Shown: piece by piece, positions 1 to 64,000 of the stretch | Layout of the letters: every line of letters begins with the position of its first letter | Numbering within the stretch: position 1 is the stretch's first letter | NCBI GenBank assembly: GCA_011088105.1 | Contig: JAALKI010000007.1 | Location: forward strand, 1-64,000 | Source of the DNA: Nitrospirota bacterium | GTDB taxonomy: Bacteria; Nitrospirota; Nitrospiria; Nitrospirales; UBA8639 | Reading direction: 5' to 3' | DNA: 64,000 bases | Program-made: the position numbers and the translations under genes | Notes under the pieces: generated by a model | Told to the model about the DNA's origin: nothing | The model's input: only the letters and a program-made list of their open reading frames with translations | Database searches by the model: none

Positions 1-60
1 AGTATCGCAATGAACAACGATCACAGGTGGCTTGATTTCAGGGGAGCACTACAGTTCGTG

Positions 61-993
61 CTAGTCACCATCAGTACGCGAGAATCCGTAAAACCTTGCA
101 AGCGCCTGAGCCAAAAGATTTCCGGCTTGGCCTATCCCGATAGCCCAGCTCCCATCTGCCGCTTTCTGCATCATTGTTCCGATCCAAGCAGATGTCTTTT
201 GGCCAAACCTCTCTGCTGAATCTGGGGTATCATCCAATTCTAGCGCATCCTTCAAGTCTTGAATGTCGTTGTCTGATACACCATGTTCACGGAACATGTT
301 TTGCAAAGAGGAAACGTCATTCATCTTAATGTTGTCCCCAACATTCGTGTTACTTGTCGTGTCTAGAACATTGGTCACTCCACCATAAATAGTCGTCTTT
401 ACTATCTGGGTCACTTGTGCGGGCTTGAGTTTCGAACCCTCTGCTACGTTGCTGTCATCAATTGTTGGTTCTGCTTTCCAGATAGCAAGGGTGAAATCCA
501 ATATTCGATTACGGACGGTGTTGAGTAATGCCACCACATGCCCCGTACTGTACTCGGCCCATGCTTCAACGCAATTATGATGTCGATAGACCTTCATGCC
601 GAGATAGAGAGCCAGGTCTCCTGTCTCAACCCGAACCACATCTCGATCACGTTTCTTCAAGCATTCGTCAAGGTGCGTGATGCTTTTTCGGCATATGTAC
701 GGTTCAAGCAGGTGTCGCACATTGTTTGGAATGCAGGTGATGGGAATGGGAGCATTCTCTAACTTTGACCCTCGGGGGCCAGAGAAGTGACCTTTGAATT
801 CGAGAGACCAACTCCGATAGCCAGGGACTTCAACATTTGGGGGATACCCATTCAACTCCCAGATGAGCCAGTTTTCTAGAGGTTGGTTGCCAAGACGAGC
901 GGCAAAGAGTTGACATTTTCTGAGCAACGTTCCGAGGTCACTCGATGCGTCAACAGCCATGGTCTGGATATCTTCAAGTAGGGTGATGAGCAT
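61..993 (-). CDS. AbiTii-domain protein, possible abortive-infection defence factor
   Basis: The first ~190 residues carry the pattern I associate with the AbiTii domain of abortive-infection proteins: a helical start, then LLRKCQLFAARLGN, then a WLIWELNGYP segment and a proline-rich stretch. The C-terminal third (GGVTNVLDTTSNTNVGDNI and a helical DNDIQDLKDALELDD segment) is a separate soluble region. No membrane segment or catalytic motif is visible. I start at the ATG at 993 because the domain begins there; a TTG 20 codons upstream (1053) keeps the frame open but adds sequence unlike the family. Neither start has a strong ribosome site. It is monocistronic in this window. A defence role is inferred from the domain alone. 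Confidence 0.7.
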   Translation of the reverse strand: MLITLLEDIQTMAVDASSDLGTLLRKCQLFAARLGNQPLENWLIWELNGYPPNVEVPGYRSWSLEFKGHFSGPRGSKLENAPIPITCIPNNVRHLLEPYICRKSITHLDECLKKRDRDVVRVETGDLALYLGMKVYRHHNCVEAWAEYSTGHVVALLNTVRNRILDFTLAIWKAEPTIDDSNVAEGSKLKPAQVTQIVKTTIYGGVTNVLDTTSNTNVGDNIKMNDVSSLQNMFREHGVSDNDIQDLKDALELDDTPDSAERFGQKTSAWIGTMMQKAADGSWAIGIGQAGNLLAQALARFYGFSRTDGD

Positions 994-1325
994 ATTGGCA
1001 AGTGTTACTGTTATTTTTATGCTGTGTCGCGTACCATCAGGTGTCCGTGGCAATCAAGTCTTTTCTAAAAGCGTTATCTTGGCTCATGCTGCTATCTCAA
1101 CAGGGGGTTGTTCTCGCGACCGTGGCACTGTTAGTGGAAAACTGGAATTGTCTGTCTTTGAAGTTTGGCATTCTATCACAATTGTTTTCTGGGGCCTCTT
1201 GTTCAAAGCCATTGCTCTTTAGTACGAGACGTGGCTTGACTCCGAGCTCGTCAAAGCGGCACCATGCTTCCAGAAATTATTTGGAACGAGACACGTAGCG
1301 ATGCTCTAAGTCGGAAGGTCGTTGT
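994..1325. other. Intergenic stretch, no convincing gene
   Basis: This 332-base gap separates the divergent AbiTii-domain gene and the DUF6445-like gene, so it should hold both promoters. Two overlapping plus-strand reading frames run through it (up to 98 codons), but they share no recognisable domain and compete with each other, so I do not call either. Confidence 0.5.
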
Positions 1326-2081
1326 ATGCAGGTGAATCAGGATGTGTTTGCGCTTAACCCGGACCCTCAGGTTCAAGTAGATTATATAGGGCAGGGGAAG
1401 CACAAGGTTGTCATTGCTGACTATTTTTATCAGTACCCTGAAAAAGTCTTGCAACTAGCAATGGGCTTGCCGTATACCGACCGATTTGAAATTGTCGGTA
1501 ATTTTCCAGGTGTTCGGGCTTCGGTTAATGTCGATTCAGCACCGATCATTGCATCCATTAGTCAACTTTGGGGGGCGCCGTTAACCCCATTTTTTACTCC
1601 TCAGCCTGTAGTTTTCCAAGGTATTACAAATAAAGGTTTTCGGCTGAATATTGGCCAGCGTCAACCACATATCGATCAAGATGTTACTGCTATGGTGTAT
1701 ATCAATCCCGCTGAATCGTGTGTTGGGGGAACAGGGTTATTCCGACACACCCCCACAGAGTTGGAACGGGTGCCGATTACTCCAGACCAAGCTATCAGGA
1801 GTTTAGCCGATCGGTTGGAACTGAGTGACGAATTTCTTGAAAGCGCGGAAGGATACGAAAACTTTCAAAACAGCATGATTTTTAATCCGCTGTTTGCCTG
1901 TCGGGAGCCCACATACATCAATGATGGCAATCAGTTCTGGGAATTACTCAAAATGATTGAGATGCGACCTAATCGCTTGATCATTTTTGATGGCCGTTGT
2001 TTCCATTCTCAATACATTCAACCCCACCAGTATACTGAAGCCTTTCGGATTAATCAGATCCTTTATCTTTCTCATACGTAA
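1326..2081 (+). CDS. DUF6445-like protein, putative Fe(II)/2-oxoglutarate oxygenase fold
   Basis: The 251-residue soluble protein has the layout of a 2-oxoglutarate/Fe(II) oxygenase: an H-x-D pair (PHIDQD, around residue 118), a glycine-rich GGTGLFRH strand, a distal histidine (CFHSQYI, around residue 232) and an arginine followed by NQILYL near the end. This arrangement fits the DUF6445 family. The substrate is unknown. A purine-rich GGAAGG lies about 9 bases before the ATG. Its 3' end overlaps the convergent HEAT-repeat gene by 10 bases. The oxygenase fold is inferred from spacing of the H-D...H...R residues. Confidence 0.65.
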   Translation: MQVNQDVFALNPDPQVQVDYIGQGKHKVVIADYFYQYPEKVLQLAMGLPYTDRFEIVGNFPGVRASVNVDSAPIIASISQLWGAPLTPFFTPQPVVFQGITNKGFRLNIGQRQPHIDQDVTAMVYINPAESCVGGTGLFRHTPTELERVPITPDQAIRSLADRLELSDEFLESAEGYENFQNSMIFNPLFACREPTYINDGNQFWELLKMIEMRPNRLIIFDGRCFHSQYIQPHQYTEAFRINQILYLSHT

Positions 2082-3223
2082 TTTTCACGTTCTTGCCCAC
2101 GATAGGTCTTCGTCTGATAGAACACGCCGTCTGGAAGTGTGGCAGGGATCCCATTGTCTATAAGAGGGGTCTTGCCATGTTCAATCAAGACCTTTTCCGC
2201 CATCTCTTTCCCTTGGCTGGTTCCTTGCGCCAACATCTGCAACGCTGCAACGCCTTTTGCTTCTAAGGTCACGAGTGCACAGCCGGCAGCGTACTGAGTC
2301 TCCCATTCTCTCTCCTCTTGCACTAAACGGACTAACCACGGGATGGATTCGGTGAGGCGCACTTGCCCTGCACAATGCGCGGCTTGTGCCCGCACTTGCC
2401 AGTGGGAATCCTCTAGGCCCTTGGAGATCATTGGTAATGCACTGGGAATCCAGAAGCTCGGTAAACATCGGAAAAATGCTAGACGTACGTGATATGAAGA
2501 ATCCTCGGCCAATGGCAGGAGTTGCGACGCTTCTTTGGTGTAACGCAGGTTGCCCAACGTCTCGACGATGAGGACTTTGATGGTGTCGGCTGTTGGCCCT
2601 GCTGGTGTTACCGACAGAATTTCCAACAGACGTGGGGCTGTTGTTGCCGTTAACCGTCGAAATGTATTCTGGAGTGACATGGTTTCTGGCCCCAGTGTTA
2701 AATCAAGCTTTTCAAAGAGCAGATCCACGGAGTTCAACGACCCTCTCTCAATAAGCGTACGGGCGGCAGCAAGCCGAATGTCATGCACAGAATCATCCAA
2801 AAACGTATGCAGGAAGGCCACGATACGAGGATCGGAAAAATAGACCAAGCTGGCAATGGCCTCTAGTCGTTCTCTTAGAGGCCCTTTCAGTGTAATCGAG
2901 GCAATGTAATCGGGAATTTCTAGAAAAACAAGCAACTCTATAAGGTGGTTGTGATCCTTGCTCTGAATGCTTTTAAACAACTCGCGCATGTTCCGCGCAA
3001 GACAGCACAGGTCAGGCGGTTGCAGTGTGTGTTTTATCTCATCACGCGTCGTCGTGTCTCGGAGATAGGCGAAAATGTGGTCGAAGAGGCATGTGCGGCG
3101 TTCTGCTGCTTTCTGATCTAGATAGTGATACACCATCTGCCGCCCAATCAAGATACAGATCAGCAGACAGGAGAATCCCAGCAACACCAAACACGTCATC
3201 TTGATAATGTTTAGAGTATCCAT
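2072..3223 (-). CDS. Membrane-anchored HEAT-repeat protein
   Basis: An N-terminal hydrophobic helix (residues ~8-28, LVLLGFSCLLICILIG) anchors a mostly helical domain built from HEAT-type repeats. Repeats are visible from about residue 110 to 340 (for example DPRIVAFLHTFLDDSVHDIR, then DSSYHVRLAFFRCLPSFW and DSHWQVRAQAAHCAGQ). Such proteins are generally scaffolds; no enzyme motif is seen. The anchor orientation suggests a cytoplasmic repeat domain, but this is not certain. The gene stands alone on the minus strand upstream of an AT-rich gap. The start lacks a good ribosome site, and the ATG at codon 9 is an alternative. Confidence 0.7.
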   Translation of the reverse strand: MDTLNIIKMTCLVLLGFSCLLICILIGRQMVYHYLDQKAAERRTCLFDHIFAYLRDTTTRDEIKHTLQPPDLCCLARNMRELFKSIQSKDHNHLIELLVFLEIPDYIASITLKGPLRERLEAIASLVYFSDPRIVAFLHTFLDDSVHDIRLAAARTLIERGSLNSVDLLFEKLDLTLGPETMSLQNTFRRLTATTAPRLLEILSVTPAGPTADTIKVLIVETLGNLRYTKEASQLLPLAEDSSYHVRLAFFRCLPSFWIPSALPMISKGLEDSHWQVRAQAAHCAGQVRLTESIPWLVRLVQEEREWETQYAAGCALVTLEAKGVAALQMLAQGTSQGKEMAEKVLIEHGKTPLIDNGIPATLPDGVFYQTKTYRGQERENYV

Positions 3224-3432
3224 CGTACTATAATTAATAGCAAAATCTGCGCAACTTTCCTAGCCGAAAGGTGCAAATGACAAACAATAAGGCCATATTA
3301 GCAGGTATGAAAGAATTGGAAAAGCAATACCATGTTACAAATTTGAAAACTTTTTATGAAAATTTGAAATATTATATACAATTGTCAAGTATAAAGTTTA
3401 CTTGTTGATCCATCAGCCAACTAAGAGAATAA
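3224..3432. other. AT-rich intergenic region
   Basis: This gap lies between the end of ureD and the start of the HEAT-repeat gene, both on the minus strand. Positions 3330-3400 are strikingly AT-rich compared with neighbours. A minus-strand TTGACA (about 3382-3387) lies too close to a TATAAT-like string (about 3371-3376) to form a standard promoter pair. A promoter for the HEAT gene is probable here, but I cannot place it. Confidence 0.4.
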
Positions 3433-4266
3433 TTAATATTGTCGTCGTGCATGGGGTAATATGCCCAAAAGGTGTTGACGAGACGTGCTCCAGAGTTCTT
3501 GAAAGAGTTTTTCCAAATCCGGAGCACACTGAGCAACAATTTTCACGATCAATCCAGGAATTGCCGGCTCCGAGACAGATCCCCATATTTTGTTAGATTG
3601 TTTTTCAAGGATTGTATTGAGTGTCGACTGGAGTGTTTGCCATGTTTTTTGACTGTATCCATCCCCAATAAGAAATAGGGAAGCGACATAATCCCAGTTA
3701 CGAACGAGTCCAATCGTATCGTTTTCTTGATCACAGTACAGTGCATACCGTTCGATGGCTTTCTTGCCATCTGCCATAGAGATGGTGATGTGATTGGCGT
3801 AATGCGTAAACTGCCAACGCTCTCCCCTGGCAATTCGTCCGGATGCAAGGGCATCCCAAAAAAAAAGCGTTGCTCGAGGAAAAAGCTTGATAGAGATAAC
3901 TTGCTCAAAGCGTGACTTGGCAAAGGGAATGGTCACGAGGGGAAGGTATTCAAGAATGGCTTCTGACCCAATAACGCATTCGACGATTTGCCTGGAAATA
4001 TTTGTCTGTGATTTATAGACCTTATTCGCTGATGGCGTGGTGAGTAATACATGGGTCTGGTCGTGGAGGGACGTCTTGAGAAAAAGCTGATCACCGCCCA
4101 CAAGGCCTCCGGACGCATTGACGAGAAACGTCGTGGCACATCCTGTATCGTCGAGATAATGGGGTGGAAGGAAATGCCAAGGGTGTGTTGAACGAGAATG
4201 AGTGAGAACGGTCGTAGCCCCTCGCCGGTTATATCCTAGATGTAACTCAGCTTTCATTAGCCTCAT
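3433..4266 (-). CDS. ureD: Urease accessory protein UreD
   Basis: UreD is the scaffold that docks on apo-urease and, with UreF and UreG, allows nickel insertion and lysine carbamylation. The 277-residue protein has the family marks in order: NASGGLVGGD (~residues 50-59), LLTTPSANKVYKS, LEYLPLVTIPFAKSRF and a FWDALASGRIARGE segment. It is the last gene of the urea unit, 96 bases downstream of ureG. A strong hairpin overlaps the ureG end just before it, and no ribosome site stands out. Length is normal for the family. Confidence 0.93.
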   Translation of the reverse strand: MRLMKAELHLGYNRRGATTVLTHSRSTHPWHFLPPHYLDDTGCATTFLVNASGGLVGGDQLFLKTSLHDQTHVLLTTPSANKVYKSQTNISRQIVECVIGSEAILEYLPLVTIPFAKSRFEQVISIKLFPRATLFFWDALASGRIARGERWQFTHYANHITISMADGKKAIERYALYCDQENDTIGLVRNWDYVASLFLIGDGYSQKTWQTLQSTLNTILEKQSNKIWGSVSEPAIPGLIVKIVAQCAPDLEKLFQELWSTSRQHLLGILPHARRQY

Positions 4267-4334
4267 GTATGTTAGAAAAGATCATTTTGGGTAATCATTC
4301 TTAAGAGACATTGCTTTTTTTAAGCTCATTTTCT

Positions 4335-4371
4335 CGTCGGTATCGCAAGAGCTTTCATGCTCCTACCGACG
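4335..4371 (-). repeat. Hairpin at the ureG/ureD junction
   Basis: CGTCGGTA (4335-4342) pairs exactly with TACCGACG (4364-4371), and an inner GAGC/GCTC pair sits within the loop, giving a compound hairpin. It covers the ureG stop codon and is followed on the minus strand by no long U run. It may stabilise the upstream transcript or reduce read-through into ureD; this role is inference. Confidence 0.55.
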
Positions 4372-5019
4372 AATTTGTTCCTCAACCCAGTCTGTAACCT
4401 GGTCGAGTCCCTGGCCCGACAGTAAGTTTGTAAAGACAAAAGGGCGTTGTCCTCGCATTGCCAGACTATCTCGTTCCATAATCGATAGGTCAGCCCCAAC
4501 GTGTGGAGCTAAATCGATTTTGTTAATAACTAATAAGCCTGATCGGGTGATAGCAGGACCACCTTTCCTAGGAATTTTGTCACCGGCGGCGACGTCAATG
4601 ACGTAGATAACGGCATCGACTAACTCCGGACTAAAGGTAGCAGCGAGATTATCTCCCCCACTTTCAAGAAGTATGATTTCTAGGTTTGGTATGCGATTGA
4701 TCAGTTCATCAATGGCCTCTAGATTGTGAGAGGCATCTTCCCGAATAGCTGTGTGAGGACAGCCTCCGGTCTCTACTCCTAGAATTCGTTCGGATGGGAG
4801 TATCCCGCGACGGGTGAGAAACTCTGCGTCTTCTTTGGTGAAAATATCATTGGTAATGACGGCAAGTTGATAACGGGTTTGCAGTTCTCGTGAAACAGAT
4901 TCAACTAGTGCCGTTTTACCGGAGCCTACAGGCCCCCCTATACCTATGATGGTTACTTGGTGAGTTTTGGTGCGTGTGATGGGTTCGCCACCTCCCGACA
5001 TGTGTGAGACATCATGCAT
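4363..5019 (-). CDS. ureG: Urease accessory GTPase UreG
   Basis: UreG is a SIMIBI-class GTPase that delivers nickel to urease. The P-loop GPVGSGKT is at residues 29-36, the metal-binding CPH motif at 88-90 ([11 protein letters not shown]), followed by [17 protein letters not shown] and a guanine-specificity [10 protein letters not shown] element. Its N-terminus carries only a few histidines, not the long His tract found in some UreG or UreE proteins, so it offers little nickel storage. It lies 6 bases after ureF and upstream of ureD. Confidence 0.96.
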
Positions 5020-5025
5020 CGTCTA

Positions 5026-5712
5026 CTACGATCTAAACATTCGTGTTGTTAAATAGGCATGCTGCATTTCATGAATATCTTGAATCGGTGTCCAGGACTG
5101 CATTTCTTTCTTGGTCTCTGCTTCCCTGCTCACTTGATCGATTATTGGAATAAGATACTCAAGTAATAACTGTCCCTTGTGTTGTCCGATGGACAAGAGT
5201 TTCAGTGAAGCAGAAACGAAACCGACCGTACTTTGATAGAGGTATGCAGCAATCGCGTTCCGCTTATTCCATCCAAATGTTCCAAGTACGAGTCCAACGC
5301 TTATGGCCATATGGCCAGGTGATTGATTCGATTCCACCTTTGAAAGAAACTGACCAAGTAATGGTGGACTATTTGGGGCTGTTCCCGCAATGAGGAGAAC
5401 CTGCTTGCCCATTTGACGACTAGCCAATCGTGTGTCACGGCATAGTTTCATGGCATCAAGTTCATCATCAAGGTGTTGTGCGGTTTGTAGCGTTTGGTCG
5501 AGAGCTGCTCCATGAGCTAATCCAACCGCGACGGCGTCTCGATTTCCCAGTCCTGATCTGAGTAGATCGACAACGTATTCTCTAAGATCTTCCGGAGTAC
5601 AGACGGCGCGTGCTTCCACTGCCGCTTCTAAACCGAACGAAAACGCGTATCCACCTGACGGGAAAAAATTATCAATAAAACGAAATCCCTGGAGAAGAGC
5701 GCTTGTATTCAC
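5026..5712 (-). CDS. ureF: Urease accessory protein UreF
   Basis: UreF bridges UreD and UreG in the urease activation complex and acts on the UreG GTPase cycle. The N-terminal FFPSGGYAFSFGLEAAV segment (~residues 16-32) is the family signature, and the all-helical 228-residue length is normal. The start is GTG at 5712 with a poor ribosome site, so translational coupling to the upstream short ORF (stop 63 bases away) is possible but weak. The stop lies 6 bases before the ureG start, so the two are probably co-translated. Confidence 0.92.
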   Translation of the reverse strand: MNTSALLQGFRFIDNFFPSGGYAFSFGLEAAVEARAVCTPEDLREYVVDLLRSGLGNRDAVAVGLAHGAALDQTLQTAQHLDDELDAMKLCRDTRLASRQMGKQVLLIAGTAPNSPPLLGQFLSKVESNQSPGHMAISVGLVLGTFGWNKRNAIAAYLYQSTVGFVSASLKLLSIGQHKGQLLLEYLIPIIDQVSREAETKKEMQSWTPIQDIHEMQHAYLTTRMFRS

Positions 5713-5775
5713 AGAAGACTGTTCTCTATTCCAGGTGGACTCGAGGGTGCCCCAATTTTAGTAGGGTATTGGTGA

Positions 5776-6015
5776 TTAGTAATTTGGCGCTAATCGATGC
5801 GACTTGTCCACCAACAGCTTTGATAGCGGTAAGATACCGTTGAATGTCCTCCGCGGCTCTTGCCGTTTTGACCCATCTGGTTCAAACGTGAGTTCGCTTA
5901 ACCGCTCTAATTGAGGAATCTTTGCTTTGTAGAGAACGATGGCATGCTTCGCATGGGCTTTGATGGCCTCAGCATAGACACGTTCATCATGCTCAAAGTT
6001 ACCGCTCGGCTGCAT
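5776..6015 (-). CDS. Small ORF between the MBL-fold gene and ureF, function unknown
   Basis: This 79-codon frame begins with ATG overlapping the last 17 bases of the MBL-fold gene and has an AGGAG about 12 bases upstream. The product is charged and helical in its first half (DERVYAEAIKAHAKHAIVLY), without membrane segments or known motifs. I do not recognise it. It could be a genuine coupled small protein, or a C-terminal helical module split from the MBL-fold protein by a frameshift. It occupies a place where some operons carry ureE, but nothing in it resembles UreE. Confidence 0.45.
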   Translation of the reverse strand: MQPSGNFEHDERVYAEAIKAHAKHAIVLYKAKIPQLERLSELTFEPDGSKRQEPRRTFNGILPLSKLLVDKSHRLAPNY

Positions 6016-6796
6016 AAAGGTAATCGACTCCTACTGGAAGATGTCCTATCCAATCAATGTATCGTTCGATTTCCTCTCCACGAAAAATAGCTCCATGTTG
6101 GGGTAAAATGGCTTTAATCTCTAAGTCCTTCAGCTTTTCAAGAAATCCAGTGACCGCTTGATTCGAACTCATATACCGTTGATGGAATCCTTTCATGGCA
6201 ACAACATGGGCATTCCAATCGTCGATGACGAGACGAGGTTTGGCATCTCTATAGAGCGAGGCCCCGATGTCCCCCGTGAACAAGAACCCACTGGCTGAGT
6301 CAAAGACCACCATGCTTCCAGGTGAATGGAGATACGGTGCCGCAAGACACTGGATTTCGCCTTCTTGATGGAGATCAATAACAAGTCCATCGTCACGCAT
6401 CGGCATATAATTAACGTTGTAGGCCATATAATGAGGTAAAAACCTGACCCACAAATGTGAGACGACAACATTCAAGTTTGGATTAAACTCGAGCCATGAG
6501 GGAAGAGAAGCACAGACATCGGGATCTTGATGACTAAAAAACAGATGGGTGATGGCTTCTGCAGATGATACTTGATTCACTTTATCGAGGATTGGGGAAA
6601 AACGGTCGTATCCACCAGGTTCAAGCAGAAATCCTTCTCCTCCATTCACAATGAGGTAACTATTGCATTCAATTTCTTCTCCTCCTGTGTAGATTCCGAC
6701 CCAATAGATTTGATGATGAACATCATCATAGAGTTTGATCGGTTGGGTGTAGTCTGTGTCTTTATTCGATAGACTCATCAATGGGCTTATAGGCAT
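5999..6796 (-). CDS. Metallo-beta-lactamase-fold protein, oxygen-binding diiron (ODP) type
   Basis: The 265-residue protein matches the MBL module of flavodiiron proteins and stand-alone ODP proteins, without the flavodoxin domain. Candidate metal ligands are H89, D91 and D93 (SHQDPDV), H157 (YLHSPGS), D176 (FTGDIG) and H234 (PQHGAIF). The usual H-x-E-x-D is H-x-D-x-D here, and no second histidine follows. ODP proteins have been linked to oxygen or NO sensing and reduction. I start at ATG 6796, preceded by AAGGAGAG; a TTG seven codons earlier is possible. It sits between ureC and ureF, which is unusual for a urease operon. Confidence 0.72.
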   Translation of the reverse strand: MPISPLMSLSNKDTDYTQPIKLYDDVHHQIYWVGIYTGGEEIECNSYLIVNGGEGFLLEPGGYDRFSPILDKVNQVSSAEAITHLFFSHQDPDVCASLPSWLEFNPNLNVVVSHLWVRFLPHYMAYNVNYMPMRDDGLVIDLHQEGEIQCLAAPYLHSPGSMVVFDSASGFLFTGDIGASLYRDAKPRLVIDDWNAHVVAMKGFHQRYMSSNQAVTGFLEKLKDLEIKAILPQHGAIFRGEEIERYIDWIGHLPVGVDYLYAAER

Positions 6797-6884
6797 TGTC
6801 TCACTCTCCTTTTGCAACGAAATCGCGAGGCCAGCATTGTCCTCGAGGGACAGAATAGCCCGATTTGTTCAGAAACCTTGATAA

Positions 6885-8612
6885 TCAAAAAAGAAAATAT
6901 CGTTGTGCCATAGGTAACTGTGCCATGGGCTTACATGTGAGATGTTCGCCATTGGCTTTCACGATATATGTTTCAGGATCGACGTCAATCTGGGGGGTTG
7001 CATCATTGAGCTTGAGGTCACGCTTACCAATTGTCCGACAATTCCGTACCGCCACCACGCGTTTTTGTAAATGCAGATTCGTATGAACGCCTCGTTCCAA
7101 CCCTGCCTGAGAAAGGAAGGTGAGGCTAGTTGATACAGAAGCTCGACCGAATGCACCAAACATTGGACGGCTTATGACAGGTTGAGGGGTTGGAATAGAC
7201 GCATTGGGATCGCCCATAGCCGCTTCTACCAAAAACCCTCCTTTGAGGATGAGTTCAGGTTTTATGCCAAAGAAGGCAGGGTTCCATATCACAAGATCTG
7301 CTAATTTTCCTACTTCAATTGATCCCACTTCATGGGCAATGCCATGCGTAATAGCAGGGTTGATGGTATATTTAGCGACGTAGCGCTTTGCTCGGAAGTT
7401 GTCATGTGTGCCTTTGGCTTGCTGAATTCCCGTTGAGTTGAGAGTCCCTCGTTGAACTTTCATCTTATGTGCTGTCTGCCAGGTTCGAGTAATCACCTCT
7501 CCGATTCGGCCCATGGCTTGAGAGTCAGAAGACATGATACTGATAGCTCCCATATCATGAAGAATATCTTCTGCGGCAATGGTTTCGCCTCTGATTCGGG
7601 ATTCTGCAAAGGCAATGTCCTCTGGCACGCGAGGATTTAGATGATGACAAACCATCAACATATCCAGATGCTCATCAATGGTATTCACGGTAAACGGCAT
7701 GCTCGGGTTTGTCGAGGATGGTAAAACATTGGCTTCTCCACAGACCCGAATGATATCAGGCGCATGCCCACCTCCGGCCCCTTCAGTGTGAAACGTATGA
7801 ATGGTTCGTCCTCCAAATGCCCGGATGCTATCTTCTACGAATCCCGCTTCGTTTAATGTATCCGTGTGAATGGCCACTTGTATGTCGTATTGATCTGCTA
7901 CATCTAAACAGCGAGAAATTGCTGCTGGTGTCGTTCCCCAATCTTCATGTAATTTAAGACCAATCACACCAGCTTCAACTTGTTCTTCTAAGGCTTCGGG
8001 TAGAGAAGCATTGCCTTTACCAAAAAACCCGAGATTGATGGGAAACCCATCTGCGGCTTCCAACATTCGGCTGATATTCCAAGGACCAGGCGTACATGTT
8101 GTGGCATTGGTCCCGGTCGCCGGACCCGTTCCACCACCAAGCAACGTGGTCATTCCCGAAGCCAATGCCTCAGGAATCAATTGAGGGCAGATAAAGTGTA
8201 CATGGCTCTCTACACCGCCGGCTGTGATAATTTTCCCTTCACCCGCAATGACTTCGGTGCCAGGGCCGACTTCCATCCCTGGTGTGACGCCTGCCATGAT
8301 ATCCGGATTGCCGGCTTTTCCGATGGCGACAATATATCCGTTACGAATACCAATGTCGCCTTTCACGATCCCCCAATAGTCGAGAATGATGGCGTTGGTG
8401 ATAACCAGATCAAGTGCGTTACGTGCACTCGTTGCAGCCGGGGATTGCCCCATGCCGTCACGAATGACTTTGCCACCACCGAACTTCGCCTCTTCTCCTG
8501 GGGTGGTCAGGTCTTGCTCGACTTCAATGATCAGTTCCGTGTCTGCAAGCCGAACACGGTCTCCAACTGTGGGGCCATACAGATCAGCATATTGACGACG
8601 AGGAATGTTCAT
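6885..8612 (-). CDS. ureC: Urease alpha (catalytic) subunit UreC
   Basis: UreC holds the dinuclear nickel centre that hydrolyses urea to ammonia and carbamate. All expected residues are visible: H137 and H139 (SHVHFICPQ), K220 for carbamylation with H222 (GLKLHEDWG), H249 ([11 protein letters not shown]), H275 ([13 protein letters not shown]), the flap C322-H323 (LMVCHHL) and D363 ([13 protein letters not shown]). The length of 575 residues is normal. AGGAG sits close upstream of the ATG. It follows ureB by 30 bases and is predicted to be fully active if nickel is supplied. Confidence 0.98.
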
Positions 8613-8642
8613 TGGGTACCCTTTTCTCCTAAAACGACTCGA

Positions 8643-9146
8643 TCAATCATTTTGAAGAAAGCCCTGTTCGGTAGCGCGATCGAGCGCACGTGCCTTGACT
8701 GCTGCATCATCGAGTGAGCCTTCTGTTAATCCATTGATTCCATACGCAATTCGATTGCCGCCGATTGCGACAAGCGTGACGTCTTTGTTTTCTCCTGGCT
8801 CAAACCGTACAGCTGTTCCAGCCGGGATAGACAGCCGAAATCCAAATGCTTTTTCCCGATCGAATCGCAACGCGCGATTCGATTCAAAAAAATGGCAATG
8901 CGACCCGACTTGAATTGGCCGATCTCCAGTATTCCCTACAGTCACTTCAATGGTCCGACGGCCTTCAAATGCCACGATGTCGCCTTTGCCGAGAAACAAC
9001 TGGCCTGGGATGATGTCGTGTTGTTCTTGGCTGCCTTTCTTCAGTTTCGTCGAGGAAGCAGTTTTTCGACGGGACTTTGTCGGCGCTTTTTTTGATGGAG
9101 CCTTTGTTTGAAGTTTGACTTTTCTTTTCTTGCTCGTGTTCGGCAT
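8643..9146 (-). CDS. ureB: Urease beta subunit UreB with lysine-rich N-terminal extension
   Basis: Residues from about 46 ([13 protein letters not shown]) onward are a normal ~105-residue urease beta subunit, with ATGTI-like strands, [11 protein letters not shown] and the [10 protein letters not shown] tail region. The first ~44 residues are extra: 15 of the first 38 are Lys or Arg, mixed with Ser, Thr, Ala and Pro, so the segment should be disordered and strongly basic. No start codon immediately before the conserved core would remove it: the first internal candidate lies inside the core. The extension may bind nucleic acid, phosphate surfaces or partner proteins; that is inference. Confidence 0.93.
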
Positions 9147-9163
9147 TGCTGTCCTCGTCGAAA

Positions 9164-9466
9164 TTAGGGAATAGGCTGATGAACAGTTACTAATTTTGTT
9201 CCGTCTGGAAAAGTTCCTTCCACCTGAAGCTCGGGAAGCATCTCTGGTATCCCTGGCATCACATCCTGGCGAGTTAAAAGTGTGGCGCCGTAGCTCATGA
9301 GGTCGGATACAGATCGACCGTCACGGATTCCTTCCAGGATTTCTGCTGTGAGATATGCAACTGTTTCAGGGTAATTCAGCTTCAAGCCACGAGCTTTGCG
9401 TTCCCGAGCCAATTGTGCTGCGACATAGATGAGTAATTTTTCTTGTTCTCGTGGAGTTAAGTGCAT
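9164..9466 (-). CDS. ureA: Urease gamma subunit UreA
   Basis: UreA is the small structural subunit of the (UreABC)3 trimer. The 100-residue protein opens with [20 protein letters not shown], continues with [17 protein letters not shown], and ends with [18 protein letters not shown], all typical of the family. It is the first urease structural gene in the minus-strand unit, 6 bases after urtE, so urea import and hydrolysis are almost certainly co-transcribed. It is a separate gene here, not fused to ureB as in Helicobacter. Confidence 0.97.
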
Positions 9467-9472
9467 AAGGCA

Positions 9473-10183
9473 TCACACAATGAGGTATTGTTTAACATGT
9501 TCCTCGCTTAATTCAGATGTCTGGCCAGCGCTGACAATACTTCCCTTGGACATAATGATATAGGTGTCAGCTAGAGTCGCTGCAAATTCCATATACTGTT
9601 CAACGAGAAGAATAGCAAACCGCCGTTGGTTTTTGAAGCTTTGAATAACTCGTTGAATCTCCATGACAATAGAAGGTTGGATCCCTTCGGTTGGTTCATC
9701 AAGGAGAAGGAGCCTGGGTTTTCCCAGCAAGGCTCTCCCTATGGCCAGCTGTTGCTGTTCTCCTCCACTTAACACCCCGCCAGCTCGACCAAGAACCTGC
9801 GGAAGTTTGGGAAATAACTCAAACACCTCTTCGAATACTGATCGTCCCAGACCGGCACGCCATGGCGATCCGCTTGATTCATAGCCAAGTCGAAGGTTTT
9901 CTTCGACAGTCAAGTAGGGGAAAATCTCTCGTCCTTGTGGAACATAGGCAATGCCTCGATCTACCCGACGTTCAGGAGTCTCGCGAGTAATATCTTGACC
10001 ACCAAATGAGACTCGACCCGTTCGCGGGGACAGTAGACCCATGATGGTTTTGAGAAGCGTTGTTTTTCCAACGCCGTTTCGCCCCATTAGGCACAAGGCT
10101 TGGCCTTCGGGAATTTCAAAAGAGACATTTCGTAATATATGGCTCTCGCCATAATAGACGTTGACGTTATCAAGCTGAATCAT
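9473..10183 (-). CDS. urtE: Urea ABC transporter ATPase UrtE
   Basis: UrtE is one of two ATPases of the branched-chain-amino-acid-type urea importer. Walker A GRNGVGKT is at residues 34-41, the signature is LSGGEQQQLAIGRALL, and Walker B is LLLLDEPTEGI. I start at the ATG at 10183 (MIQLDNVNVYYGES), which has GGAGG five bases upstream. A longer frame to 10267 reads back through urtD and lacks family support. The start overlaps the end of urtD by 14 bases, indicating coupled translation. The 236-residue length is normal for LivF-type ATPases. Confidence 0.93.
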   Translation of the reverse strand: MIQLDNVNVYYGESHILRNVSFEIPEGQALCLMGRNGVGKTTLLKTIMGLLSPRTGRVSFGGQDITRETPERRVDRGIAYVPQGREIFPYLTVEENLRLGYESSGSPWRAGLGRSVFEEVFELFPKLPQVLGRAGGVLSGGEQQQLAIGRALLGKPRLLLLDEPTEGIQPSIVMEIQRVIQSFKNQRRFAILLVEQYMEFAATLADTYIIMSKGSIVSAGQTSELSEEHVKQYLIV

Positions 10184-10961
10184 CGGCCTCCGCGGCCCGT
10201 CCCAGGTAGATTTCCATGACTTTGGGATCGGCTTGTACTTCTTCCATAGGTCCTTCAATAAGAACACTGCCTTCGTGCAAGACGGTTACCATCTTGGCAA
10301 TCGATCTAACAAATTCCATGTCGTGTTCAATGACAATCACGGAATGATCGACAGCGAGTTCGTTGAGCAGTTCCCCGGTTTTTTCCGTTTCCTGATCAGT
10401 CATGCCTGCAACGGGTTCATCAATAAGTAAAAGTTTAGGATTTTGGATGAGCACCATCCCGATCTCGAGCCATTGCTTTTGGCCGTGCGATAGAGATCCT
10501 GCCAAATCTTGCGCTTTGTCAGAAAGCCCAATCGTCTTCAGGACTTCAGAAACTTTCTCGGCTTCAGGTGTAGTTGGTTTTGAAAAAAGAGTTGCGAAAA
10601 GTCCTTTACTCTTTCGATGGAGTGAAATGTCGAGGTTTTCCCAAACCGTGAGGTTAGAAAAGACTGAAGGTCTTTGGAATTTTCGACCGATTCCCAATGT
10701 GGCAATTTCATGTTCACGCAGGGTTGTGAGATCAACGCTCTGGCCATTGGCCTGAAAATGGAGTGTGCCTTCAGCCGGCTTGACTTTTCCTGTAATCACA
10801 TCCATGAACGTGCTTTTGCCAGCCCCATTGGGGCCAATGACGACACGGAGTTCTGGGTAGTCCATTGAGAAGTTTAGCCCTTGCAAAGCCTTGAAGCCGT
10901 CATAATCTACAACCACATTTTCTACTTTGAGAATGGGTGTGTGTTGGTGTGGCTCGGTCAT
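10170..10961 (-). CDS. urtD: Urea ABC transporter ATPase UrtD
   Basis: UrtD is the second, LivG-like ATPase of the urea importer. Walker A GPNGAGKS is at residues 43-50, and the signature appears as LSHGQKQWLEIGM rather than LSGGQ, which is usual in this subfamily. Walker B is LLLIDEPVAGM. The C-terminal tail (QADPKVMEIYLGRA) is typical of LivG/UrtD. The ATG overlaps the urtC stop by 4 bases and the 3' end overlaps urtE, so urtC-D-E are tightly coupled. Confidence 0.94.
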   Translation of the reverse strand: MTEPHQHTPILKVENVVVDYDGFKALQGLNFSMDYPELRVVIGPNGAGKSTFMDVITGKVKPAEGTLHFQANGQSVDLTTLREHEIATLGIGRKFQRPSVFSNLTVWENLDISLHRKSKGLFATLFSKPTTPEAEKVSEVLKTIGLSDKAQDLAGSLSHGQKQWLEIGMVLIQNPKLLLIDEPVAGMTDQETEKTGELLNELAVDHSVIVIEHDMEFVRSIAKMVTVLHEGSVLIEGPMEEVQADPKVMEIYLGRAAEADDSA

Positions 10962-12127
10962 CTTATTTGTGCCTCAGATGGTTCAATTGTCGAAGATTTT
11001 GACTGCCTCCAAGCAGAGACTTTTGCTTTCATTTGCTTAAGGATCCCAATGAGTCCATCGGGAAAAAACATGACCACGAGAACAAAAAGACCTCCCATAA
11101 AAAACGGCCAGAGATCAGGAACAGAACCAGTCAACTGACTCCTGAACCAATTAACACCTACGGCTCCTACCACTGCTCCTGCGAGAGTTCCTCGACCTCC
11201 GACCGCAACCCATATTGCCATTTCAATCGATGGCAACACGCCGATTTGAGATGGTGTGATGATTCCGACCTGAGGAACATAGAGGGCCCCAGCAAGCCCG
11301 GCGAGGCCAGCGGCAACGACAAATACAAATAATTTGTAGTTGGGAGGATTGTATCCGGAAAACAATACGCGTTGTTCCCCGTCACGAATTGCAATCAATA
11401 CCCTTCCAACACGGGATTGAATAATCGCCCGGCAGAGCAAGTATGCGATTCCTAGGAAGACAACGGTCAACATGTATAAGGCTAGCTGAGTGCTTGGGTC
11501 ACCCAAGCGAAAACCGAATATTTGTTTGAAGTCAGTCAGCCCGTTTGTTCCTCCGAGGTTGGTTTCATTTCGATTAAAGACCAGCCAAGCTGAAAAGACG
11601 AGTGCTTGGGTAATGATGGCGAAGTAGACGCCTCGAATTCGACTTCGAAACGCCAAGAACCCAAAGGCTGTGGCAAATATCATCGGTACTAAAAATACAG
11701 CGATAACGGTGAAAGCAAAACTGTGATATGGACGCCAAAATAAAGGAAGCTCCTTGACTTGATTCCATACCATAAAATCCGGTAAAGCACTCTCATAGAC
11801 ACCCTCAGTCCCAATTCCAAGCATCAGATACATGCCCATTGAATAGGCGCCTAAGGCAAAAAAGACGCCTTGCCCAAGGCTTAGCACTCCAGTATATCCC
11901 CAAATGAGGTCGATCCCGATTGCTAAAATGGCATAGGCCAGATATTTTCCGAATAGATTGATTGTAAAATCCGATATATGAAAGATAGAGGTTTCTGGAA
12001 GCAACGTATTGAGAATTGGAAAGACGACAAGCAAGAAAAGGCCACAAATGAAGAACCCCGGCCCTAGTCCTAGATGCTTCAGCATTCCAGTTCCCATTGT
12101 TTGTCCTTTTAAGGTCTCATTAGCCAT
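10958..12127 (-). CDS. urtC: Urea ABC transporter permease UrtC
   Basis: UrtC is a LivM-like inner-membrane permease. The 389-residue protein has about ten hydrophobic segments and the family segments IGIDLIWGYTGVLSLGQGVF, NETNLGGTNGLTDF and AIRDGEQRVLFSGYNPPNYK. The C-terminal cytoplasmic tail is basic. It follows urtB by 24 bases. AGGAGG lies about 14 bases upstream of the chosen ATG, so one of the later Met codons (11 or 15) could instead be used. Confidence 0.94.
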   Translation of the reverse strand: MANETLKGQTMGTGMLKHLGLGPGFFICGLFLLVVFPILNTLLPETSIFHISDFTINLFGKYLAYAILAIGIDLIWGYTGVLSLGQGVFFALGAYSMGMYLMLGIGTEGVYESALPDFMVWNQVKELPLFWRPYHSFAFTVIAVFLVPMIFATAFGFLAFRSRIRGVYFAIITQALVFSAWLVFNRNETNLGGTNGLTDFKQIFGFRLGDPSTQLALYMLTVVFLGIAYLLCRAIIQSRVGRVLIAIRDGEQRVLFSGYNPPNYKLFVFVVAAGLAGLAGALYVPQVGIITPSQIGVLPSIEMAIWVAVGGRGTLAGAVVGAVGVNWFRSQLTGSVPDLWPFFMGGLFVLVVMFFPDGLIGILKQMKAKVSAWRQSKSSTIEPSEAQIR

Positions 12128-12151
12128 AGGAATTAAAACGGCCTCCTATTT

Positions 12152-13717
12152 TTAAGAATCCGCATAACGTCCTTTCATCGCAAAGAGACCAGCGGGTCGG
12201 TATTGGAGAAAGAGAATGATCAGGAGAAGAATAAAGACTTTCCCATAGACGGCACCGGCAAATGGTTCAAGATATTTGTTTAACATTCCCAGGCCGAATG
12301 CCGCCGAAATAGTTCCTGCTAGTTTTCCCACTCCACCGGTGACTACCACCATGAAGGAATCCACTATATATTGGCGTCCCATCTCAGGTTCGACATTACC
12401 AATGAGCGTCAATGCGGAGCCGGCTAACCCTGCCATTCCTGATCCAAACGCAAAGGTGAGAGAGTCCAGTTTTCGAGTTGGAATTCCCAGGCAGGAACTC
12501 ATCTCACGGTTTTGCATAACGGCTCGAACCCTCAAGCCCGCTGGTGTACGGAATAATATCCAATAGATGCCGATGACCGCGACGATTGCCAGAATGACAA
12601 CGAAAATTCTGTTATACGGCAGTTGAATTCCTACAGCAACTTGAGCGCTTCCACGTAAGAGAGCTGGGGCTTGAACTGAGGTCAAATCACCAAAGGTAAT
12701 GCGTGCACTTTGGATCATAATCAGCCCCACCCCCCAAGTTAATAAGAGGGTTTCCAAAGGCCGACCGTATAGGAAACGAATTAAGGTGACCTCTAAGATA
12801 TATCCGATAAGACCAGCGGCTAAAAACGAACCAGGAATGGCGATGGCGTAGTAATAATCGAACATGCTTTCTGGCATATAAGCTCTAAACAATTCCTGAA
12901 TGACAAATGTTGCATATCCGCCTACCATCATCATTTCTCCATGGGCCATGTTGATGACACCCATGAGTCCAAAGACAATCGCCAAGCCCATTGCCATAAT
13001 GAGCAACACCGAACTCAGGCTGATACCTCGCAAAGTTGTTTCGACTGCGTGAGCAAAGGTTTGCCAGCTTTCAATATGATCAATAGCTTCAGTTGCAGCG
13101 TTAGAAATGGCCTGCTGATCTGGTTCGTTGTTCGTCGCTTGCAAAATTTCTGTGAGGACAGGGAGCGCATTGGCGCTCCGTAGTTCGCCAAGTTTTTGAA
13201 TCGCAGCTACTCGTATGCTTTGATCCTCGGCCTCTAGTCTGATGAGACTGATGGCCTCTTCCATTTCATAACGGACCCACTTCGCAGATTCTTTGGCCAG
13301 GGCTTCTTCAAGAAGGGGTAATGCATCTTGTGACCCACGAAGACCAATGTCACGTGCGGCTCCCCGACGCACATCAGAATTGGGACTTGCCAAGTTGATT
13401 TGATTACTTAATAACTTGATCAGGGGCGTCAGAAGCCGACGGGTCCGCCGGTCCACATCAAGACGGATCTCCTCAAGTTTTGGGAGCAAGCTCACATCCC
13501 TGTGCTGCATCAAAAAGTGAATTGCAGCCTTTTTGTCAGAGCGGTCACCGGTGGTCAGATTTTCGAATGCCTGTTCGATGGTTGTCGGGCCTTCGATTGT
13601 TACTGGCTCTTTGTTTTCTGCCGCCTGAACAAGGCTTGCTCCTCCTATTCCCAGAAGAAAAAATGCAAAGAAAGTCACTATCCAGCAGGTCTGCTGTATC
13701 GATTTGTAATTATTCAT
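12152..13717 (-). CDS. urtB: Urea ABC transporter permease UrtB
   Basis: UrtB is the LivH-like permease. Residues 1-30 form a signal/anchor (CWIVTFFAFFLLGIGGASLV). Residues ~35-215 are a helical HEAT-like extracytoplasmic domain (SDVRRGAARDIGLRGSQDAL), and the rest is the membrane domain with VFGLMGVINMAHGEMMMVGG and AVMQNREMSSCLGIPTRKLD. The large N-terminal domain is usual in UrtB, so 521 residues is normal length. An 84-base gap containing a 15-base-pair hairpin separates it from urtA. Confidence 0.95.
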   Translation of the reverse strand: MNNYKSIQQTCWIVTFFAFFLLGIGGASLVQAAENKEPVTIEGPTTIEQAFENLTTGDRSDKKAAIHFLMQHRDVSLLPKLEEIRLDVDRRTRRLLTPLIKLLSNQINLASPNSDVRRGAARDIGLRGSQDALPLLEEALAKESAKWVRYEMEEAISLIRLEAEDQSIRVAAIQKLGELRSANALPVLTEILQATNNEPDQQAISNAATEAIDHIESWQTFAHAVETTLRGISLSSVLLIMAMGLAIVFGLMGVINMAHGEMMMVGGYATFVIQELFRAYMPESMFDYYYAIAIPGSFLAAGLIGYILEVTLIRFLYGRPLETLLLTWGVGLIMIQSARITFGDLTSVQAPALLRGSAQVAVGIQLPYNRIFVVILAIVAVIGIYWILFRTPAGLRVRAVMQNREMSSCLGIPTRKLDSLTFAFGSGMAGLAGSALTLIGNVEPEMGRQYIVDSFMVVVTGGVGKLAGTISAAFGLGMLNKYLEPFAGAVYGKVFILLLIILFLQYRPAGLFAMKGRYADS

Positions 13718-13750
13718 ATGTGTTTAATTTATGTGGAATTTCTAAGGGTA

Positions 13751-13789
13751 CTGGCTTTGTAGTCCAGCAAAAGAGGACTACAAAGCCAG
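13751..13789 (-). repeat. Perfect 15-bp hairpin between urtA and urtB
   Basis: CTGGCTTTGTAGTCC (13751-13765) is exactly complementary to 13775-13789, with a 9-base loop. It lies just after the urtA stop and 34 bases before the urtB start. No U run follows it, so it is not a classic terminator. Such intercistronic hairpins often protect the 3' end of a binding-protein message, raising UrtA over the membrane subunits. That role is inferred from position. Confidence 0.7.
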
Positions 13790-13801
13790 CTTTTAACAAA
13801 T

Positions 13802-15157
13802 TCACGCCTTTTTATACGTGCCCTTATGATCGACCCAATCACAGTCTTTATCTGGGCTGGTATATTGACTCCAGGGAAGTGCTCGGACTAGCCCTTTCGA
13901 TTTGTAAATGATATCAATTTGACCATCTCTTCGGATTTCTCCGATGAGGACTGGTTTGTATGTGTGATGGTTACGTTCATCCATCTTTTTCCGACCGCCC
14001 GGCGCATCAAACTCCATTCCATACACGGCCTTGCGGACTTGATCCACGTTGGTGGTTCCAGCCTTCTCGCAGGCGGCTGCCCAGACATAGACTCCATAGT
14101 AGGCCGCCTCAATTGGATCATCCGTCACACGGGATGATCCCCCGGGCAAGTTGTTTCTTTCGCAGTAGGCCTTGAAGTTTTTCACGAATTTCTTGTTTTC
14201 AGGAGTATCAATACTCTGGTAGTAATTCCAAGCTGCTAGATGTCCAACGAGGGCCGAAGTATCCATGCCACGGAGTTCATCTTCTGCTACGCTGAAAGCC
14301 ATAATTGGGCAATCTTCAGATCGAAGACCTTGGTTAGCAAATTCCTTGTAAAAGGGTACATTGCTATCGCCATTGATTGTACTGACCACTGCCGCATCAC
14401 CCCCACGGGCAAATTTCTTGATCTTGCCGACAATGGTTTGGTAGTCCTGGTGGTGAAATGGCGTATATTCTTCCATGATGTTGCTTGCAGGCACGCCTTT
14501 GGCCAGCAACATCGCGCGCAAAATCTTGTTTGTGGTTCGTGGATAGACGTAATCCGTACCCAAGAGGTAGAACTTCTTATATCCTCCACCTTCCTCTCGC
14601 ATAAGATATTCGACAGCTGGCTCTGACTGTTGATTAACCGCTGCCCCGGTATAGAAAACGTTTCGCGAACATTCTTCACCTTCATATTGAACTGGATAAA
14701 AGAGTAAGCCATTGTTCCCTTCAAAAACTGGGAGGACAGACTTGCGGCTGACTGATGTCCAGCAGCCTTCGACAGCAGCCACTTTGTCAACCAGCAATAA
14801 TTGTTTGGCTTTTTCAGCAAAGAGGTCCCAGTTCGAAGCCGGATCGACGACAACCGGTTGGATCATTCGGCCTAGGATCCCCCCTTTGGCATTGATTTCC
14901 TCAACCGCCATCAAGACGGCATCGCGTAATGAGACTTCACTGATAGCCATCGTGCCGCTGAGGGAATGCAACACTCCAAGCTTGACAGGAGGCTTATCGG
15001 CTGCATACGACAATGCCCAATTTCCCAGATTTCCTAAAAGAGCTGCGACACCAATACCAGCAGCCGTAGTTTTCGCCTTGTCCAAAAACTCTCGGCGGGT
15101 ATTATCAACTGCATTATTTACTGACTCAGATGGTTCGGGATCTGTCATATTTTTCAT
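13802..15157 (-). CDS. urtA: Urea-binding protein UrtA, Tat-type signal
   Basis: UrtA is the periplasmic urea receptor of the ABC importer, type I binding-protein fold. A Tat-like leader is present: twin arginines at residues 21-22 ([10 protein letters not shown]), then a hydrophobic stretch and likely cleavage near SYAADKP (~residue 53). The mature part opens [16 protein letters not shown] and contains [17 protein letters not shown] and [20 protein letters not shown], typical of UrtA/FmdD. Length (451) is normal. A clear AGGAG precedes the ATG. It follows the porin by about 63 bases in the same direction. Confidence 0.95.
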
Positions 15158-15220
15158 TGTGCTTTCTCCTCATTGATTAAACAATACGTTCCCTAGAAGT
15201 CATGCACTCAACTGAAAAGA

Positions 15221-16465
15221 TTAAAGTTGGAACTGAATGCCTAGCTTGATTGCATCTACAACGCCACCATTACCTGCCTGACCAAACTTAGCTATACGCC
15301 CCTTCGTCGCGATGTCTCCATGTTGCCACATCAACGAGAGTCTTGCATTATGGCCGTCGATTACATAATTTGTGCCTATTTCTAATTCCTCCGCATCACC
15401 AACGATGTCCGACATGTTCTCTGTATAACGAACGTAAGGCTGGAATTGCCCAATTCCTATCTTATCTGGAAATAGATACAACGCAGCGACTGAGTAAGAA
15501 TCGCCATCAAACATACAGAAACAGGTTGTTGCATCCGTGCCATTCCGGATACTTCCACTCAAATCCGCGTCGAAAACCTTATATTCACCCTCTACTGTTG
15601 CGACTCCTTTATTCGGAAGCACTTTTTCGAACAATAGGTCAGTGCTGTGGCCGAAAAAATTTCCGGGATTCATGGCAGTGCCAGAACCATCATTTTGATA
15701 ATTGAACGCCCAGGCAACCGTTAAAATGTCACCACCATTGCCATAGTAGGTAGAGCTGGTGTAATACCCCGGATTTTTTTCGACGTTTAAGAAGTTAAAG
15801 CTGACACGTCCTGCATACAGGAGGTTGTCATCTTGATTTGCAACACCGTCAAGGCCATCAAAGGCACCAACGACATAACTCAGCTTTCCATCCATAAATG
15901 CGCCCCAGATATTGATACCATCATCACGGCCAAATCTTCCCGCTGATGCAACTCCGGCACCTGGATTGCCAAAGTCTGATGGATAAAAGGGTGTCTTATC
16001 GAAATCAAAGGTGTTTTGATAGAAGGGACCAGAGAGCTCAGCCCGATCGAGAGGCACTAGTAGGCGTCCTGCCCAGATGTTGAAATACGGGTTGAACTCA
16101 AACTTCGCAATGGCATCAAGAACCACCATCTCAGCGGAAGAGCCTGGATGACCACCAGGATGAGCACTTGCTGCATGGCCAGTTATAGGACAATCCTGAC
16201 ATTCCGTATTGATTTCAAACTTGAGATATTTGTGAATCTGGCCATTCAGATAGATACGCATATTCTCTAGCCTGAAATCATTGCTCCAGTTATCTCTGTC
16301 AGGTGAATCGTCCTCTATGAGTCCAAAGCTCATACGAGCGCCTACTCCGAGACTAATCCACTTTGTATCGCTGATTTGAATTTTTCCTCCTGCGTGTGCC
16401 AGTGGTGCGATAAGTAGAATCGCCAGGAATAGGAGGCCTCCGGCCCGTGATATAGATGTTCTCAT
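15221..16465 (-). CDS. Outer-membrane porin of the urea unit (FmdC-like)
   Basis: A 414-residue protein with a Sec signal peptide ending APLAHA-GG (~residue 25) and a run of alternating amphipathic strands ending in a terminal aromatic-like IQFQL, as expected for a beta barrel. It resembles porins placed beside urea or short-chain-amide transporters (FmdC of Methylophilus is the reference). A Cys-rich loop (TECQDCPITGHAASAH) follows strand three. AAGGAG lies 8 bases before the ATG. As the first gene it probably takes its promoter and the leader hairpin at 16515. Urea specificity is inferred from position. Confidence 0.75.
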   Translation of the reverse strand: MRTSISRAGGLLFLAILLIAPLAHAGGKIQISDTKWISLGVGARMSFGLIEDDSPDRDNWSNDFRLENMRIYLNGQIHKYLKFEINTECQDCPITGHAASAHPGGHPGSSAEMVVLDAIAKFEFNPYFNIWAGRLLVPLDRAELSGPFYQNTFDFDKTPFYPSDFGNPGAGVASAGRFGRDDGINIWGAFMDGKLSYVVGAFDGLDGVANQDDNLLYAGRVSFNFLNVEKNPGYYTSSTYYGNGGDILTVAWAFNYQNDGSGTAMNPGNFFGHSTDLLFEKVLPNKGVATVEGEYKVFDADLSGSIRNGTDATTCFCMFDGDSYSVAALYLFPDKIGIGQFQPYVRYTENMSDIVGDAEELEIGTNYVIDGHNARLSLMWQHGDIATKGRIAKFGQAGNGGVVDAIKLGIQFQL

Positions 16466-16940
16466 TGTGCGAACTCCTTTCTTTCGGATGGGCTAAGTAG
16501 TGGGAGAAATAAAAAAGCCCTCTCAGCCATTACAAAAGCTGAAAGGACTTCATTGTCCATCAGTCGTTTTTTCGATCTTCTGAGGAAAAACACACTGTCC
16601 CCCCCTCGAATCATTCAAACGTTATTCTGAGTGATTATATGGCTAACGAAATTGCACTCCTCATACTACCTATACGTATCTCGTTGAAAAATTTTAGCCC
16701 GAAAAACATGACCAACATCATAAGAGAGTTTATGAATTATGTCAAGTAGAATATGAAGCACAATCGGTTGGTTCAATGTATAGAGAAGTGATGGCTATCG
16801 ATGGCACGTATGGTGAGACCAATTGTCTATAGGCTAAAAAGATTGCAGAATTTTCTTGTCCGTGATTTTCATTGCACACTCTTGTACTATAGGGTTTTGT
16901 TCAACAAAACAACATGAGAACAATTCTATCAGGAGCCAAG
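16466..16940. other. Divergent regulatory region upstream of the urea unit
   Basis: This 475-base gap lies between the urea unit (minus) and a lipoprotein gene (plus), and holds both promoters. Only the terminator-like hairpin in the urea leader is clear. A single short stem with an all-A six-base loop (minus strand, about 16564-16575) precedes it. I see no coding sequence and no riboswitch class I can recognise. Confidence 0.5.
16509..16550 (-). terminator. Terminator-like hairpin in the 5' leader of the urea unit
   Basis: On the minus strand AAGTCCTTTCAGC, a 10-base loop and GCTGAGAGGGCTT form a 13-pair stem with two G-U wobbles, followed directly by a T-rich TTTTTTATTT. The wobbles pair only when transcribed from the minus strand, which fixes direction. 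It ends about 45 bases before the porin ATG and no minus-strand gene lies upstream. It is therefore best read as a leader attenuator for the urea genes. Confidence 0.7.
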
Positions 16941-17804
16941 ATGAAGAGAAGACGATTTAATATAGGCCGTGTTGTCCTGGCGATAATTCTTCTTTCATGG
17001 TTGGTCGGATGTCTAGGCTCGTCAGGCATTCAGACGATGGTGCACCGAAGTTCTCAAAGTGTTGTCTATTTAGACTGGGTTCCCCAAGAGTCTTTTCGAG
17101 CTTCTCATCCCGTGACGCTTTCGCCTATGACAATCCGTCGTTTTTTCGGTGGGGTTCGTGTCCAAACATCGCCTGGAATTTTAAAGGCTTTGTTAGGAGA
17201 GAAGGGCAGGCCTTCCCGTCTGTTTTCTGAGGATGATGTGGAGTTGCTCCTACCACATATTCTTTCTGCGTTTTCCCAGGTAACATCTGAGGAACACGTG
17301 GTATTCCAAACACTGGATCCTTCGGACGCAGCTGGAGTGATGATAGCAGGGACGCTACACATTCATGAAGGTTTGTTGTTTTTGACCCTCACGCACTATG
17401 ATCGGAAGACAACGTATCCAACAATCACGGTGTATAAGGGAAATCGAGAACTATCGGATCCTACAGGACTCAAAGATGTTCAGGTGTCGTTTTCACCAAA
17501 AGCTGCTTGGCGAACGGAAGGTGTACCTAAATTGGACACGGGAGGTGGAAACGATCCAAAAAGAACGCTTGCGGTTGATTATGCCCGGCTCGCGCAGCTC
17601 TCTGATACCGTCTTGCCTATCCCTCGTGATGAAGCCCCGATATCGAATTCGGCTCCATCTTCGGTCGAAACGCTTGGCGATGAACAGACAAAAGGTAAAG
17701 AATTACAAGGGTTGAAGGAGCGTATGCGTTCTCTACGAGATCAGTTATCAAACATGGAAAAGAAGATTGAAGGTCTGGAAGAACAACCTTCTAGCAATCC
17801 TTAA
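16941..17804 (+). CDS. Putative lipoprotein with C-terminal coiled coil
   Basis: A signal peptide (MKRRRFNIGRVVLAIILLSW) ends in a lipobox LVGC, so the mature protein should be lipid-anchored. The middle has a mixed strand/helix domain of no recognised family (residues ~40-190). The last ~40 residues (ELQGLKERMRSLRDQLSNM onward) form a heptad coiled coil. I start at ATG 16941, which has AGGAG seven bases upstream; an ATG nine codons earlier gives a poorer signal peptide. The 3' end is convergent with the sulfite-oxidase-like gene, 8 bases apart. Function unknown. Confidence 0.7.
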   Translation: MKRRRFNIGRVVLAIILLSWLVGCLGSSGIQTMVHRSSQSVVYLDWVPQESFRASHPVTLSPMTIRRFFGGVRVQTSPGILKALLGEKGRPSRLFSEDDVELLLPHILSAFSQVTSEEHVVFQTLDPSDAAGVMIAGTLHIHEGLLFLTLTHYDRKTTYPTITVYKGNRELSDPTGLKDVQVSFSPKAAWRTEGVPKLDTGGGNDPKRTLAVDYARLAQLSDTVLPIPRDEAPISNSAPSSVETLGDEQTKGKELQGLKERMRSLRDQLSNMEKKIEGLEEQPSSNP

Positions 17805-17812
17805 GAAGGAGG

Positions 17813-18823
17813 CTAGACCTGCGTAACGTTAATCACAATGGCATGGAGTCCAGTTGCTCCTGACGGTTGGGGACGGGTGATTTCAGATGTTTGAACTTTT
17901 CCGGTGACATCAATGGCTCTGACCACCACCATGGCTTTGTGTGCGTGCCTAGGGCTCCAGTCATAATTCCACACGACCCAAGAATAGGGGGACTGGGGTG
18001 GTTCAATTTCTGCTGGCTGCCACGTTTTTTCCCCATCAAAACTCAATTCCACTTTCCGAATCGTGTGTGGGCCTCCAAAAGCAATCCCTCGAATGCGTAG
18101 TTGAGGACCAGCGATACTTTGATGATGCCCAGGACTATCAATCCTGGAAAAAATGTGAATGGTGCCGTCATCGGTCCAGCCTTTTCGTTGCCAGTATCCT
18201 TGGTAATCTCCATCATAGACTTCGATCTCACGAATCCATTTGACGTTTTTGATGCCATACAACCCTGGGACAATTAAGCGAAGGGGGAAGCCGTGAGCCT
18301 TGGGTAGTTTCTCGCCATTCATCAAATAGGCAAGCATGACATCATTTTCCATCGCTCGATGAAAAGGAATGCTATCATCATAGCCGTCCGTTCCACGAAA
18401 AATGACATCGCGTGCCGTATCGGTATTAGCTCCAGTTTCTTGTAACAAGGCTTTGAGGGAAATACCTCGCCAGATCGCATTCCCCATACTTGTTCCTCCA
18501 GGGAGTGTATCGATGCACATCAGGGTTGATATTTGATCAAACGATGGACGATTGAGAATGTCCCGCCATCCCAACGACATGCGCGTCGCAACGGAGCCGG
18601 TAAGAGAAAGCCGCCATTGTTCTTGATCAATATCACGGGTCAGATTATAAGGAGAATCCATATAATTCACGGTGTAAAACGTCTCGTTCGGAGTAAAATA
18701 GGTGGTTTCTCGGGATGGTACGGCAAACATCCCGCCAAGATCACACCCTAACGTGAGACTATTCAATCCGGCGATCGTTCCCCAGCTACCGAGCTTCAAC
18801 AAGTTTCGTCGTGAAATATTCAT
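17813..18823 (-). CDS. Molybdopterin oxidoreductase, sulfite oxidase family, Tat-exported
   Basis: The 336-residue protein has a twin-arginine leader (SRRNLLKLG, residues 4-12) followed by a hydrophobic stretch. The Moco domain has the ligand-type cysteine at residue 103 (TLMCIDTLPGG), then ENDVMLAYLMNGEKLP and GFPLRLIVPGLYGIKNVKWI, which are hallmark sulfite-oxidase/YedY-type segments. A dimerisation-like domain fills the C-terminus (GGPHTIRKVELSFDGEKTW). It would act in the periplasm. No heme domain or cytochrome neighbour is present, so the electron acceptor and substrate are unknown. Confidence 0.85.
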   Translation of the reverse strand: MNISRRNLLKLGSWGTIAGLNSLTLGCDLGGMFAVPSRETTYFTPNETFYTVNYMDSPYNLTRDIDQEQWRLSLTGSVATRMSLGWRDILNRPSFDQISTLMCIDTLPGGTSMGNAIWRGISLKALLQETGANTDTARDVIFRGTDGYDDSIPFHRAMENDVMLAYLMNGEKLPKAHGFPLRLIVPGLYGIKNVKWIREIEVYDGDYQGYWQRKGWTDDGTIHIFSRIDSPGHHQSIAGPQLRIRGIAFGGPHTIRKVELSFDGEKTWQPAEIEPPQSPYSWVVWNYDWSPRHAHKAMVVVRAIDVTGKVQTSEITRPQPSGATGLHAIVINVTQV

Positions 18824-19017
18824 AATCCATTATCTCTACATGGATGCGAGCTCTGCAAGCACGATGCTGGAATGGCATGTGTGAGAAAGAGCCGATAGAA
18901 GAATCCAAGCCGCCCATGGGCCCGATGGATCACGGTATGAGAGAGTTGCCACACGGTATTTTATGAGGGTGGTGGAGATATTGAAAAGGTTGGTGGTGGA
19001 GGATACGTGCTATCAGG

Positions 19018-19236
19018 TTACGCCTCGGTTGGGGGGGCATCTGTTCTCGGTTCATTGTGTTCGCCTGGTGCGATCTTATGAAGTTCTTCTTCCAGCACTT
19101 GGATGGCACCACTGATTCTTAACAATGTAGTATTGCGAAGATTTGCTTGTTTGTTCTCTAACTCGCCTAACATTTTTTCGCCGTCTTGAAACTCGGTCTT
19201 GAGTTCAGCCAATCTCTTTTCTAAGAGTTCCTGCAT
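19018..19236 (-). CDS. Small coiled-coil protein
   Basis: The 72-residue product is almost wholly helical with heptads (LLEKRLAELKTEFQDGEKML, then ISGAIQVLEEELHKI) and a short acidic Pro-rich tail. No membrane or catalytic segment is visible. TGGAG lies about 10 bases before the ATG. It lies 194 bases downstream of trpA on the same strand and could be transcribed with the trp operon or separately. I do not know its function; it may dimerise. Confidence 0.65.
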   Translation of the reverse strand: MQELLEKRLAELKTEFQDGEKMLGELENKQANLRNTTLLRISGAIQVLEEELHKIAPGEHNEPRTDAPPTEA

Positions 19237-19348
19237 TAGTCACTCCATCAGAAGAAATGAATATATGTTGGGCTTAGAATAAAGAAACCCTGCGCAATTG
19301 GTCAAAGGATTTTTTTCTGTTGCATGCTGTCCCAAGCTGTACCATTCT

Positions 19349-19373
19349 ACGCTATGCCAGATCTCCATAGCGT
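19349..19373. repeat. Short inverted repeat downstream of trpA
   Basis: ACGCTATG (19349-19356) pairs with CATAGCGT (19366-19373) around a 9-base loop. On the plus strand TTTC follows; on the minus strand there is no U run. It may act as a weak end signal for the trp transcript. Confidence 0.35.
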
Positions 19374-19430
19374 TTTCACCAGGTGGTTGCCTCATGTAAG
19401 TAAGGGGGCTAAAGCAGAACGGTCCTCCTA

Positions 19431-20228
19431 TCAGGTCATGGCATGTTTGAGCTTTTTGATAAACGATCCAATGTGTTTGACGAGGTGGGAGGATTGGGCT
19501 GCTGCGCCAATTTGGCGAACGATGGCACTGCCCACAATAACACCATCCGCAAATTGTGAAACGGCTTTGGCCTCATGAGGCGTGGCGATTCCAAACCCGA
19601 CGGCGACAGGTTTTTTTGCAGTTTTTTGAATATGCCGGACATGTGTTTGGACTTTTCCAATATTACTCAATGGGAAACCGGTAATCCCTGTGAGGGAAAC
19701 ATAGTAAATAAACCCGCGTGCGCGTTTGATGACTTCCTGTTTGCGAAGCGCGGTACTTGTTGGAGCGAGGAGAAAAATTACGTCGAGACCATGTGTGGTT
19801 GCTGCAGTCGACAATACTTTCGATTCTTCTGGCGGCATGTCGGGAATAATAACTCCGTCGATTCCTACAGCAACGGCTTCCCGGCAAAACGGTTCTTCCC
19901 CCATAGCCATGAGGGTATTGTAATATGCCATAAGGATAAGCGGAATTTGGGTCTTTTGCCGAAGGCGTTTGACCATCGCTAAAATTTTCTTGAGAGAGGT
20001 GCCAGATCGTAAAGCTCGTTCAGCAGCCAGTTGAATTACTGGACCATCTGCGATGGGATCCGAAAAGGGGACACCCAGCTCAATCAAGTTCGCTCCATTG
20101 CGTTCCAATTCAAGCACCAATTCTTCAGTTTGTCTTAATGACGGGTCTCCAGCCATGACATAGGGAATTAAGGCCTTCTCATGCTTCTCTTTGAGAAGTT
20201 GAAAGGTTTGGGCAATACGATGTTTCAT
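19431..20228 (-). CDS. trpA: Tryptophan synthase alpha chain
   Basis: TrpA cleaves indole-3-glycerol phosphate and passes indole to TrpB. The 265-residue TIM barrel has the catalytic glutamate and aspartate region [19 protein letters not shown] (residues ~47-65), [11 protein letters not shown] and the phosphate-binding [11 protein letters not shown]. It is the last gene of the trp operon, and its ATG overlaps the trpB stop by 4 bases, as is common for the tightly coupled synthase pair. Confidence 0.97.
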
Positions 20229-21418
20229 AGGTGTGTGCCCCTCATGTGTGCAATGTGCTGGACATCTTTATCTCCACGACCCGAAAGATTCATGACCAGG
20301 ATTTGTTGTTTTTTCATCGTCGGGGCTAGTTTTATCACTTCGGCAACGGCATGGGCGCTTTCCAATGCAGGAATAATCCCTTCTTCTTGCGAAAGGAGGT
20401 CAAAGCCTGCGAGAGCCTCTTTGTCTGTGGCAGAGGTGTATCGAATGCGCCCAGAATCATGGTGCATGCTGTGCTCCGGACCCACGGCAGCATAGTCAAG
20501 ACCAGCTGAAACAGAATGGGTGAGATTGACTTGCCCATGTTCATTTTGAAGCAAATAGGTCATGGTGCCGTGTAAGACACCAGGTTTTCCACCAGAAAAT
20601 CGAGCAGCATGTTTTCCACTTTTCACTCCCAATCCACCAGCTTCGACGCCGACCATCTTGACAGAAGAATCTTTTAAAAATGGATAGAAGAGACCAATAC
20701 TATTGCTACCTCCTCCGACACATGCGACCAACAGATGAGGAAGTTGTCCTTCGGCAGCCCAAACTTGTTTCCTGGCTTCCCGCCCAATAATCGATTGAAA
20801 ATCACGAATCATCATAGGATAGGGGTGGGGACCGAGAACAGACCCCAGCAAATAGTGGCTTGTGCGAACATTAGTTGTCCAGTCCCGCATGGCTTCGCTA
20901 ATGGCATCTTTCAGTGTTCGGCTTCCGGCATTGACTCCAGTGACCTTAGCCCCCAGCAAACGCATTCGAAATACGTTCAGGGCCTGACGTTCCATATCTT
21001 CGGTTCCCATATAAATTTCGGCTTCCAAGCCAAACTTCGCGGCCACGGTTGCAACGGCAACCCCATGCTGGCCAGCGCCTGTTTCTGCAATTACTCGGTG
21101 TTTTTTCATGCGCTGAGTCAAGAGTGCCTGACCGACGGCATTGTTAATTTTATGTGCACCGGTATGGCAGAGGTCTTCCCGTTTCAGATAAATTTTTGCT
21201 CCGCCCAGAGTCTTGGTAAGGTTCTTGGCAAAATACAGAGGTGTGGGGCGTCCAACATACTCTTGCAAACATGTCAAAAAAGTCTTTTGAAACTGTCGGT
21301 CTTTTCGTATTGACGCATATATGTTTCTCAGTTCAAGAACTGCAGGCATCAATATCTCTGGTACATAGAGCCCACCATATTGTCCAAATCGACCGTGTGT
21401 GTCTGGAATGTGTGGCAT
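20225..21418 (-). CDS. trpB: Tryptophan synthase beta chain
   Basis: TrpB is the PLP enzyme that condenses indole with serine. The PLP lysine lies in [16 protein letters not shown] (~residue 88), the phosphate-binding loop is [10 protein letters not shown], and [14 protein letters not shown] fits classic TrpB1 rather than the TrpB2 type. Length (397) is normal. It is separated from trpF by about 158 bases with no visible gene, the largest gap in the operon, so an internal promoter is possible there. Confidence 0.97.
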
Positions 21419-21576
21419 GGAAATCCTATACTAACGTATTCATCATAAATGGGATCTGTGAGTCATCGTTTGCCCAAGATTTGCTTTGGGGAATGTCGTA
21501 GTGCATGGTTCTCGTTCCTGTCTCTCACTCCCACTGAAGGAAGAGATAGGATATGGTGACACAGTATCAAGAGAGG

Positions 21577-22206
21577 TTACTCAGTTGAAACGCATCTCAC
21601 CGCATGAATAAAGGCCAGAATTTTCGCTGGATCTTTTTTGCCGGGATGCACTTCGACTCCGCTACTGACATCGACCCCATACGGCTGTACACAGTGAATG
21701 GCGTCTTGGACATTTTCAGGTGTTAATCCGCCTGCGAGAAGAATAGGCAAGCTCTTGGCGGCTTTTGCGGCAAGATTCCAATCAACGACCTTGCCAGTTC
21801 CTCCGTAGGCTGTGTCTGAAAAGGCGTCAATGACAAAGCCTTTTACGTTGAATCGGCCTTGATACTCCGCCATCGATAAAAAACTGCCATGATCACGCAA
21901 TCGGATGCCTCGAAGAAGAGGCCGCGCCAATGTTTCACAATACGACGGCGTTTCATCCCCATGCAGTTGTGCGAGCACCAGTCCACATTCATCTATCAGG
22001 TTGCGTGTAGTTTCTATGGCTTCATTCACGAAGACGCCTACAGGTAAAACGAAAGGTGGGAGTTGGGCAATAATCTGTTTGGCAATTTTCGGGGCCACGA
22101 AGCGAGGACTATTTTTATAGAATACAAAACCTATGGCGTCAGCCCCAGCCTCAACGGCAGCTTGGGCATCTTCGCTATTAGTGATTCCACAAATTTTGAT
22201 TTTCAC
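21577..22206 (-). CDS. trpF: Phosphoribosylanthranilate isomerase
   Basis: TrpF performs the Amadori rearrangement of phosphoribosylanthranilate. The N-terminal KIKICGITNSEDA carries the catalytic cysteine (residue 5), DECGLVLAQLHGDE follows, and the catalytic aspartate and phosphate-binding segments are visible in FVIDAFSDTAYGGTGKVVDW and LLAGGLTPENV. The 209-residue length is normal. It lies 12 bases after trpC. Confidence 0.96.
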   Translation of the reverse strand: MKIKICGITNSEDAQAAVEAGADAIGFVFYKNSPRFVAPKIAKQIIAQLPPFVLPVGVFVNEAIETTRNLIDECGLVLAQLHGDETPSYCETLARPLLRGIRLRDHGSFLSMAEYQGRFNVKGFVIDAFSDTAYGGTGKVVDWNLAAKAAKSLPILLAGGLTPENVQDAIHCVQPYGVDVSSGVEVHPGKKDPAKILAFIHAVRCVSTE

Positions 22207-22218
22207 AAGGGAACCCGC

Positions 22219-23079
22219 TTAGATCCATCGTCCACGGTCGTGGGCATTCTCTTCGGCCTCTTCTGGTGTTTCTTGAGGGGGGCCTAACAACTCTATGATT
22301 TTTTCACCAATGTTGTTGGCGCGAATCAATGATTCGCCTATCAGCATGGCTTTGGCTCCGGCTTCCATGACCCGTTGAACATCTTCACGCGTGTGAATGC
22401 CGCTTTCACTCACGATGAGCCGGTCTTCAGGAATACGAGCCGCGAGTCGTTCGGTCATGACAAGGTCAGTTGAAAACGTTTGGAGGTCGCGGTTATTGAT
22501 TCCAATAAGTCGTGCAGATGGAATACGTTCTAAAACCGTCTCGACCTCCCGTTCATGGTGAGTCTCAAGTAAGACATCCATGTCTAGACCGGTGGCCACA
22601 GCAAAAAAATCTTCAAGTTGAATGCGATCTAATGCTGCGACAATCAACAACACGGCATCCGCTCCAAATGCACGGGCTTCATAAAACTGAATGTCTCCAA
22701 CCATGAATTCTTTGTTCAACGCGGGAAGACCGACAGTCTGTTTGATGGCCTCTAAATACGCGAGGGCCCCTTGAAAAAAGCTAGTGTCGGTCAGGACAGA
22801 TACTGCTGCAGCTCCATGCATTTTATAGATATTGGCAATCTCGACGGGGTTGAACGCATCAGCAAACTCTTGACGCATGAGTCCTTGGCTGGGTGAAGAT
22901 TTTTTGACTTCGGCAATTAAGGCCGGGGCTTGAGGCGTGGCTTGAGATTCTACTGTTTGGATAAATCCAAGAGGGGCGGGTCGATCGGCGATGCGGCATT
23001 TTAGCTCTGCCAAGTACCCCTGGCTCTGCTTCCCACGCAATTCGGCTTTTTTGTGTTCAAGAATGCGGTCGAGAATCAT
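22219..23079 (-). CDS. trpC: Indole-3-glycerol phosphate synthase
   Basis: TrpC closes the indole ring. The TIM-barrel markers are present: ALIAEVKKSSPSQGLM (substrate lysine), LTDTSFFQGALAYLE, NKEFMVGDIQFYEA, IGINNRDLQTFSTDL and IVSESGIHTREDVQR. At 286 residues it carries a short acidic C-terminal tail (PPQETPEEAEENAHDRG) beyond the usual end. Its ATG overlaps the trpD stop by 4 bases. It is a separate protein, not fused to trpF. Confidence 0.96.
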   Translation of the reverse strand: MILDRILEHKKAELRGKQSQGYLAELKCRIADRPAPLGFIQTVESQATPQAPALIAEVKKSSPSQGLMRQEFADAFNPVEIANIYKMHGAAAVSVLTDTSFFQGALAYLEAIKQTVGLPALNKEFMVGDIQFYEARAFGADAVLLIVAALDRIQLEDFFAVATGLDMDVLLETHHEREVETVLERIPSARLIGINNRDLQTFSTDLVMTERLAARIPEDRLIVSESGIHTREDVQRVMEAGAKAMLIGESLIRANNIGEKIIELLGPPQETPEEAEENAHDRGRWI

Positions 23080-24104
23080 GAGGAAGACGATGAAGTAAAC
23101 GCGATGAGTTTTTCAAGCTTTTCCCAGGCGGCTCCGCTATCCAAGGTTTGTGTGGCAAGGTCATACCCTTCTTGGAGTGTTGTGGCTTGCCCACATGCCA
23201 CAAATGCTGGGGCAGCATTCATGAGTACCACTTCACGTTTAGGTCCGTGGCGACCTCGTAGGATATCTTGAATGATTGAAGCGTTTTCTTGAGGAGACCC
23301 ACCTTTTAAAGCTAGAAGCGGAACAGGTTCAAGACCAAAATCTTTGGGTTCGATTTCATAACTCGAGACTGATCCCCGTTTCCCCTCGGCGACATATGTT
23401 GCTGTGGTCAAGGTGATTTCATCCAACCCATCCTTCCCATGGAGGACAAAGCAATGTTTGGTGCCAAGCCGCAGGAGAACTTGTGCCAACGTGCTGGTTA
23501 AAGCTCGGTCATACACACCAAGTATTTGAATGTTGGCGCCGGCAGGATTAGACAAGGGCCCGAGAATATTCATGAGTGTTCGAATGCCCATATCAATTCT
23601 TGGCTTCGCGCAATGTTTCATGGCACCATGATAGAGTGGCGCAAAGAGGAATCCGATGCCGACCTCATTGATACATTCAGCTACCTGTTGGGAAGGGAGA
23701 TTAATGGAGATGCCCAGCGCGGAGAGGACGTCCGCACTTCCCGATTGGGAGGAGACGGAGCGGTTGCCATGTTTGGCCACGGTAATCCCACCTCCTGCCA
23801 CCACAAAGGCAGTTGCCGTGGAAATGTTAAAGGTCTGAGACCGGTCTCCTCCAGTTCCACAAGTATCCACGACCAGCGATTCCCGTACGCGGATTTGTTC
23901 GGCAAGGCTTCGCATGGCCTTTGCAGACCCTGTAATTTCTTCGACGGTTTCGCCCTTCATTCGTAGACCCATAAGATACGCGGCAATTTGCGCCTCTGTT
24001 GCCGTTCCCTGCATGATTTCCAGCATGACATCTTCGGCTTCTTTTTCCGAAAGATGTACGCCTTCGGCAAGTTGATTGATGGCCGTTTGAATGAGTGGTG
24101 TCAT
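23076..24104 (-). CDS. trpD: Anthranilate phosphoribosyltransferase
   Basis: TrpD adds phosphoribosyl to anthranilate. The PRPP-binding VDTCGTGGDRSQTFNISTA and the AKHGNRSVSSQSGSADVL motif are intact. I start at ATG 24104 (MTPLIQTAINQLAEGVHLS), which matches the usual N-terminus and lies after the trpG stop; an ATG at 24149 inside trpG would add 15 residues unlike the family. Neither has a clear ribosome site. It is a free-standing enzyme, not fused to trpG. Confidence 0.94.
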   Translation of the reverse strand: MTPLIQTAINQLAEGVHLSEKEAEDVMLEIMQGTATEAQIAAYLMGLRMKGETVEEITGSAKAMRSLAEQIRVRESLVVDTCGTGGDRSQTFNISTATAFVVAGGGITVAKHGNRSVSSQSGSADVLSALGISINLPSQQVAECINEVGIGFLFAPLYHGAMKHCAKPRIDMGIRTLMNILGPLSNPAGANIQILGVYDRALTSTLAQVLLRLGTKHCFVLHGKDGLDEITLTTATYVAEGKRGSVSSYEIEPKDFGLEPVPLLALKGGSPQENASIIQDILRGRHGPKREVVLMNAAPAFVACGQATTLQEGYDLATQTLDSGAAWEKLEKLIAFTSSSSS

Positions 24105-24123
24105 GTGGCTACAAAACAGATGG

Positions 24124-24711
24124 TCAAAAGGAAAGGTTCGCGAGGGCATTCATTTGAAGAAAGTTTCGTAATAAGTCCATGCCGGAGGTTGTCAAAATTG
24201 ACTCAGGGTGAAACTGAACGCCTTCGGCCCCAGTCGGGCGATGGCGTAAGCCCATGATTTCCCCCTCATCAGTCTCAGCGGAAATTTCAAACGTATCTGG
24301 TAAGGTAGCTTTATGAACAATTAGGGAGTGATAGCGTGTAGCTTCGAAAGGATTAGGGAGGCTGTGAAAGAGTGTTTTCCCATCATGATAAATTTTTGAA
24401 GTTTTTCCATGCATCAAGCGGTCCGCTTGAATGATCTCACCACCAAAGGCATAAGCCAATGATTGATGTCCCAGGCACACGCCTAATACCGGTATGTGTC
24501 CTGCAAAATGCTTGAGAACATCCACCGAGACTCCTGCTTCTTTAGGCGTACATGGTCCTGGGGAAATTAACACTCGTTCAGGGTTTAATTGTTGGGCCTC
24601 AGATAGTGAAATTTTGTCATTGCGAGAAACATGAATATCCGCGCCCAGTTCACCTAAGTATTGAACCAAGTTATAGGTGAATGAGTCATAATTATCGATA
24701 ATCAAAAGCAT
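24124..24711 (-). CDS. trpG: Anthranilate synthase glutamine amidotransferase subunit
   Basis: TrpG releases ammonia from glutamine for TrpE. The class I amidotransferase triad is visible: the cysteine in [17 protein letters not shown] (~residue 79) and the histidine and glutamate in [29 protein letters not shown] is the oxyanion region. The 195-residue length is typical of TrpG/PabA, so it may also serve p-aminobenzoate synthesis if no separate pabA exists. It lies 8 bases after trpE. Confidence 0.95.
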
Positions 24712-24719
24712 AGAAAAGC

Positions 24720-26216
24720 CTATTCTAACCCTTGTTCGGCGAGTTCAATTCCCTTCATCATGGCCTGAGCTTTATTCCAGGTTTCCTCATATTCCTTGGT
24801 TGGGTCGGAGTCAGCCACAATGCCAGCACCAGCTTGAATGTAGGCCTGTTGGTTTTTTATCACAATGGTTCGGATATTGATACAGGTATCCATGTTCCCT
24901 GAAAAACTGAAGTACCCAGTGGCCCCAGCATAGGGTCCACGCCGACTTGGTTCGAGCTCTTCAATGATTTGCATGGCCCGTACCTTTGGAGCGCCAGAAA
25001 CTGTTCCTGCTGGAAAGCAGGCTTTCATTACGTCATACACGGAATGCGGCCTCTCTAAATCCCCTGTGACTTGGGAAACAATATGCATGACATGAGAATA
25101 CCGTTCAACCTTCATGAATGGATCAACCCTGACCGTAGCAAATTGTGCAACTCGACCGACATCATTCCGACCAAGATCGACGAGCATCACATGTTCAGCT
25201 TGCTCTTTTGTATCGGATAAGAGTTCTGCTTCTAGGGCCTGATCCTGTTCTGGTGTGTCCCCGCGCCGGCGTGTCCCGGCAATAGGGCGAACGATAACTT
25301 GTTCCTCTTGACAATTCACGAGAATTTCTGGAGACGACCCGACTAATTCTACGCCAGCAATACGCAAATAAAACATATATGGAGAGGGGTTCAGGATTCG
25401 AAGCGCTCGATATATATCTAATGGCGCACAATGAATTCGAGTTTTCCATCGTTGCGATACGACTGCCTGTACGATGTCACCAGCTTGGATGTATTCCTTG
25501 ATCCGAAGAACCATTTTCTCAAAATCTGGCTGGTTCATATTCGATGTAAAGCGAGGGGGCTGTGGACGAGGAGGTGGAGGAGATTGACGAAGAGGCTTTT
25601 TTAACTGTGTAATCATCTGCTCAATGCGATGCGTTGCATCAAGATAGGCTTTTTTCCTCAATGCAACTGTTTGACCCGTCAGATAGGCGTTTGCCACGAC
25701 TTTAATTTTATGAGTGACATTATCGAAGATGACCAGGGTGTCAGTGAGTAAAAATGCCAATTGTGGTAAGCGCAGGTCCTCCTTGTCACGAGGAGGAATT
25801 GGCTCAAAGTATTGCACGAGGTCAAACCCCATGTATCCAACGGCACCACCAATGAACGGTGGCAACCCAGGGACAGGCACCGGTTGATAGGGTTCCATCA
25901 ATTGTTGGATATGATCGAGGGGATTCTGTCCCAGAGGCATGTGTGTAATTTTTCGTCCCTTTTGGACGTACAGTTGATTATCGTGTTCCCACAGAATGAC
26001 TTTCGCTTTATTCCCCAAGAATGAATAACGCGCCCATCGTTCGCCACCTTCCACACTTTCAAAGAGAAAGGCCGTCGGCCCAGCATTGATTTTTGAAAAC
26101 GCTGATACAGGCGTCTCCAAATCTGCAAAGATTTCTCGGTAAATAGGGATGAGATTTCCCTTTGTCGCGAGTGCGGAAAACTCATCAAAACCTATTGAAT
26201 AACAAGGATTTTTCAT
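24720..26216 (-). CDS. trpE: Anthranilate synthase component I
   Basis: TrpE makes anthranilate from chorismate. The 498-residue protein has the chorismate-binding core: [46 protein letters not shown] and [17 protein letters not shown]. The N-terminal domain opens with [20 protein letters not shown] and includes the feedback-site region [16 protein letters not shown]. It is the first gene of trpEGDCFBA. I could not identify a leader peptide rich in Trp codons upstream, so classical attenuation is not supported. Confidence 0.96.
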
Positions 26217-26519
26217 GTTCTGGACGGTAGCATACGGAATTTTTTAAAGTCAACGAATGGTATGACAAGCTTGCCCTGTGCTCCTGAGGAATGCAACATA
26301 TTTCCCTCTGGATCTTGGGGTAAAACGTCTTTGGTTTGTGATGGCTAGAGAGTAGCGCACCTCTTGGCATTCGTGGTAGGATAAGGGTGTGAAATGTCTA
26401 GGGTTGGTGTGGCAGACAGGATGTAATGTGCGAGTTTTTCTTGTGCACGCTGTCATATGGCGACCAGAAGAAGTCTGGCACTTCAATTCTCATCAAAAAA
26501 GGGTCATGGGTGAACCATG

Positions 26520-26645
26520 ATGAGTAAACTCTCCTTTGTCATTGCAATCCTTTTCCTCTCTCTCTTTGTGGCCCTCCTGGCCTGTTTTGGCTGGGTTCAA
26601 GGGTATGCTTGGCATCAACGAAAAGATTTTTGGGAAGATGCTTAG
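26520..26645 (+). CDS. Candidate 41-residue single-pass membrane peptide
   Basis: The frame starts at ATG 26520 and encodes one hydrophobic helix (SFVIAILFLSLFVALLACFG) followed by a short aromatic and charged tail ending in KDFWEDA. The size and plan recall small assembly or accessory subunits such as CcoS or CydX, but I see no specific match. A GGGTGA precedes a second ATG directly upstream. It is isolated on the plus strand in an otherwise gene-poor region, so it could be chance. Confidence 0.3.
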   Translation: MSKLSFVIAILFLSLFVALLACFGWVQGYAWHQRKDFWEDA

Positions 26646-26921
26646 GGTAACCCCTGTATGTTGGTAACGGGCCATCCTACATTTCAATGCGCTTCGTGTG
26701 CTGATACCATAAAATAGGGCAAACGTAGCTGCTACGTGTTCATTGCCTCTGTCGGACTTGTTGGATTGGGCAGCAACTTGTGATGTTGGTCTTTTGGCGC
26801 TCACATGCTTGACGGGTTTCCGAGGTGAACGGTATTCTCAGCCTCCGCAAGCCTTGACGTCTTATCAGAGTCCCTGCATCTCCCTTAGGCAGCGACGGGG
26901 TTGCCGTTTCAAGGAAAGAAG

Positions 26922-26943
26922 TTGAGAAACGGTAGTTTCTCAA
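26922..26943. repeat. Inverted repeat, copy 1 (TTGAGAAA/TTTCTCAA)
   Basis: TTGAGAAAC (26922-26930) pairs with GTTTCTCAA (26935-26943) around GGTA. The same arms and the same TAG at the 3' end of the spacer occur at 54487-54510, and both copies have GAA just before and an AATGnGCAT block just after. It may be a protein-binding palindrome or the terminal repeat of a small mobile element. Confidence 0.6.
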
Positions 26944-26962
26944 GAGAATGCGCATTTCTTTG

Positions 26963-26993
26963 AAATACCCACTTGATTTGTGACGGGGTATTT
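26963..26993. repeat. Hairpin in the proA leader
   Basis: AAATACCC (26963-26970) pairs with GGGTATTT (26986-26993) across a 15-base loop, 36 bases before the proA start. No U run follows. Its role is unknown. Confidence 0.4.
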
Positions 26994-27029
26994 GAGTGTT
27001 AACCATTTGTGAAGTGAGTCGTAATCATT

Positions 27030-28349
27030 ATGGAATCTGAGAAACTTGAAGAAGACGAACAGATTGAAGAATCTCCCGAAGACCAACCTGAGCTTGACCC
27101 TGCCGCATACCTTGAAGCGTTACTCCAAAAAGCTCGTCAGGCCATGCGGCCATTAAGCAGCGTCTCAACGGTGGTCAAAAATAAAGCACTTTTCGCGATG
27201 GCTGCTGGATTAGAGGAACAGTCTGAACAGCTCTTAGTCGCGAATGCACAAGACCTTGAAGCCTTTGCCGAGAAACAGGGGAACCAGGCGTTAGCCGATC
27301 GGCTGACGTTAACACCTGAACGGATTACCGAAATGGCCAATGGGATTCGAACCATTGCGGCCCTACGAGATCCTGTTGGAGAATCATTAGGGTTGCGACA
27401 GTTGCCGAATGGCATGCAAGTTGGCCGTATTCGTGTGCCAATCGGTGTGATTGGCATTGTCTATGAATCACGTCCTAATGTGACGGCGGATGCAGCGGCG
27501 CTGTGTCTCAAGTCCGGTAATGTGTGTGTGTTGCGGGGTGGGTCGGAGGCGATTCATTCTAATACGGCCATTGCTGAAATTTTGTCAACTACAGCACAAC
27601 AGGCTGGAATTCCGGATGGGGCAATTTCTTTTATCGAACGTACTGAGCGGGAGACCGTCATTGATTTGCTGAAGCAGGATGCGTTCATTGATTTGATTAT
27701 CCCTCGTGGTGGGGGTTCGCTCATGGAGACGGTCACGACGCATGCGACGATCCCAGTCATTAAGCATGATAAGGGCGTCTGTCATATTTTTGTGGATGCC
27801 GACGCCGATCTGGATATGGCACGGAAAATTTGTTTCAACGCTAAAGTACAACGTCCATCAACCTGTAACGCCGTGGAAACATTGTTGGTGCATCAAAGCG
27901 TTGCAAGACCGCTGTTGGAAGAACTTGGCAAACAATTAGTTGAGGCAAAGGTTGAAATTCGTGGATGCCGGAAGACGTGTTCTCTGGTGCCAGAGGCTCA
28001 GCCGGCTTCTGAGGATGATTACGGGCAGGAATTTTTGTCGTTGATTGTATCGATCAAGGTTGTCAAAGACATCGATCAGGCGATGGCGCATATTGAACGC
28101 TATGGGTCGTGCCACACAGAAGCCATTGTGACGAAGAATTACAGTCGAGCCATGAGGTTTTTGCGTGAAGTGGATGCCAGTGCCGTGATGGTCAATGCCT
28201 CGACGAGATTGAATGATGGCTATCAATTTGGATTGGGCGCAGAGATTGGGATTAGCACGACACGTATCCATGCGAGAGGCCCCATGGGGTTAGAAGATTT
28301 GACCTGTGCAAAATACATTGTTCAGGGGGCAGGGCAAATTCGAGAGTAA
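27030..28349 (+). CDS. proA: Glutamate-5-semialdehyde dehydrogenase
   Basis: ProA reduces glutamyl-5-phosphate to the semialdehyde in proline synthesis. The catalytic cysteine is in KVQRPSTCNAVETLLVH, with GVIGIVYESRPNVTADAAAL and LIIPRGGGSLMETVT as NADPH-domain markers and STRLNDGYQFGLGAEIGIST near the end. The first ~22 residues (ESEKLEEDEQIEESPEDQPE) are an acidic extension beyond the usual start, bringing the length to 439. No proB is adjacent in this window. Confidence 0.95.
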   Translation: MESEKLEEDEQIEESPEDQPELDPAAYLEALLQKARQAMRPLSSVSTVVKNKALFAMAAGLEEQSEQLLVANAQDLEAFAEKQGNQALADRLTLTPERITEMANGIRTIAALRDPVGESLGLRQLPNGMQVGRIRVPIGVIGIVYESRPNVTADAAALCLKSGNVCVLRGGSEAIHSNTAIAEILSTTAQQAGIPDGAISFIERTERETVIDLLKQDAFIDLIIPRGGGSLMETVTTHATIPVIKHDKGVCHIFVDADADLDMARKICFNAKVQRPSTCNAVETLLVHQSVARPLLEELGKQLVEAKVEIRGCRKTCSLVPEAQPASEDDYGQEFLSLIVSIKVVKDIDQAMAHIERYGSCHTEAIVTKNYSRAMRFLREVDASAVMVNASTRLNDGYQFGLGAEIGISTTRIHARGPMGLEDLTCAKYIVQGAGQIRE

Positions 28350-28488
28350 TATAAACGTCTTTCCCTTCCCCCTGGTTCTCCAAAGCATTGCGTACTGTGC
28401 GATTGTGTCTTTGTCCACGGTCAATGGTGTGCCATCGTTCGCAAAGGCTGTGTCACGGTAATGTCTCGTATTCTTCAAAGGTGATGTC

Positions 28489-30282
28489 TTGTCGACTAAC
28501 GAAACGTTTTTTGTCTCTGTGCTCCAACGTCCAGGCACGTTAACATTTCCCGAAAATCTTTGTTATACCCAAGGGCTTCACAAAGAGGGCGGCCAGGCTG
28601 TGGTGGAGCCAAGTGGTCATGTCCTGTTCTATGGAAAGCACGGACGACGGGTTCTCATGACGGACCCGTATGGGCATCCCCTTCATGAATGTGAATGGAA
28701 ACATGATGCGCAAGGCAGCATGACACTAGCCGCGGCTAGAATCTATTTGGATTGGGGGCAGTGGGTGGGGATTAAGCCTGAGGGGTTGGTCAATGTGATG
28801 ACATTAGATCTCTCTAAGCGATCAGGGTGGGAGAAGGTGACTCGTCAGGATTTACGACAGATGGCGTCACAAGCTATGAGCGTTCCAGTGAGCGAAGTAG
28901 AATTTTTCTATCAAGATCAGGATCTTGTGATCGACTCAACGGGGATTGCCACGATTCGACATCGGAAAGATGCCTTTTATGTATTGGAAGATGGATGTTT
29001 TAAACAGGCCCGATTTATGTCCTGTATGGGCGCTATGCACTGGGAGCATATTGATTTTTTGCCAGTCGTGGAATTGTTTCAATCCCTTTTTCCAGGAACG
29101 GGCAGCGCAACGTTTGAGCTAATTCGTGGTCTGTATGACGATCAAAATCTTGGCTCACCATTGCCATTACAATACCGTGGGATGCCGACATATCCTTCTG
29201 AGGCGGCGTTTGGGCTATTTAGCCAGTTTTTTACACCAGAGGTTCCAGGAACAGCCGCACCAGTTGATTATTTTATGGATCCATCTCGGTCTCATCTCGT
29301 TACGTGGTTGCCTCACCCGAATCCTCCTCGGCGATATGTGAATGAGGCTGCTGATTCATGCCTCATGATTCAGGGTCGTCGTGTGAAAAAAGTCACATGT
29401 GGAAAGGATGCCACCGGTCTGCCGTATGTCCAACCGAATGCTAAGGGATTCATTCCATGTGAACGTCTGGTTACCACAGACGGTCAGGCCCTGTACTGTC
29501 ATGATCGAGATCATATCTCAGAGCTTCCGCTTGATCCCCTTTGGGGGATCAGCGGATCTTTCGAAAAGCAAACGATGCAGCTTTCCTCCTATAGTTGGAG
29601 GGAGTTTTTTCAAGGCGAGCCCCCAAAAGTTCCTCCAGCTGAAGCTTTTTCCGCCGTGTTGTTGTACCCGGAAGATGATACGGAAATTGAAGAACAGTCC
29701 TGCCAGCCATTTGTAGCTGATTATTTTGAAGATCTATATGAACGAGAGGGCCTCTTTGCTGAATCGCTCTCTTCTTGTACGCGCGTCCTGATTCACAATT
29801 TTGATGCGGTGCTAGGAACCTGTTTGATGTTTGATCGACCTCGGTCATATACCGTTCTTTTTTTTCATCCAGCCTATGCACAGAAACAGGCCCAATCTCT
29901 TTGGAATACGCTTGCTCGTCGCAAGCAATTAGAGTGGGGCAGCAATATTCAATTTCTTGAAGGCGTGAAGCATCAAACGGCAGCTTCTCAGCAGATCTAC
30001 ACGCTATTGTACCGATGGATTCCCTTTGCACAGTTTGATGATGCGGACGTTGTCCAGTCAGCGATGGCCAACACCTTTCGCGCGTTGTCTCCCGGAGGGT
30101 ATGCGCTCATGGCTGGTCCAGACACAATGGCTCTTCAGGCCGAGCGCCTTGGGTTTGACGTTGTTGAGAGTCAACCTGTCGAAAGCCTTCCATCTTTTCG
30201 AATGCATGCTAGCATTCTTCCTCAAGCCTGTATCAATCCACGACTGTATGCCTACGTGTTCAGAAAATCTGCGGGTTGGTAG
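28489..30282 (+). CDS. 597-residue protein of unknown function
   Basis: I do not recognise this protein as a whole. It is soluble, with no signal peptide or membrane helix. The N-terminal half alternates strands and short helices (TDPYGHPLHECEWKHD; FYQDQDLVIDSTGIATIRHR). The last ~150 residues have a faint class I methyltransferase plan: VLIHNFDAVLGTCLMF, then DDADVVQSAMANTFRALSPG and a glycine-containing strand, but no SAM-binding glycine motif. The start is TTG at 28489 with AAAGGTG 5 bases upstream; the first in-frame ATG is far downstream. It follows proA by 139 bases and may be co-transcribed. Confidence 0.6.
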   Translation: MSTNETFFVSVLQRPGTLTFPENLCYTQGLHKEGGQAVVEPSGHVLFYGKHGRRVLMTDPYGHPLHECEWKHDAQGSMTLAAARIYLDWGQWVGIKPEGLVNVMTLDLSKRSGWEKVTRQDLRQMASQAMSVPVSEVEFFYQDQDLVIDSTGIATIRHRKDAFYVLEDGCFKQARFMSCMGAMHWEHIDFLPVVELFQSLFPGTGSATFELIRGLYDDQNLGSPLPLQYRGMPTYPSEAAFGLFSQFFTPEVPGTAAPVDYFMDPSRSHLVTWLPHPNPPRRYVNEAADSCLMIQGRRVKKVTCGKDATGLPYVQPNAKGFIPCERLVTTDGQALYCHDRDHISELPLDPLWGISGSFEKQTMQLSSYSWREFFQGEPPKVPPAEAFSAVLLYPEDDTEIEEQSCQPFVADYFEDLYEREGLFAESLSSCTRVLIHNFDAVLGTCLMFDRPRSYTVLFFHPAYAQKQAQSLWNTLARRKQLEWGSNIQFLEGVKHQTAASQQIYTLLYRWIPFAQFDDADVVQSAMANTFRALSPGGYALMAGPDTMALQAERLGFDVVESQPVESLPSFRMHASILPQACINPRLYAYVFRKSAGW

Positions 30283-30386
30283 CCAGTACGGAAATACATC
30301 ATCGGTGTGCTCTCCTCTATCCCAGTCTCAAAAATAGTATTCCTTGCTTGCGTAAACCATCACTCCGTGTAACACTATCGAGGCTG

Positions 30387-31079
30387 ATGATGATCTCAAT
30401 CATTCGTTTACTTCTGATTGCTGCGTACTTGATTGTGTCCGGCTGTTCCGTGGTGAAAGGCACCTATGCCGTCCTGAGTGGGACGGTGAAAGGCACAGTT
30501 TGGGTATTAAAAGGGACTTATACGCTAACGAAGGGAACAACGAAGCTTGTCTACCATATTGGAAAATTTACCTTTGAGGTGGTACGGGCTCCGTTGAGCT
30601 GGCCCTTAACGCATGATGAAATAGAGGTGATCGATGGGCTGCCAGTCAAAGAAGCCATTCGTCAAGGGCGGGTTAAAAACGCTCCGTATACGGTAAAAGG
30701 CCGACGTTATATTCCAATGACCGTTGCGAAAGCGCAAACTTATCGGGAGTCAGGTGTAGCGTCCTGGTATGGTGAAGAAACGCGGCGTCAAAAAGATGGT
30801 CATATGACAGCCAATGGGGAAGCCTTTAATCCTAAAGCCTTCACGGCTGCCCACAAATACCTGCCCTTGCCGACCAACGTGATGGTCACCAATTTAGAAA
30901 ATGGTCGATCGATTATTGTGCGCGTGAATGATCGTGGTCCATTTCCAAGTCAGCACAATCCTCGGTCAGGTAAACGGATCATTGATTTGAGCTTGGGGGC
31001 TGCTAAAAAACTTGGGTTTCATAAAAAAGGATTAGCTCGTGTTAAAGTCGAGGCGATTCGGTTTAAAAAGGAAACATAG
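30387..31079 (+). CDS. RlpA-like septal ring lytic transglycosylase lipoprotein
   Basis: RlpA-type proteins cut peptide-free glycan strands. A lipoprotein signal (MMISIIRLLLIAAYLIVSGC) is followed by a Thr/Val/Gly-rich linker (KGTYAVLSGTVKGTVWVLKG) and a double-psi beta-barrel domain: GVASWYGEET, MTANGEAFNPKAFTAAHKYL, LPTNVMVTNLENGRSIIVRV, NDRGPF and IIDLSLGAAKKLGF. No SPOR domain is present. I start at ATG 30387 (GAGG just upstream), since an earlier frame start puts 37 unsuitable residues before the signal. It is convergent with the sigma-factor gene. Confidence 0.82.
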   Translation: MMISIIRLLLIAAYLIVSGCSVVKGTYAVLSGTVKGTVWVLKGTYTLTKGTTKLVYHIGKFTFEVVRAPLSWPLTHDEIEVIDGLPVKEAIRQGRVKNAPYTVKGRRYIPMTVAKAQTYRESGVASWYGEETRRQKDGHMTANGEAFNPKAFTAAHKYLPLPTNVMVTNLENGRSIIVRVNDRGPFPSQHNPRSGKRIIDLSLGAAKKLGFHKKGLARVKVEAIRFKKET

Positions 31080-31106
31080 CCGTTCATACCTATCCCCCCC
31101 TTGAGG

Positions 31107-32831
31107 CTATTGATTTTCGGCAAACTTGAAAGACGGTGTTTTATGGAGAGATGCTCGTAGCTTCTGTAAGGCCATGGTTTCAATTTGCCGAATGCGTTCT
31201 CGTGTGACCCCAAAGTCTTCTCCCACTTCTTCCAAGGTGTGGTCGTTCAAATGGCCGATACCAAACCGTTTTCGAAGAATCTGCGCCTCCCGCGGCTTGA
31301 GAGTCTCTAACATCGCCGTGACTTGTCGTTGGACATCAATCCGATTCATGAGTTGGGAAGGGAGAGGGGCCGTTACATCTTCAATGGAATCTTTTAGCGT
31401 GAATTCCTCGGTATCACCAAGTGGGGTATCAAGAGAAAGTGGCTCCTGAATGCTCTCAAAAGTTTCACGGATTTTGGAAATGGGTATGTCCGTATGCTGC
31501 GCAATCTCAGCATCGGTTGGTTCTCTACCGAATCGTTGGATCAGTTGATAGGTAATACGGTTTAGTTTCTGCCAGTTTTCCTGCACATGAACAGGAATCC
31601 GTATGGTACGGCCTTGATCCGCAATGGCGCGGGTGACCCCCTGGCGAATCCACCATGTTGCATACGTACTGAATTTGTAGCCGCGTTGATATTCAAATTT
31701 TTCGACAGCTCTCATGAGACCAATGGTTCCTTCTTGAACCAGATCGAGTAGATGAAGGCCTCGGTTCATATATCGCTTGGCGATGTTGACGACTAACCGC
31801 AGGTTGGCTTCGATTAACCGTGTTTTGGCTTGCTTAATCTTGTCTTCTGTTTGTGTGAGATTGTATCGCGCCTCTTTAAAGAGTGGGAGCGGCATGCGAA
31901 GACAGTCTTGCTGAATGTGTGTGATTGTGGTCTGTGCCTTGTGACATTGTTCGAGCCTTTTCTCGATTTCCGTTTGTGAAAGTTGGGTCTTTCGTTTGAT
32001 GGACAAGATTCTTGATCGATATTTTGGCTTGTGGGTGGTGGTTGCCAGAATGTCTTGTTCAGAGATACCCAAGGCATTGCTTTCGTTCTGAATGATTTGC
32101 TCGGAGGCGTCAATCGTTTTGCTGATGTTTCTAACTTGGTCGAGCAGCTCTTGAATGACATCAGGGTGAATCGTTAAGGCCTCAACTTCTTGCATGATCT
32201 GGTCCTGAATGAGGCGCAGGGGCTTTTGAGCCGTATGAGGTGTACGTGAGTATTCTTTAGTCAAGGCCCTATTGTACGTGGCGATGAGTGTCTTGGAGAG
32301 TTTATGAATACGGTGAAGACTCTGAAGGGTCTGCTTATGCTGTCTTTCGTTGGAATGGGGCTCGCGGGTCTCTGGGTTCTCATCATTGAGAGACTCTTCT
32401 TCTCTGATGATGGTATGAACAAGACGCTCCCTTTTTTTTAATTGATCACGGAGGGTCGTCAAGTGTGAAAGGCACAGTGGGAGTCCAAGGAGGATTCTTG
32501 CCAATTCCACGTTGCCTTCTTCCATTTGTCGAGCCAGTTGAATTTCGCTATCTCGGTTTAAAAGAGGGACTTGGCCCATTTCTTTTAAAAAAAGTTGTAT
32601 CGGTAGATTAGACGACCCAGATTCTTCGTGTTCCGGGACCCGGCGAGCCCGATTTTTCTTCTTTCTCCACTCCGATAGGGGAGAATCCCCATTGTATTTT
32701 TCTGGGAGTTGATCTGGAGAGAGGTTCTTTGGTGAAAGAGAGGCGAGAAGACTCTGTCCTTTTTGTAAGGTGCCTGGCTCGATGACAGTCGAATTGAAGA
32801 GGTCATATGCAGTGAGGGGAGGGAGTGTCAT
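31107..32831 (-). CDS. RNA polymerase sigma-70 family factor, primary/RpoD type
   Basis: The 574-residue protein has region 1.2 ([19 protein letters not shown]), a long helical non-conserved insert rich in Lys, Gln and Arg, then regions 2 ([40 protein letters not shown]), 3 and 4 ([19 protein letters not shown]). I start at ATG 32831, with AGGAG 8 bases upstream; 21 extra upstream codons are unlike the family. The region 2.4 and 4.2 recognition helices are near-consensus, so it should read housekeeping-type promoters. It could be RpoD itself or a close RpoS/HrdB-like paralogue. Confidence 0.9.
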
Positions 32832-32980
32832 AAGGTTCTCCTTTACTATTACTATGAAGAGAATATCATTGCCTGCTTTCGACCAATTCAACAATTTATT
32901 GAGAAAGTTGCCCAGAGGTTCTTCTCTTAGTTATGATAAATAACTAATTACAAAAGTAAAGTAGGTACTAAAAAGTAACT

Positions 32981-33334
32981 ATGAAGCTTCCTCAAAGCCC
33001 TATTGGGTGTCCCTTAGACTCACTTCTTCGGATTTTATCTGGTCCATGGACGATTTATATTCTCTGTCGGCTTCATCAACATGGACCAACTCGCTTTGGT
33101 CAGCTTAAACGGCATATGCCAGGCATCTCATCAAAAATGTTGACGGAACGGTTGCGATCCTTAGAGGCTGCGGAGATTATTTATCGTGATCACCAACCGA
33201 CCGTCCCTCCTCAAGTCACCTATGGCCTCATGCAAGAAGGGTATGAGTTGACCAGGGTGCTTGATCAACTCAATTGCCTCGCAGAGCGTTGGCAAGGTCA
33301 CGTAGAACGTCATTCTCATAAAGAAACAGGTTGA
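32981..33334 (+). CDS. HxlR-family transcriptional regulator
   Basis: A 117-residue winged-helix protein with the HxlR layout: CPLDSLLRILSGPWTIYIL, then RFGQLKRHMPGISSKMLTERL (recognition helix) and a wing segment ending PQVTYGLMQEGYEL. The cysteine at residue 10 is in the place where redox-type HxlR regulators carry theirs. It overlaps the next reading frame region and is almost certainly co-transcribed with the flavoprotein gene, which it may regulate. Its inducer is unknown. Confidence 0.85.
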   Translation: MKLPQSPIGCPLDSLLRILSGPWTIYILCRLHQHGPTRFGQLKRHMPGISSKMLTERLRSLEAAEIIYRDHQPTVPPQVTYGLMQEGYELTRVLDQLNCLAERWQGHVERHSHKETG

Positions 33335-33339
33335 TACGG

Positions 33340-34242
33340 ATGAAAGAATTCTTCGTCCCGACCCTGTTAAGTGGACTGTATACCCTCGATCCTGGGGAAA
33401 TTCGAGAAATACAACTGACACTTCCATCCGAATATACGGTTGAAGGGAAGACTTACTCGATTCGGGACACCATGCGGCCGGGCACGGCATTTTTGGGAAA
33501 GCCTTGGGGACTAAGGACAGAGAAGTTTCGACGACGTATGTATACCCGCTCGAATTGTTCCGCGAGTGAACCTGGCGTGCTGACAACCATTATTAATGAT
33601 ACGCATCGAGAAAAAGCCGATACATCACCATGGTGGTTGTCTCATCATGTTGAGGCATTATATGCCCGAAGTGGCACTGTTGATGTGCGACTGACATTGA
33701 ACGACAAGCGCTCAGAACTTGTTGTCTATGAAAGTGCATCACATGTCTATGAGAATAATCTTCGGCTTGAACCCGATGCTGAATGGGCGAACAAGCAATT
33801 CCTTGGTTTGGCCTTTTCAACAGGAATTACGCCGTTCCTTGCGCACCTGCGGTATATGAAACTATGGCAGTTTGGCCGCACGGCGACTTGCTGTGGGGCC
33901 ACGTATGTTTTAATTGTAAGTGTGAGAAATCCGAAGCAATTAATGGCGCATGAAGAATTGCTTGAGTTAGAAACACTGTTCCCTGAGAACTTCAAATATC
34001 ATCCCGTCCTCACACGCGAGTGGCCAGATGACTGGTTGTATACAACGGGGAGAATCATGCATAGCCGCAACCCACAGAATCCTGAAGAATCAGTGAATAT
34101 CAGTCCGCTGTTACGGATTGTCCCTGATTGCCAGCATTACCATGTTCGGATGTGTGGGAACAGAAATGCACGCGATCAATTGCTCAAAGGGTTGGAAGAA
34201 CATGGAACGCAGCCGTTAAGTTTTCGCGCAGAGGTTTGGTAA
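33340..34242 (+). CDS. Ferredoxin-NADP reductase-like flavoprotein
   Basis: The 300-residue soluble protein has the layout of FNR-type reductases: a flavin-binding RxYT-S element (RRMYTRSNCSASEPGVL), a GLAFSTGITPFLAHLRYM pyridine-nucleotide loop, the strand YVLIVSVRNPKQLMAHEELL and a C-terminal HVRMCGNRNARDQLLKGLEE matching the conserved CGN element. The N-terminal ~65 residues are atypical. It lies 5 bases after the HxlR gene. ATG 33340 is preferred to the TTG three codons earlier. It would transfer electrons between NAD(P)H and an unknown partner. Confidence 0.68.
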   Translation: MKEFFVPTLLSGLYTLDPGEIREIQLTLPSEYTVEGKTYSIRDTMRPGTAFLGKPWGLRTEKFRRRMYTRSNCSASEPGVLTTIINDTHREKADTSPWWLSHHVEALYARSGTVDVRLTLNDKRSELVVYESASHVYENNLRLEPDAEWANKQFLGLAFSTGITPFLAHLRYMKLWQFGRTATCCGATYVLIVSVRNPKQLMAHEELLELETLFPENFKYHPVLTREWPDDWLYTTGRIMHSRNPQNPEESVNISPLLRIVPDCQHYHVRMCGNRNARDQLLKGLEEHGTQPLSFRAEVW

Positions 34243-34671
34243 TGCGCGAGGAAGGCATGATGCCATGCATCATTGTATCTAATTCAACGGATACTTCACG
34301 TACAACTACCCTCCATCGAAATGCAACGAACGTCGGCATGGTCTTCTAAGCCGGAGAGGAGGACACGACCGTAGATGGAAGCAACGATTTCTGTACCTCA
34401 TTAAAATACGCGAGGATGGGTTGTTGAGGCTGGCTGTCTAGCTTTTTCAAATCCTTTATTAGTGGTGAAGGCTTATAATCTTCTCCCAAAATCAAGCCAT
34501 AACCTGTTTTACTGCTCCAACGTAACCTGCTAACTCCTGCCAAGCATCTGGAAAAACAACCGTAAGCATGTCCAGTCTTCGTCTATTGGCATCATAAGGA
34601 AAGTGTTCCTACTGATGACCACGCATCATGTTTTTTCAAGATGGCTTCAATAGATTTTGGGAAAATGGTGT
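34243..34671. other. Intergenic region with a possible gene remnant
   Basis: The gap separates convergent genes. A small hairpin (ATGATGC, 34257-34263, with GCATCAT, 34267-34273) follows the flavoprotein stop, without a U run. The only coding signal is a pair of adjacent minus-strand frames at 34346-34569, listed separately. Nothing else is apparent. Confidence 0.4.
34346..34569 (-). pseudogene. Possible frameshifted small gene
   Basis: One minus-strand frame starts with ATG at 34569 (MLTVVFPDAWQELAGYVGAV) and stops after 25 codons. The next frame, open over the same place, continues with GYGLILGEDYKPSPLIKDLK and ends at 34346. Joining them at an A-run gives a plausible ~75-residue protein. 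I do not recognise the family. It may be a decayed gene, a sequencing indel or chance. Confidence 0.25.
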
Positions 34672-35904
34672 TCAGGCGGAAGGATCATTGGGATTCCATT
34701 CATGGTCAGCTTCAACGGCAGCAAGCAGCTGCTCAAAGATGTCCGGAACTGCACCGACGACATGGTTCCAACTGGAAATCATAGGAACGCCTAAAGGATC
34801 CTTCACGAAGGTCTCCATTGCGACATTAATGCCGTTCAAAAATGCTTCGACAGCCGTTCGCTCGGCATACCGGTCAAATTGGAGGCCATTGATTGCTGCG
34901 ACGTTTTCATATTTCTTGACTGTTTCTTGGGCTATTTGCAGGTAGGTCGCACGTAATGTTTTCAGGGCGGCATCTGATAAGACAATGCCTTCACTGGCTA
35001 AGGTGCGAAACAGTGTCTTGGCGATGTCGACGCTCATTTTTAGAAGGCCGGCTTCGGGGTTTTCTGCCGACAACTCTTGGTGCTTATGTTCGTAGCTTTC
35101 GGCCAGATCAACTTGGCAGACTCGTCGATTGGCACAGTTCCGATGGACTTCGGCTAAGACCCCAACTTCTAGTCCCCAGTCACCGGGAAATCGATTGATC
35201 CATGCTAGGTCGGTCACCATGGTGAATTCTCCGGCTAAAGGATACCGAAAGCTTTCTAGAAATAAGAGTGTTGGATGAGGTCCGACAATTCGATGAAGGC
35301 TCTGTAGCAATGGAAAGACGAATAGGCGAGTCACCCTTCCATGAATTTTGTCGGTAACTCTGGGGTAATAGCCTTTGCAAAACTCATAGCCTAAATTTGG
35401 ATTTCCCACCGGATAACACAAGCGGGCCAAGAATTCCCTATCGTATGTCAGGACATCACAGTCATGGAGTGCAATCATTTTGCTTTGTTGATGGGCTAAC
35501 ACATATCCAAATCCCATCCAGCAAGACTGTCCTTTTCCTGGGAGTCCAATATCGATGTTTTGGTTGATTAACAAGGATAAAAGACCATGAATGCGTTGGC
35601 CATCGATCCAAATTAAACGAACATGTTGTGGTAGACCTGCAAAATATTCTTTGGCCCGACGAAATTCGAGCGCTGAGGCGCGTCCTAACACAATGACAAT
35701 TTCTTTGAGATAGGGCACGTGTGTGAGGTGGTCGACAATCTGAGCCAATGCCGGCCCCTCTAATTCTGAGTAGAGGCATGGGAGCACTAACGCAATGGGC
35801 TGAGTCTCAGTGTATTCACACAATTCTCTTTCGAGTTGCTCCACATTCGAAGGGCCTAAGCGATGAAGCGTGGTAATGGATCCGGTTTGATAGAAGTCAG
35901 CCAT
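34672..35904 (-). CDS. Glycosyltransferase, GT81 / glucosyl-3-phosphoglycerate synthase-like
   Basis: The 410-residue soluble GT-A enzyme resembles GpgS, which moves glucose from a nucleotide sugar to 3-phosphoglycerate. The donor/metal site is in ALHDCDVLTYDREFLARLC (DCD at about 155-157). GLPGKGQSCWMGFGYVLAHQ, KGYYPRVTDKIHGRVTRLFV and GDWGLEVGVLAEVHRN are the other family-like segments. It lies upstream of a channel-like gene and a second glycosyltransferase only in map order: all three are minus strand, this one being the last. A glycosylglycerate osmolyte role is inferred. Confidence 0.75.
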   Translation of the reverse strand: MADFYQTGSITTLHRLGPSNVEQLERELCEYTETQPIALVLPCLYSELEGPALAQIVDHLTHVPYLKEIVIVLGRASALEFRRAKEYFAGLPQHVRLIWIDGQRIHGLLSLLINQNIDIGLPGKGQSCWMGFGYVLAHQQSKMIALHDCDVLTYDREFLARLCYPVGNPNLGYEFCKGYYPRVTDKIHGRVTRLFVFPLLQSLHRIVGPHPTLLFLESFRYPLAGEFTMVTDLAWINRFPGDWGLEVGVLAEVHRNCANRRVCQVDLAESYEHKHQELSAENPEAGLLKMSVDIAKTLFRTLASEGIVLSDAALKTLRATYLQIAQETVKKYENVAAINGLQFDRYAERTAVEAFLNGINVAMETFVKDPLGVPMISSWNHVVGAVPDIFEQLLAAVEADHEWNPNDPSA

Positions 35905-35996
35905 GGGTCACCGACAGAAGAATGTGGCGTAGGGTTAACAATAAATGGTCACGAATCATAACGCATTGCTGCTAATCAGTATAAGAAGGTTATTCA

Positions 35997-36713
35997 TTAG
36001 AGGTGATGCAAGTCGTCTTGAGATTCTTTGCGGACTCGGTCAGAGAGTCGTTTTTCCAGAAGATCTTTGGCAAGGTCTCGTGCCCCTAATCCAAACGCTA
36101 GTGCTGCTGCCAGGACGATTCCACCAAAGGCAATGCCAAAACCAACGACGACGATGGTTTCTGCAATGCCCAGTTGCTCCAATGCCATGGCGATGGCGAC
36201 TAACTGAATTCCCCATCGTGTGAAAGCGGCAAGGAGCCTCGCTGGTGGTAATCCCGCATTCACTGCGGCAATGAGGACGGCTTGGGAAATAAAATTCGAG
36301 AGCAGAAATCCAGCAATTACAATAAGGAGGGCGGTTAAAAAGTGAGGAATGTATGCGAGCAGGGATTCCGTAAACTTATTGACTGGTTCGAGATGCAACA
36401 CCGCCAAGGCGGCAATGACCCCAAGTCCTAACAGTATCCAGTACATTATGCGACCGGTGAGAAAAGACGGATCGACTTTGACGCCTCCTCTAGCCAGTGC
36501 AGATGTGATTCCAATTCTTTGGCACAGAGCGTCAATCCGAATCATGCGTAAGAGCCGTTCTACAACCTGTGCACAAATCCAGGCGAGAGTGATACTCATA
36601 ATGAGAATGAGCGCCATAGCCAAGAGATTGGGGAGCAGGGCTAAGAGATCATGACCTAAAACCTCTAGAGGCTCTAGCAAGGCGGTCTGAAAAAATGTTT
36701 CCAGAATGTTCAT
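35997..36713 (-). CDS. Membrane protein with mechanosensitive-channel-type TM helices
   Basis: A 238-residue inner-membrane protein with about five hydrophobic segments. It contains the conserved TM-helix repeat found in small MscS-like and CmpX-type proteins: ALILIMSITLAWICAQVVER, LTALLIVIAGFLLSNFISQA, and a pore-like glycine/alanine-rich FGIAFGGIVLAAALAFGLGA followed by RDLAKDLLE. The soluble MscS beta domain is absent. Its place between two glycosyltransferases suggests osmotic release of solute; this is inference from context. Confidence 0.72.
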   Translation of the reverse strand: MNILETFFQTALLEPLEVLGHDLLALLPNLLAMALILIMSITLAWICAQVVERLLRMIRIDALCQRIGITSALARGGVKVDPSFLTGRIMYWILLGLGVIAALAVLHLEPVNKFTESLLAYIPHFLTALLIVIAGFLLSNFISQAVLIAAVNAGLPPARLLAAFTRWGIQLVAIAMALEQLGIAETIVVVGFGIAFGGIVLAAALAFGLGARDLAKDLLEKRLSDRVRKESQDDLHHL

Positions 36714-36754
36714 TGTGTGCTGTTAGGGATAGCCTAGGGACTGGTCCTCTATCC

Positions 36755-38023
36755 TTAGTCTCGTCCCCATTCCTGAACAAGATAGGGTTTTTCTTTTTCA
36801 AAGATCCGGCAGAGGTTTTCCACGCGTTCTTCAGCTTCCGTCGTTGTCAGACCTTGTGTCTCAAGTACAAAAGAGGCGGTCCTGCCAAGGTAAAGAGGGG
36901 TTAGGGCTTTCAGTAAATGGTCACGAACAATAGACCGACGGTGAAAGGCGATTGCCGTATCAAAGAGGATGCGCGCCCAAAGTTCATCAGGTAAGCGAAA
37001 GGTTTTTGATGGAAGGGAGGCCAATGACGTTAAGGCCTTGAGCACCGCAGGAGACAGCATCTTCTCCCAAATAGACGCTAGATCAACCACGCCCTGTTGA
37101 AAACTGGCGATCATGCGATCGACATTCACATTCACGGGTTCTAGCGCGACGTGGTACTGAAAGCCAAAGAGTGGAACCGTCTGTGCGGCATTCTGTGTCA
37201 TCCAAGTAGAAGTGTGGTCTTCCATTAGAGAAAACAGAGCTCCTACAACTTCAAGCAACATTTCCGAAAGATCCTTGGCAGGATCTTTCGGATCATGAAT
37301 CTTGGCTCCCAGGAAACTCTGACATACCTTCGCCCCACTTGCAATGGCTTCTGTGGTCATCCAAATATCAATGCCAAATCGAGCAACTTCCGATTCCCAT
37401 ACATGTTTCTCTAAATATTGTTCAGCTAAAGATCTGGAAAAACCAAATTCCCCACCAATAGGTTGTCGAATAGAGACACCATACAATGCGCGTGTTAATG
37501 GATAAGCAATAGAGTTTGTAATGGTTCCATCGTATTTATGCCGAAGATAATATGGTGCAACATAATCAAATCCTTCTCGCATGATGGGGCTGAGCAGTAA
37601 GTCCATCCATTCTGGTGTAATACTCCGTAAGTCTGAGTCGACTACGGCACAAGCTTTGACCTTTAGCCGACGGGCTACTTCAAAAATTGTTCGAAAGGCA
37701 CTCCCTTTTCCTGGAATTCCGTAGTAAGGCGTGACAATCTTTTGAAGAGGGCTTTGAGATTCACTAACAAGTAACACGCCGAAATCTACGCCAGCAGTGG
37801 CTACGACCTGAGGCGTGCCATCAGTCGATCCTCCATCTGAATTGATCAGGACTGCCCGTGCATTGGGGAAATACTTACAAATGCCAGCGGTGACGGCATG
37901 AACCACATGCGCAATGGTGTTGGCATTATTGAAGCTAGGGATTCCCACAAGGATATCTGCATGATCAATATCTTGAATTTTCGATTCTGCTTCAGGGGTT
38001 AGTAGAACATCCCAGGTTTTCAT
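36755..38023 (-). CDS. Family 2-type glycosyltransferase, possibly mannosyl/glucosylglycerate synthase
   Basis: The GT-A domain starts with ILVGIPSFNNANTIAHVV and has the INSDGGSTDGTP and VVDSDLRSITPEW (DSD metal site) motifs, then QPIGGEFGFSR and ARFGIDIWMTTEA for the acceptor side. The C-terminal ~130 residues are helical. At 422 residues it resembles the single-enzyme mannosylglycerate synthases and related enzymes. The GPI/GPGKGSAFRTIFEVAR loop fits donor binding. It shares the minus-strand cluster with the GT81-like gene and the channel-like gene. Confidence 0.75.
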   Translation of the reverse strand: MKTWDVLLTPEAESKIQDIDHADILVGIPSFNNANTIAHVVHAVTAGICKYFPNARAVLINSDGGSTDGTPQVVATAGVDFGVLLVSESQSPLQKIVTPYYGIPGKGSAFRTIFEVARRLKVKACAVVDSDLRSITPEWMDLLLSPIMREGFDYVAPYYLRHKYDGTITNSIAYPLTRALYGVSIRQPIGGEFGFSRSLAEQYLEKHVWESEVARFGIDIWMTTEAIASGAKVCQSFLGAKIHDPKDPAKDLSEMLLEVVGALFSLMEDHTSTWMTQNAAQTVPLFGFQYHVALEPVNVNVDRMIASFQQGVVDLASIWEKMLSPAVLKALTSLASLPSKTFRLPDELWARILFDTAIAFHRRSIVRDHLLKALTPLYLGRTASFVLETQGLTTTEAEERVENLCRIFEKEKPYLVQEWGRD

Positions 38024-38173
38024 AGGCCGAGAATCTCGATGCTTGTGAAAAAGGTCAATGTGTTCAAGGTATAGAGCTTTGCGGGTTCCTGGTTCCTTAT
38101 GGAGGTTGACGCTACCAGGAACATGGAAGAATTAACATGTGACGAAGATGCACGGGGTTGAGGGGAAGCAAAT

Positions 38174-38202
38174 ACCGACTATCTCTTGTAGAGATAGTCG
38201 GT
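38174..38202 (-). terminator. Perfect 13-bp hairpin downstream of the Pal-like gene
   Basis: ACCGACTATCTCT (38174-38186) pairs exactly with 38190-38202 around a TGT loop, 64 bases after the Pal-like stop. A weak AT run follows on the minus strand, so it may stop or stabilise that transcript. Confidence 0.45.
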
Positions 38203-38265
38203 AAGCATATCAACCTTTGGTGAGTTGAGCTTCTTAGCCCATACACAAGGGAAAACGTCCAACCC

Positions 38266-39282
38266 TTATGGTCTTTCTCCTAACGCCTTTAACGAAGGCA
38301 CAAAATGGGCTCGACGATTTTGTCTCCAGCATGAGGCCTCATGTTCTGTGCAAGATGGATGGTCTTCACCATAACTCACAATCGTGAGTTGTGAGGCGGA
38401 AATGCCTAAATCCACCAAGTACTTTTTCACGGCAAGAGCTCGTCGTTTTCCCAATACCATGTTATACGCTTGTGTACCTCGTTCATCACAATGGCCTTCA
38501 ATCAAAATTGGCACGTTGTGGTATGTCGTTTTCAATAATGTTGCATTGGCTTCCAATATCGTGGTGGTCTCCGGTTTCAGGGCATATTGATCATAATCAA
38601 AATACACAGGGGCAAGGTGAGCGTCGGATGGTATAAGAGGGGCAACAGATCGTTCGGGCGGCTCACTCGGAGACACAATTTGACCTGAAGGTTGGTCCTT
38701 GGTCATGGGTGGCTGTTTTTGAACAAAATCAGAATGACGGCGGGTTGGCGTCATGTCGATGTCCTGACTGCTTGGTGCCTCTTCCGGGTTTTCGGATACC
38801 TCAGGGGGAAGTTCAGGGACGAATTGCAGGGGGGCGACATTGGGGCTGCCAGATGGGGGGCTAGTTTGTATCGAAGGTTCGGCAGGGAATGATGGGGTCG
38901 AGTGAGAAAATGTCGATTGTGATGAAGCCTCTTCAGGCTTCGGGCCACCATCAAAAAAATTGTCTCGCGTTTCTTGATTGTCCGAGGGGTGAGAGGGTTG
39001 AGGCGGCATTTCCGGAGAGGCTGTCATGGCTCCGGGTCCTTCCTTTGGTATGTTTTTCTGAGAGAATCCAGAGTCTAATGAGGTCTGGCCAAATTTTTCA
39101 TTGCTTAATGGCATTTCATTTTCGGCAGGCAGAGTTGGTGTTGGGGTGCTCTTTTGTGCTGTCTCAAGAGTTTCTCCACTAATCATTGTCGTGTGTTTTG
39201 GGCTTTCACACGCAGTCATGAGTGTAAAAATAGCGGAGCCTATCAAGGCTCCCTCTATAGACCGTTTTAGTATCTGATTCAT
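38266..39282 (-). CDS. OmpA/Pal-type peptidoglycan-associated lipoprotein
   Basis: A lipoprotein signal with lipobox LMTAC (cysteine ~residue 25) is followed by a long Pro/Ser/Glu-rich disordered region (residues ~30-225). The C-terminal OmpA domain is intact: YFDYDQYALKPETTTILEAN, ILIEGHCDERGTQAYNMVLG, KRRALAVKKYLVDLGI and a CWRQNRRAHF end, binding peptidoglycan. The linker is much longer than in E. coli Pal. AAGGAG lies 8 bases before the ATG. No tolB or tolQRA lies nearby in this window. Confidence 0.85.
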   Translation of the reverse strand: MNQILKRSIEGALIGSAIFTLMTACESPKHTTMISGETLETAQKSTPTPTLPAENEMPLSNEKFGQTSLDSGFSQKNIPKEGPGAMTASPEMPPQPSHPSDNQETRDNFFDGGPKPEEASSQSTFSHSTPSFPAEPSIQTSPPSGSPNVAPLQFVPELPPEVSENPEEAPSSQDIDMTPTRRHSDFVQKQPPMTKDQPSGQIVSPSEPPERSVAPLIPSDAHLAPVYFDYDQYALKPETTTILEANATLLKTTYHNVPILIEGHCDERGTQAYNMVLGKRRALAVKKYLVDLGISASQLTIVSYGEDHPSCTEHEASCWRQNRRAHFVPSLKALGERP

Positions 39283-39517
39283 GCTACGCGCTCCTTTCTC
39301 ATGTATAATCCTTTCTCCTAATTCATGGCTTCCGTTTGCCTATTTATTACTACCTGGTCCTAATCTTGTCAACGAGACCATTATCTTTTCATTCTGTGGC
39401 AAGCGGCTTGACTGTGAAAATTAGCCCTGCGTATGATCCTTTTTCTATTCATTATGGTGTAGAGAACTAGTATTTTCGGCTTCTTACGTATATTCATCAA
39501 TCCGTGCCTTGCCTATT

Positions 39518-40516
39518 ATGATTCATGTACAGAACATCACGAAACGCTTTGGAGATTTGAAAGCCATTGATCGAGTAAGCTTTTCAGTCAACAGCGGGGA
39601 GGTCCTGGCATTTCTTGGGCCAAATGGAGCAGGTAAAACCACCACCATGCGGATCTTGACGTGCTTTTTACCGCCAACTGAAGGCTCTGTCCACATTGCT
39701 GGTTATAGTTGTCATGACCAGTCAATGGAAGTCAAGAAACGAATTGGGTATTTACCTGAAAGCCCTCCATTATATCATGAACTAACTGTTTGGGAATACC
39801 TAACCTTTGTGGGCCAAATGAAAGGGCTGCTGTCTTCCCGCTTGAGCCAACGACGGGCTCAGGTCATTGAGCAATTAGGGCTGGGCCATGTTCAACAACG
39901 CGTCATTGCTCATCTTTCTCGTGGATATCGCCAACGCGTTGGGTTGGCTCAAGCGCTCATCCATGAACCACCAGTCCTCATTCTAGATGAACCGACAACG
40001 GGATTAGATCCCAAGCAAATTATTGAAATTCGTGAGCTTATTCAAAGCTTGGCTGGTTCTCATACCATTATTCTCAGTACGCATATTCTCTCTGAAGCAA
40101 CAGCTGTCTGCCAACGAGTGCTCATTCTTCATGAAGGCCGTATTGTGGCTGAAGATACGCCGTCCCAACTGGCGGTACGATTGCGTCGCTCGGAGAAAGT
40201 TCGTTTGACGGTCAAGGACCCACCTCCGAATTGGCCGGAATGCCTTTTGAGGGTTCCAGGCGTAAATCATGTCCTTCAAGATTCATTGCCTAATTCTTGG
40301 TTAATCGAATGTGATATTCATCAGGATATCCGAGAAGAGTTAGCCCGATTTGTTGTTCAACAAGGGGTGGGGCTGCTGGAAATGAAAAGAGTGGCCATGT
40401 CTTTGGAGGATGTGTTTTTACAGCTGACGCAACAGGATAGGCTACAACTACTTGAGCGGGATGACCAACCGGTCTCTCGACAATCGATGGAAGGAGTGGT
40501 CGCGCCTCAATCATGA
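39518..40516 (+). CDS. ABC transporter ATPase, gliding-type (set 1)
   Basis: The 332-residue ATPase has Walker A GPNGAGKT (~residues 34-41), signature LSRGYRQRVGLAQALI and Walker B VLILDEPTTGLD. It has the ~90-residue C-terminal extension of this subfamily (RLTVKDPPPNWPECLLRVPG). I use ATG 39518 in place of the TTG three codons earlier; neither has a strong ribosome site. The stop overlaps the permease start by 4 bases. It heads ATPase-permease-GldG-DUF4340 set 1 and is paralogous to the ATPase at 59489. Confidence 0.9.
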   Translation: MIHVQNITKRFGDLKAIDRVSFSVNSGEVLAFLGPNGAGKTTTMRILTCFLPPTEGSVHIAGYSCHDQSMEVKKRIGYLPESPPLYHELTVWEYLTFVGQMKGLLSSRLSQRRAQVIEQLGLGHVQQRVIAHLSRGYRQRVGLAQALIHEPPVLILDEPTTGLDPKQIIEIRELIQSLAGSHTIILSTHILSEATAVCQRVLILHEGRIVAEDTPSQLAVRLRRSEKVRLTVKDPPPNWPECLLRVPGVNHVLQDSLPNSWLIECDIHQDIREELARFVVQQGVGLLEMKRVAMSLEDVFLQLTQQDRLQLLERDDQPVSRQSMEGVVAPQS

Positions 40517-41283
40517 CCCCCGTCTCAATTCTCATTGCCAAAGAGCTTCGTTGTTTTCTCGTTTCCCCAGTCTTCTATGTAGTTGGCGCGGTCTTTCTCT
40601 TTGTCGTTGGCCTCTTGGCACATCTGGCGGTGGTCAATGCCGGTCAGCAGGCTGTGCGTATCATGCAGATCCAAAATAGTGCGGCGCAGCTGAATCTGAA
40701 TGAATTAGTCTTCCGGCAGATGTTTGCCAGTATGGAAATCATTTTGATGTTCGTGCTCCCTATGTTGACCATGCGGTTGTTTGCCGAAGAACGAAAACTG
40801 CATACATTTGAGTTCTTGCTGACTTCTCCCATTGAGGTCCATGAAATCATTTCGGCAAAGTATCTCAGTGTATTCTTGATCTATATAGGGCTTGTGACTC
40901 TGACAGGCCTGACGCCACTGGTGCTTTCTCTCTATAGTAGCTTTGAATGGAGCCCTGTCTTGACAGGCTATTTGGCCTTAATGCTGCAAGGGGGGTTGTT
41001 TTTGGCCATTGGTGTCTTAGCCTCAACGATGACTGAAAATCAAATTGTCGCCGCCTTTATCAGTTTTGGCATCATTCTTGTGCTGTGGCTGCTTGGTGGC
41101 CTTGGTCATCTGTTAGGTGATTCTCTGTTTGGTCATACGTTGACGTATCTATCCTTCACAGACCATTATGATCGGCTGGTTCGGAGTCTTCTAGACGTCA
41201 AGGATCTTGTGTATTATGTATCGGCTTCAGTGTTGATGTTGTTTATTGCCCACCGAATTGTTGATTCTCATCGATGGTCGTAA
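40513..41283 (+). CDS. ABC-2 permease, GldF-like (set 1)
   Basis: A 256-residue inner-membrane permease with about six segments. It opens SILIAKELRCFLVSPVFYVV, includes MLTMRLFAEERKLHTFEFLL (a family feature before the central loop) and has ASTMTENQIVAAFISFGIIL. It overlaps both its neighbours by a few bases, so the set is translationally coupled. The substrate is unknown; related operons act in gliding in Bacteroidota, but that role is not implied here. Confidence 0.88.
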   Translation: MTPVSILIAKELRCFLVSPVFYVVGAVFLFVVGLLAHLAVVNAGQQAVRIMQIQNSAAQLNLNELVFRQMFASMEIILMFVLPMLTMRLFAEERKLHTFEFLLTSPIEVHEIISAKYLSVFLIYIGLVTLTGLTPLVLSLYSSFEWSPVLTGYLALMLQGGLFLAIGVLASTMTENQIVAAFISFGIILVLWLLGGLGHLLGDSLFGHTLTYLSFTDHYDRLVRSLLDVKDLVYYVSASVLMLFIAHRIVDSHRWS

Positions 41284-42620
41284 ATCGTTTGCGTGTCAAT
41301 AGTCTGTTAGGTGTTCTGTTGCTGATTGGCATCCTCTGCATGATCAACATTCTGGCCATCCGCCATGGTGGACGGTGGGATCTCTCGGAAGCCCAACGCT
41401 TTTCTCTGGCCCCTCAAACTCTTCGGGTCATTGGTGAACTTCAGCAAAAAGTCATGATCACTGTCTTTACTCATGATCGGAGCCCAGGGTTTCGATCTTA
41501 TCGAGATCTTCTCGAAACCTATGCACATGGGAATTCCTTGATTCATACAGCGTTTGTGGATCCTGAACAGCGTCCAGGCCTAGCGAAAAAATTCAACATT
41601 TCCCGTTTAGATACGGCAGTTTTTGAAAGTGGGACCCAAGTCATTCATGTCACCAAACCGACGGAAGTTGAGCTGACTAATGCACTAATTCGTGTCACTC
41701 AAGAGACAAAAAAAGTCATTGGATTTTTGGAAGGGCATGGTGAACGTGAGGTAGAGGATCGAGAGCGAAATGGCTATTCTCGTGTCAAAGAGCTTCTGCT
41801 TGAACAAGGCTATGAGGTCGAACGTCTTTCATTGCAAGAGGCATCTGACATCCCAGACCATCTGGCCGTGCTGGTGATTGCTGGCCCACGCTATGCATTC
41901 TCCTCGAAAGAACATGAGCGCGTGACCCAGTTTCTCCAGACAAATGGACGAGCACTTATCCTGATCGATCCTGAAACTACCAGTGGCCTTGAGTCACTCT
42001 TAGCCCCATGGGGGCTCATGCTTGATGCAGGAATCGTTGTAGATGAACAGGATCGATTGGCACAAGGTAGCCCGACGGCGTTACTCGTTCGGACATTTAC
42101 TGATCATGACATTACTCATAATTTTGATGTGCCAGTCATGCTTCCCGTATCACGACATCTAACGTTTCATAAAAACAATGAACGGAATTGGGATTTTATG
42201 TCTTTGGCGCAGACATCGATCAAAAGTTGGGTGGAGACAGATTTTAGCGATAAGGCGCCTGTTTTGAATGTTGATCAGGATACCGCGGGTCCCCTCATTC
42301 TGGCTGCAGTCTTGGAGCCGCAGGCTTCAAAGGTGACGCCGAAAATAGCTGGTCCAGCTATGGTTGTGATTGGCAATTCATCATTTGCCAGTAATACCTA
42401 TATTAAATTTCCAGGGAACACGGACTTTTTATTCAATGCCATCGCCTGGTTAGCGCGTGAACAAAAACTTGTTTCCCTGACAGCGAAAGATCCAGCACTC
42501 CGGCCTTTCCTCCCAAACCCTACACAGGAACACACATTGCTGGCTATTCAAGTTTTTTCGGTGCCTGTCTTGTTACTACTTTTAGGCCTGACAATTTGGC
42601 GACGCAGGCGGCATCGTTAA
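41274..42620 (+). CDS. GldG-like ABC auxiliary protein (set 1)
   Basis: The 448-residue protein has an N-terminal membrane helix (LLGVLLLIGILCMINILAIR), a large extracytoplasmic region of the ABC-auxiliary/DUF4350 type (LSEAQRFSLAPQTLRVIGEL; VIGFLEGHGEREVEDRERNG; ALILIDPETTSGLESLLAPW) and a C-terminal helix ending with a basic tail RRRRHR. It overlaps the permease by 10 bases. Its likely role is periplasmic partner of the ABC pair. Confidence 0.87.
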   Translation: MVVNRLRVNSLLGVLLLIGILCMINILAIRHGGRWDLSEAQRFSLAPQTLRVIGELQQKVMITVFTHDRSPGFRSYRDLLETYAHGNSLIHTAFVDPEQRPGLAKKFNISRLDTAVFESGTQVIHVTKPTEVELTNALIRVTQETKKVIGFLEGHGEREVEDRERNGYSRVKELLLEQGYEVERLSLQEASDIPDHLAVLVIAGPRYAFSSKEHERVTQFLQTNGRALILIDPETTSGLESLLAPWGLMLDAGIVVDEQDRLAQGSPTALLVRTFTDHDITHNFDVPVMLPVSRHLTFHKNNERNWDFMSLAQTSIKSWVETDFSDKAPVLNVDQDTAGPLILAAVLEPQASKVTPKIAGPAMVVIGNSSFASNTYIKFPGNTDFLFNAIAWLAREQKLVSLTAKDPALRPFLPNPTQEHTLLAIQVFSVPVLLLLLGLTIWRRRRHR

Positions 42621-43987
42621 TGGTTGCTATGAGTGCCTATCGCACAACCATGCTCTTGGCCTTCGTCTGTGGAGGATTAGCCTTGTACCTCTACGGAATT
42701 GATAGGCCCAAAATCGAACAGTCCGTAATGCAGGAAATAGCGGAACAACGGATCTTGCCTTTTGACTATCGAGACGTGACGACATTTACCGTCAAAAACC
42801 GAGCAACCTCCGTGACCTTGGAGAAGGGAGAGGATGAACGATGGGTGATTCGGAACCCCCTCGTTGCCCGGGCTGATTCACGTGAAGTGGGCAATGTTCT
42901 ACGGGCGTTAGAATTGGGACGTGTGACGCGCAAAATAGACGATCCTGACCAGGGCCTGGAAGAATATGGGTTAATGTCTCCACATATGACCATTGCGCTG
43001 ACAGCCGGAAACAGGACGGAAACGCTTTCTTTAGGTGATATTGCTCCTGTGTCTTCCACATTATACGTCAAACGGCATTCTGACGAGCAGGTTCTCCTGA
43101 CAACACTTGGCGTGAAAGATTTCCGAAAAAAATCGTTATTTACATTTAGAAAGAAAGAAATTCTTTCTTTTAATCGAGTTAGCATTGACCATATGACTCT
43201 TCAATTCGGACAACAAGAATTTGTCCTTTCACGAATCACCGCGACGCATGGGTTGACGGGCGATTGGCAATTCCAGTCGCCTGCGAAAAAGCCTGCGGAT
43301 AAAACGACAATTGGTCTTTTACTGATGACCCTTGAAGATCTGACAGCCGAAGAATTCATTGATCCAGGCCCGGAGCGCAATCGTTTGGAAAAAGAGCTTG
43401 GGCTTCCCTCGTTTGCCGTTACTCTGGGAGCTGGTAAGAGAAGCTATCATATGCAAGTGTTTCACAGGGAGAAAACCGGAAAGGTCTATGCCATCCGATC
43501 ACCGCAAGGTCCTATTTATGGGATCAATCCAGCTGTGCTTCGAGTATTGCCACAGAACCCGTTTGACATACAAGACCGGCGTCTTCTCGGAATGAAACCC
43601 GAAGATATTGTACTCCTTTCCGTCAAGAGCCCGAATACCCAGTACACGCTGGTTCAGCAACATGAAGAATGGATTATGGATAGCCATCCAACGTCTCGGC
43701 TGGATCAAAAAGCTATCAGGCTGTTTGCCAGTCGAGTGGCTGATCTGCGAGCGGAACAGCGGGTACTGGAAAAAGACCAAAACGACGATGCTGCGTTAGG
43801 ACTTTCTCCTCCGGTCATTGAAATTATGGCTACGGATCGCTATGGACGCGAACAGGGACAGTTGTTCATCGGCAATCGTGAAAAAGGGTTGATCTACGTG
43901 AAAGGGACAGGACTGGCAGGAACCTATCAGGCTCGCTCACTTTTATTGACGCAAATCCCTAATCAAGAAACACTCCTTATAGAATAG
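42620..43987 (+). CDS. DUF4340 protein (set 1)
   Basis: The 455-residue protein has an N-terminal anchor helix (TTMLLAFVCGGLALYLYGID), followed by a repeat-like extracytoplasmic domain of strands (VTTFTVKNRATSVTLEKGED; LTAGNRTETLSLGDIAPVSS) characteristic of DUF4340. I start at ATG 42620, one base inside the GldG-like stop, rather than a TTG eight codons earlier. A second ATG three codons on is also possible. Function is unknown; DUF4340 proteins commonly follow GldG-like genes. Confidence 0.85.
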   Translation: MVAMSAYRTTMLLAFVCGGLALYLYGIDRPKIEQSVMQEIAEQRILPFDYRDVTTFTVKNRATSVTLEKGEDERWVIRNPLVARADSREVGNVLRALELGRVTRKIDDPDQGLEEYGLMSPHMTIALTAGNRTETLSLGDIAPVSSTLYVKRHSDEQVLLTTLGVKDFRKKSLFTFRKKEILSFNRVSIDHMTLQFGQQEFVLSRITATHGLTGDWQFQSPAKKPADKTTIGLLLMTLEDLTAEEFIDPGPERNRLEKELGLPSFAVTLGAGKRSYHMQVFHREKTGKVYAIRSPQGPIYGINPAVLRVLPQNPFDIQDRRLLGMKPEDIVLLSVKSPNTQYTLVQQHEEWIMDSHPTSRLDQKAIRLFASRVADLRAEQRVLEKDQNDDAALGLSPPVIEIMATDRYGREQGQLFIGNREKGLIYVKGTGLAGTYQARSLLLTQIPNQETLLIE

Positions 43988-44006
43988 AGACGAGGAGGTA
44001 TCGTTG

Positions 44007-44045
44007 ATGACGTTCAGCTGTCTGTGCAGGTGTGTGTCAGATTGA
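44007..44045 (+). CDS. Candidate 12-residue cysteine-rich leader peptide
   Basis: GAGGAGGT lies 6 bases before an ATG that encodes MTFSCLCRCVSD and stops. It lies between the DUF4340 and transketolase genes, and a strong ribosome site for so short a frame suggests a leader peptide. Three cysteines in a row of five residues could make it cysteine-responsive. It could equally be chance. Confidence 0.25.
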   Translation: MTFSCLCRCVSD

Positions 44046-44105
44046 CTGGTACACAGGGGTTTGTTACCGTATCCTTCCCTTATCATTTTGCAAAAGGATT
44101 GTCAC

Positions 44106-45989
44106 ATGATTCCGGATCACGCTTCTGCTTTCAGCTTGCACGATTGTTCAGTTTCCCCAGATATTCTCGCTCATAAAGCCACACAACTTCGTATTCACAG
44201 TATTCAAGCAACAACGGAGGCTGGGAGTGGGCATCCGACAAGTTGCTGTTCCGCTGCGGACATTGTGGCTGTCTTATTTTTCGGGGTCATGAGATACAAC
44301 CCCAAACATCCTAAGCAGCCTGGCAGTGACCGGTTCGTACTCTCCAAAGGGCATGCTGCGCCATTGTTGTATGCGGCATGGGCTGAAGCGGGGTTATTTC
44401 CCACATCGGACCTTCAGCAATTGCGTCGGCTGTCTTCTGACTTAGAAGGCCATCCAACGCCTCGGCTTGAATTTGTCGATGTGGCCACCGGATCTTTAGG
44501 ACAAGGGCTTTCCGCAGGAGTTGGCATTGCCCTGAATGCCAAACGGCTTGAAAAAAATCCTTATCGAACCTATGTACTTTTGGGCGATGGCGAGTCCGTT
44601 GAGGGTTCAGTGTGGGAAGCGGCAGAGTTGGGTCGATATTATCAATTAGATAATCTTTGTGCCATTGTGGATGTAAATCGGTTCGGGCAATCGGATCCCA
44701 CGCTCCTTGCACATGATCTTGAAGCATATCGTGCTCGATGGGAAGGGTTTGGCTGGCATGCTCTTGTCGTTGATGGTCACGACCATGATGCGTTACTACA
44801 TGCATTTCAAGAAGCTGCCGCACATCGTGGGGTGCCGACGGTCTTGCTCGCAAAGACCTTGAAGGGCAAAGGGATTCCTCATGCTGAAGATCAAGCAAAT
44901 TGGCATGGAAAGCCAATTCCGGCAGAGCAGGCCCAACAGGTTGTGGATATGCTGGAGAAGACATTACCAATTCCTACACCCGTGATATCCATTTCACAAC
45001 CTCAAATAGTCATGGAGGCGACACCCTCTGTCCGACCATGTTCAGCACCCACCTATACAATGGGTGAATCTGTAGCCACGCGTGAAGCATTTGGTGTGGC
45101 TCTTGCTGAATTAGGGGCTGCTAATCCTTTCGTGATGGGATTAGATGCCGACGTGAAAAACTCGACGTTCACTGAAAAGTTTGCCAAACAGTTTCCTGAT
45201 CGGTTTGTTCAAAATTTTATTGCTGAACAAAACATGGTAGGGGTTGCTTCAGGGTTAGCCGCGTGCGGGAAAATCCCTTTTGCGGCGACATTTGCCTGTT
45301 TTCTCACGCGAGCCTATGATTTTATTCGAATGGCGGCCATTAGTCAGTCGAATGTCAAACTGATGGGATCACATGCGGGCGTGAGTATTGGCGAAGATGG
45401 CCCGTCGCAAATGGGGTTAGAGGATATTGCCATGATGTCAGCCTTTCCTGGCGTCACCGTACTGTATCCCTCGGATGCTGTGTCGGCCTATCGATTGGTT
45501 GAGGCGGCGGCCAACCAGCCAGGTCTCGTCTATATCAGAACGAGTCGGCCTAAAACACCTGTCTTGTATGGAAATGAAGAGTCATTTCCTCTCGGAGGCT
45601 CAAAAGTTTTACGGCAAAGCCCTCACGATCGTCTTACTATTGTGGCTGCTGGTGTGACGTTAATTGAGGCGTTGAATGCCTACGAACAGTTACAGACATT
45701 AGGCATTGCTGTCAGAGTCATTGATCTGTATAGCATCGTGCCAATCGATCAACAAACTCTGGTGGATGCTGCACAAGCGACGGATCATCGATTCCTTACG
45801 GTGGAAGACCATTATGCCCATGGTGGGTTAGGCGATGCGGTACTCAATGCCCTTTCCGATGAACCGGTGCGTCTTCAGAAACTGGCTGTTCGAGAGATTC
45901 CTCACAGCGGCAAGTCCGCAGAATTGTTGGATCGGTATGGCATCAATGCACGAGCTATTGTTGAAGCTGTGAAGCATATGATCCGGTAA
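44106..45989 (+). CDS. tkt: Transketolase
   Basis: Transketolase transfers two-carbon units in the pentose phosphate pathway and may help here to regenerate sugars. The TPP site is LLGDGESVEGSVWEAAEL with the NRFGQS strand, preceded by SGHPTSCCSAADIVAVLFF and DRFVLSKGHAAPLLYAAW. The pyrimidine domain has NFIAEQNMVGVASGLA and GVSIGEDGPSQMGLED; the C-terminal domain is present. I start at ATG 44106 (AAAGGA 7 bases upstream). At 627 residues it is close to full length. The crp-type gene follows by 4 bases. Confidence 0.93.
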   Translation: MIPDHASAFSLHDCSVSPDILAHKATQLRIHSIQATTEAGSGHPTSCCSAADIVAVLFFGVMRYNPKHPKQPGSDRFVLSKGHAAPLLYAAWAEAGLFPTSDLQQLRRLSSDLEGHPTPRLEFVDVATGSLGQGLSAGVGIALNAKRLEKNPYRTYVLLGDGESVEGSVWEAAELGRYYQLDNLCAIVDVNRFGQSDPTLLAHDLEAYRARWEGFGWHALVVDGHDHDALLHAFQEAAAHRGVPTVLLAKTLKGKGIPHAEDQANWHGKPIPAEQAQQVVDMLEKTLPIPTPVISISQPQIVMEATPSVRPCSAPTYTMGESVATREAFGVALAELGAANPFVMGLDADVKNSTFTEKFAKQFPDRFVQNFIAEQNMVGVASGLAACGKIPFAATFACFLTRAYDFIRMAAISQSNVKLMGSHAGVSIGEDGPSQMGLEDIAMMSAFPGVTVLYPSDAVSAYRLVEAAANQPGLVYIRTSRPKTPVLYGNEESFPLGGSKVLRQSPHDRLTIVAAGVTLIEALNAYEQLQTLGIAVRVIDLYSIVPIDQQTLVDAAQATDHRFLTVEDHYAHGGLGDAVLNALSDEPVRLQKLAVREIPHSGKSAELLDRYGINARAIVEAVKHMIR

Positions 45990-45993
45990 ACGT

Positions 45994-46731
45994 ATGGCAA
46001 ATTCCGATCCACTGAAATCCATTCCATTATTTCATCATTTCACCAAATCCGATCGTGAAGAACTTGCTCGGCATACCACTGAAATGCCTTATAAAAAAGG
46101 TGAATTCGTCTTTCGGGAAGGCGATCCGGCTTCGTGGTTTCATATCGTCAAAGAAGGAACTGTCAAATGTGTGAAGTCTTCACCTGATGGTCGAGAAGTG
46201 ACCTTAAAAGTGCTGCTCCCTGGTGAGCTCTTTTGCTGCGATGCTGCGGTGATGGACAATTCAGTTCACCCGGGATGTGCTCAGGTGATCGATCAGGCAA
46301 AAATCCTACGAGTGAGCAAAAAGCCATATATGGCTATGTTAAAACGCAACCCAGAAGCGGCAATTGAAGTGATCACATACCTTGGGCGTCGCCTGAGGGA
46401 GGCGCAAGAAAGTGCAAAATCATTTGCCCTGGACCGTGCGGAACAACGTTTGGCCTCGCTGTTTGTTGATCTAGCAGAACGGGCGAGTGTTCAAGATACG
46501 GATGGGTTACGATTGACAGTTCCCCTGACTCGACAGGACCTTGCCGATATGGCTGGGTTGACAGTTGAGACCACGATTCGCATTATGAGCCGCTTTAAGC
46601 AAGCGCAAATGATTTGGGGCACCGCAAAACGCCTAGTTGTGCGAGATCTATCAAAATTGAAAGCCTTAGCAACGTTGTCTGACCCTCCAGACTACCTTCA
46701 TTCCTCTTCACCACAGCTCTCAGAATCCTGA
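45994..46731 (+). CDS. Crp/Fnr-family transcriptional regulator
   Basis: The 245-residue protein has an N-terminal cyclic-nucleotide-type sensor domain (KKGEFVFREGDPASWFHIVK) and a C-terminal helix-turn-helix (LTRQDLADMAGLTVETTIRI). The Fnr iron-sulphur cysteine cluster is not seen: the visible cysteines (KCVKSS; LFCCDAAVMD; PGCAQV) are spaced differently, so an Fe-S or NO sensor is not clear. Placed 4 bases after tkt and about 100 bases upstream of nirK, it may control nirK. Confidence 0.87.
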   Translation: MANSDPLKSIPLFHHFTKSDREELARHTTEMPYKKGEFVFREGDPASWFHIVKEGTVKCVKSSPDGREVTLKVLLPGELFCCDAAVMDNSVHPGCAQVIDQAKILRVSKKPYMAMLKRNPEAAIEVITYLGRRLREAQESAKSFALDRAEQRLASLFVDLAERASVQDTDGLRLTVPLTRQDLADMAGLTVETTIRIMSRFKQAQMIWGTAKRLVVRDLSKLKALATLSDPPDYLHSSSPQLSES

Positions 46732-46837
46732 GATAGATCATACTTTTTCCGTCTTGGTTCTTTTATACTGTCTGCTACTAATCAACGGCGTTCGTCTAAA
46801 AAACATCATGGCGATGGTTTAGAAGGAGGTTGCACAT

Positions 46838-47842
46838 ATGTTCAGAAAAGCTACATCTCTCGTCACGCTTACGGTGGCTTTAGGGCTCTTCACGAGTCCA
46901 CTCTATGCTTCACAACAAACAGTGATGGCTCAATTAACACATGCTCCACAAGTTCCACCTCCTATCACACGATCAATACCAGCTCGAGTGATGGTCAACT
47001 TGGAAGCAAAGGAATATGTCGGTGATTTTGCTGATGGCAAACAGTATAAATTCTGGAGTTTTAATGGCACCGTGCCTGGACCCATGATTCGCGTGCGTGT
47101 TGGGGACACGGTTGAACTGCATCTTAAAAACCATGCAAATAACCGGTTTCCGCATAATATTGATCTGCATGCCGTGAATGGTCCTGGCGGTGGTGCGGGT
47201 GTATCATTAGTTGCGCCTGGTCAGGAAGCGGCGTTTGCGTTCAAAGCGCTCAATCCTGGTTTGTATATCTATCACTGTGCCTCCCCAGTTCCCAATATTC
47301 CAGCGCATATCGCGAATGGGATGTATGGAATGATTTTAGTCGAACCAGAATCAGGCTTACCAAAGGTGGATAGAGAATTTTATATCTTGCAAAGTGAATT
47401 TTTTACAAAGCCAGCGGATGAGCCAAATGTATTGGAATTGTCCATGGAAAAAGGATTGGCCGAACATCCAGACTATGTGGTGTTAAATGGCAAACCTGGC
47501 ATATTGACGGGAGACGGGGCCTTACAAGCCAAAGCAGGTGAGACCGTTCGAATGTATTATGGCAACATCGGGCCGAATAGCATTGCATCCTTTCATATCA
47601 TTGGCGAAATTTTTGATACGGTCTATATGGAAGGGGCCATTGGGGGGCAGCTCAACCACAATGTCCAAACAACACTCGTTCCTTCAGCTGGGTCGACGAT
47701 TGTTGAGTTTAAAGTCGATGGGCCAGCGGATCTCTTGTTAGTTGACCATAGCATTTTTCGCGTGGCTAAAGGTGCGGTTGGTATTTTGTCTGTCACAGGT
47801 GATGAACACCCGACTATTTTTAAGAATCTTCGAACACCATAA
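46838..47842 (+). CDS. nirK: Copper-containing nitrite reductase NirK
   Basis: NirK reduces nitrite to NO at a type 2 copper. The signal peptide (FRKATSLVTLTVALGLFTSP) ends near ASQQ. Type 1 copper ligands are H106, C147, H157 and M162; type 2 ligands are H111, H146 and H304, with catalytic D109 and H253, all in the usual contexts (PHNIDLHAVNG, YHCASP, HIANGMYG, LVDHSIFR). Length is 334. AGGAGG precedes the ATG. It is an isolated gene with its own strong terminator. In nitrite oxidisers NirK's role is debated. Confidence 0.96.
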   Translation: MFRKATSLVTLTVALGLFTSPLYASQQTVMAQLTHAPQVPPPITRSIPARVMVNLEAKEYVGDFADGKQYKFWSFNGTVPGPMIRVRVGDTVELHLKNHANNRFPHNIDLHAVNGPGGGAGVSLVAPGQEAAFAFKALNPGLYIYHCASPVPNIPAHIANGMYGMILVEPESGLPKVDREFYILQSEFFTKPADEPNVLELSMEKGLAEHPDYVVLNGKPGILTGDGALQAKAGETVRMYYGNIGPNSIASFHIIGEIFDTVYMEGAIGGQLNHNVQTTLVPSAGSTIVEFKVDGPADLLLVDHSIFRVAKGAVGILSVTGDEHPTIFKNLRTP

Positions 47843-47857
47843 GCTGCAAAAATCTTC

Positions 47858-47885
47858 GAAGGGGCAGTGGTGGCACTGCCCCTTC
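47858..47885 (+). terminator. Terminator of nirK
   Basis: GAAGGGGCAGTG (47858-47869) pairs perfectly with 47874-47885 around GTGG, 16 bases after the nirK stop, followed by ATTGTTTG. The U run is short but the 12-pair GC-rich stem is strong. Confidence 0.75.
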
Positions 47886-47991
47886 ATTGTTTGAAGGTAT
47901 CTCTTTCCCAAGTCACGCAAAGATTTCAATCTTCTCCTCTACCTTCTTGTCTGTCCTGTCTTCTAAAGACTGCGTATCTGTCACCTGATGT

Positions 47992-48312
47992 TCAGGATGG
48001 GTTGGGTGCCATAAAGACCAGCACTCGTAAACGGCTTGTACTATGGTTCAGCACGCCATGTTCTTCTCCGGCTGGCGCAAGGGTGCCTTGCCCTGGCCCT
48101 AAGACTTTTTGCTGATTGCCAATGTGAAATGTGCCTTGGCCATCCAAAACCAGGTACACTTTATCTTGATCGGCATGGACATGGCCTTTTTGTTCTTGGC
48201 CAGGCTCAAAACAATACACGTCACAAAAAAACCGTGGTGTTTGGAATAGATTGTGTTTTTTGAGTTTTTCAGGTGAAAAATCCTGAAAGTCTGTCAGATT
48301 GACCACATTCAT
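47992..48312 (-). CDS. Cupin-domain protein
   Basis: The 106-residue single-domain cupin has motif 1 GHVHADQDKVYLVLDG (two histidines and an Asp for the metal site) and motif 2 PGQGTLAPAGEEHGVLN. The metal and substrate are not determinable. I start at ATG 48312 with GGAGGA just upstream; a longer frame to 48348 is unsupported. It is convergent with nirK and may be independent. Confidence 0.78.
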   Translation of the reverse strand: MNVVNLTDFQDFSPEKLKKHNLFQTPRFFCDVYCFEPGQEQKGHVHADQDKVYLVLDGQGTFHIGNQQKVLGPGQGTLAPAGEEHGVLNHSTSRLRVLVFMAPNPS

Positions 48313-48481
48313 TATGCTTCCTCCTCTTTGAACATTATCTAGATTCAACTCTCGGTTCGGGTTATCTGTCTCGTATGGACCATTTTAACGGTTTTCCCCA
48401 ATAGAGTGAACGGTTCTATCTCAATCAATGGTGAAAAGATTGAGGTATGTGTGCCAAGGGTTATCTAGATCTTGGATGATG

Positions 48482-50284
48482 TTAGGATACCGTCTGTTCC
48501 AAATGGTTGACCATCTGTTCGATTCGGTCAAATCCTGCTTGCCAGAACTGTGTTGAACGGATATTGACGCCAAGAGGTGATAGAAGTGCGTCTGGGCTTT
48601 GTGATCCGCCAGCCGCCAGTAATTGTAAATATTTAGGAACAAACGAGTCGCCTTCCTCTTGATACCGTTGGTACAACGCCAACACGAGCAGATTACCAAA
48701 GCTGTAGGCATAGCAGTAAAACGGTGTCCGAAATAGGTGGGGAATTGTCAGCCATTCCCATTGAAATTCTTCCGGGATTGGCATGGCTTTGCCAAACTGT
48801 TCTCGAAGCAATTTCAGGTATTGTTTGCCTAATTCGTCAATCGTTGCGCCGTTGGCAATCATCTCATGCGCTTGATTTTCAAAAATCACAAAGTAGGCTT
48901 GGCGAAGAATTGTCGCGTAGAGGTTATCAAGTTGCGACATCAAGAGATGTTGGCGAAGACGACGGTTGTTGGCCTGTTGTAATAAGGCATCTGCTAATAA
49001 TTGCTCGCCGAATACGGATGCTGTCTCAGCGAGAGGAAGCGTTGGGTGAAAGGTGAAAATGGAGTGATGCGAGGCCATCATACTATGGACGGCATGTCCT
49101 AGTTCATGGGCGATGGTTGCGACGTCTCGAGCGTCTTCTGTGTAATTGACCAACACATACGGTGTCAGAGTCGGTAAGACGCTATAACAAAACGCCCCGC
49201 TGACTTTTCCCGAATGAAGCCGGGCATCAATATGCCAAGATGTGACAACGCGTCGCGCCTTTTCTGCTAATGTTGGGGAGAAACGATGGTAGGCTTCCAG
49301 TACTATCTTGATGGCATCAGGGTAGGGAATACGAGTGTATGATGTAGGTTGTGTGGCATGCAGATGATATCGGTTCATGGAGGATATGCCGCAAATCTTC
49401 GCCTTTAGGCAAAAGTATCGTTGGAACATCGCGGTATTTTTTTGACAGGTTTGAAGTAGGGAGTGAATGGCTTGATTGGGAATGTCGTTGCTAACATTTC
49501 TGACGGCAATGGGGGATGAGTAGCCACGGAGGATGGTTCCTTCATTTTTCCAATCGAGTACAATCGTCTTGTAAAGTTCGCCAATAATATCTTTTTGGTT
49601 GGCATAGACCTGAAACAATGTCTGATACGCTGCCTGTCTCGTCTGTGGTGCTGGATGGCGAAAGAGTTGTGATAGGGTTTCCCGTGTCAGCGTTTTGGTT
49701 GACCGTCCAGTTTTGAGTGTGTAGGAAAAATTGTTGGTGGCAATATCATAGACCATATCTAATGCATCTCGTCCTGTACTATTTTTAAGATTTACAATTC
49801 GTTCTTCAGCCTCAGTTAATGTATGTGGTGTCAATTGTCTCAGTATCTCCAAGTAATAGCGAACGCTGCCAGCGTGTTTCATCAGTCGTGTCGCCTGTAT
49901 TGGTTTAAGACGTTGCCACCACAGGTCAAAAAAGAGCATTCGATTGTTGCATGCCGTGATCTGTTCTTTCATCGTAGTATCAAGCGCTCGAGCTTTTTGG
50001 TTGGTCGTATTTTGTGCAAACCATAGTTGTGCATAAGCGGCTAGGCGAGATGTGAGTATGCGGATTGTTTCGTGAAGCTGGAGGATTGTTTGAAATCGAC
50101 GAACAGAAAGACCTGAGTTGAGGTGAGCCCGATAACGTTCAAATCGTGTGACGTGTTGATCTAATTCTTTGAACAGGGATGCATAATTGTTTGGGTCGGC
50201 TAAGAGGTCCGAGAGATTCCACTGGGGAAGATGTTTCGTTGTTTTCTTTGGTTTATGCGTTAACCCTGTTGTGTGAGATGGCAT
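48482..50284 (-). CDS. pepF: Oligoendopeptidase F, M3 family
   Basis: A cytoplasmic zinc metallopeptidase that hydrolyses oligopeptides. The HExxH motif is in ATIAHELGHAVHSMMASH (about residue 388), followed by PLAETASVFGEQLLADALL with the third ligand. SGAFCYSVLPTLTPYVLVNY and FGNLLVLALYQRYQ are family segments. The 600-residue length is normal. It is a single-gene unit on the minus strand. Confidence 0.92.
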   Translation of the reverse strand: MPSHTTGLTHKPKKTTKHLPQWNLSDLLADPNNYASLFKELDQHVTRFERYRAHLNSGLSVRRFQTILQLHETIRILTSRLAAYAQLWFAQNTTNQKARALDTTMKEQITACNNRMLFFDLWWQRLKPIQATRLMKHAGSVRYYLEILRQLTPHTLTEAEERIVNLKNSTGRDALDMVYDIATNNFSYTLKTGRSTKTLTRETLSQLFRHPAPQTRQAAYQTLFQVYANQKDIIGELYKTIVLDWKNEGTILRGYSSPIAVRNVSNDIPNQAIHSLLQTCQKNTAMFQRYFCLKAKICGISSMNRYHLHATQPTSYTRIPYPDAIKIVLEAYHRFSPTLAEKARRVVTSWHIDARLHSGKVSGAFCYSVLPTLTPYVLVNYTEDARDVATIAHELGHAVHSMMASHHSIFTFHPTLPLAETASVFGEQLLADALLQQANNRRLRQHLLMSQLDNLYATILRQAYFVIFENQAHEMIANGATIDELGKQYLKLLREQFGKAMPIPEEFQWEWLTIPHLFRTPFYCYAYSFGNLLVLALYQRYQEEGDSFVPKYLQLLAAGGSQSPDALLSPLGVNIRSTQFWQAGFDRIEQMVNHLEQTVS

Positions 50285-50491
50285 AATGCGCCTCCAAATG
50301 AGCAGTAAACATAATAAAATTGGTATGCGTGAATACGAAAACGTATTGAAACCATGAATCTGATTTGTTAATCATAACGAAAATGTTTTTCTCAAATACA
50401 ATCCTGCCCCATACCATTCACGTGACTTGCATTGTCCCGGACATTGTTTCCAATGTTCGGTCTTAGCAGCTTGGTCATGTGTCCATACTGA

Positions 50492-51580
50492 ATGAATATC
50501 CTGTTCATGAGAAAACGATTGCTTCGCAAAAGGGTACTTGTTGCATGTGTGGTTTTGTTTTGCTGCGGGCCTGGTGTTATGGCATGGGGAAATACATCCG
50601 GCCAAGTTCAGCTAAAAGATGGAAGCCGCTTCTGGGGCGAGATTCTCGATATGACAAATGGTGTGCTGACGGTTCGTGTGGACTTCAGTGATGGCGCGCC
50701 GATTCCGATTCAGTGGGACAAGGTGGTGGGGCTCAAGACGTGGGAGTCATTGACGCTCGTGTTAGACACGGGTGTCAAGTTAAAGGGGAATGTGCAACTG
50801 GGCGAGCCTGAGATCATGATGTTACAGACAGACTTTCAAGATATTTTGCTTCCAATCGAGATGACTCGGGTTGTGTCGATTAATCAACCCTTAAAACCAG
50901 TTGTTCGGTTTAGTGGAAATCTGAATGGAGGGGCCTCAGTTGCGACAGGGAACACGGATCTTCGGCAAGTTAATGTGACAGGTGAATTCGTGGCTCGCAG
51001 TGAGCGGCTTCGGTTAACACTGCTTGGGCGGTGGATCTATTCGGAAGACGATGGTGATCTCTTTGCGCGCAATACATTTGGCAATGTCAAAATGGATTTT
51101 TTCCTTACGGAACGCCTGTATGCCTTTACGAGTGTGTTGCTCGAACAAGATACCTTTCAAGAGTTGCAACTTCGAACGGCCATCAATGCTGGGCCTGGTT
51201 ATCAGTTTATTGAGAAAGGGGATTATGCCGGGGCGTCTTTCGAGAAGATGGAGCTGAACGGGGAGTTGGGGCTTGGTTTCTTGAATGAAGATTTCAAGGT
51301 TGCGGAAGATCGAAATTTCTTTGCGGGACGTTGGGCGCTAGATTTCAAATGGCCTGTTTCTTCAGTGGTCACGATCTTTCATCAACACCAAGGTTTTCCT
51401 TCATTTGAAAAAACGAAGGATTTTTATCTGACGAGTCAGCAAGGTGTTCGGGTTCATCTTTTGAAAAACTTTATCTCAACCTTGCAAGTGAACTGGCGAT
51501 TCCAAAATCAACCGACTTCCGGCAATAAGAAATCAGATTTTCAATATCTTCTGACCGTTGGGTACAGCTTTGAATCATAG
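50492..51580 (+). CDS. DUF481 outer-membrane protein
   Basis: A signal peptide (LLRKRVLVACVVLFCCGPGV, ending near AWGNTS) is followed by a small beta domain (residues ~35-130: QVQLKDGSRFWGEILDM) and a C-terminal DUF481-type barrel (SVATGNTDLRQVNVTGEFVA). The terminal YSFES resembles an outer-membrane insertion signal. The start could be ATG 50492 or the ATG five codons later; neither has a clear ribosome site. It is isolated between pepF and the CNNM-type gene. Function unknown. Confidence 0.75.
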   Translation: MNILFMRKRLLRKRVLVACVVLFCCGPGVMAWGNTSGQVQLKDGSRFWGEILDMTNGVLTVRVDFSDGAPIPIQWDKVVGLKTWESLTLVLDTGVKLKGNVQLGEPEIMMLQTDFQDILLPIEMTRVVSINQPLKPVVRFSGNLNGGASVATGNTDLRQVNVTGEFVARSERLRLTLLGRWIYSEDDGDLFARNTFGNVKMDFFLTERLYAFTSVLLEQDTFQELQLRTAINAGPGYQFIEKGDYAGASFEKMELNGELGLGFLNEDFKVAEDRNFFAGRWALDFKWPVSSVVTIFHQHQGFPSFEKTKDFYLTSQQGVRVHLLKNFISTLQVNWRFQNQPTSGNKKSDFQYLLTVGYSFES

Positions 51581-51654
51581 TGCCCCGGGTTGACGACAAG
51601 TGCATCAACCTGGTGTAGACCATGAAGATCAGTATTTGAACAGTGGAGGATGTT

Positions 51655-52941
51655 TTAGGGCACGATTTCAGAGACGGATGAGGGTGTGGTGGCTTCGGCT
51701 TCTTGTTGATCATCAGGCGACTTTTCAACTTTGAGAATTCGTACCCGTTTAATCGATTTTTCATCAGCATCGTAGACGATGAGTTGGCAATGATCGACAT
51801 GGACTTCTTCCCCCACCTTGGGGATATGTCCTAGGTTTTGTTGGATGAGTCCACTAATCGTATTTTGTTCTTCATCAAGTTCCGCATGAAGGACTTCATT
51901 GATTTTTCGAACTTCAGCCTTGCCATGTACTAAAATGTGCCCTTCTCCGATTCGTTGAATCAATTCTTCCGTCAAGTCTGTTTCATCCAGAATTTCTCCC
52001 ACCACTTCTTCTAGCAGGTCTTCGGTGGTCACGAGTCCCATGACTCCTCCAAACTCATTCACTGCAATAGCAATATGCCGTTTTTCTCGTTGAAATTGTT
52101 TTAGCAGATCATCGGCTGCCTTAGCGGTGGGGATAAAGAGGGTGGGTTGGGCAATGTCTTGCAGCCGAGAAGCCGTTTGTCCTTTAGCCATCTCCTTTAA
52201 AGCATGGTTTCTATACAAAATGCCTGTGATGTGATCCATATCTCCGTCATAGATAGGAATCCTCGAAAACTTTGATTTGAATAACTCTTTCCTGGCATCT
52301 TCCAAAGTCATGTTGCCATCTAGGCCAAACATGTAAATACGTGGTGTCATGACGTCTTCAGCGGTTAGGTCATTGAATTCAAACACGTTTTTAATCATTT
52401 TGACTTCGTCAGTTTCGAGTACCCCCGCCTTTCCTCCAGCGTCCAGCATAATTTTTAATTCTTCCTCGGTCACGAATGGAACGGTGAGGCCTCGGCCTCC
52501 CGTCAGTTTCAAAATCAGTGGTTCGATTAAGTAGAGAACAGGAGTAAATAACGTTTCTAGCCAATAGACGGGATACGCAAATAGTTGGACCGCCGATTCT
52601 GCATGTTTCGTACAGAGTGTTTTTGGGACAATTTCTCCAAACAACAGCACAATCAATGTGAGGAGTCCTGTGGCAACAGCGACCGCTTTTGCCCCAAAAT
52701 GATCAAAGGCAATCATTGTGGCTAACGAAGCAGCCGTAATGTTGGCAAAGTTGTTTCCAATTAAGATCGTGGATAACAACCGTTGAGGATTGGCACGGAG
52801 GTGAAGGGCTAATTTAGCCCCTTTGAACCCTTCATCGGCCAGCGTCTGAAGCTTTGATTCACTGATCGAAAAAAATGCGATCTCAGCACCGGAAAAAAAT
52901 GCGGAAAACAGGAGACAGATAAAAACTAACAGAACATCCAT
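51655..52941 (-). CDS. CNNM/CorC-type membrane protein with CBS domains
   Basis: The 428-residue protein has a DUF21 membrane domain (residues ~1-180: FFSGAEIAFFSISESKLQTL; LLFGEIVPKTLC), a CBS pair (VMTPRIYMFGLDGNMTLEDA; HIAIAVNEFGGVMGLVTTED) and a C-terminal CorC/HlyC domain (ILVHGKAEVRKINEVLHAEL). Such proteins are proposed to export magnesium or cobalt; older annotations call them hemolysins. It is a single-gene transcription unit. Confidence 0.9.
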   Translation of the reverse strand: MDVLLVFICLLFSAFFSGAEIAFFSISESKLQTLADEGFKGAKLALHLRANPQRLLSTILIGNNFANITAASLATMIAFDHFGAKAVAVATGLLTLIVLLFGEIVPKTLCTKHAESAVQLFAYPVYWLETLFTPVLYLIEPLILKLTGGRGLTVPFVTEEELKIMLDAGGKAGVLETDEVKMIKNVFEFNDLTAEDVMTPRIYMFGLDGNMTLEDARKELFKSKFSRIPIYDGDMDHITGILYRNHALKEMAKGQTASRLQDIAQPTLFIPTAKAADDLLKQFQREKRHIAIAVNEFGGVMGLVTTEDLLEEVVGEILDETDLTEELIQRIGEGHILVHGKAEVRKINEVLHAELDEEQNTISGLIQQNLGHIPKVGEEVHVDHCQLIVYDADEKSIKRVRILKVEKSPDDQQEAEATTPSSVSEIVP

Positions 52942-53156
52942 GGATTAGTTATAGGCGGGGTGGATAAAAAGACGCAGGTCGAAAGTAAAGACAGACCTTG
53001 CCCGTTGCGTCCAAGAGTAGTATGAAACAATACGAAAACAGAGGAATGTATATTGGGTTGGTTGGAAACGAAGAAAATGGGAACGACTTACGCGTTCTGG
53101 CCCATCATCATCCATACGTGCCTATAGCCTAGCATAGGATTGTCACGCATGCAACA

Positions 53157-53200
53157 GAAAAAAAGAGAGACCCCCTTCACGAGGTCGAGAGTCGACCTCG
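53157..53200 (-). terminator. Terminator-like structure at the end of the 410-residue gene
   Basis: CGAGGTCGA (53180-53188) pairs exactly with TCGACCTCG (53192-53200), overlapping the last codons. On the minus strand a run of seven T follows about 16 bases later (53158-53164). The distance to the T run makes the terminator imperfect. Confidence 0.4.
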
Positions 53201-54409
53201 ATCTTCAAACTTATAGCATTGCCGATTTAAGACAGGATAGACACTAAAAATCGGTGTGCTGTGTGGCACCAATGCCGTGTCCTGTCCTGGACTAAGTTGT
53301 AAGTGCAAATTCACAAAGTTAAAACTGAGGCCTTCCTGCCACGGTTGGCTGGTTGCCTCTGCATACGTCGGGACCTTATCCGAGGCATAGGTCCGTGTCA
53401 TCAATCCTGACCCTCCTTGTAACCCATATTCATACAAATCAGGAGCGCCTTGAATTAACAAAGAAACCAGAGAGGCATCAAACCACACTTTGAAATTACA
53501 ACTTACCTGGATAAACGGCCCCAGGCTTCCGGTATGTTCCAAGACAGCTGAAGGGTAGGCAAAGGCTGGAGGAGTATTCGGGTCATCTGGAGATGCTTGA
53601 ACAGGAAATTCTGGGTCTTTCACGCTTGAAACAGAAACAAAGAGGAGATGAGGGTTATCCAACGCAATATCATAGACTTGTCCATCGTGATAACTACAGA
53701 GTTTGCCCATTTCGTAGCGAAGGGGGTAGGAGTAGCCCATTTTGGTATAAAATATCCGGACTCCGGCTTCCAGAGGATCATGTGGTGTTCGGCTAATTTG
53801 TAAATCAAAGGGCAGCATCATATGAAAGGTGTTTGTGCGGACGGCCATAAAGGGCGCGCAGGCTCCAGGGAACTCCTTGTGGATAGCAAGATTCTCCGGT
53901 TCAAAATTCTTGGGGGAACCGCCAAAATGTTGAGCAGTTTTGGCTTCTTTTGTTAAACGATATTTGGATTGGTAATAGGCTGCGGCCCGTTTTTGCGCGA
54001 TGTCCAAAAAGTATTCTGGAAGATCTGTTTCGACAATGAGCTGTTGTTTTTCTAGCGAGGATGTCCGCGCCACTTTCATAGCGTCATTATAAATACCCAA
54101 CTCTGCCTGGGTTTTTTCGACATCATGGTCGAGTTGTTGGGCGAGATCCGGATCAAAATATCGAGTCTGTGGGAGGAGCTGACGGGCTTTTTGCAAGAGT
54201 TCCAGTTTGAGCGAATATCTTTTGGGCTCGGGGGCAAAGACCTGGATGACTGCCAACATCAAGCTGAACTGTTCTTCGGGGGACAACCCGAGTTGCCCTA
54301 GGTCTTGTTCTCGAATAAATGTCATAGCCAATGGGCCAAAAGCTTCTTCACGACGAAGACTCAATGTGAGTAGATAATTAAGATAAGATCGGGCTTCTTC
54401 TTGAGTCAT
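53177..54409 (-). CDS. 410-residue protein of unknown function
   Basis: I do not recognise this protein. It has no signal peptide or membrane helix. The first ~150 residues are helical (LNYLLTLSLRREEAFGPLAM; LLQKARQLLPQTRYFDPDLA), and the remaining ~250 are mixed with many aromatic and proline residues (FPGACAPFMAVRTNTFHMML; GIFY/PLRYEMGKLCSYHDGQV). The codon usage matches its neighbours, so it is native rather than newly acquired. It is isolated, minus strand, with a terminator-like hairpin at its end. Confidence 0.6.
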   Translation of the reverse strand: MTQEEARSYLNYLLTLSLRREEAFGPLAMTFIREQDLGQLGLSPEEQFSLMLAVIQVFAPEPKRYSLKLELLQKARQLLPQTRYFDPDLAQQLDHDVEKTQAELGIYNDAMKVARTSSLEKQQLIVETDLPEYFLDIAQKRAAAYYQSKYRLTKEAKTAQHFGGSPKNFEPENLAIHKEFPGACAPFMAVRTNTFHMMLPFDLQISRTPHDPLEAGVRIFYTKMGYSYPLRYEMGKLCSYHDGQVYDIALDNPHLLFVSVSSVKDPEFPVQASPDDPNTPPAFAYPSAVLEHTGSLGPFIQVSCNFKVWFDASLVSLLIQGAPDLYEYGLQGGSGLMTRTYASDKVPTYAEATSQPWQEGLSFNFVNLHLQLSPGQDTALVPHSTPIFSVYPVLNRQCYKFEDRGRLSTS

Positions 54410-54757
54410 GGGGGATCCTTTTTACAAATGATAGGCTAGCAGGTTGTTTTTCCTATAACAGACTACGGGGTTATACAACAGAAGAAATTGAGAAATTATA
54501 GTTTCTCAATACTAATGAGCATGCCTCTGAGGTCTTTCCACTGCATGCAGGGGAGGGAGCTCACGGCATTGTACGAGATGCACGAGAAGAGAACAAGGCA
54601 AAGGGATGTCTCTCGGTGTCTATGTGTGTGAAACAGCTCTTATTCGCGATAATTGGCTAGGGCCTGTTCACAATAGATCAGCTAGATTATCGTAGCTTTA
54701 TAAGAAGATGTGTTCCATTGTGGTGTGGGGTTAAGGGAGGCACTCGTTTCCTAAAGC
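54410..54757. other. Intergenic region with second inverted-repeat copy
   Basis: This gap separates the 410-residue gene and the tRNA-fMet terminator. It holds the second TTGAGAAA/TTTCTCAA inverted repeat (54487-54510). No coding sequence is convincing. Confidence 0.5.
54487..54510. repeat. Inverted repeat, copy 2 (ATTGAGAAA/TTTCTCAAT)
   Basis: ATTGAGAAA (54487-54495) pairs with TTTCTCAAT (54502-54510) around TTATAG. Eight arm bases and the central TAG match copy 1 at 26922, and an AATGnGCAT block follows both. Flanks otherwise differ. Confidence 0.6.
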
Positions 54758-54791
54758 AAAAAGGCCCTGTCGTTTAATACGACAGGGCCTT
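54758..54791 (-). terminator. Intrinsic terminator of tRNA-fMet
   Basis: A perfect 12-bp stem (AAGGCCCTGTCG with CGACAGGGCCTT, 54761-54772 and 54780-54791) around a 7-base loop is followed by a U run on the minus strand. It sits 21 bases after the tRNA CCA end. Confidence 0.9.
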
Positions 54792-54812
54792 ATCAAGAAT
54801 GGATGGTCTCTT

Positions 54813-54889
<77 letters not shown>

Positions 54890-54894
54890 TTCGG

Positions 54895-54924
54895 ATAGTA
54901 GCCGGGCACTCAACGAAAAGTCAA
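54895..54924 (-). promoter_or_regulatory. Promoter of tRNA-fMet
   Basis: On the minus strand TTGACT (54919-54924) and TACTAT (54895-54900) are separated by 18 bases. The mature tRNA 5' end is only 6 bases past the -10 element, so the transcript would start at or within a few bases of the mature end. Confidence 0.7.
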
Positions 54925-54995
54925 CGCACGAGAACAAATGGTGTGAGGGCATTGCTTTTGAGCAGACTCTTTATCTGTGGTATGGTCCATCGATT

Positions 54996-55634
54996 ATGAT
55001 ACTTGCTAGCGTGTTTGGAGCTGTTTTAATTATCGTTCTTATTATTGGGGATTGGTACCAGTTCACCAACCTCAGACCATTTTTCGCCCGTTATGGTTGT
55101 GGTGTGGCGACACGGTATGAACGTATTCCCCAGCGTAGCCTCAAAAAACTTCAGCAACATTTTGATCGTAATCGGCTCCTCCAGCTGCCACATGGTATGG
55201 CTCGCTTGTTTGCCGAAGAACAATTCATCGTCATTCGCCCATATTACCAGTTGTTTACCATGCGGTTCCGGACGGCGTGGCCACTCAAGGGCTCTATTCA
55301 ATTTCAGGTGGTGGAGAAGGATGAGCTTCAGTTGACATTTGTCAAACGTATGCCCTGGTCCTCAGCCATTCTGACCGGACTTTGGTGCGGGTTAGTGAGT
55401 ATAGGGACGTTGGTCTTTGTCATCTCATTTGCCATTGATGGCGGATTTGGTTCGTTTAGCGGCGCATTAATGGGAATCGGTGTTGTTGGATTGGGTATAT
55501 TAGTCCTCGTGTTTGGAGCTATTCTTGTCTCGTTGGCTTATCGCTTAGAAGATCATCGACTTATGCTAGTTTATCAAGAACTTGAGCGAGCATTGGGGAA
55601 AGTCTCTGAAGTCGATACGCTTGAATCTCCATAA
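54996..55634 (+). CDS. Membrane protein of unknown function
   Basis: The 212-residue protein has an N-terminal helix (LASVFGAVLIIVLIIGDWYQ), a ~100-residue soluble domain with basic patches (RNRLLQLPHGMARLFAEEQF; RPYYQLFTMRFRTAWPLKG) and two further helices (GLWCGLVSIGTLVFVISFAI; LMGIGVVGLGILVLVFGAIL). A longer frame reaches back through the tRNA and is rejected, so I start at ATG 54996, which lacks a strong ribosome site. It diverges from the tRNA and is convergent with the DUF4340 gene. Function unknown. Confidence 0.6.
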   Translation: MILASVFGAVLIIVLIIGDWYQFTNLRPFFARYGCGVATRYERIPQRSLKKLQQHFDRNRLLQLPHGMARLFAEEQFIVIRPYYQLFTMRFRTAWPLKGSIQFQVVEKDELQLTFVKRMPWSSAILTGLWCGLVSIGTLVFVISFAIDGGFGSFSGALMGIGVVGLGILVLVFGAILVSLAYRLEDHRLMLVYQELERALGKVSEVDTLESP

Positions 55635-55658
55635 TCGTTTGAGGATACCGGGCAGGGT

Positions 55659-56798
55659 TTAGGGGATTTTTTCTAAAAGATCATCCAAGTGTTTTGAAAA
55701 GTTTTCCACTTTAAACCTTGGGATGACAAACACCCAGTTCTGTAACTTGTTCATCAAGACCGAGGCCTCTTCTTCCACTTCTTCAGGGGATTTTGGCGGA
55801 ACCTTGGGAGGTTGATTCATCTCTGCCGTCTCAGTTTTTGCCGATTCATTTTCTTTTTTGTCTGACTCTTTCTGCTCCAGCTCAATTTCTTGACGCAACT
55901 CTGGCTTATACGCCGCGGATCCTCTGAGATAATGCTGGCCGTCTTGGGCTGTTGTCTTGATGGTCACTTGCAAGCCATCAAATGTTTCAAGGATGGCGGT
56001 GTTTTGAACTGTCGTTGACACGATATTTTCGCTTGCTGGGTGGATATCATCAAAGGACAAGTCTGCCAATGTGCTGGCAATATTATTGACATTAAATGGT
56101 GCGGCGATGGTGGCGCCTTCAGGGAGGTGAAGCACTTTGAAGTCTGTTGCTGATGGTGTGTCCTTCTCAATCGTGAGGGATGTCCCGTCAGCATGGAGGA
56201 TTCGAACGCGATGAATCCGTTTTTCATCAATATTGGTAATTGCTGTATCCAGCCATTTATCGGCCGATTGGATAATCTGTAATTTCCCTAACGCAAGCCA
56301 GGCTTGAGGGTCTTGTGGTTTCCGAATGTAGATTTCATCCTGGCGAGGGTTCCCTTTCGCCACGTGTTGCTTGCCAATGATAAGTTCAGCGAGTGATGTC
56401 TCTTCAGCCGTTTTGAGTTGAACAAAGGTTGAGGTTGAACCTTCTGCTTCGACGTCCAAAAGGTCGAGTCTTTCATAGAGTTCAGGGTTTTTGGTCTTTG
56501 GTTCATAGAGTCTGAGATCAGCCAATCCAAGCAATGCTTCACGGACTTTTCCCCTATCAGCGGCATATCCAAATTTTTCTTTGACGTTCCAGTGATTGCC
56601 GTCTCGTATGACAGTAATCGTGCCTGCTTGTGTGGCAATATGAATTGTCGCCACCGTATTAATCGCATCCAACAGTTTGGGAAACACCTGTGGTGTAGGT
56701 TGAGACAGTTCGATCTCTTGGCGATTGCTGAGCAGAACGATGGCGAGGACGAGGGTTGCTGTCACGGTGGCAAGGAGAAGAAGCGTAGTTTTTTTCAT
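55659..56798 (-). CDS. DUF4340 protein (set 2)
   Basis: The 379-residue protein has an N-terminal anchor (LLLLATVTATLVLAIVLLSN), a DUF4340 domain with NHWNVKEKFGYAADRGKVRE and EETSLAELIIGKQHVAKGNP, and an acidic/lysine-rich linker (residues ~315-345: ESDKKENESAKTETAEMNQ) before a short end. It overlaps the GldG-like gene by 4 bases and is the last gene of the Bat-ABC operon. The linker is absent from set 1's DUF4340. Confidence 0.85.
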   Translation of the reverse strand: MKKTTLLLLATVTATLVLAIVLLSNRQEIELSQPTPQVFPKLLDAINTVATIHIATQAGTITVIRDGNHWNVKEKFGYAADRGKVREALLGLADLRLYEPKTKNPELYERLDLLDVEAEGSTSTFVQLKTAEETSLAELIIGKQHVAKGNPRQDEIYIRKPQDPQAWLALGKLQIIQSADKWLDTAITNIDEKRIHRVRILHADGTSLTIEKDTPSATDFKVLHLPEGATIAAPFNVNNIASTLADLSFDDIHPASENIVSTTVQNTAILETFDGLQVTIKTTAQDGQHYLRGSAAYKPELRQEIELEQKESDKKENESAKTETAEMNQPPKVPPKSPEEVEEEASVLMNKLQNWVFVIPRFKVENFSKHLDDLLEKIP

Positions 56799-58723
56799 CG
56801 AGAAGGGTTCCTTCGTCTGATTCGATATGCACTGAAGGCCAAGCCGCTGCCTGTGATGATAAGGGGAACAAGGCCGATGTTCATAAACTTGATGATGCCC
56901 TCTAGGCTTTCAATGTCCTTCTGGAGTTCATGTTGGACGGCTCGTAGTTCTTTCCTCGTTTGGAGGAGATTCTCTCTGAAGAGCGCGATTTCTTCTTGTT
57001 GTTCTTGAGTCAAAATTAAGGCTCCACCTTCTGGGTCTTTTTGCTGTAACTCTTGTAGCTTTCGTTCTGTTGTTTTCACCCGTTCTTGTAAGCGTTGCTC
57101 TTTTTGGCGAAATCGTTGTTCGGCTTCTTGTTGAATGGCGCGGACGTGGGTAAAGGGTCTAGAAAAGCTTCCACGATTCCTCACGCTGATGAGATCATTG
57201 CTGCCAGTCAGGTTGTCCAATGCATTCGTCACAAAACTGCCGTTTCCTGCAGTGGGAAATCCGATGCGTTGCCCAAGAAATGATTGCACTTGAACCCAAA
57301 ACCGATCTTGCAGCAGATCTGTGTCCGCAACGACGATGACGTTGATCGGTTCATGTGACTCAGTTACATGAGTATTCGTGTTGAGGTTTTCGTCCTTGGA
57401 GACCAAGGCATTTGGGTCATCGTCTTTCTTGCTCGAGGGTTGTCCGTTCGGAAAGGCTGTTTTGACAGAACCGGTAAGGCGGGCAGCCATTGTGAACCGT
57501 TCGTCTTCAGGGTGATAGGACCTGAGTAAGCTATTGGCATCTGTGAGGAATTGGAGTCGGGCGACATCAATTTGCATGGCGGCTGTATCTGATTCGATCA
57601 ACGGAATCAATTCTGTGGTGCTCTCCTTGGTTTTTTGCAAGATGCCGGCAGTTGCCATTGTCAGGTTGGGTAATTGTCCTGTCACAATATCCTCTTGATT
57701 GAGGTGTGATGGTGGAAGATCAATCCAAACAGGATAATCGATAACCTGCATGCGAGATTGGTTGCGAAAGTTCACTTTTCGCGCTAATGGCAAATCCCCA
57801 ACAACCTTTCCTGACGTGAGCTCTACTCCCCATGCCGTAAAAAGTTTGGAAAGGTCTGAGTTCTTAGGGGCTTGCATAGCAGCCATGGGATTCATTGGAT
57901 TCGGTGTCCCTCGATCGCTTTCTGCATGAGGATCAACGAAGACCAAGGCTCGTCCTCCTTTCAACACAAATTGGTCAATGGCATATAAGGTTGGATCGCT
58001 GAAATGTTTGGGGTGGACAATCATCAAGACATCCACAGACTCAGGAATGTCTGTGATATCTGTTTGAAGCGTTTGTACCTCAAACAGCTGACGGATTTGA
58101 TCCATGATCATCACTGGTTGCCCTCCACCCCCCCCTGGCATCAATGGATTGGTCGGGCCTCCATCAAGAGGTAAAGAGCTGATGAGACCAACAGTTTTTT
58201 GTTTGGGATGCGCCAACTGATATACCAGCTTTGCAAGGTCGTATTCTAAAAATTCCTCGCGGTCTGGTTGGAAGAAAGGAATGGTTTCCTCTTTGTCAGT
58301 TGAACTACTACCTGCCAGGCCAAAGTAAAAAAGCGTATTGCCATTGGTCACCGGAACTCCTTGCAATCCGTACCCAACTGCTCGATCTTCTTCCTCTGAG
58401 AAAGGCTCAGGGTCGATCACGAATAACGTGAGATTGCCTCCCGCAGCCTGTTCAAACTCTTCCAGTAATTCTTCAACCCGCGTGGCATAGCTGTTAATGC
58501 CAGGTAGGCTCGTTGCCAGTTTCTTGGATAGGTACAGTCGGAGTGTGATGGGTTCGTCGAGTGTGCGCAAAATATTTCGTGTTCCATCGGACAAGGTAAA
58601 GAGACTGTGTTCAGTTAAGTCTAAGCGGGCCGATTTTAGCACCATGTTGCTCAAGACATTGACAGAAAAAAACAATGTAAGGGCCAGGACAATCCCGCTA
58701 CTCGTTAGCATTTTTTTATTCAT
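56795..58723 (-). CDS. GldG-like ABC auxiliary protein (set 2)
   Basis: The 642-residue protein begins with a membrane helix (GIVLALTLFFSVNVLSNMVL), a large extracytoplasmic ABC-auxiliary region (LDLTEHSLFTLSDGTRNILR; ALVFVDPHAESDRG) and a coiled coil (~residues 535-610: EAEQRFRQKEQRLQERVKTT). It ends with a helix (VPLIITGSGLAFSAYRIRRR). It is about 190 residues longer than its set 1 counterpart, mostly from the coiled coil and the extended middle. Confidence 0.87.
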   Translation of the reverse strand: MNKKMLTSSGIVLALTLFFSVNVLSNMVLKSARLDLTEHSLFTLSDGTRNILRTLDEPITLRLYLSKKLATSLPGINSYATRVEELLEEFEQAAGGNLTLFVIDPEPFSEEEDRAVGYGLQGVPVTNGNTLFYFGLAGSSSTDKEETIPFFQPDREEFLEYDLAKLVYQLAHPKQKTVGLISSLPLDGGPTNPLMPGGGGGQPVMIMDQIRQLFEVQTLQTDITDIPESVDVLMIVHPKHFSDPTLYAIDQFVLKGGRALVFVDPHAESDRGTPNPMNPMAAMQAPKNSDLSKLFTAWGVELTSGKVVGDLPLARKVNFRNQSRMQVIDYPVWIDLPPSHLNQEDIVTGQLPNLTMATAGILQKTKESTTELIPLIESDTAAMQIDVARLQFLTDANSLLRSYHPEDERFTMAARLTGSVKTAFPNGQPSSKKDDDPNALVSKDENLNTNTHVTESHEPINVIVVADTDLLQDRFWVQVQSFLGQRIGFPTAGNGSFVTNALDNLTGSNDLISVRNRGSFSRPFTHVRAIQQEAEQRFRQKEQRLQERVKTTERKLQELQQKDPEGGALILTQEQQEEIALFRENLLQTRKELRAVQHELQKDIESLEGIIKFMNIGLVPLIITGSGLAFSAYRIRRRNPSR

Positions 58724-58732
58724 GGTCTTTCC

Positions 58733-59473
58733 TTATTCAGCCTTTTTTAGACTCAACACAATTGTGGTGGCAAAGAGCCAGAATCCTATTAACGATACAA
58801 AATAGATTACATCTCGTAGGTCAACAACACCCTTACTGATCGACGAAAAATGTGTCAGAAAACTGAATGAACTAATGAGGCTGAGAAGAAAAGTTGGTGT
58901 CCAGCCGGCAAAGAAATCCAGGACCAATGGGAATCCGCTTAGGATGAACATGAGACACACCATCACACTGACCACAAAGGCAATCACTTGGTTTTTCGTG
59001 AGTGCTGAGATACAGGAGCCGATCGATAAAAACCCGCCCGCGAGCAAGAGGCTTCCCAGATATCCTGCGATGATCACGCCATTGTCTGGTTCGCCAAGGT
59101 AATTCACGGTGATCCAAATGGGAAACGTGAGCGCCAAGGTAATAGCCGTAAAACACCATGCGGCTAAAAACTTGCCAAGAACGGCTTCTCCCATTGTTAC
59201 GGGAAGTGTAAAAAGAATCTCGATGGTGCCACTTTTGCGTTCCTCCGACCATAGTCGCATCGCCAAGGCAGGAATCAAGACTAGGTACAGCCAGGGGTGA
59301 AAATTAAAAAATGGGAGCAGGTCGGCTTGATCTCGCAGAAAGAAGTCCCCAAGGTAAAAGGTAAATGCGCCGCTCAGTAGCAAGAAAATCACAATGAACA
59401 CAGCAGCAATGGGCGTCGCAAAGTACCCTGCAAGTTCTCGTTTGAAAATAATCCGTATTCGTCCCACGTTCAC
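58733..59473 (-). CDS. ABC-2 permease (set 2)
   Basis: A 246-residue six-helix permease opening IIFKRELAGYFATPIAAVFI, with ALAMRLWSEERKSGTIEILF matching the same place as MRLFAEERKLHTFEFLL in set 1, and CISALTKNQVIAFVVSVMVC. It follows the ATPase by 15 bases and precedes the GldG-like gene by 9. The substrate is unknown. Confidence 0.88.
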   Translation of the reverse strand: MNVGRIRIIFKRELAGYFATPIAAVFIVIFLLLSGAFTFYLGDFFLRDQADLLPFFNFHPWLYLVLIPALAMRLWSEERKSGTIEILFTLPVTMGEAVLGKFLAAWCFTAITLALTFPIWITVNYLGEPDNGVIIAGYLGSLLLAGGFLSIGSCISALTKNQVIAFVVSVMVCLMFILSGFPLVLDFFAGWTPTFLLSLISSFSFLTHFSSISKGVVDLRDVIYFVSLIGFWLFATTIVLSLKKAE

Positions 59474-59488
59474 ATCCTTCCTGATTGC

Positions 59489-60445
59489 TTAACTTAATGG
59501 TTGGGTCTCGACGGTTAATGAACGGAACACGTCATCTAGTTGTCCTTGCTCAATGGATAATTCCACCACCTCCCATTTGTGTTCCCGAGAGCATTGACTG
59601 ATATCGCCAAGTATAGATTGGCCTTTTATGGGGATGGCGAGAAAGCCCAGCGTGTCTTCTGTTCTCTCGAGATCTTCAATTGCGCGAATTCCTGGGAGTT
59701 GCTGTAAGGCCTCACGTATTCTGGATGCATGTCCAGTTTTAACTCGAAGTCTAACCGCATGGTGATGTGGTGATTGAGATTCTAATTCTGCAGGTGTGCC
59801 ATCGGTGATGATTTTCCCTTTGGCAATGATCATGGCTCGGGTGCAGACGGCATGGACTTCTTCCAGAATATGAGTCGATAAAATAATGGCTTTGTATGCA
59901 GCCATGGTTTGAATCAGCGATCGCACCTCATGCTTTTGATTCGGGTCTAGACCGTCAGTCGGTTCATCAAGGATGAGGACATCGGGGTCATGCAAAATAG
60001 CTTGCGCTAATCCCACGCGTCGTTTAAAGCCTTTTGAAAGAGTCTCAATGGGCTGGTTGAGCACATTTTCTAAATGTACGTGTGTGATAGTCTCCTCTAC
60101 GCGCCGTTTGATCTCTTCTCCCCGAAAGCCACGCATTTCTGCAATAAAGGCCAGAAAATCTGCAGGGGTCATATCAGGATATGCCGGGGCGCCTTCAGGT
60201 AAATAACCCAATTGTTGTTTGGCTTGAAGCGGCTGATCCTGAATATCAAACCCTTTCACGATTACCGTGCCGCTGGTTGGCGTCAGAAATCCTGTAATCA
60301 TTTTCATGGTCGTGGATTTTCCGGCGCCGTTCGGACCAAGAAAACCAAGAACTTCCCCTTTATTGACTGAAAATGAGATCCCATCAACTGCCGTAATGGG
60401 GCCAAACTCTTTTCGCAATTGTTGAATATGAACCATGTTTTCCAT
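59489..60445 (-). CDS. ABC transporter ATPase (set 2)
   Basis: The 318-residue ATPase has Walker A GPNGAGKS (residues ~37-44), signature LSKGFKRRVGLAQAIL and Walker B VLILDEPTDGLD, with a C-terminal extension like that of set 1. AAAGGTC lies just before the ATG. It follows BatD by about 44 bases, on the same strand, so the Bat genes and this ABC set form one operon. Confidence 0.9.
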   Translation of the reverse strand: MENMVHIQQLRKEFGPITAVDGISFSVNKGEVLGFLGPNGAGKSTTMKMITGFLTPTSGTVIVKGFDIQDQPLQAKQQLGYLPEGAPAYPDMTPADFLAFIAEMRGFRGEEIKRRVEETITHVHLENVLNQPIETLSKGFKRRVGLAQAILHDPDVLILDEPTDGLDPNQKHEVRSLIQTMAAYKAIILSTHILEEVHAVCTRAMIIAKGKIITDGTPAELESQSPHHHAVRLRVKTGHASRIREALQQLPGIRAIEDLERTEDTLGFLAIPIKGQSILGDISQCSREHKWEVVELSIEQGQLDDVFRSLTVETQPLS

Positions 60446-60489
60446 AATGACCTTTATTGAAAAAGTACCACGTCTCTGTCTTTATCTCA

Positions 60490-62325
60490 TCATATTGCTT
60501 TGCTATTTTCCAGTTCTAGATGTAATGAAGGTAATGGATTCGGGGATTTGCGAGATACTGCTGAATGACCTTTTTGAAGGACAGGAGCCATAATTTTCCA
60601 AAAGGATGCGCCATCCCAACAGGATTCCGAAGCAGTGTACAACATTCGGTCGAGTTCACGAAGCGCCGTTTGCGCTTGATGATCTAAAAACCTTCCAGCC
60701 AAATTTCCTAGACTGCGGGGAGGCTGCTGTTTCCATCGAATGGCTCCCCATCGTAGCAGCGCTTCTTTGGTTTGCTGACGAGACTGTTGAGTAGAAGCTG
60801 CTCGAATGGCCTTATACGCTTGGGCTAACGAGGATGATGTTTCCGAAGAGGGTATGGCCGCGTGGTGAGGGGGGCTCAGTCGAGTTCGCCACCAACCGAT
60901 GATGGTGATAACCCACGCAAGAAAGAACACCCCAGCGAGACTTGGCCATAGGCCTGGGACAGAGCCAGAATCAATGGGCGTTTGCGTTGCGTCGGATAGG
61001 GTTTCCTGCTGTGATTGTTCTGAAGTTGGCAAAGGCGTGAGCGCCCGTGAATCTTGGGGTAAACTGGATGAGTACTGCAAAGCCTGCCCACCCTGGGGCA
61101 AAATCGTGAAGGTTCGAGCCGGAAGAACCGCCGTTTTTTTTGCATCCTCATGAATATCCCACCAGGATACGCGAATTTCAGGGATCGTGAGTCGTCCTGC
61201 CTTCGTCGGCACCAAAGCAATTTTTTGTTCGCGAATGCCAAGGATGTTAGCGTTTTCAGCCAGCGTCTCTTTTTTGGGCTGATCTGGATACACATTAAGA
61301 GATTTGGAACTTTCCTGAAGAGAAATATCTGGTAAGTGTTCGCCCATCATGCCTTTAACTTTCATAGTGATCGTTCGTGTGAGGGGATCGCCAATATGGA
61401 TATTCGGATGGGCCTGAGCAATATCAATCGACCATGATTCGGATAAGCGCAATTCTTCAGACGGCAACCACGGTTGTCCATGCATGTGGGCAGGAATTGG
61501 TTTGACGGTGACAGTCAGCTCCTGACTGCGCGCGCGCGCTGGTTTAAGAGGGGTTGAAAAGGAGCGGAAAAATTCAGAGCCAAAGATATTCGAACCGTTT
61601 TGAAAAGACTGATTTCTAGAGGGTTGTTGATGTGCTGAGTCAATCACGGTTCCTGTGAAAATTGTAGGGGGAATGGTCAACGGGCCACTTTTTTCAGGAA
61701 TGATCAAAAATTTTCTTTCTGTCACATGGTAGGAACGCCCATACCGCATCGTCTCAAATGACACATCTTCACCTAATCGTTTGATGAGGGTATTCGGTAA
61801 TGGCGGATCAGTAATCTGCCCTTCTTGTAGGGGAATTGCATGAAAGAGTCGAACGGTGTACACCAATTGGCTTTGTACGTATGGGGCATTGGGGGTCAGA
61901 CTTGTCTCGAGAAAGATATCGCGTCCCTCTGGGATATTGTGTGGTTGCTCCGCTGCAAGGACGGTTAATTGAAGGGGGGTGCTTTGGGCTTGGCCAACAT
62001 GAAGAGAGGGGAGCGTTAGACCTCCGGTATGTTTCGGCATTAGCGTCGCTAGCCATTCCTTGCTGCTCGTGGTTTGCCCATTGATTATCTTGATGCTGTT
62101 ACTCTCCGTTGTCCCTAAGACCTCAAAATGGTCTTCCAAGACACCAAAGTCTGGGGAATCCCCACCGGTGTCTCCTTCTAAACGGATCAATAATTTCACG
62201 GTTTCATCTTGATGAATCGGATTCCTGTCGACTTGAACGGTGAGGTTTTGGGCGTTGACAGATGGCGAGAGCATCAGAAATCCCAGAAGCCACAGAGAAG
62301 ACAGGGTAAGGGATATTTTCACCAT
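60490..62325 (-). CDS. batD: BatD-type protein
   Basis: BatD is an aerotolerance-operon protein. The 611-residue product has a signal peptide (LSSLWLLGFLMLSPSVNAQN), several Ig-like beta domains (LTVQVDRNPIHQDETVKLLI; FLETSLTPNAPYVQSQLVYT), a membrane helix (WPSLAGVFFLAWVITIIGWW, ~residue 470) and a cytoplasmic helical tail. It overlaps the VWA-TPR gene by 7 bases. In other bacteria Bat proteins support stress or periplasmic homeostasis; the exact function is unknown. Confidence 0.85.
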   Translation of the reverse strand: MVKISLTLSSLWLLGFLMLSPSVNAQNLTVQVDRNPIHQDETVKLLIRLEGDTGGDSPDFGVLEDHFEVLGTTESNSIKIINGQTTSSKEWLATLMPKHTGGLTLPSLHVGQAQSTPLQLTVLAAEQPHNIPEGRDIFLETSLTPNAPYVQSQLVYTVRLFHAIPLQEGQITDPPLPNTLIKRLGEDVSFETMRYGRSYHVTERKFLIIPEKSGPLTIPPTIFTGTVIDSAHQQPSRNQSFQNGSNIFGSEFFRSFSTPLKPARARSQELTVTVKPIPAHMHGQPWLPSEELRLSESWSIDIAQAHPNIHIGDPLTRTITMKVKGMMGEHLPDISLQESSKSLNVYPDQPKKETLAENANILGIREQKIALVPTKAGRLTIPEIRVSWWDIHEDAKKTAVLPARTFTILPQGGQALQYSSSLPQDSRALTPLPTSEQSQQETLSDATQTPIDSGSVPGLWPSLAGVFFLAWVITIIGWWRTRLSPPHHAAIPSSETSSSLAQAYKAIRAASTQQSRQQTKEALLRWGAIRWKQQPPRSLGNLAGRFLDHQAQTALRELDRMLYTASESCWDGASFWKIMAPVLQKGHSAVSRKSPNPLPSLHLELENSKAI

Positions 62326-64000
62326 GCTTGTTCTCCAGGAGATTTCACGATTTCGTGGCGTTGCTTTCGTTTGAGATGTTCCAGATAAAACTTTCGGCGT
62401 AAGAGCCCTCCTGGATCATCAGGAACCCGACGGAGCCATTGTGCCAGAGCTTGTTGTCTTTCCTGATCGGGATGTTGATTCTCGGATTGATCTAGTGAGG
62501 GAGCGTCTGGAGGGTGATCTGAATCCGCATGATCGGTTGCTGAACTCGCCAATGCTTGGTCTTTTTCTTTATTGAATGTCTTAGGGGATGCATCGGTATG
62601 TGCTCGTTGGTTTGGCTCTTTTTTGTTGGCAAAATCTTCAAGCGACAGATCATCATTCATGACATCAGGCTGAGGCTGGGTGGCTTTATGCTGTTGAGTA
62701 GATGGTGTGTCTTGCGTGTGTGATGGTTCTTGGCTTTGCAAAGGAGCCGAATGGTTGTCAGTCGTAGCAGGCATGGCTTGAGATGTTTGGGATTCTTCTT
62801 GCAAAGGATTTGAAGTGGAATTGGAGTCTGGTGATTGCTCCTGGGGCTCGCTCTGTGAAGAGTTTGAGTCGGAATCGGACCCTGGTGATTGTTTCCTTTC
62901 TTCTTGATTTTGTGAGGAGTCCTGTTGACTAAGGAATTCTTTGATCAAATCATAATTAAACTGGGCGTCATCATGGTGCGGGTCTTTGGTCAAGGCAGTT
63001 TGATAGGCAGTTAAGGCCTCTTGGAGTCTACCAGACTGGGCCAGCACGTTTCCCAAGTTAAATTGTGCATCTGCAGAGTCTATCCCCTTGAAAGCTTCAG
63101 CCGCCTGTGCATACTCGCCAGCCTGATAATGCGCGATGCCTTTCCATGCTGGATCTTGAAAGGTCTGGGCAGCCTGAGCCGGGTCCTTTTCCTCAAGAAG
63201 TTGTGCTCCTCGTTGATCAGGGCGAAACCACAAGTCTTCCCAATTCAACGCGTAAGCGCCAGATGGGATCATCAAGAGGATAAGAACGGTTTCTAGCCAT
63301 CCGACTCTAAACGCGGGAGCCGCAAAAAGAAGAATGGCTAATACCACCCAAGGTCCTTCCTCTCTCCATCGTTCAGTCGTTCGTTCTTTCACCTCAATGG
63401 TTGGCGAGAGATTTCGAGGGGAGGTCTGGGACAGCAGTGTTTGGACATCATCATTGTCCATCGTCATTGACATGTAGGTGCCACCGCCAGCCTCTGCCAT
63501 GGCTTGCAGGGTATGAACGTTTCGCTTTGGGATGACAATAGACCCAGCGGCGTCTTTGAGAAACCCTCCTCCTTGGGTGGGGATAGGTGCTCCCTCTTCT
63601 GTCCCAATCCCGAGAATAGACACGGTTCTTCCTGTATTATGCAGTTTTGCTAACACTGTATAATCTGGGGTTGAGGGTGGGCCATCAGTAATGACCAGAA
63701 TCTGCCCGTTCTGAACCCTACTTTGATCGAATAAATGATTGGCTTCCTGGAGAGCCTGTTCCACATGGCTGCCTTGTTCCGGCATGAGTTGCGTCTCCAG
63801 AGAAGGAATCATCGCCGAAATGGTTTTATTGTCATCGGTTAACGGAGAGACGACGAAAGATTCTTTTGCAAAGACAATCAACCCTGTCAGGCCTTCCTGT
63901 CGATTGTCGAGAATATCGAGTGTTTTAAACTTGGCGCGCTCTAAACGTGACGGTTGAATATCTTGGGAGTCCATCGATTGGGACAAGTCAAGCACAATGA
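62319..64000 (-). CDS. VWA-TPR protein (BatB/BatC-like), 5' end beyond the window
   Basis: The frame is open to the window edge, so the N-terminus is missing. It has a VWA domain with MIDAS D-x-S-x-S (LDLSQSMDSQ) and LVITDGPPSTPDYTVLA, then two membrane helices (GPWVVLAILLFAAPAFRVG; VLILLMIPSGAYAL), a TPR region (AHYQAGEYAQAAEAFKGI; AQFNLGNVLAQSGRLQEAL) and a Gln/Ser/Pro-rich low-complexity tail. This is a BatB-BatC fusion plan. MoxR and DUF58 genes would be expected outside the window. Confidence 0.85.
   Translation of the reverse strand, partial: IVLDLSQSMDSQDIQPSRLERAKFKTLDILDNRQEGLTGLIVFAKESFVVSPLTDDNKTISAMIPSLETQLMPEQGSHVEQALQEANHLFDQSRVQNGQILVITDGPPSTPDYTVLAKLHNTGRTVSILGIGTEEGAPIPTQGGGFLKDAAGSIVIPKRNVHTLQAMAEAGGGTYMSMTMDNDDVQTLLSQTSPRNLSPTIEVKERTTERWREEGPWVVLAILLFAAPAFRVGWLETVLILLMIPSGAYALNWEDLWFRPDQRGAQLLEEKDPAQAAQTFQDPAWKGIAHYQAGEYAQAAEAFKGIDSADAQFNLGNVLAQSGRLQEALTAYQTALTKDPHHDDAQFNYDLIKEFLSQQDSSQNQEERKQSPGSDSDSNSSQSEPQEQSPDSNSTSNPLQEESQTSQAMPATTDNHSAPLQSQEPSHTQDTPSTQQHKATQPQPDVMNDDLSLEDFANKKEPNQRAHTDASPKTFNKEKDQALASSATDHADSDHPPDAPSLDQSENQHPDQERQQALAQWLRRVPDDPGGLLRRKFYLEHLKRKQRHEIVKSPGEQAW

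Follow-up and report, generated by a model that had tools for sequence, protein, structure and literature searches.

Why does the urease operon of a Nitrospirales bacterium carry an MBL-fold protein and an overlapping small open reading frame (ORF) between ureC and ureF? This question is raised by a 64,000-nucleotide stretch of contig JAALKI010000007.1 (assembly GCA_011088105.1), hereafter the window. It comes from a genome of 2.6 Mb in 70 contigs that is the sole representative of its genus in our comparison set. The answer we favor, with fair rather than high confidence, is that the insert is a Nitrospirales cassette of an oxygen-binding diiron protein (ODP) and a small partner that either moved into one lineage's urease operon or was retained there. 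As such, it would be a partly decayed sensor and no part of the urease maturation machinery.

Layout of the operon and its insert

The urease unit lies on the minus strand in the order urtB-C-D-E, ureA, ureB, ureC, insert, ureF, ureG, and ureD (Table 1), and in gene content and order it resembles the urtABCDE-ureABC-ureFGD clusters of other Nitrospirales. None of the window's ten urt and ure genes between urtB and ureD inclusive is interrupted, which indicates that the assembly is not frameshift-ridden in general, as judged from the contigs rather than from raw reads. Insert and operon have the same GC content, so the arrival of the insert was not very recent. Target-site duplications and terminal repeats that could mark entry by a mobile element were looked for around the insert, and none was convincing. 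A scan of the same region for promoters and terminators gave hits at chance level only. On position, the pair would be co-transcribed with ureFGD.

Two further features of the window lie on the opposite strand. An Rfam match to the 5' ureB sRNA (RF02514, 80.6 bits) is found at 8168-8466 (+), antisense to ureC; it is probably explained by conservation of the urease coding sequence and is no proof of an antisense RNA. A DUF6445 protein (PF20043) is encoded at 1326-2081 (+), just past the HEAT-repeat gene downstream of ureD.

Table 1. Features of the insert and its flanking genes, in window coordinates
Feature	Position	Strand	Evidence or remark
ureC	6885..8612	-	TIGR01792, 6e-290; flanks insert upstream, 88 bp gap
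ODP (oxygen-binding diiron protein), stand-alone MBL domain, 265 aa	5999..6796	-	PF19583, PDB, AlphaFold
HxDPD motif (H89, D91, D93), diiron ligands	6518..6532	-	Position and alignment
H157, diiron ligand	6326..6328	-	Position and alignment
D176, bridging-ligand position	6269..6271	-	Position and alignment
H234, diiron ligand	6095..6097	-	Position and alignment
Small partner gene, first part, frame 0, residues 1-50 (MQPSG...PDGSK)	5866..6015	-	Profile match 5866-5976 (profile 4-40, E 6.4e-7)
Frameshift site TCA AAA CGG, one base short	5863..5871	-	Relatives: TCG AAT ACG / AGC AAC ACG / ACG AAT ACG
Small partner gene, second part, -1 frame (TARAAEDIQRYLTAIKAVGG...HPRVHLE*)	5726..5869	-	Profile match 5735-5872 (profile 39-84, E 3.8e-11), translation, third-position bias
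Out-of-frame tail of the 79-codon ORF, not conserved protein	5776..5865	-	No similarity to relatives in this frame
ureF	5026..5712	-	PF01730, 4.6e-31; flanks insert downstream, starts 13 bp past the -1 frame stop

The oxygen-binding diiron protein

The MBL-fold ORF that the initial annotation placed between ureC and ureF was recovered as described, with 265 codons running from an ATG at 6796 to 5999 on the minus strand and a GGAGA upstream of the start. Its product matches PF19583 over the whole length of the model with 223 bits (cut-off 27.2; E 4.1e-66) and is the single match to this family in its own genome. Domain searches returned only ODP and Lactamase_B matches, with neither a flavodoxin nor a rubredoxin domain. 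The nearest solved sequences are PDB entries 6qrq (2.3e-59) and 6qnm (1e-55), and 6qwo is also among the nearest structures. An AlphaFold model (pLDDT 89.9) aligns to 6qrq_B with TM scores of 0.87/0.92 and to the solved ODPs overall with scores of 0.81-0.94, above any flavodiiron protein. These best structural matches are the Thermotoga and Treponema ODP chemotaxis sensors, and the modeled fold is that of the solved ODPs. All six residues that had been assigned to flavodiiron-like positions (H89, D91, D93, H157, D176, and H234) are found at those positions and are invariant across 14 aligned sequences. The assignment to the flavodiiron/ODP group was thereby borne out, and it can be narrowed to ODP by the lack of a flavodoxin domain and by the nearest structures.

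Among known proteins, the closest likeness is to the ODPs of Treponema denticola (TDE2498; 6qnm, 6r9n) and Thermotoga maritima (6qrq, 6qwo), which share the stand-alone MBL domain with its HxDPD...H...D...H pattern and likewise have no flavodoxin. However, coupling is to an MCP homolog in Treponema, whereas the ODP of the window is coupled to an orphan small protein within a ure operon. The flavodiiron proteins (FprA, flavorubredoxin) have the diiron MBL domain and ligand positions in common with the window ODP but differ from it in carrying flavodoxin or rubredoxin domains, and identity in structural alignments is only ~15-24%. Between the window ODP and its relatives, dN is 0.27-0.32 and dS is saturated. 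From its sequence the protein looks intact and conserved, and the ODP, at least, has therefore probably remained in use, which counts against decay of the pair; it would be expected to bind iron and O2.

The small partner gene and its frameshift

The overlapping ORF of 79 codons (5776-6015, minus strand) starts within the last codons of the ODP gene. While the overlap seen in the initial annotation stands, at 17 bases, the ORF is not a complete gene, as it is broken by a frameshift. A profile built from only the three intact relatives, which come from the Nitrospirales genomes G070, G150, and G222, matches the window in two pieces that abut and lie in two frames (Table 1). The window product is like its relatives up to PDGSK (residue 50), after which the -1 frame carries on as TARAAEDIQRYLTAIKAVGGQVASISAKLLITNTLLKLGHPRVHLE to a stop at 5726, 13 bases before ureF. 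A search with the 79-aa product itself gave three convincing remote matches, in which only residues 10-52 are covered. Whether the small ORF is conserved as protein has a divided answer: the intact homologs (84-85 aa in all three genomes) are under purifying selection, with an NG86 dN/dS of 0.10-0.15, while the 79-aa ORF ends in 29 residues (QEPRRTF...APNY) that are read out of frame. Where the window and the relatives differ, changes cluster at third codon positions, in the first half as in the second when each half is read in its own frame, so selection acted on the second half in the -1 frame until recently.

Together, the two-frame profile match and the third-position bias point to one missing base, lost either by the organism itself or during assembly. 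The break is best explained by an indel or an assembly error, recoding being less likely. Of these we infer decay of the small partner rather than assembly error, from a single assembly in which the break could itself be an error. Alternatively, programmed -1 recoding at A-AAA-C could yield the small protein at full length. The shift does sit on a run of four A, and the -1 frame is open to its end with codon-like constraint. Even so, we hold recoding to be very unlikely, as the frame is uninterrupted in the three relatives, which have no A run at this place, and the canonical X-XXY-YYZ heptamer is absent.

The earlier statement that the small ORF has no recognized family was upheld by searches of Pfam, NCBIfam, PHROGs, and the PDB (by sequence and by fold), none of which gave a convincing match. 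Its AlphaFold model is weak (pLDDT 65, with three sequences in the alignment). Apparent matches to WD40 designs were rejected as products of the repeated PDG motif. In a profile search the small protein was found in only 4 of the 270 genomes of the class, and searches of plasmids and IMG/VR returned no relatives.

The pair in other Nitrospirales

The ODP and small gene are kept as a pair in three other Nitrospirales genomes, G070, G150, and G222, in each case away from the ure genes. The small gene follows a homologous ODP after 42 bases in G070 and after 21 bases in G150. In G222 a contig ends within the ODP and the small gene opens another contig, so that the two would be adjacent across the break. 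The window ODP groups with these three pair-linked ODPs in a tree (support 82/91), a grouping of moderate support that is not conclusive. Homologs of a LuxR-type (GerE) regulator adjoin the pair in all three relatives; in G070 and G150 they diverge from the ODP, whereas the one in G222 converges on the small gene. Each of the three relatives also has a fatty-acid desaturase close by, and two have a Crp/FNR-type regulator.

The LuxR alignment had three usable rows; the longest open frame of a further locus, L140, is an unrelated glycosidase-like protein and was uninformative. The regulators in these rows (L096:5871-6611, L089:4881-5678, and L100:544-1386) share a conserved N-terminal domain that contains the stretch C-P-F-G...C...GGIAADQFGYAKVC; the G070 protein has a sub-threshold match to MetOD1. 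It is possible that this Cys-containing domain is a metal- or ligand-binding sensor domain. A search of the window's own genome for the LuxR partner found no full-length relative, only helix-turn-helix matches.

Other ODP neighborhoods vary. PAS histidine kinases lie beside the ODP in G226, a chemotaxis gene overlaps the ODP in Pseudoalteromonas, and several ODPs are without any regulator neighbor. Signal-transduction genes are absent from beside the ODP in the window, whereas regulators adjoin it in G070, G150, G222, and G226. G150 has two ODP genes within 4 kb (L089:5782-10400), with genes for a redoxin, an FGE-sulfatase-like protein, and an NHL-repeat protein in between. Contig CAADGJ010000124.1 (L013) bears the title 'uncultured Nitrosospira sp. 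isolate NOB2', but its reverse complement is identical to L092 (G097:C124); as G097 belongs to the window's own order, the organism name of this contig looks wrong.

Relation to urease

Among 236 Nitrospirales genomes, ureC is present in 134, and matches to the ODP model, weak flavodiiron-like ones included, are present in at least 136. Proximity was judged by comparing listed coordinates, and among the matches listed the only strong ODP match near ureC is that of the window. Elsewhere the nearest ODP on the same contig as ureC is ~180 kb away (G148), again among the matches listed. Twenty ure clusters were fetched for inspection, 18 of which show both ureC and ureF; of the other two, one is truncated where its contig ends and the second has no ureFGD in the stretch. 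In 16 of the 20, ureF lies within ~220 bases of ureC. G035 and G047, which have a different cluster type, show a gap of ~0.8 kb with no ODP or small-protein match in it. In contrast to the window, none of the 18 clusters has the pair between ureC and ureF, so a conserved ureC-MBL-smallORF-ureF order is not a feature of these related operons. With the pair missing from these clusters and no other strong ODP near ureC, the coupling of ureolysis to oxygen or nitrogen oxide status that the initial annotation had suggested finds no support; absence of the pair from related urease operons is what that annotation had itself named as refuting. The urease placement looks like a single-lineage event without functional support, and a role of the pair in urease is unlikely.

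It could still be argued that recruitment of the pair made ureolysis or urea uptake dependent on oxygen, iron, or NO status, with an O2-sensing ODP that affects either the maturation of urease or ureFGD transcription. The placement is precise in an otherwise tight operon, a promoter of the insert's own is not clear, the ODP is intact, and the GC content speaks against a very recent arrival. However, this arrangement occurs in one genome of the 236, among the matches listed, and in none of the 18 inspected clusters, the small partner is frameshifted, and a full-length LuxR partner was not found in the same genome; we therefore consider recruitment unlikely. A second urease-related role, that of the ODP or the small protein as a nickel metallochaperone replacing UreE, takes its appeal from the absence of ureE. 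This absence was noted correctly at the outset, with no UreE_N match in the cluster or in the genome assembly, and neither insert protein matches UreE. UreE is, however, absent from most Nitrospirales, which keep ureFGD (PMC12342949), so its absence here needs no substitute, and the ure clusters inspected in that order carry no ODP. The metallochaperone proposal is thus left unsupported. The ODP site is also the H-x-D-x-D diiron type of O2-binding proteins, and the relatives keep the pair away from their ure genes, which makes replacement of UreE extremely improbable.

A putative oxygen sensor

Few protein oxygen sensors with a non-haem diiron site are known, and ODPs are among them. The ODP is most likely a sensor of O2 and iron: by analogy with the Thermotoga and Treponema proteins, its diiron site would take up Fe(II) and O2, and the protein would change state. 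In the relatives, the signal would then most plausibly pass through the small helical partner to the adjacent LuxR-type regulator, which would tune oxygen-linked genes such as the desaturase. The tie between the small protein and the LuxR-type regulator is putative and is drawn from the neighbor genes in the relatives. In the window lineage, the frameshifted partner and the want of a full-length LuxR relative in the same genome suggest that the pair is probably a sensor in partial decay. A sensing role fits what has been published on ODPs, which are described as sensors that signal transduction has recruited (PMC7319448, PMC7666581).

As a possible analog, PqsE-RhlR also sets an MBL-fold protein beside a LuxR-type regulator, the arrangement that the relatives' neighbor genes suggest, and PqsE and PqsE-RhlR are among the weaker fold matches of the ODP model. 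PqsE belongs to a different MBL family, though, the LuxR-type proteins of the relatives have no match to an autoinducer-binding domain, and no LuxR is present in the window.

The ODP could instead be an enzyme, an O2/NO reductase or scavenger served by an unnamed electron donor, since its ligand set is common to flavodiiron proteins and a peroxo-diiron ODP structure is known (6r9n). This too seems unlikely, as the flavodoxin and rubredoxin domains are absent, the closest structures are sensors, and the neighbors in the relatives are regulators. A bolder form of the sensor reading is that the ODP, its ~85-aa helical partner, and the LuxR-type regulator form, in nitrite oxidizers, an O2/iron-sensing unit that can move between regulons, and that in the window lineage this unit, placed in the urease operon, ties urea use to oxygen status, the partner being intact in the living organism and the frameshift an assembly error. 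We regard this combination as rather improbable.

On our preferred reading, that of a partly decayed sensor cassette, the urease placement is not to be read as evidence for oxygen control of ureolysis. The part worth following is the ODP-small protein-LuxR cassette, which is previously undescribed and of modest novelty. That relatives among the nitrite oxidizers conserve the ODP and small protein next to LuxR-type and Crp/FNR-type regulators suggests a signaling route other than chemotaxis, and three concrete genomes (G070, G150, and G222) are now available for testing it. The window's own genome also has a chemosensory cluster on another contig (L147:4529-12054, C36), which encodes a Tll0287-like protein, a short MCP (244 aa), CheW, CheA with a receiver, CheB, and a receiver-guanylate cyclase. 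As a matter of speculation, this cluster, with its single short MCP, might be another output of the ODP.
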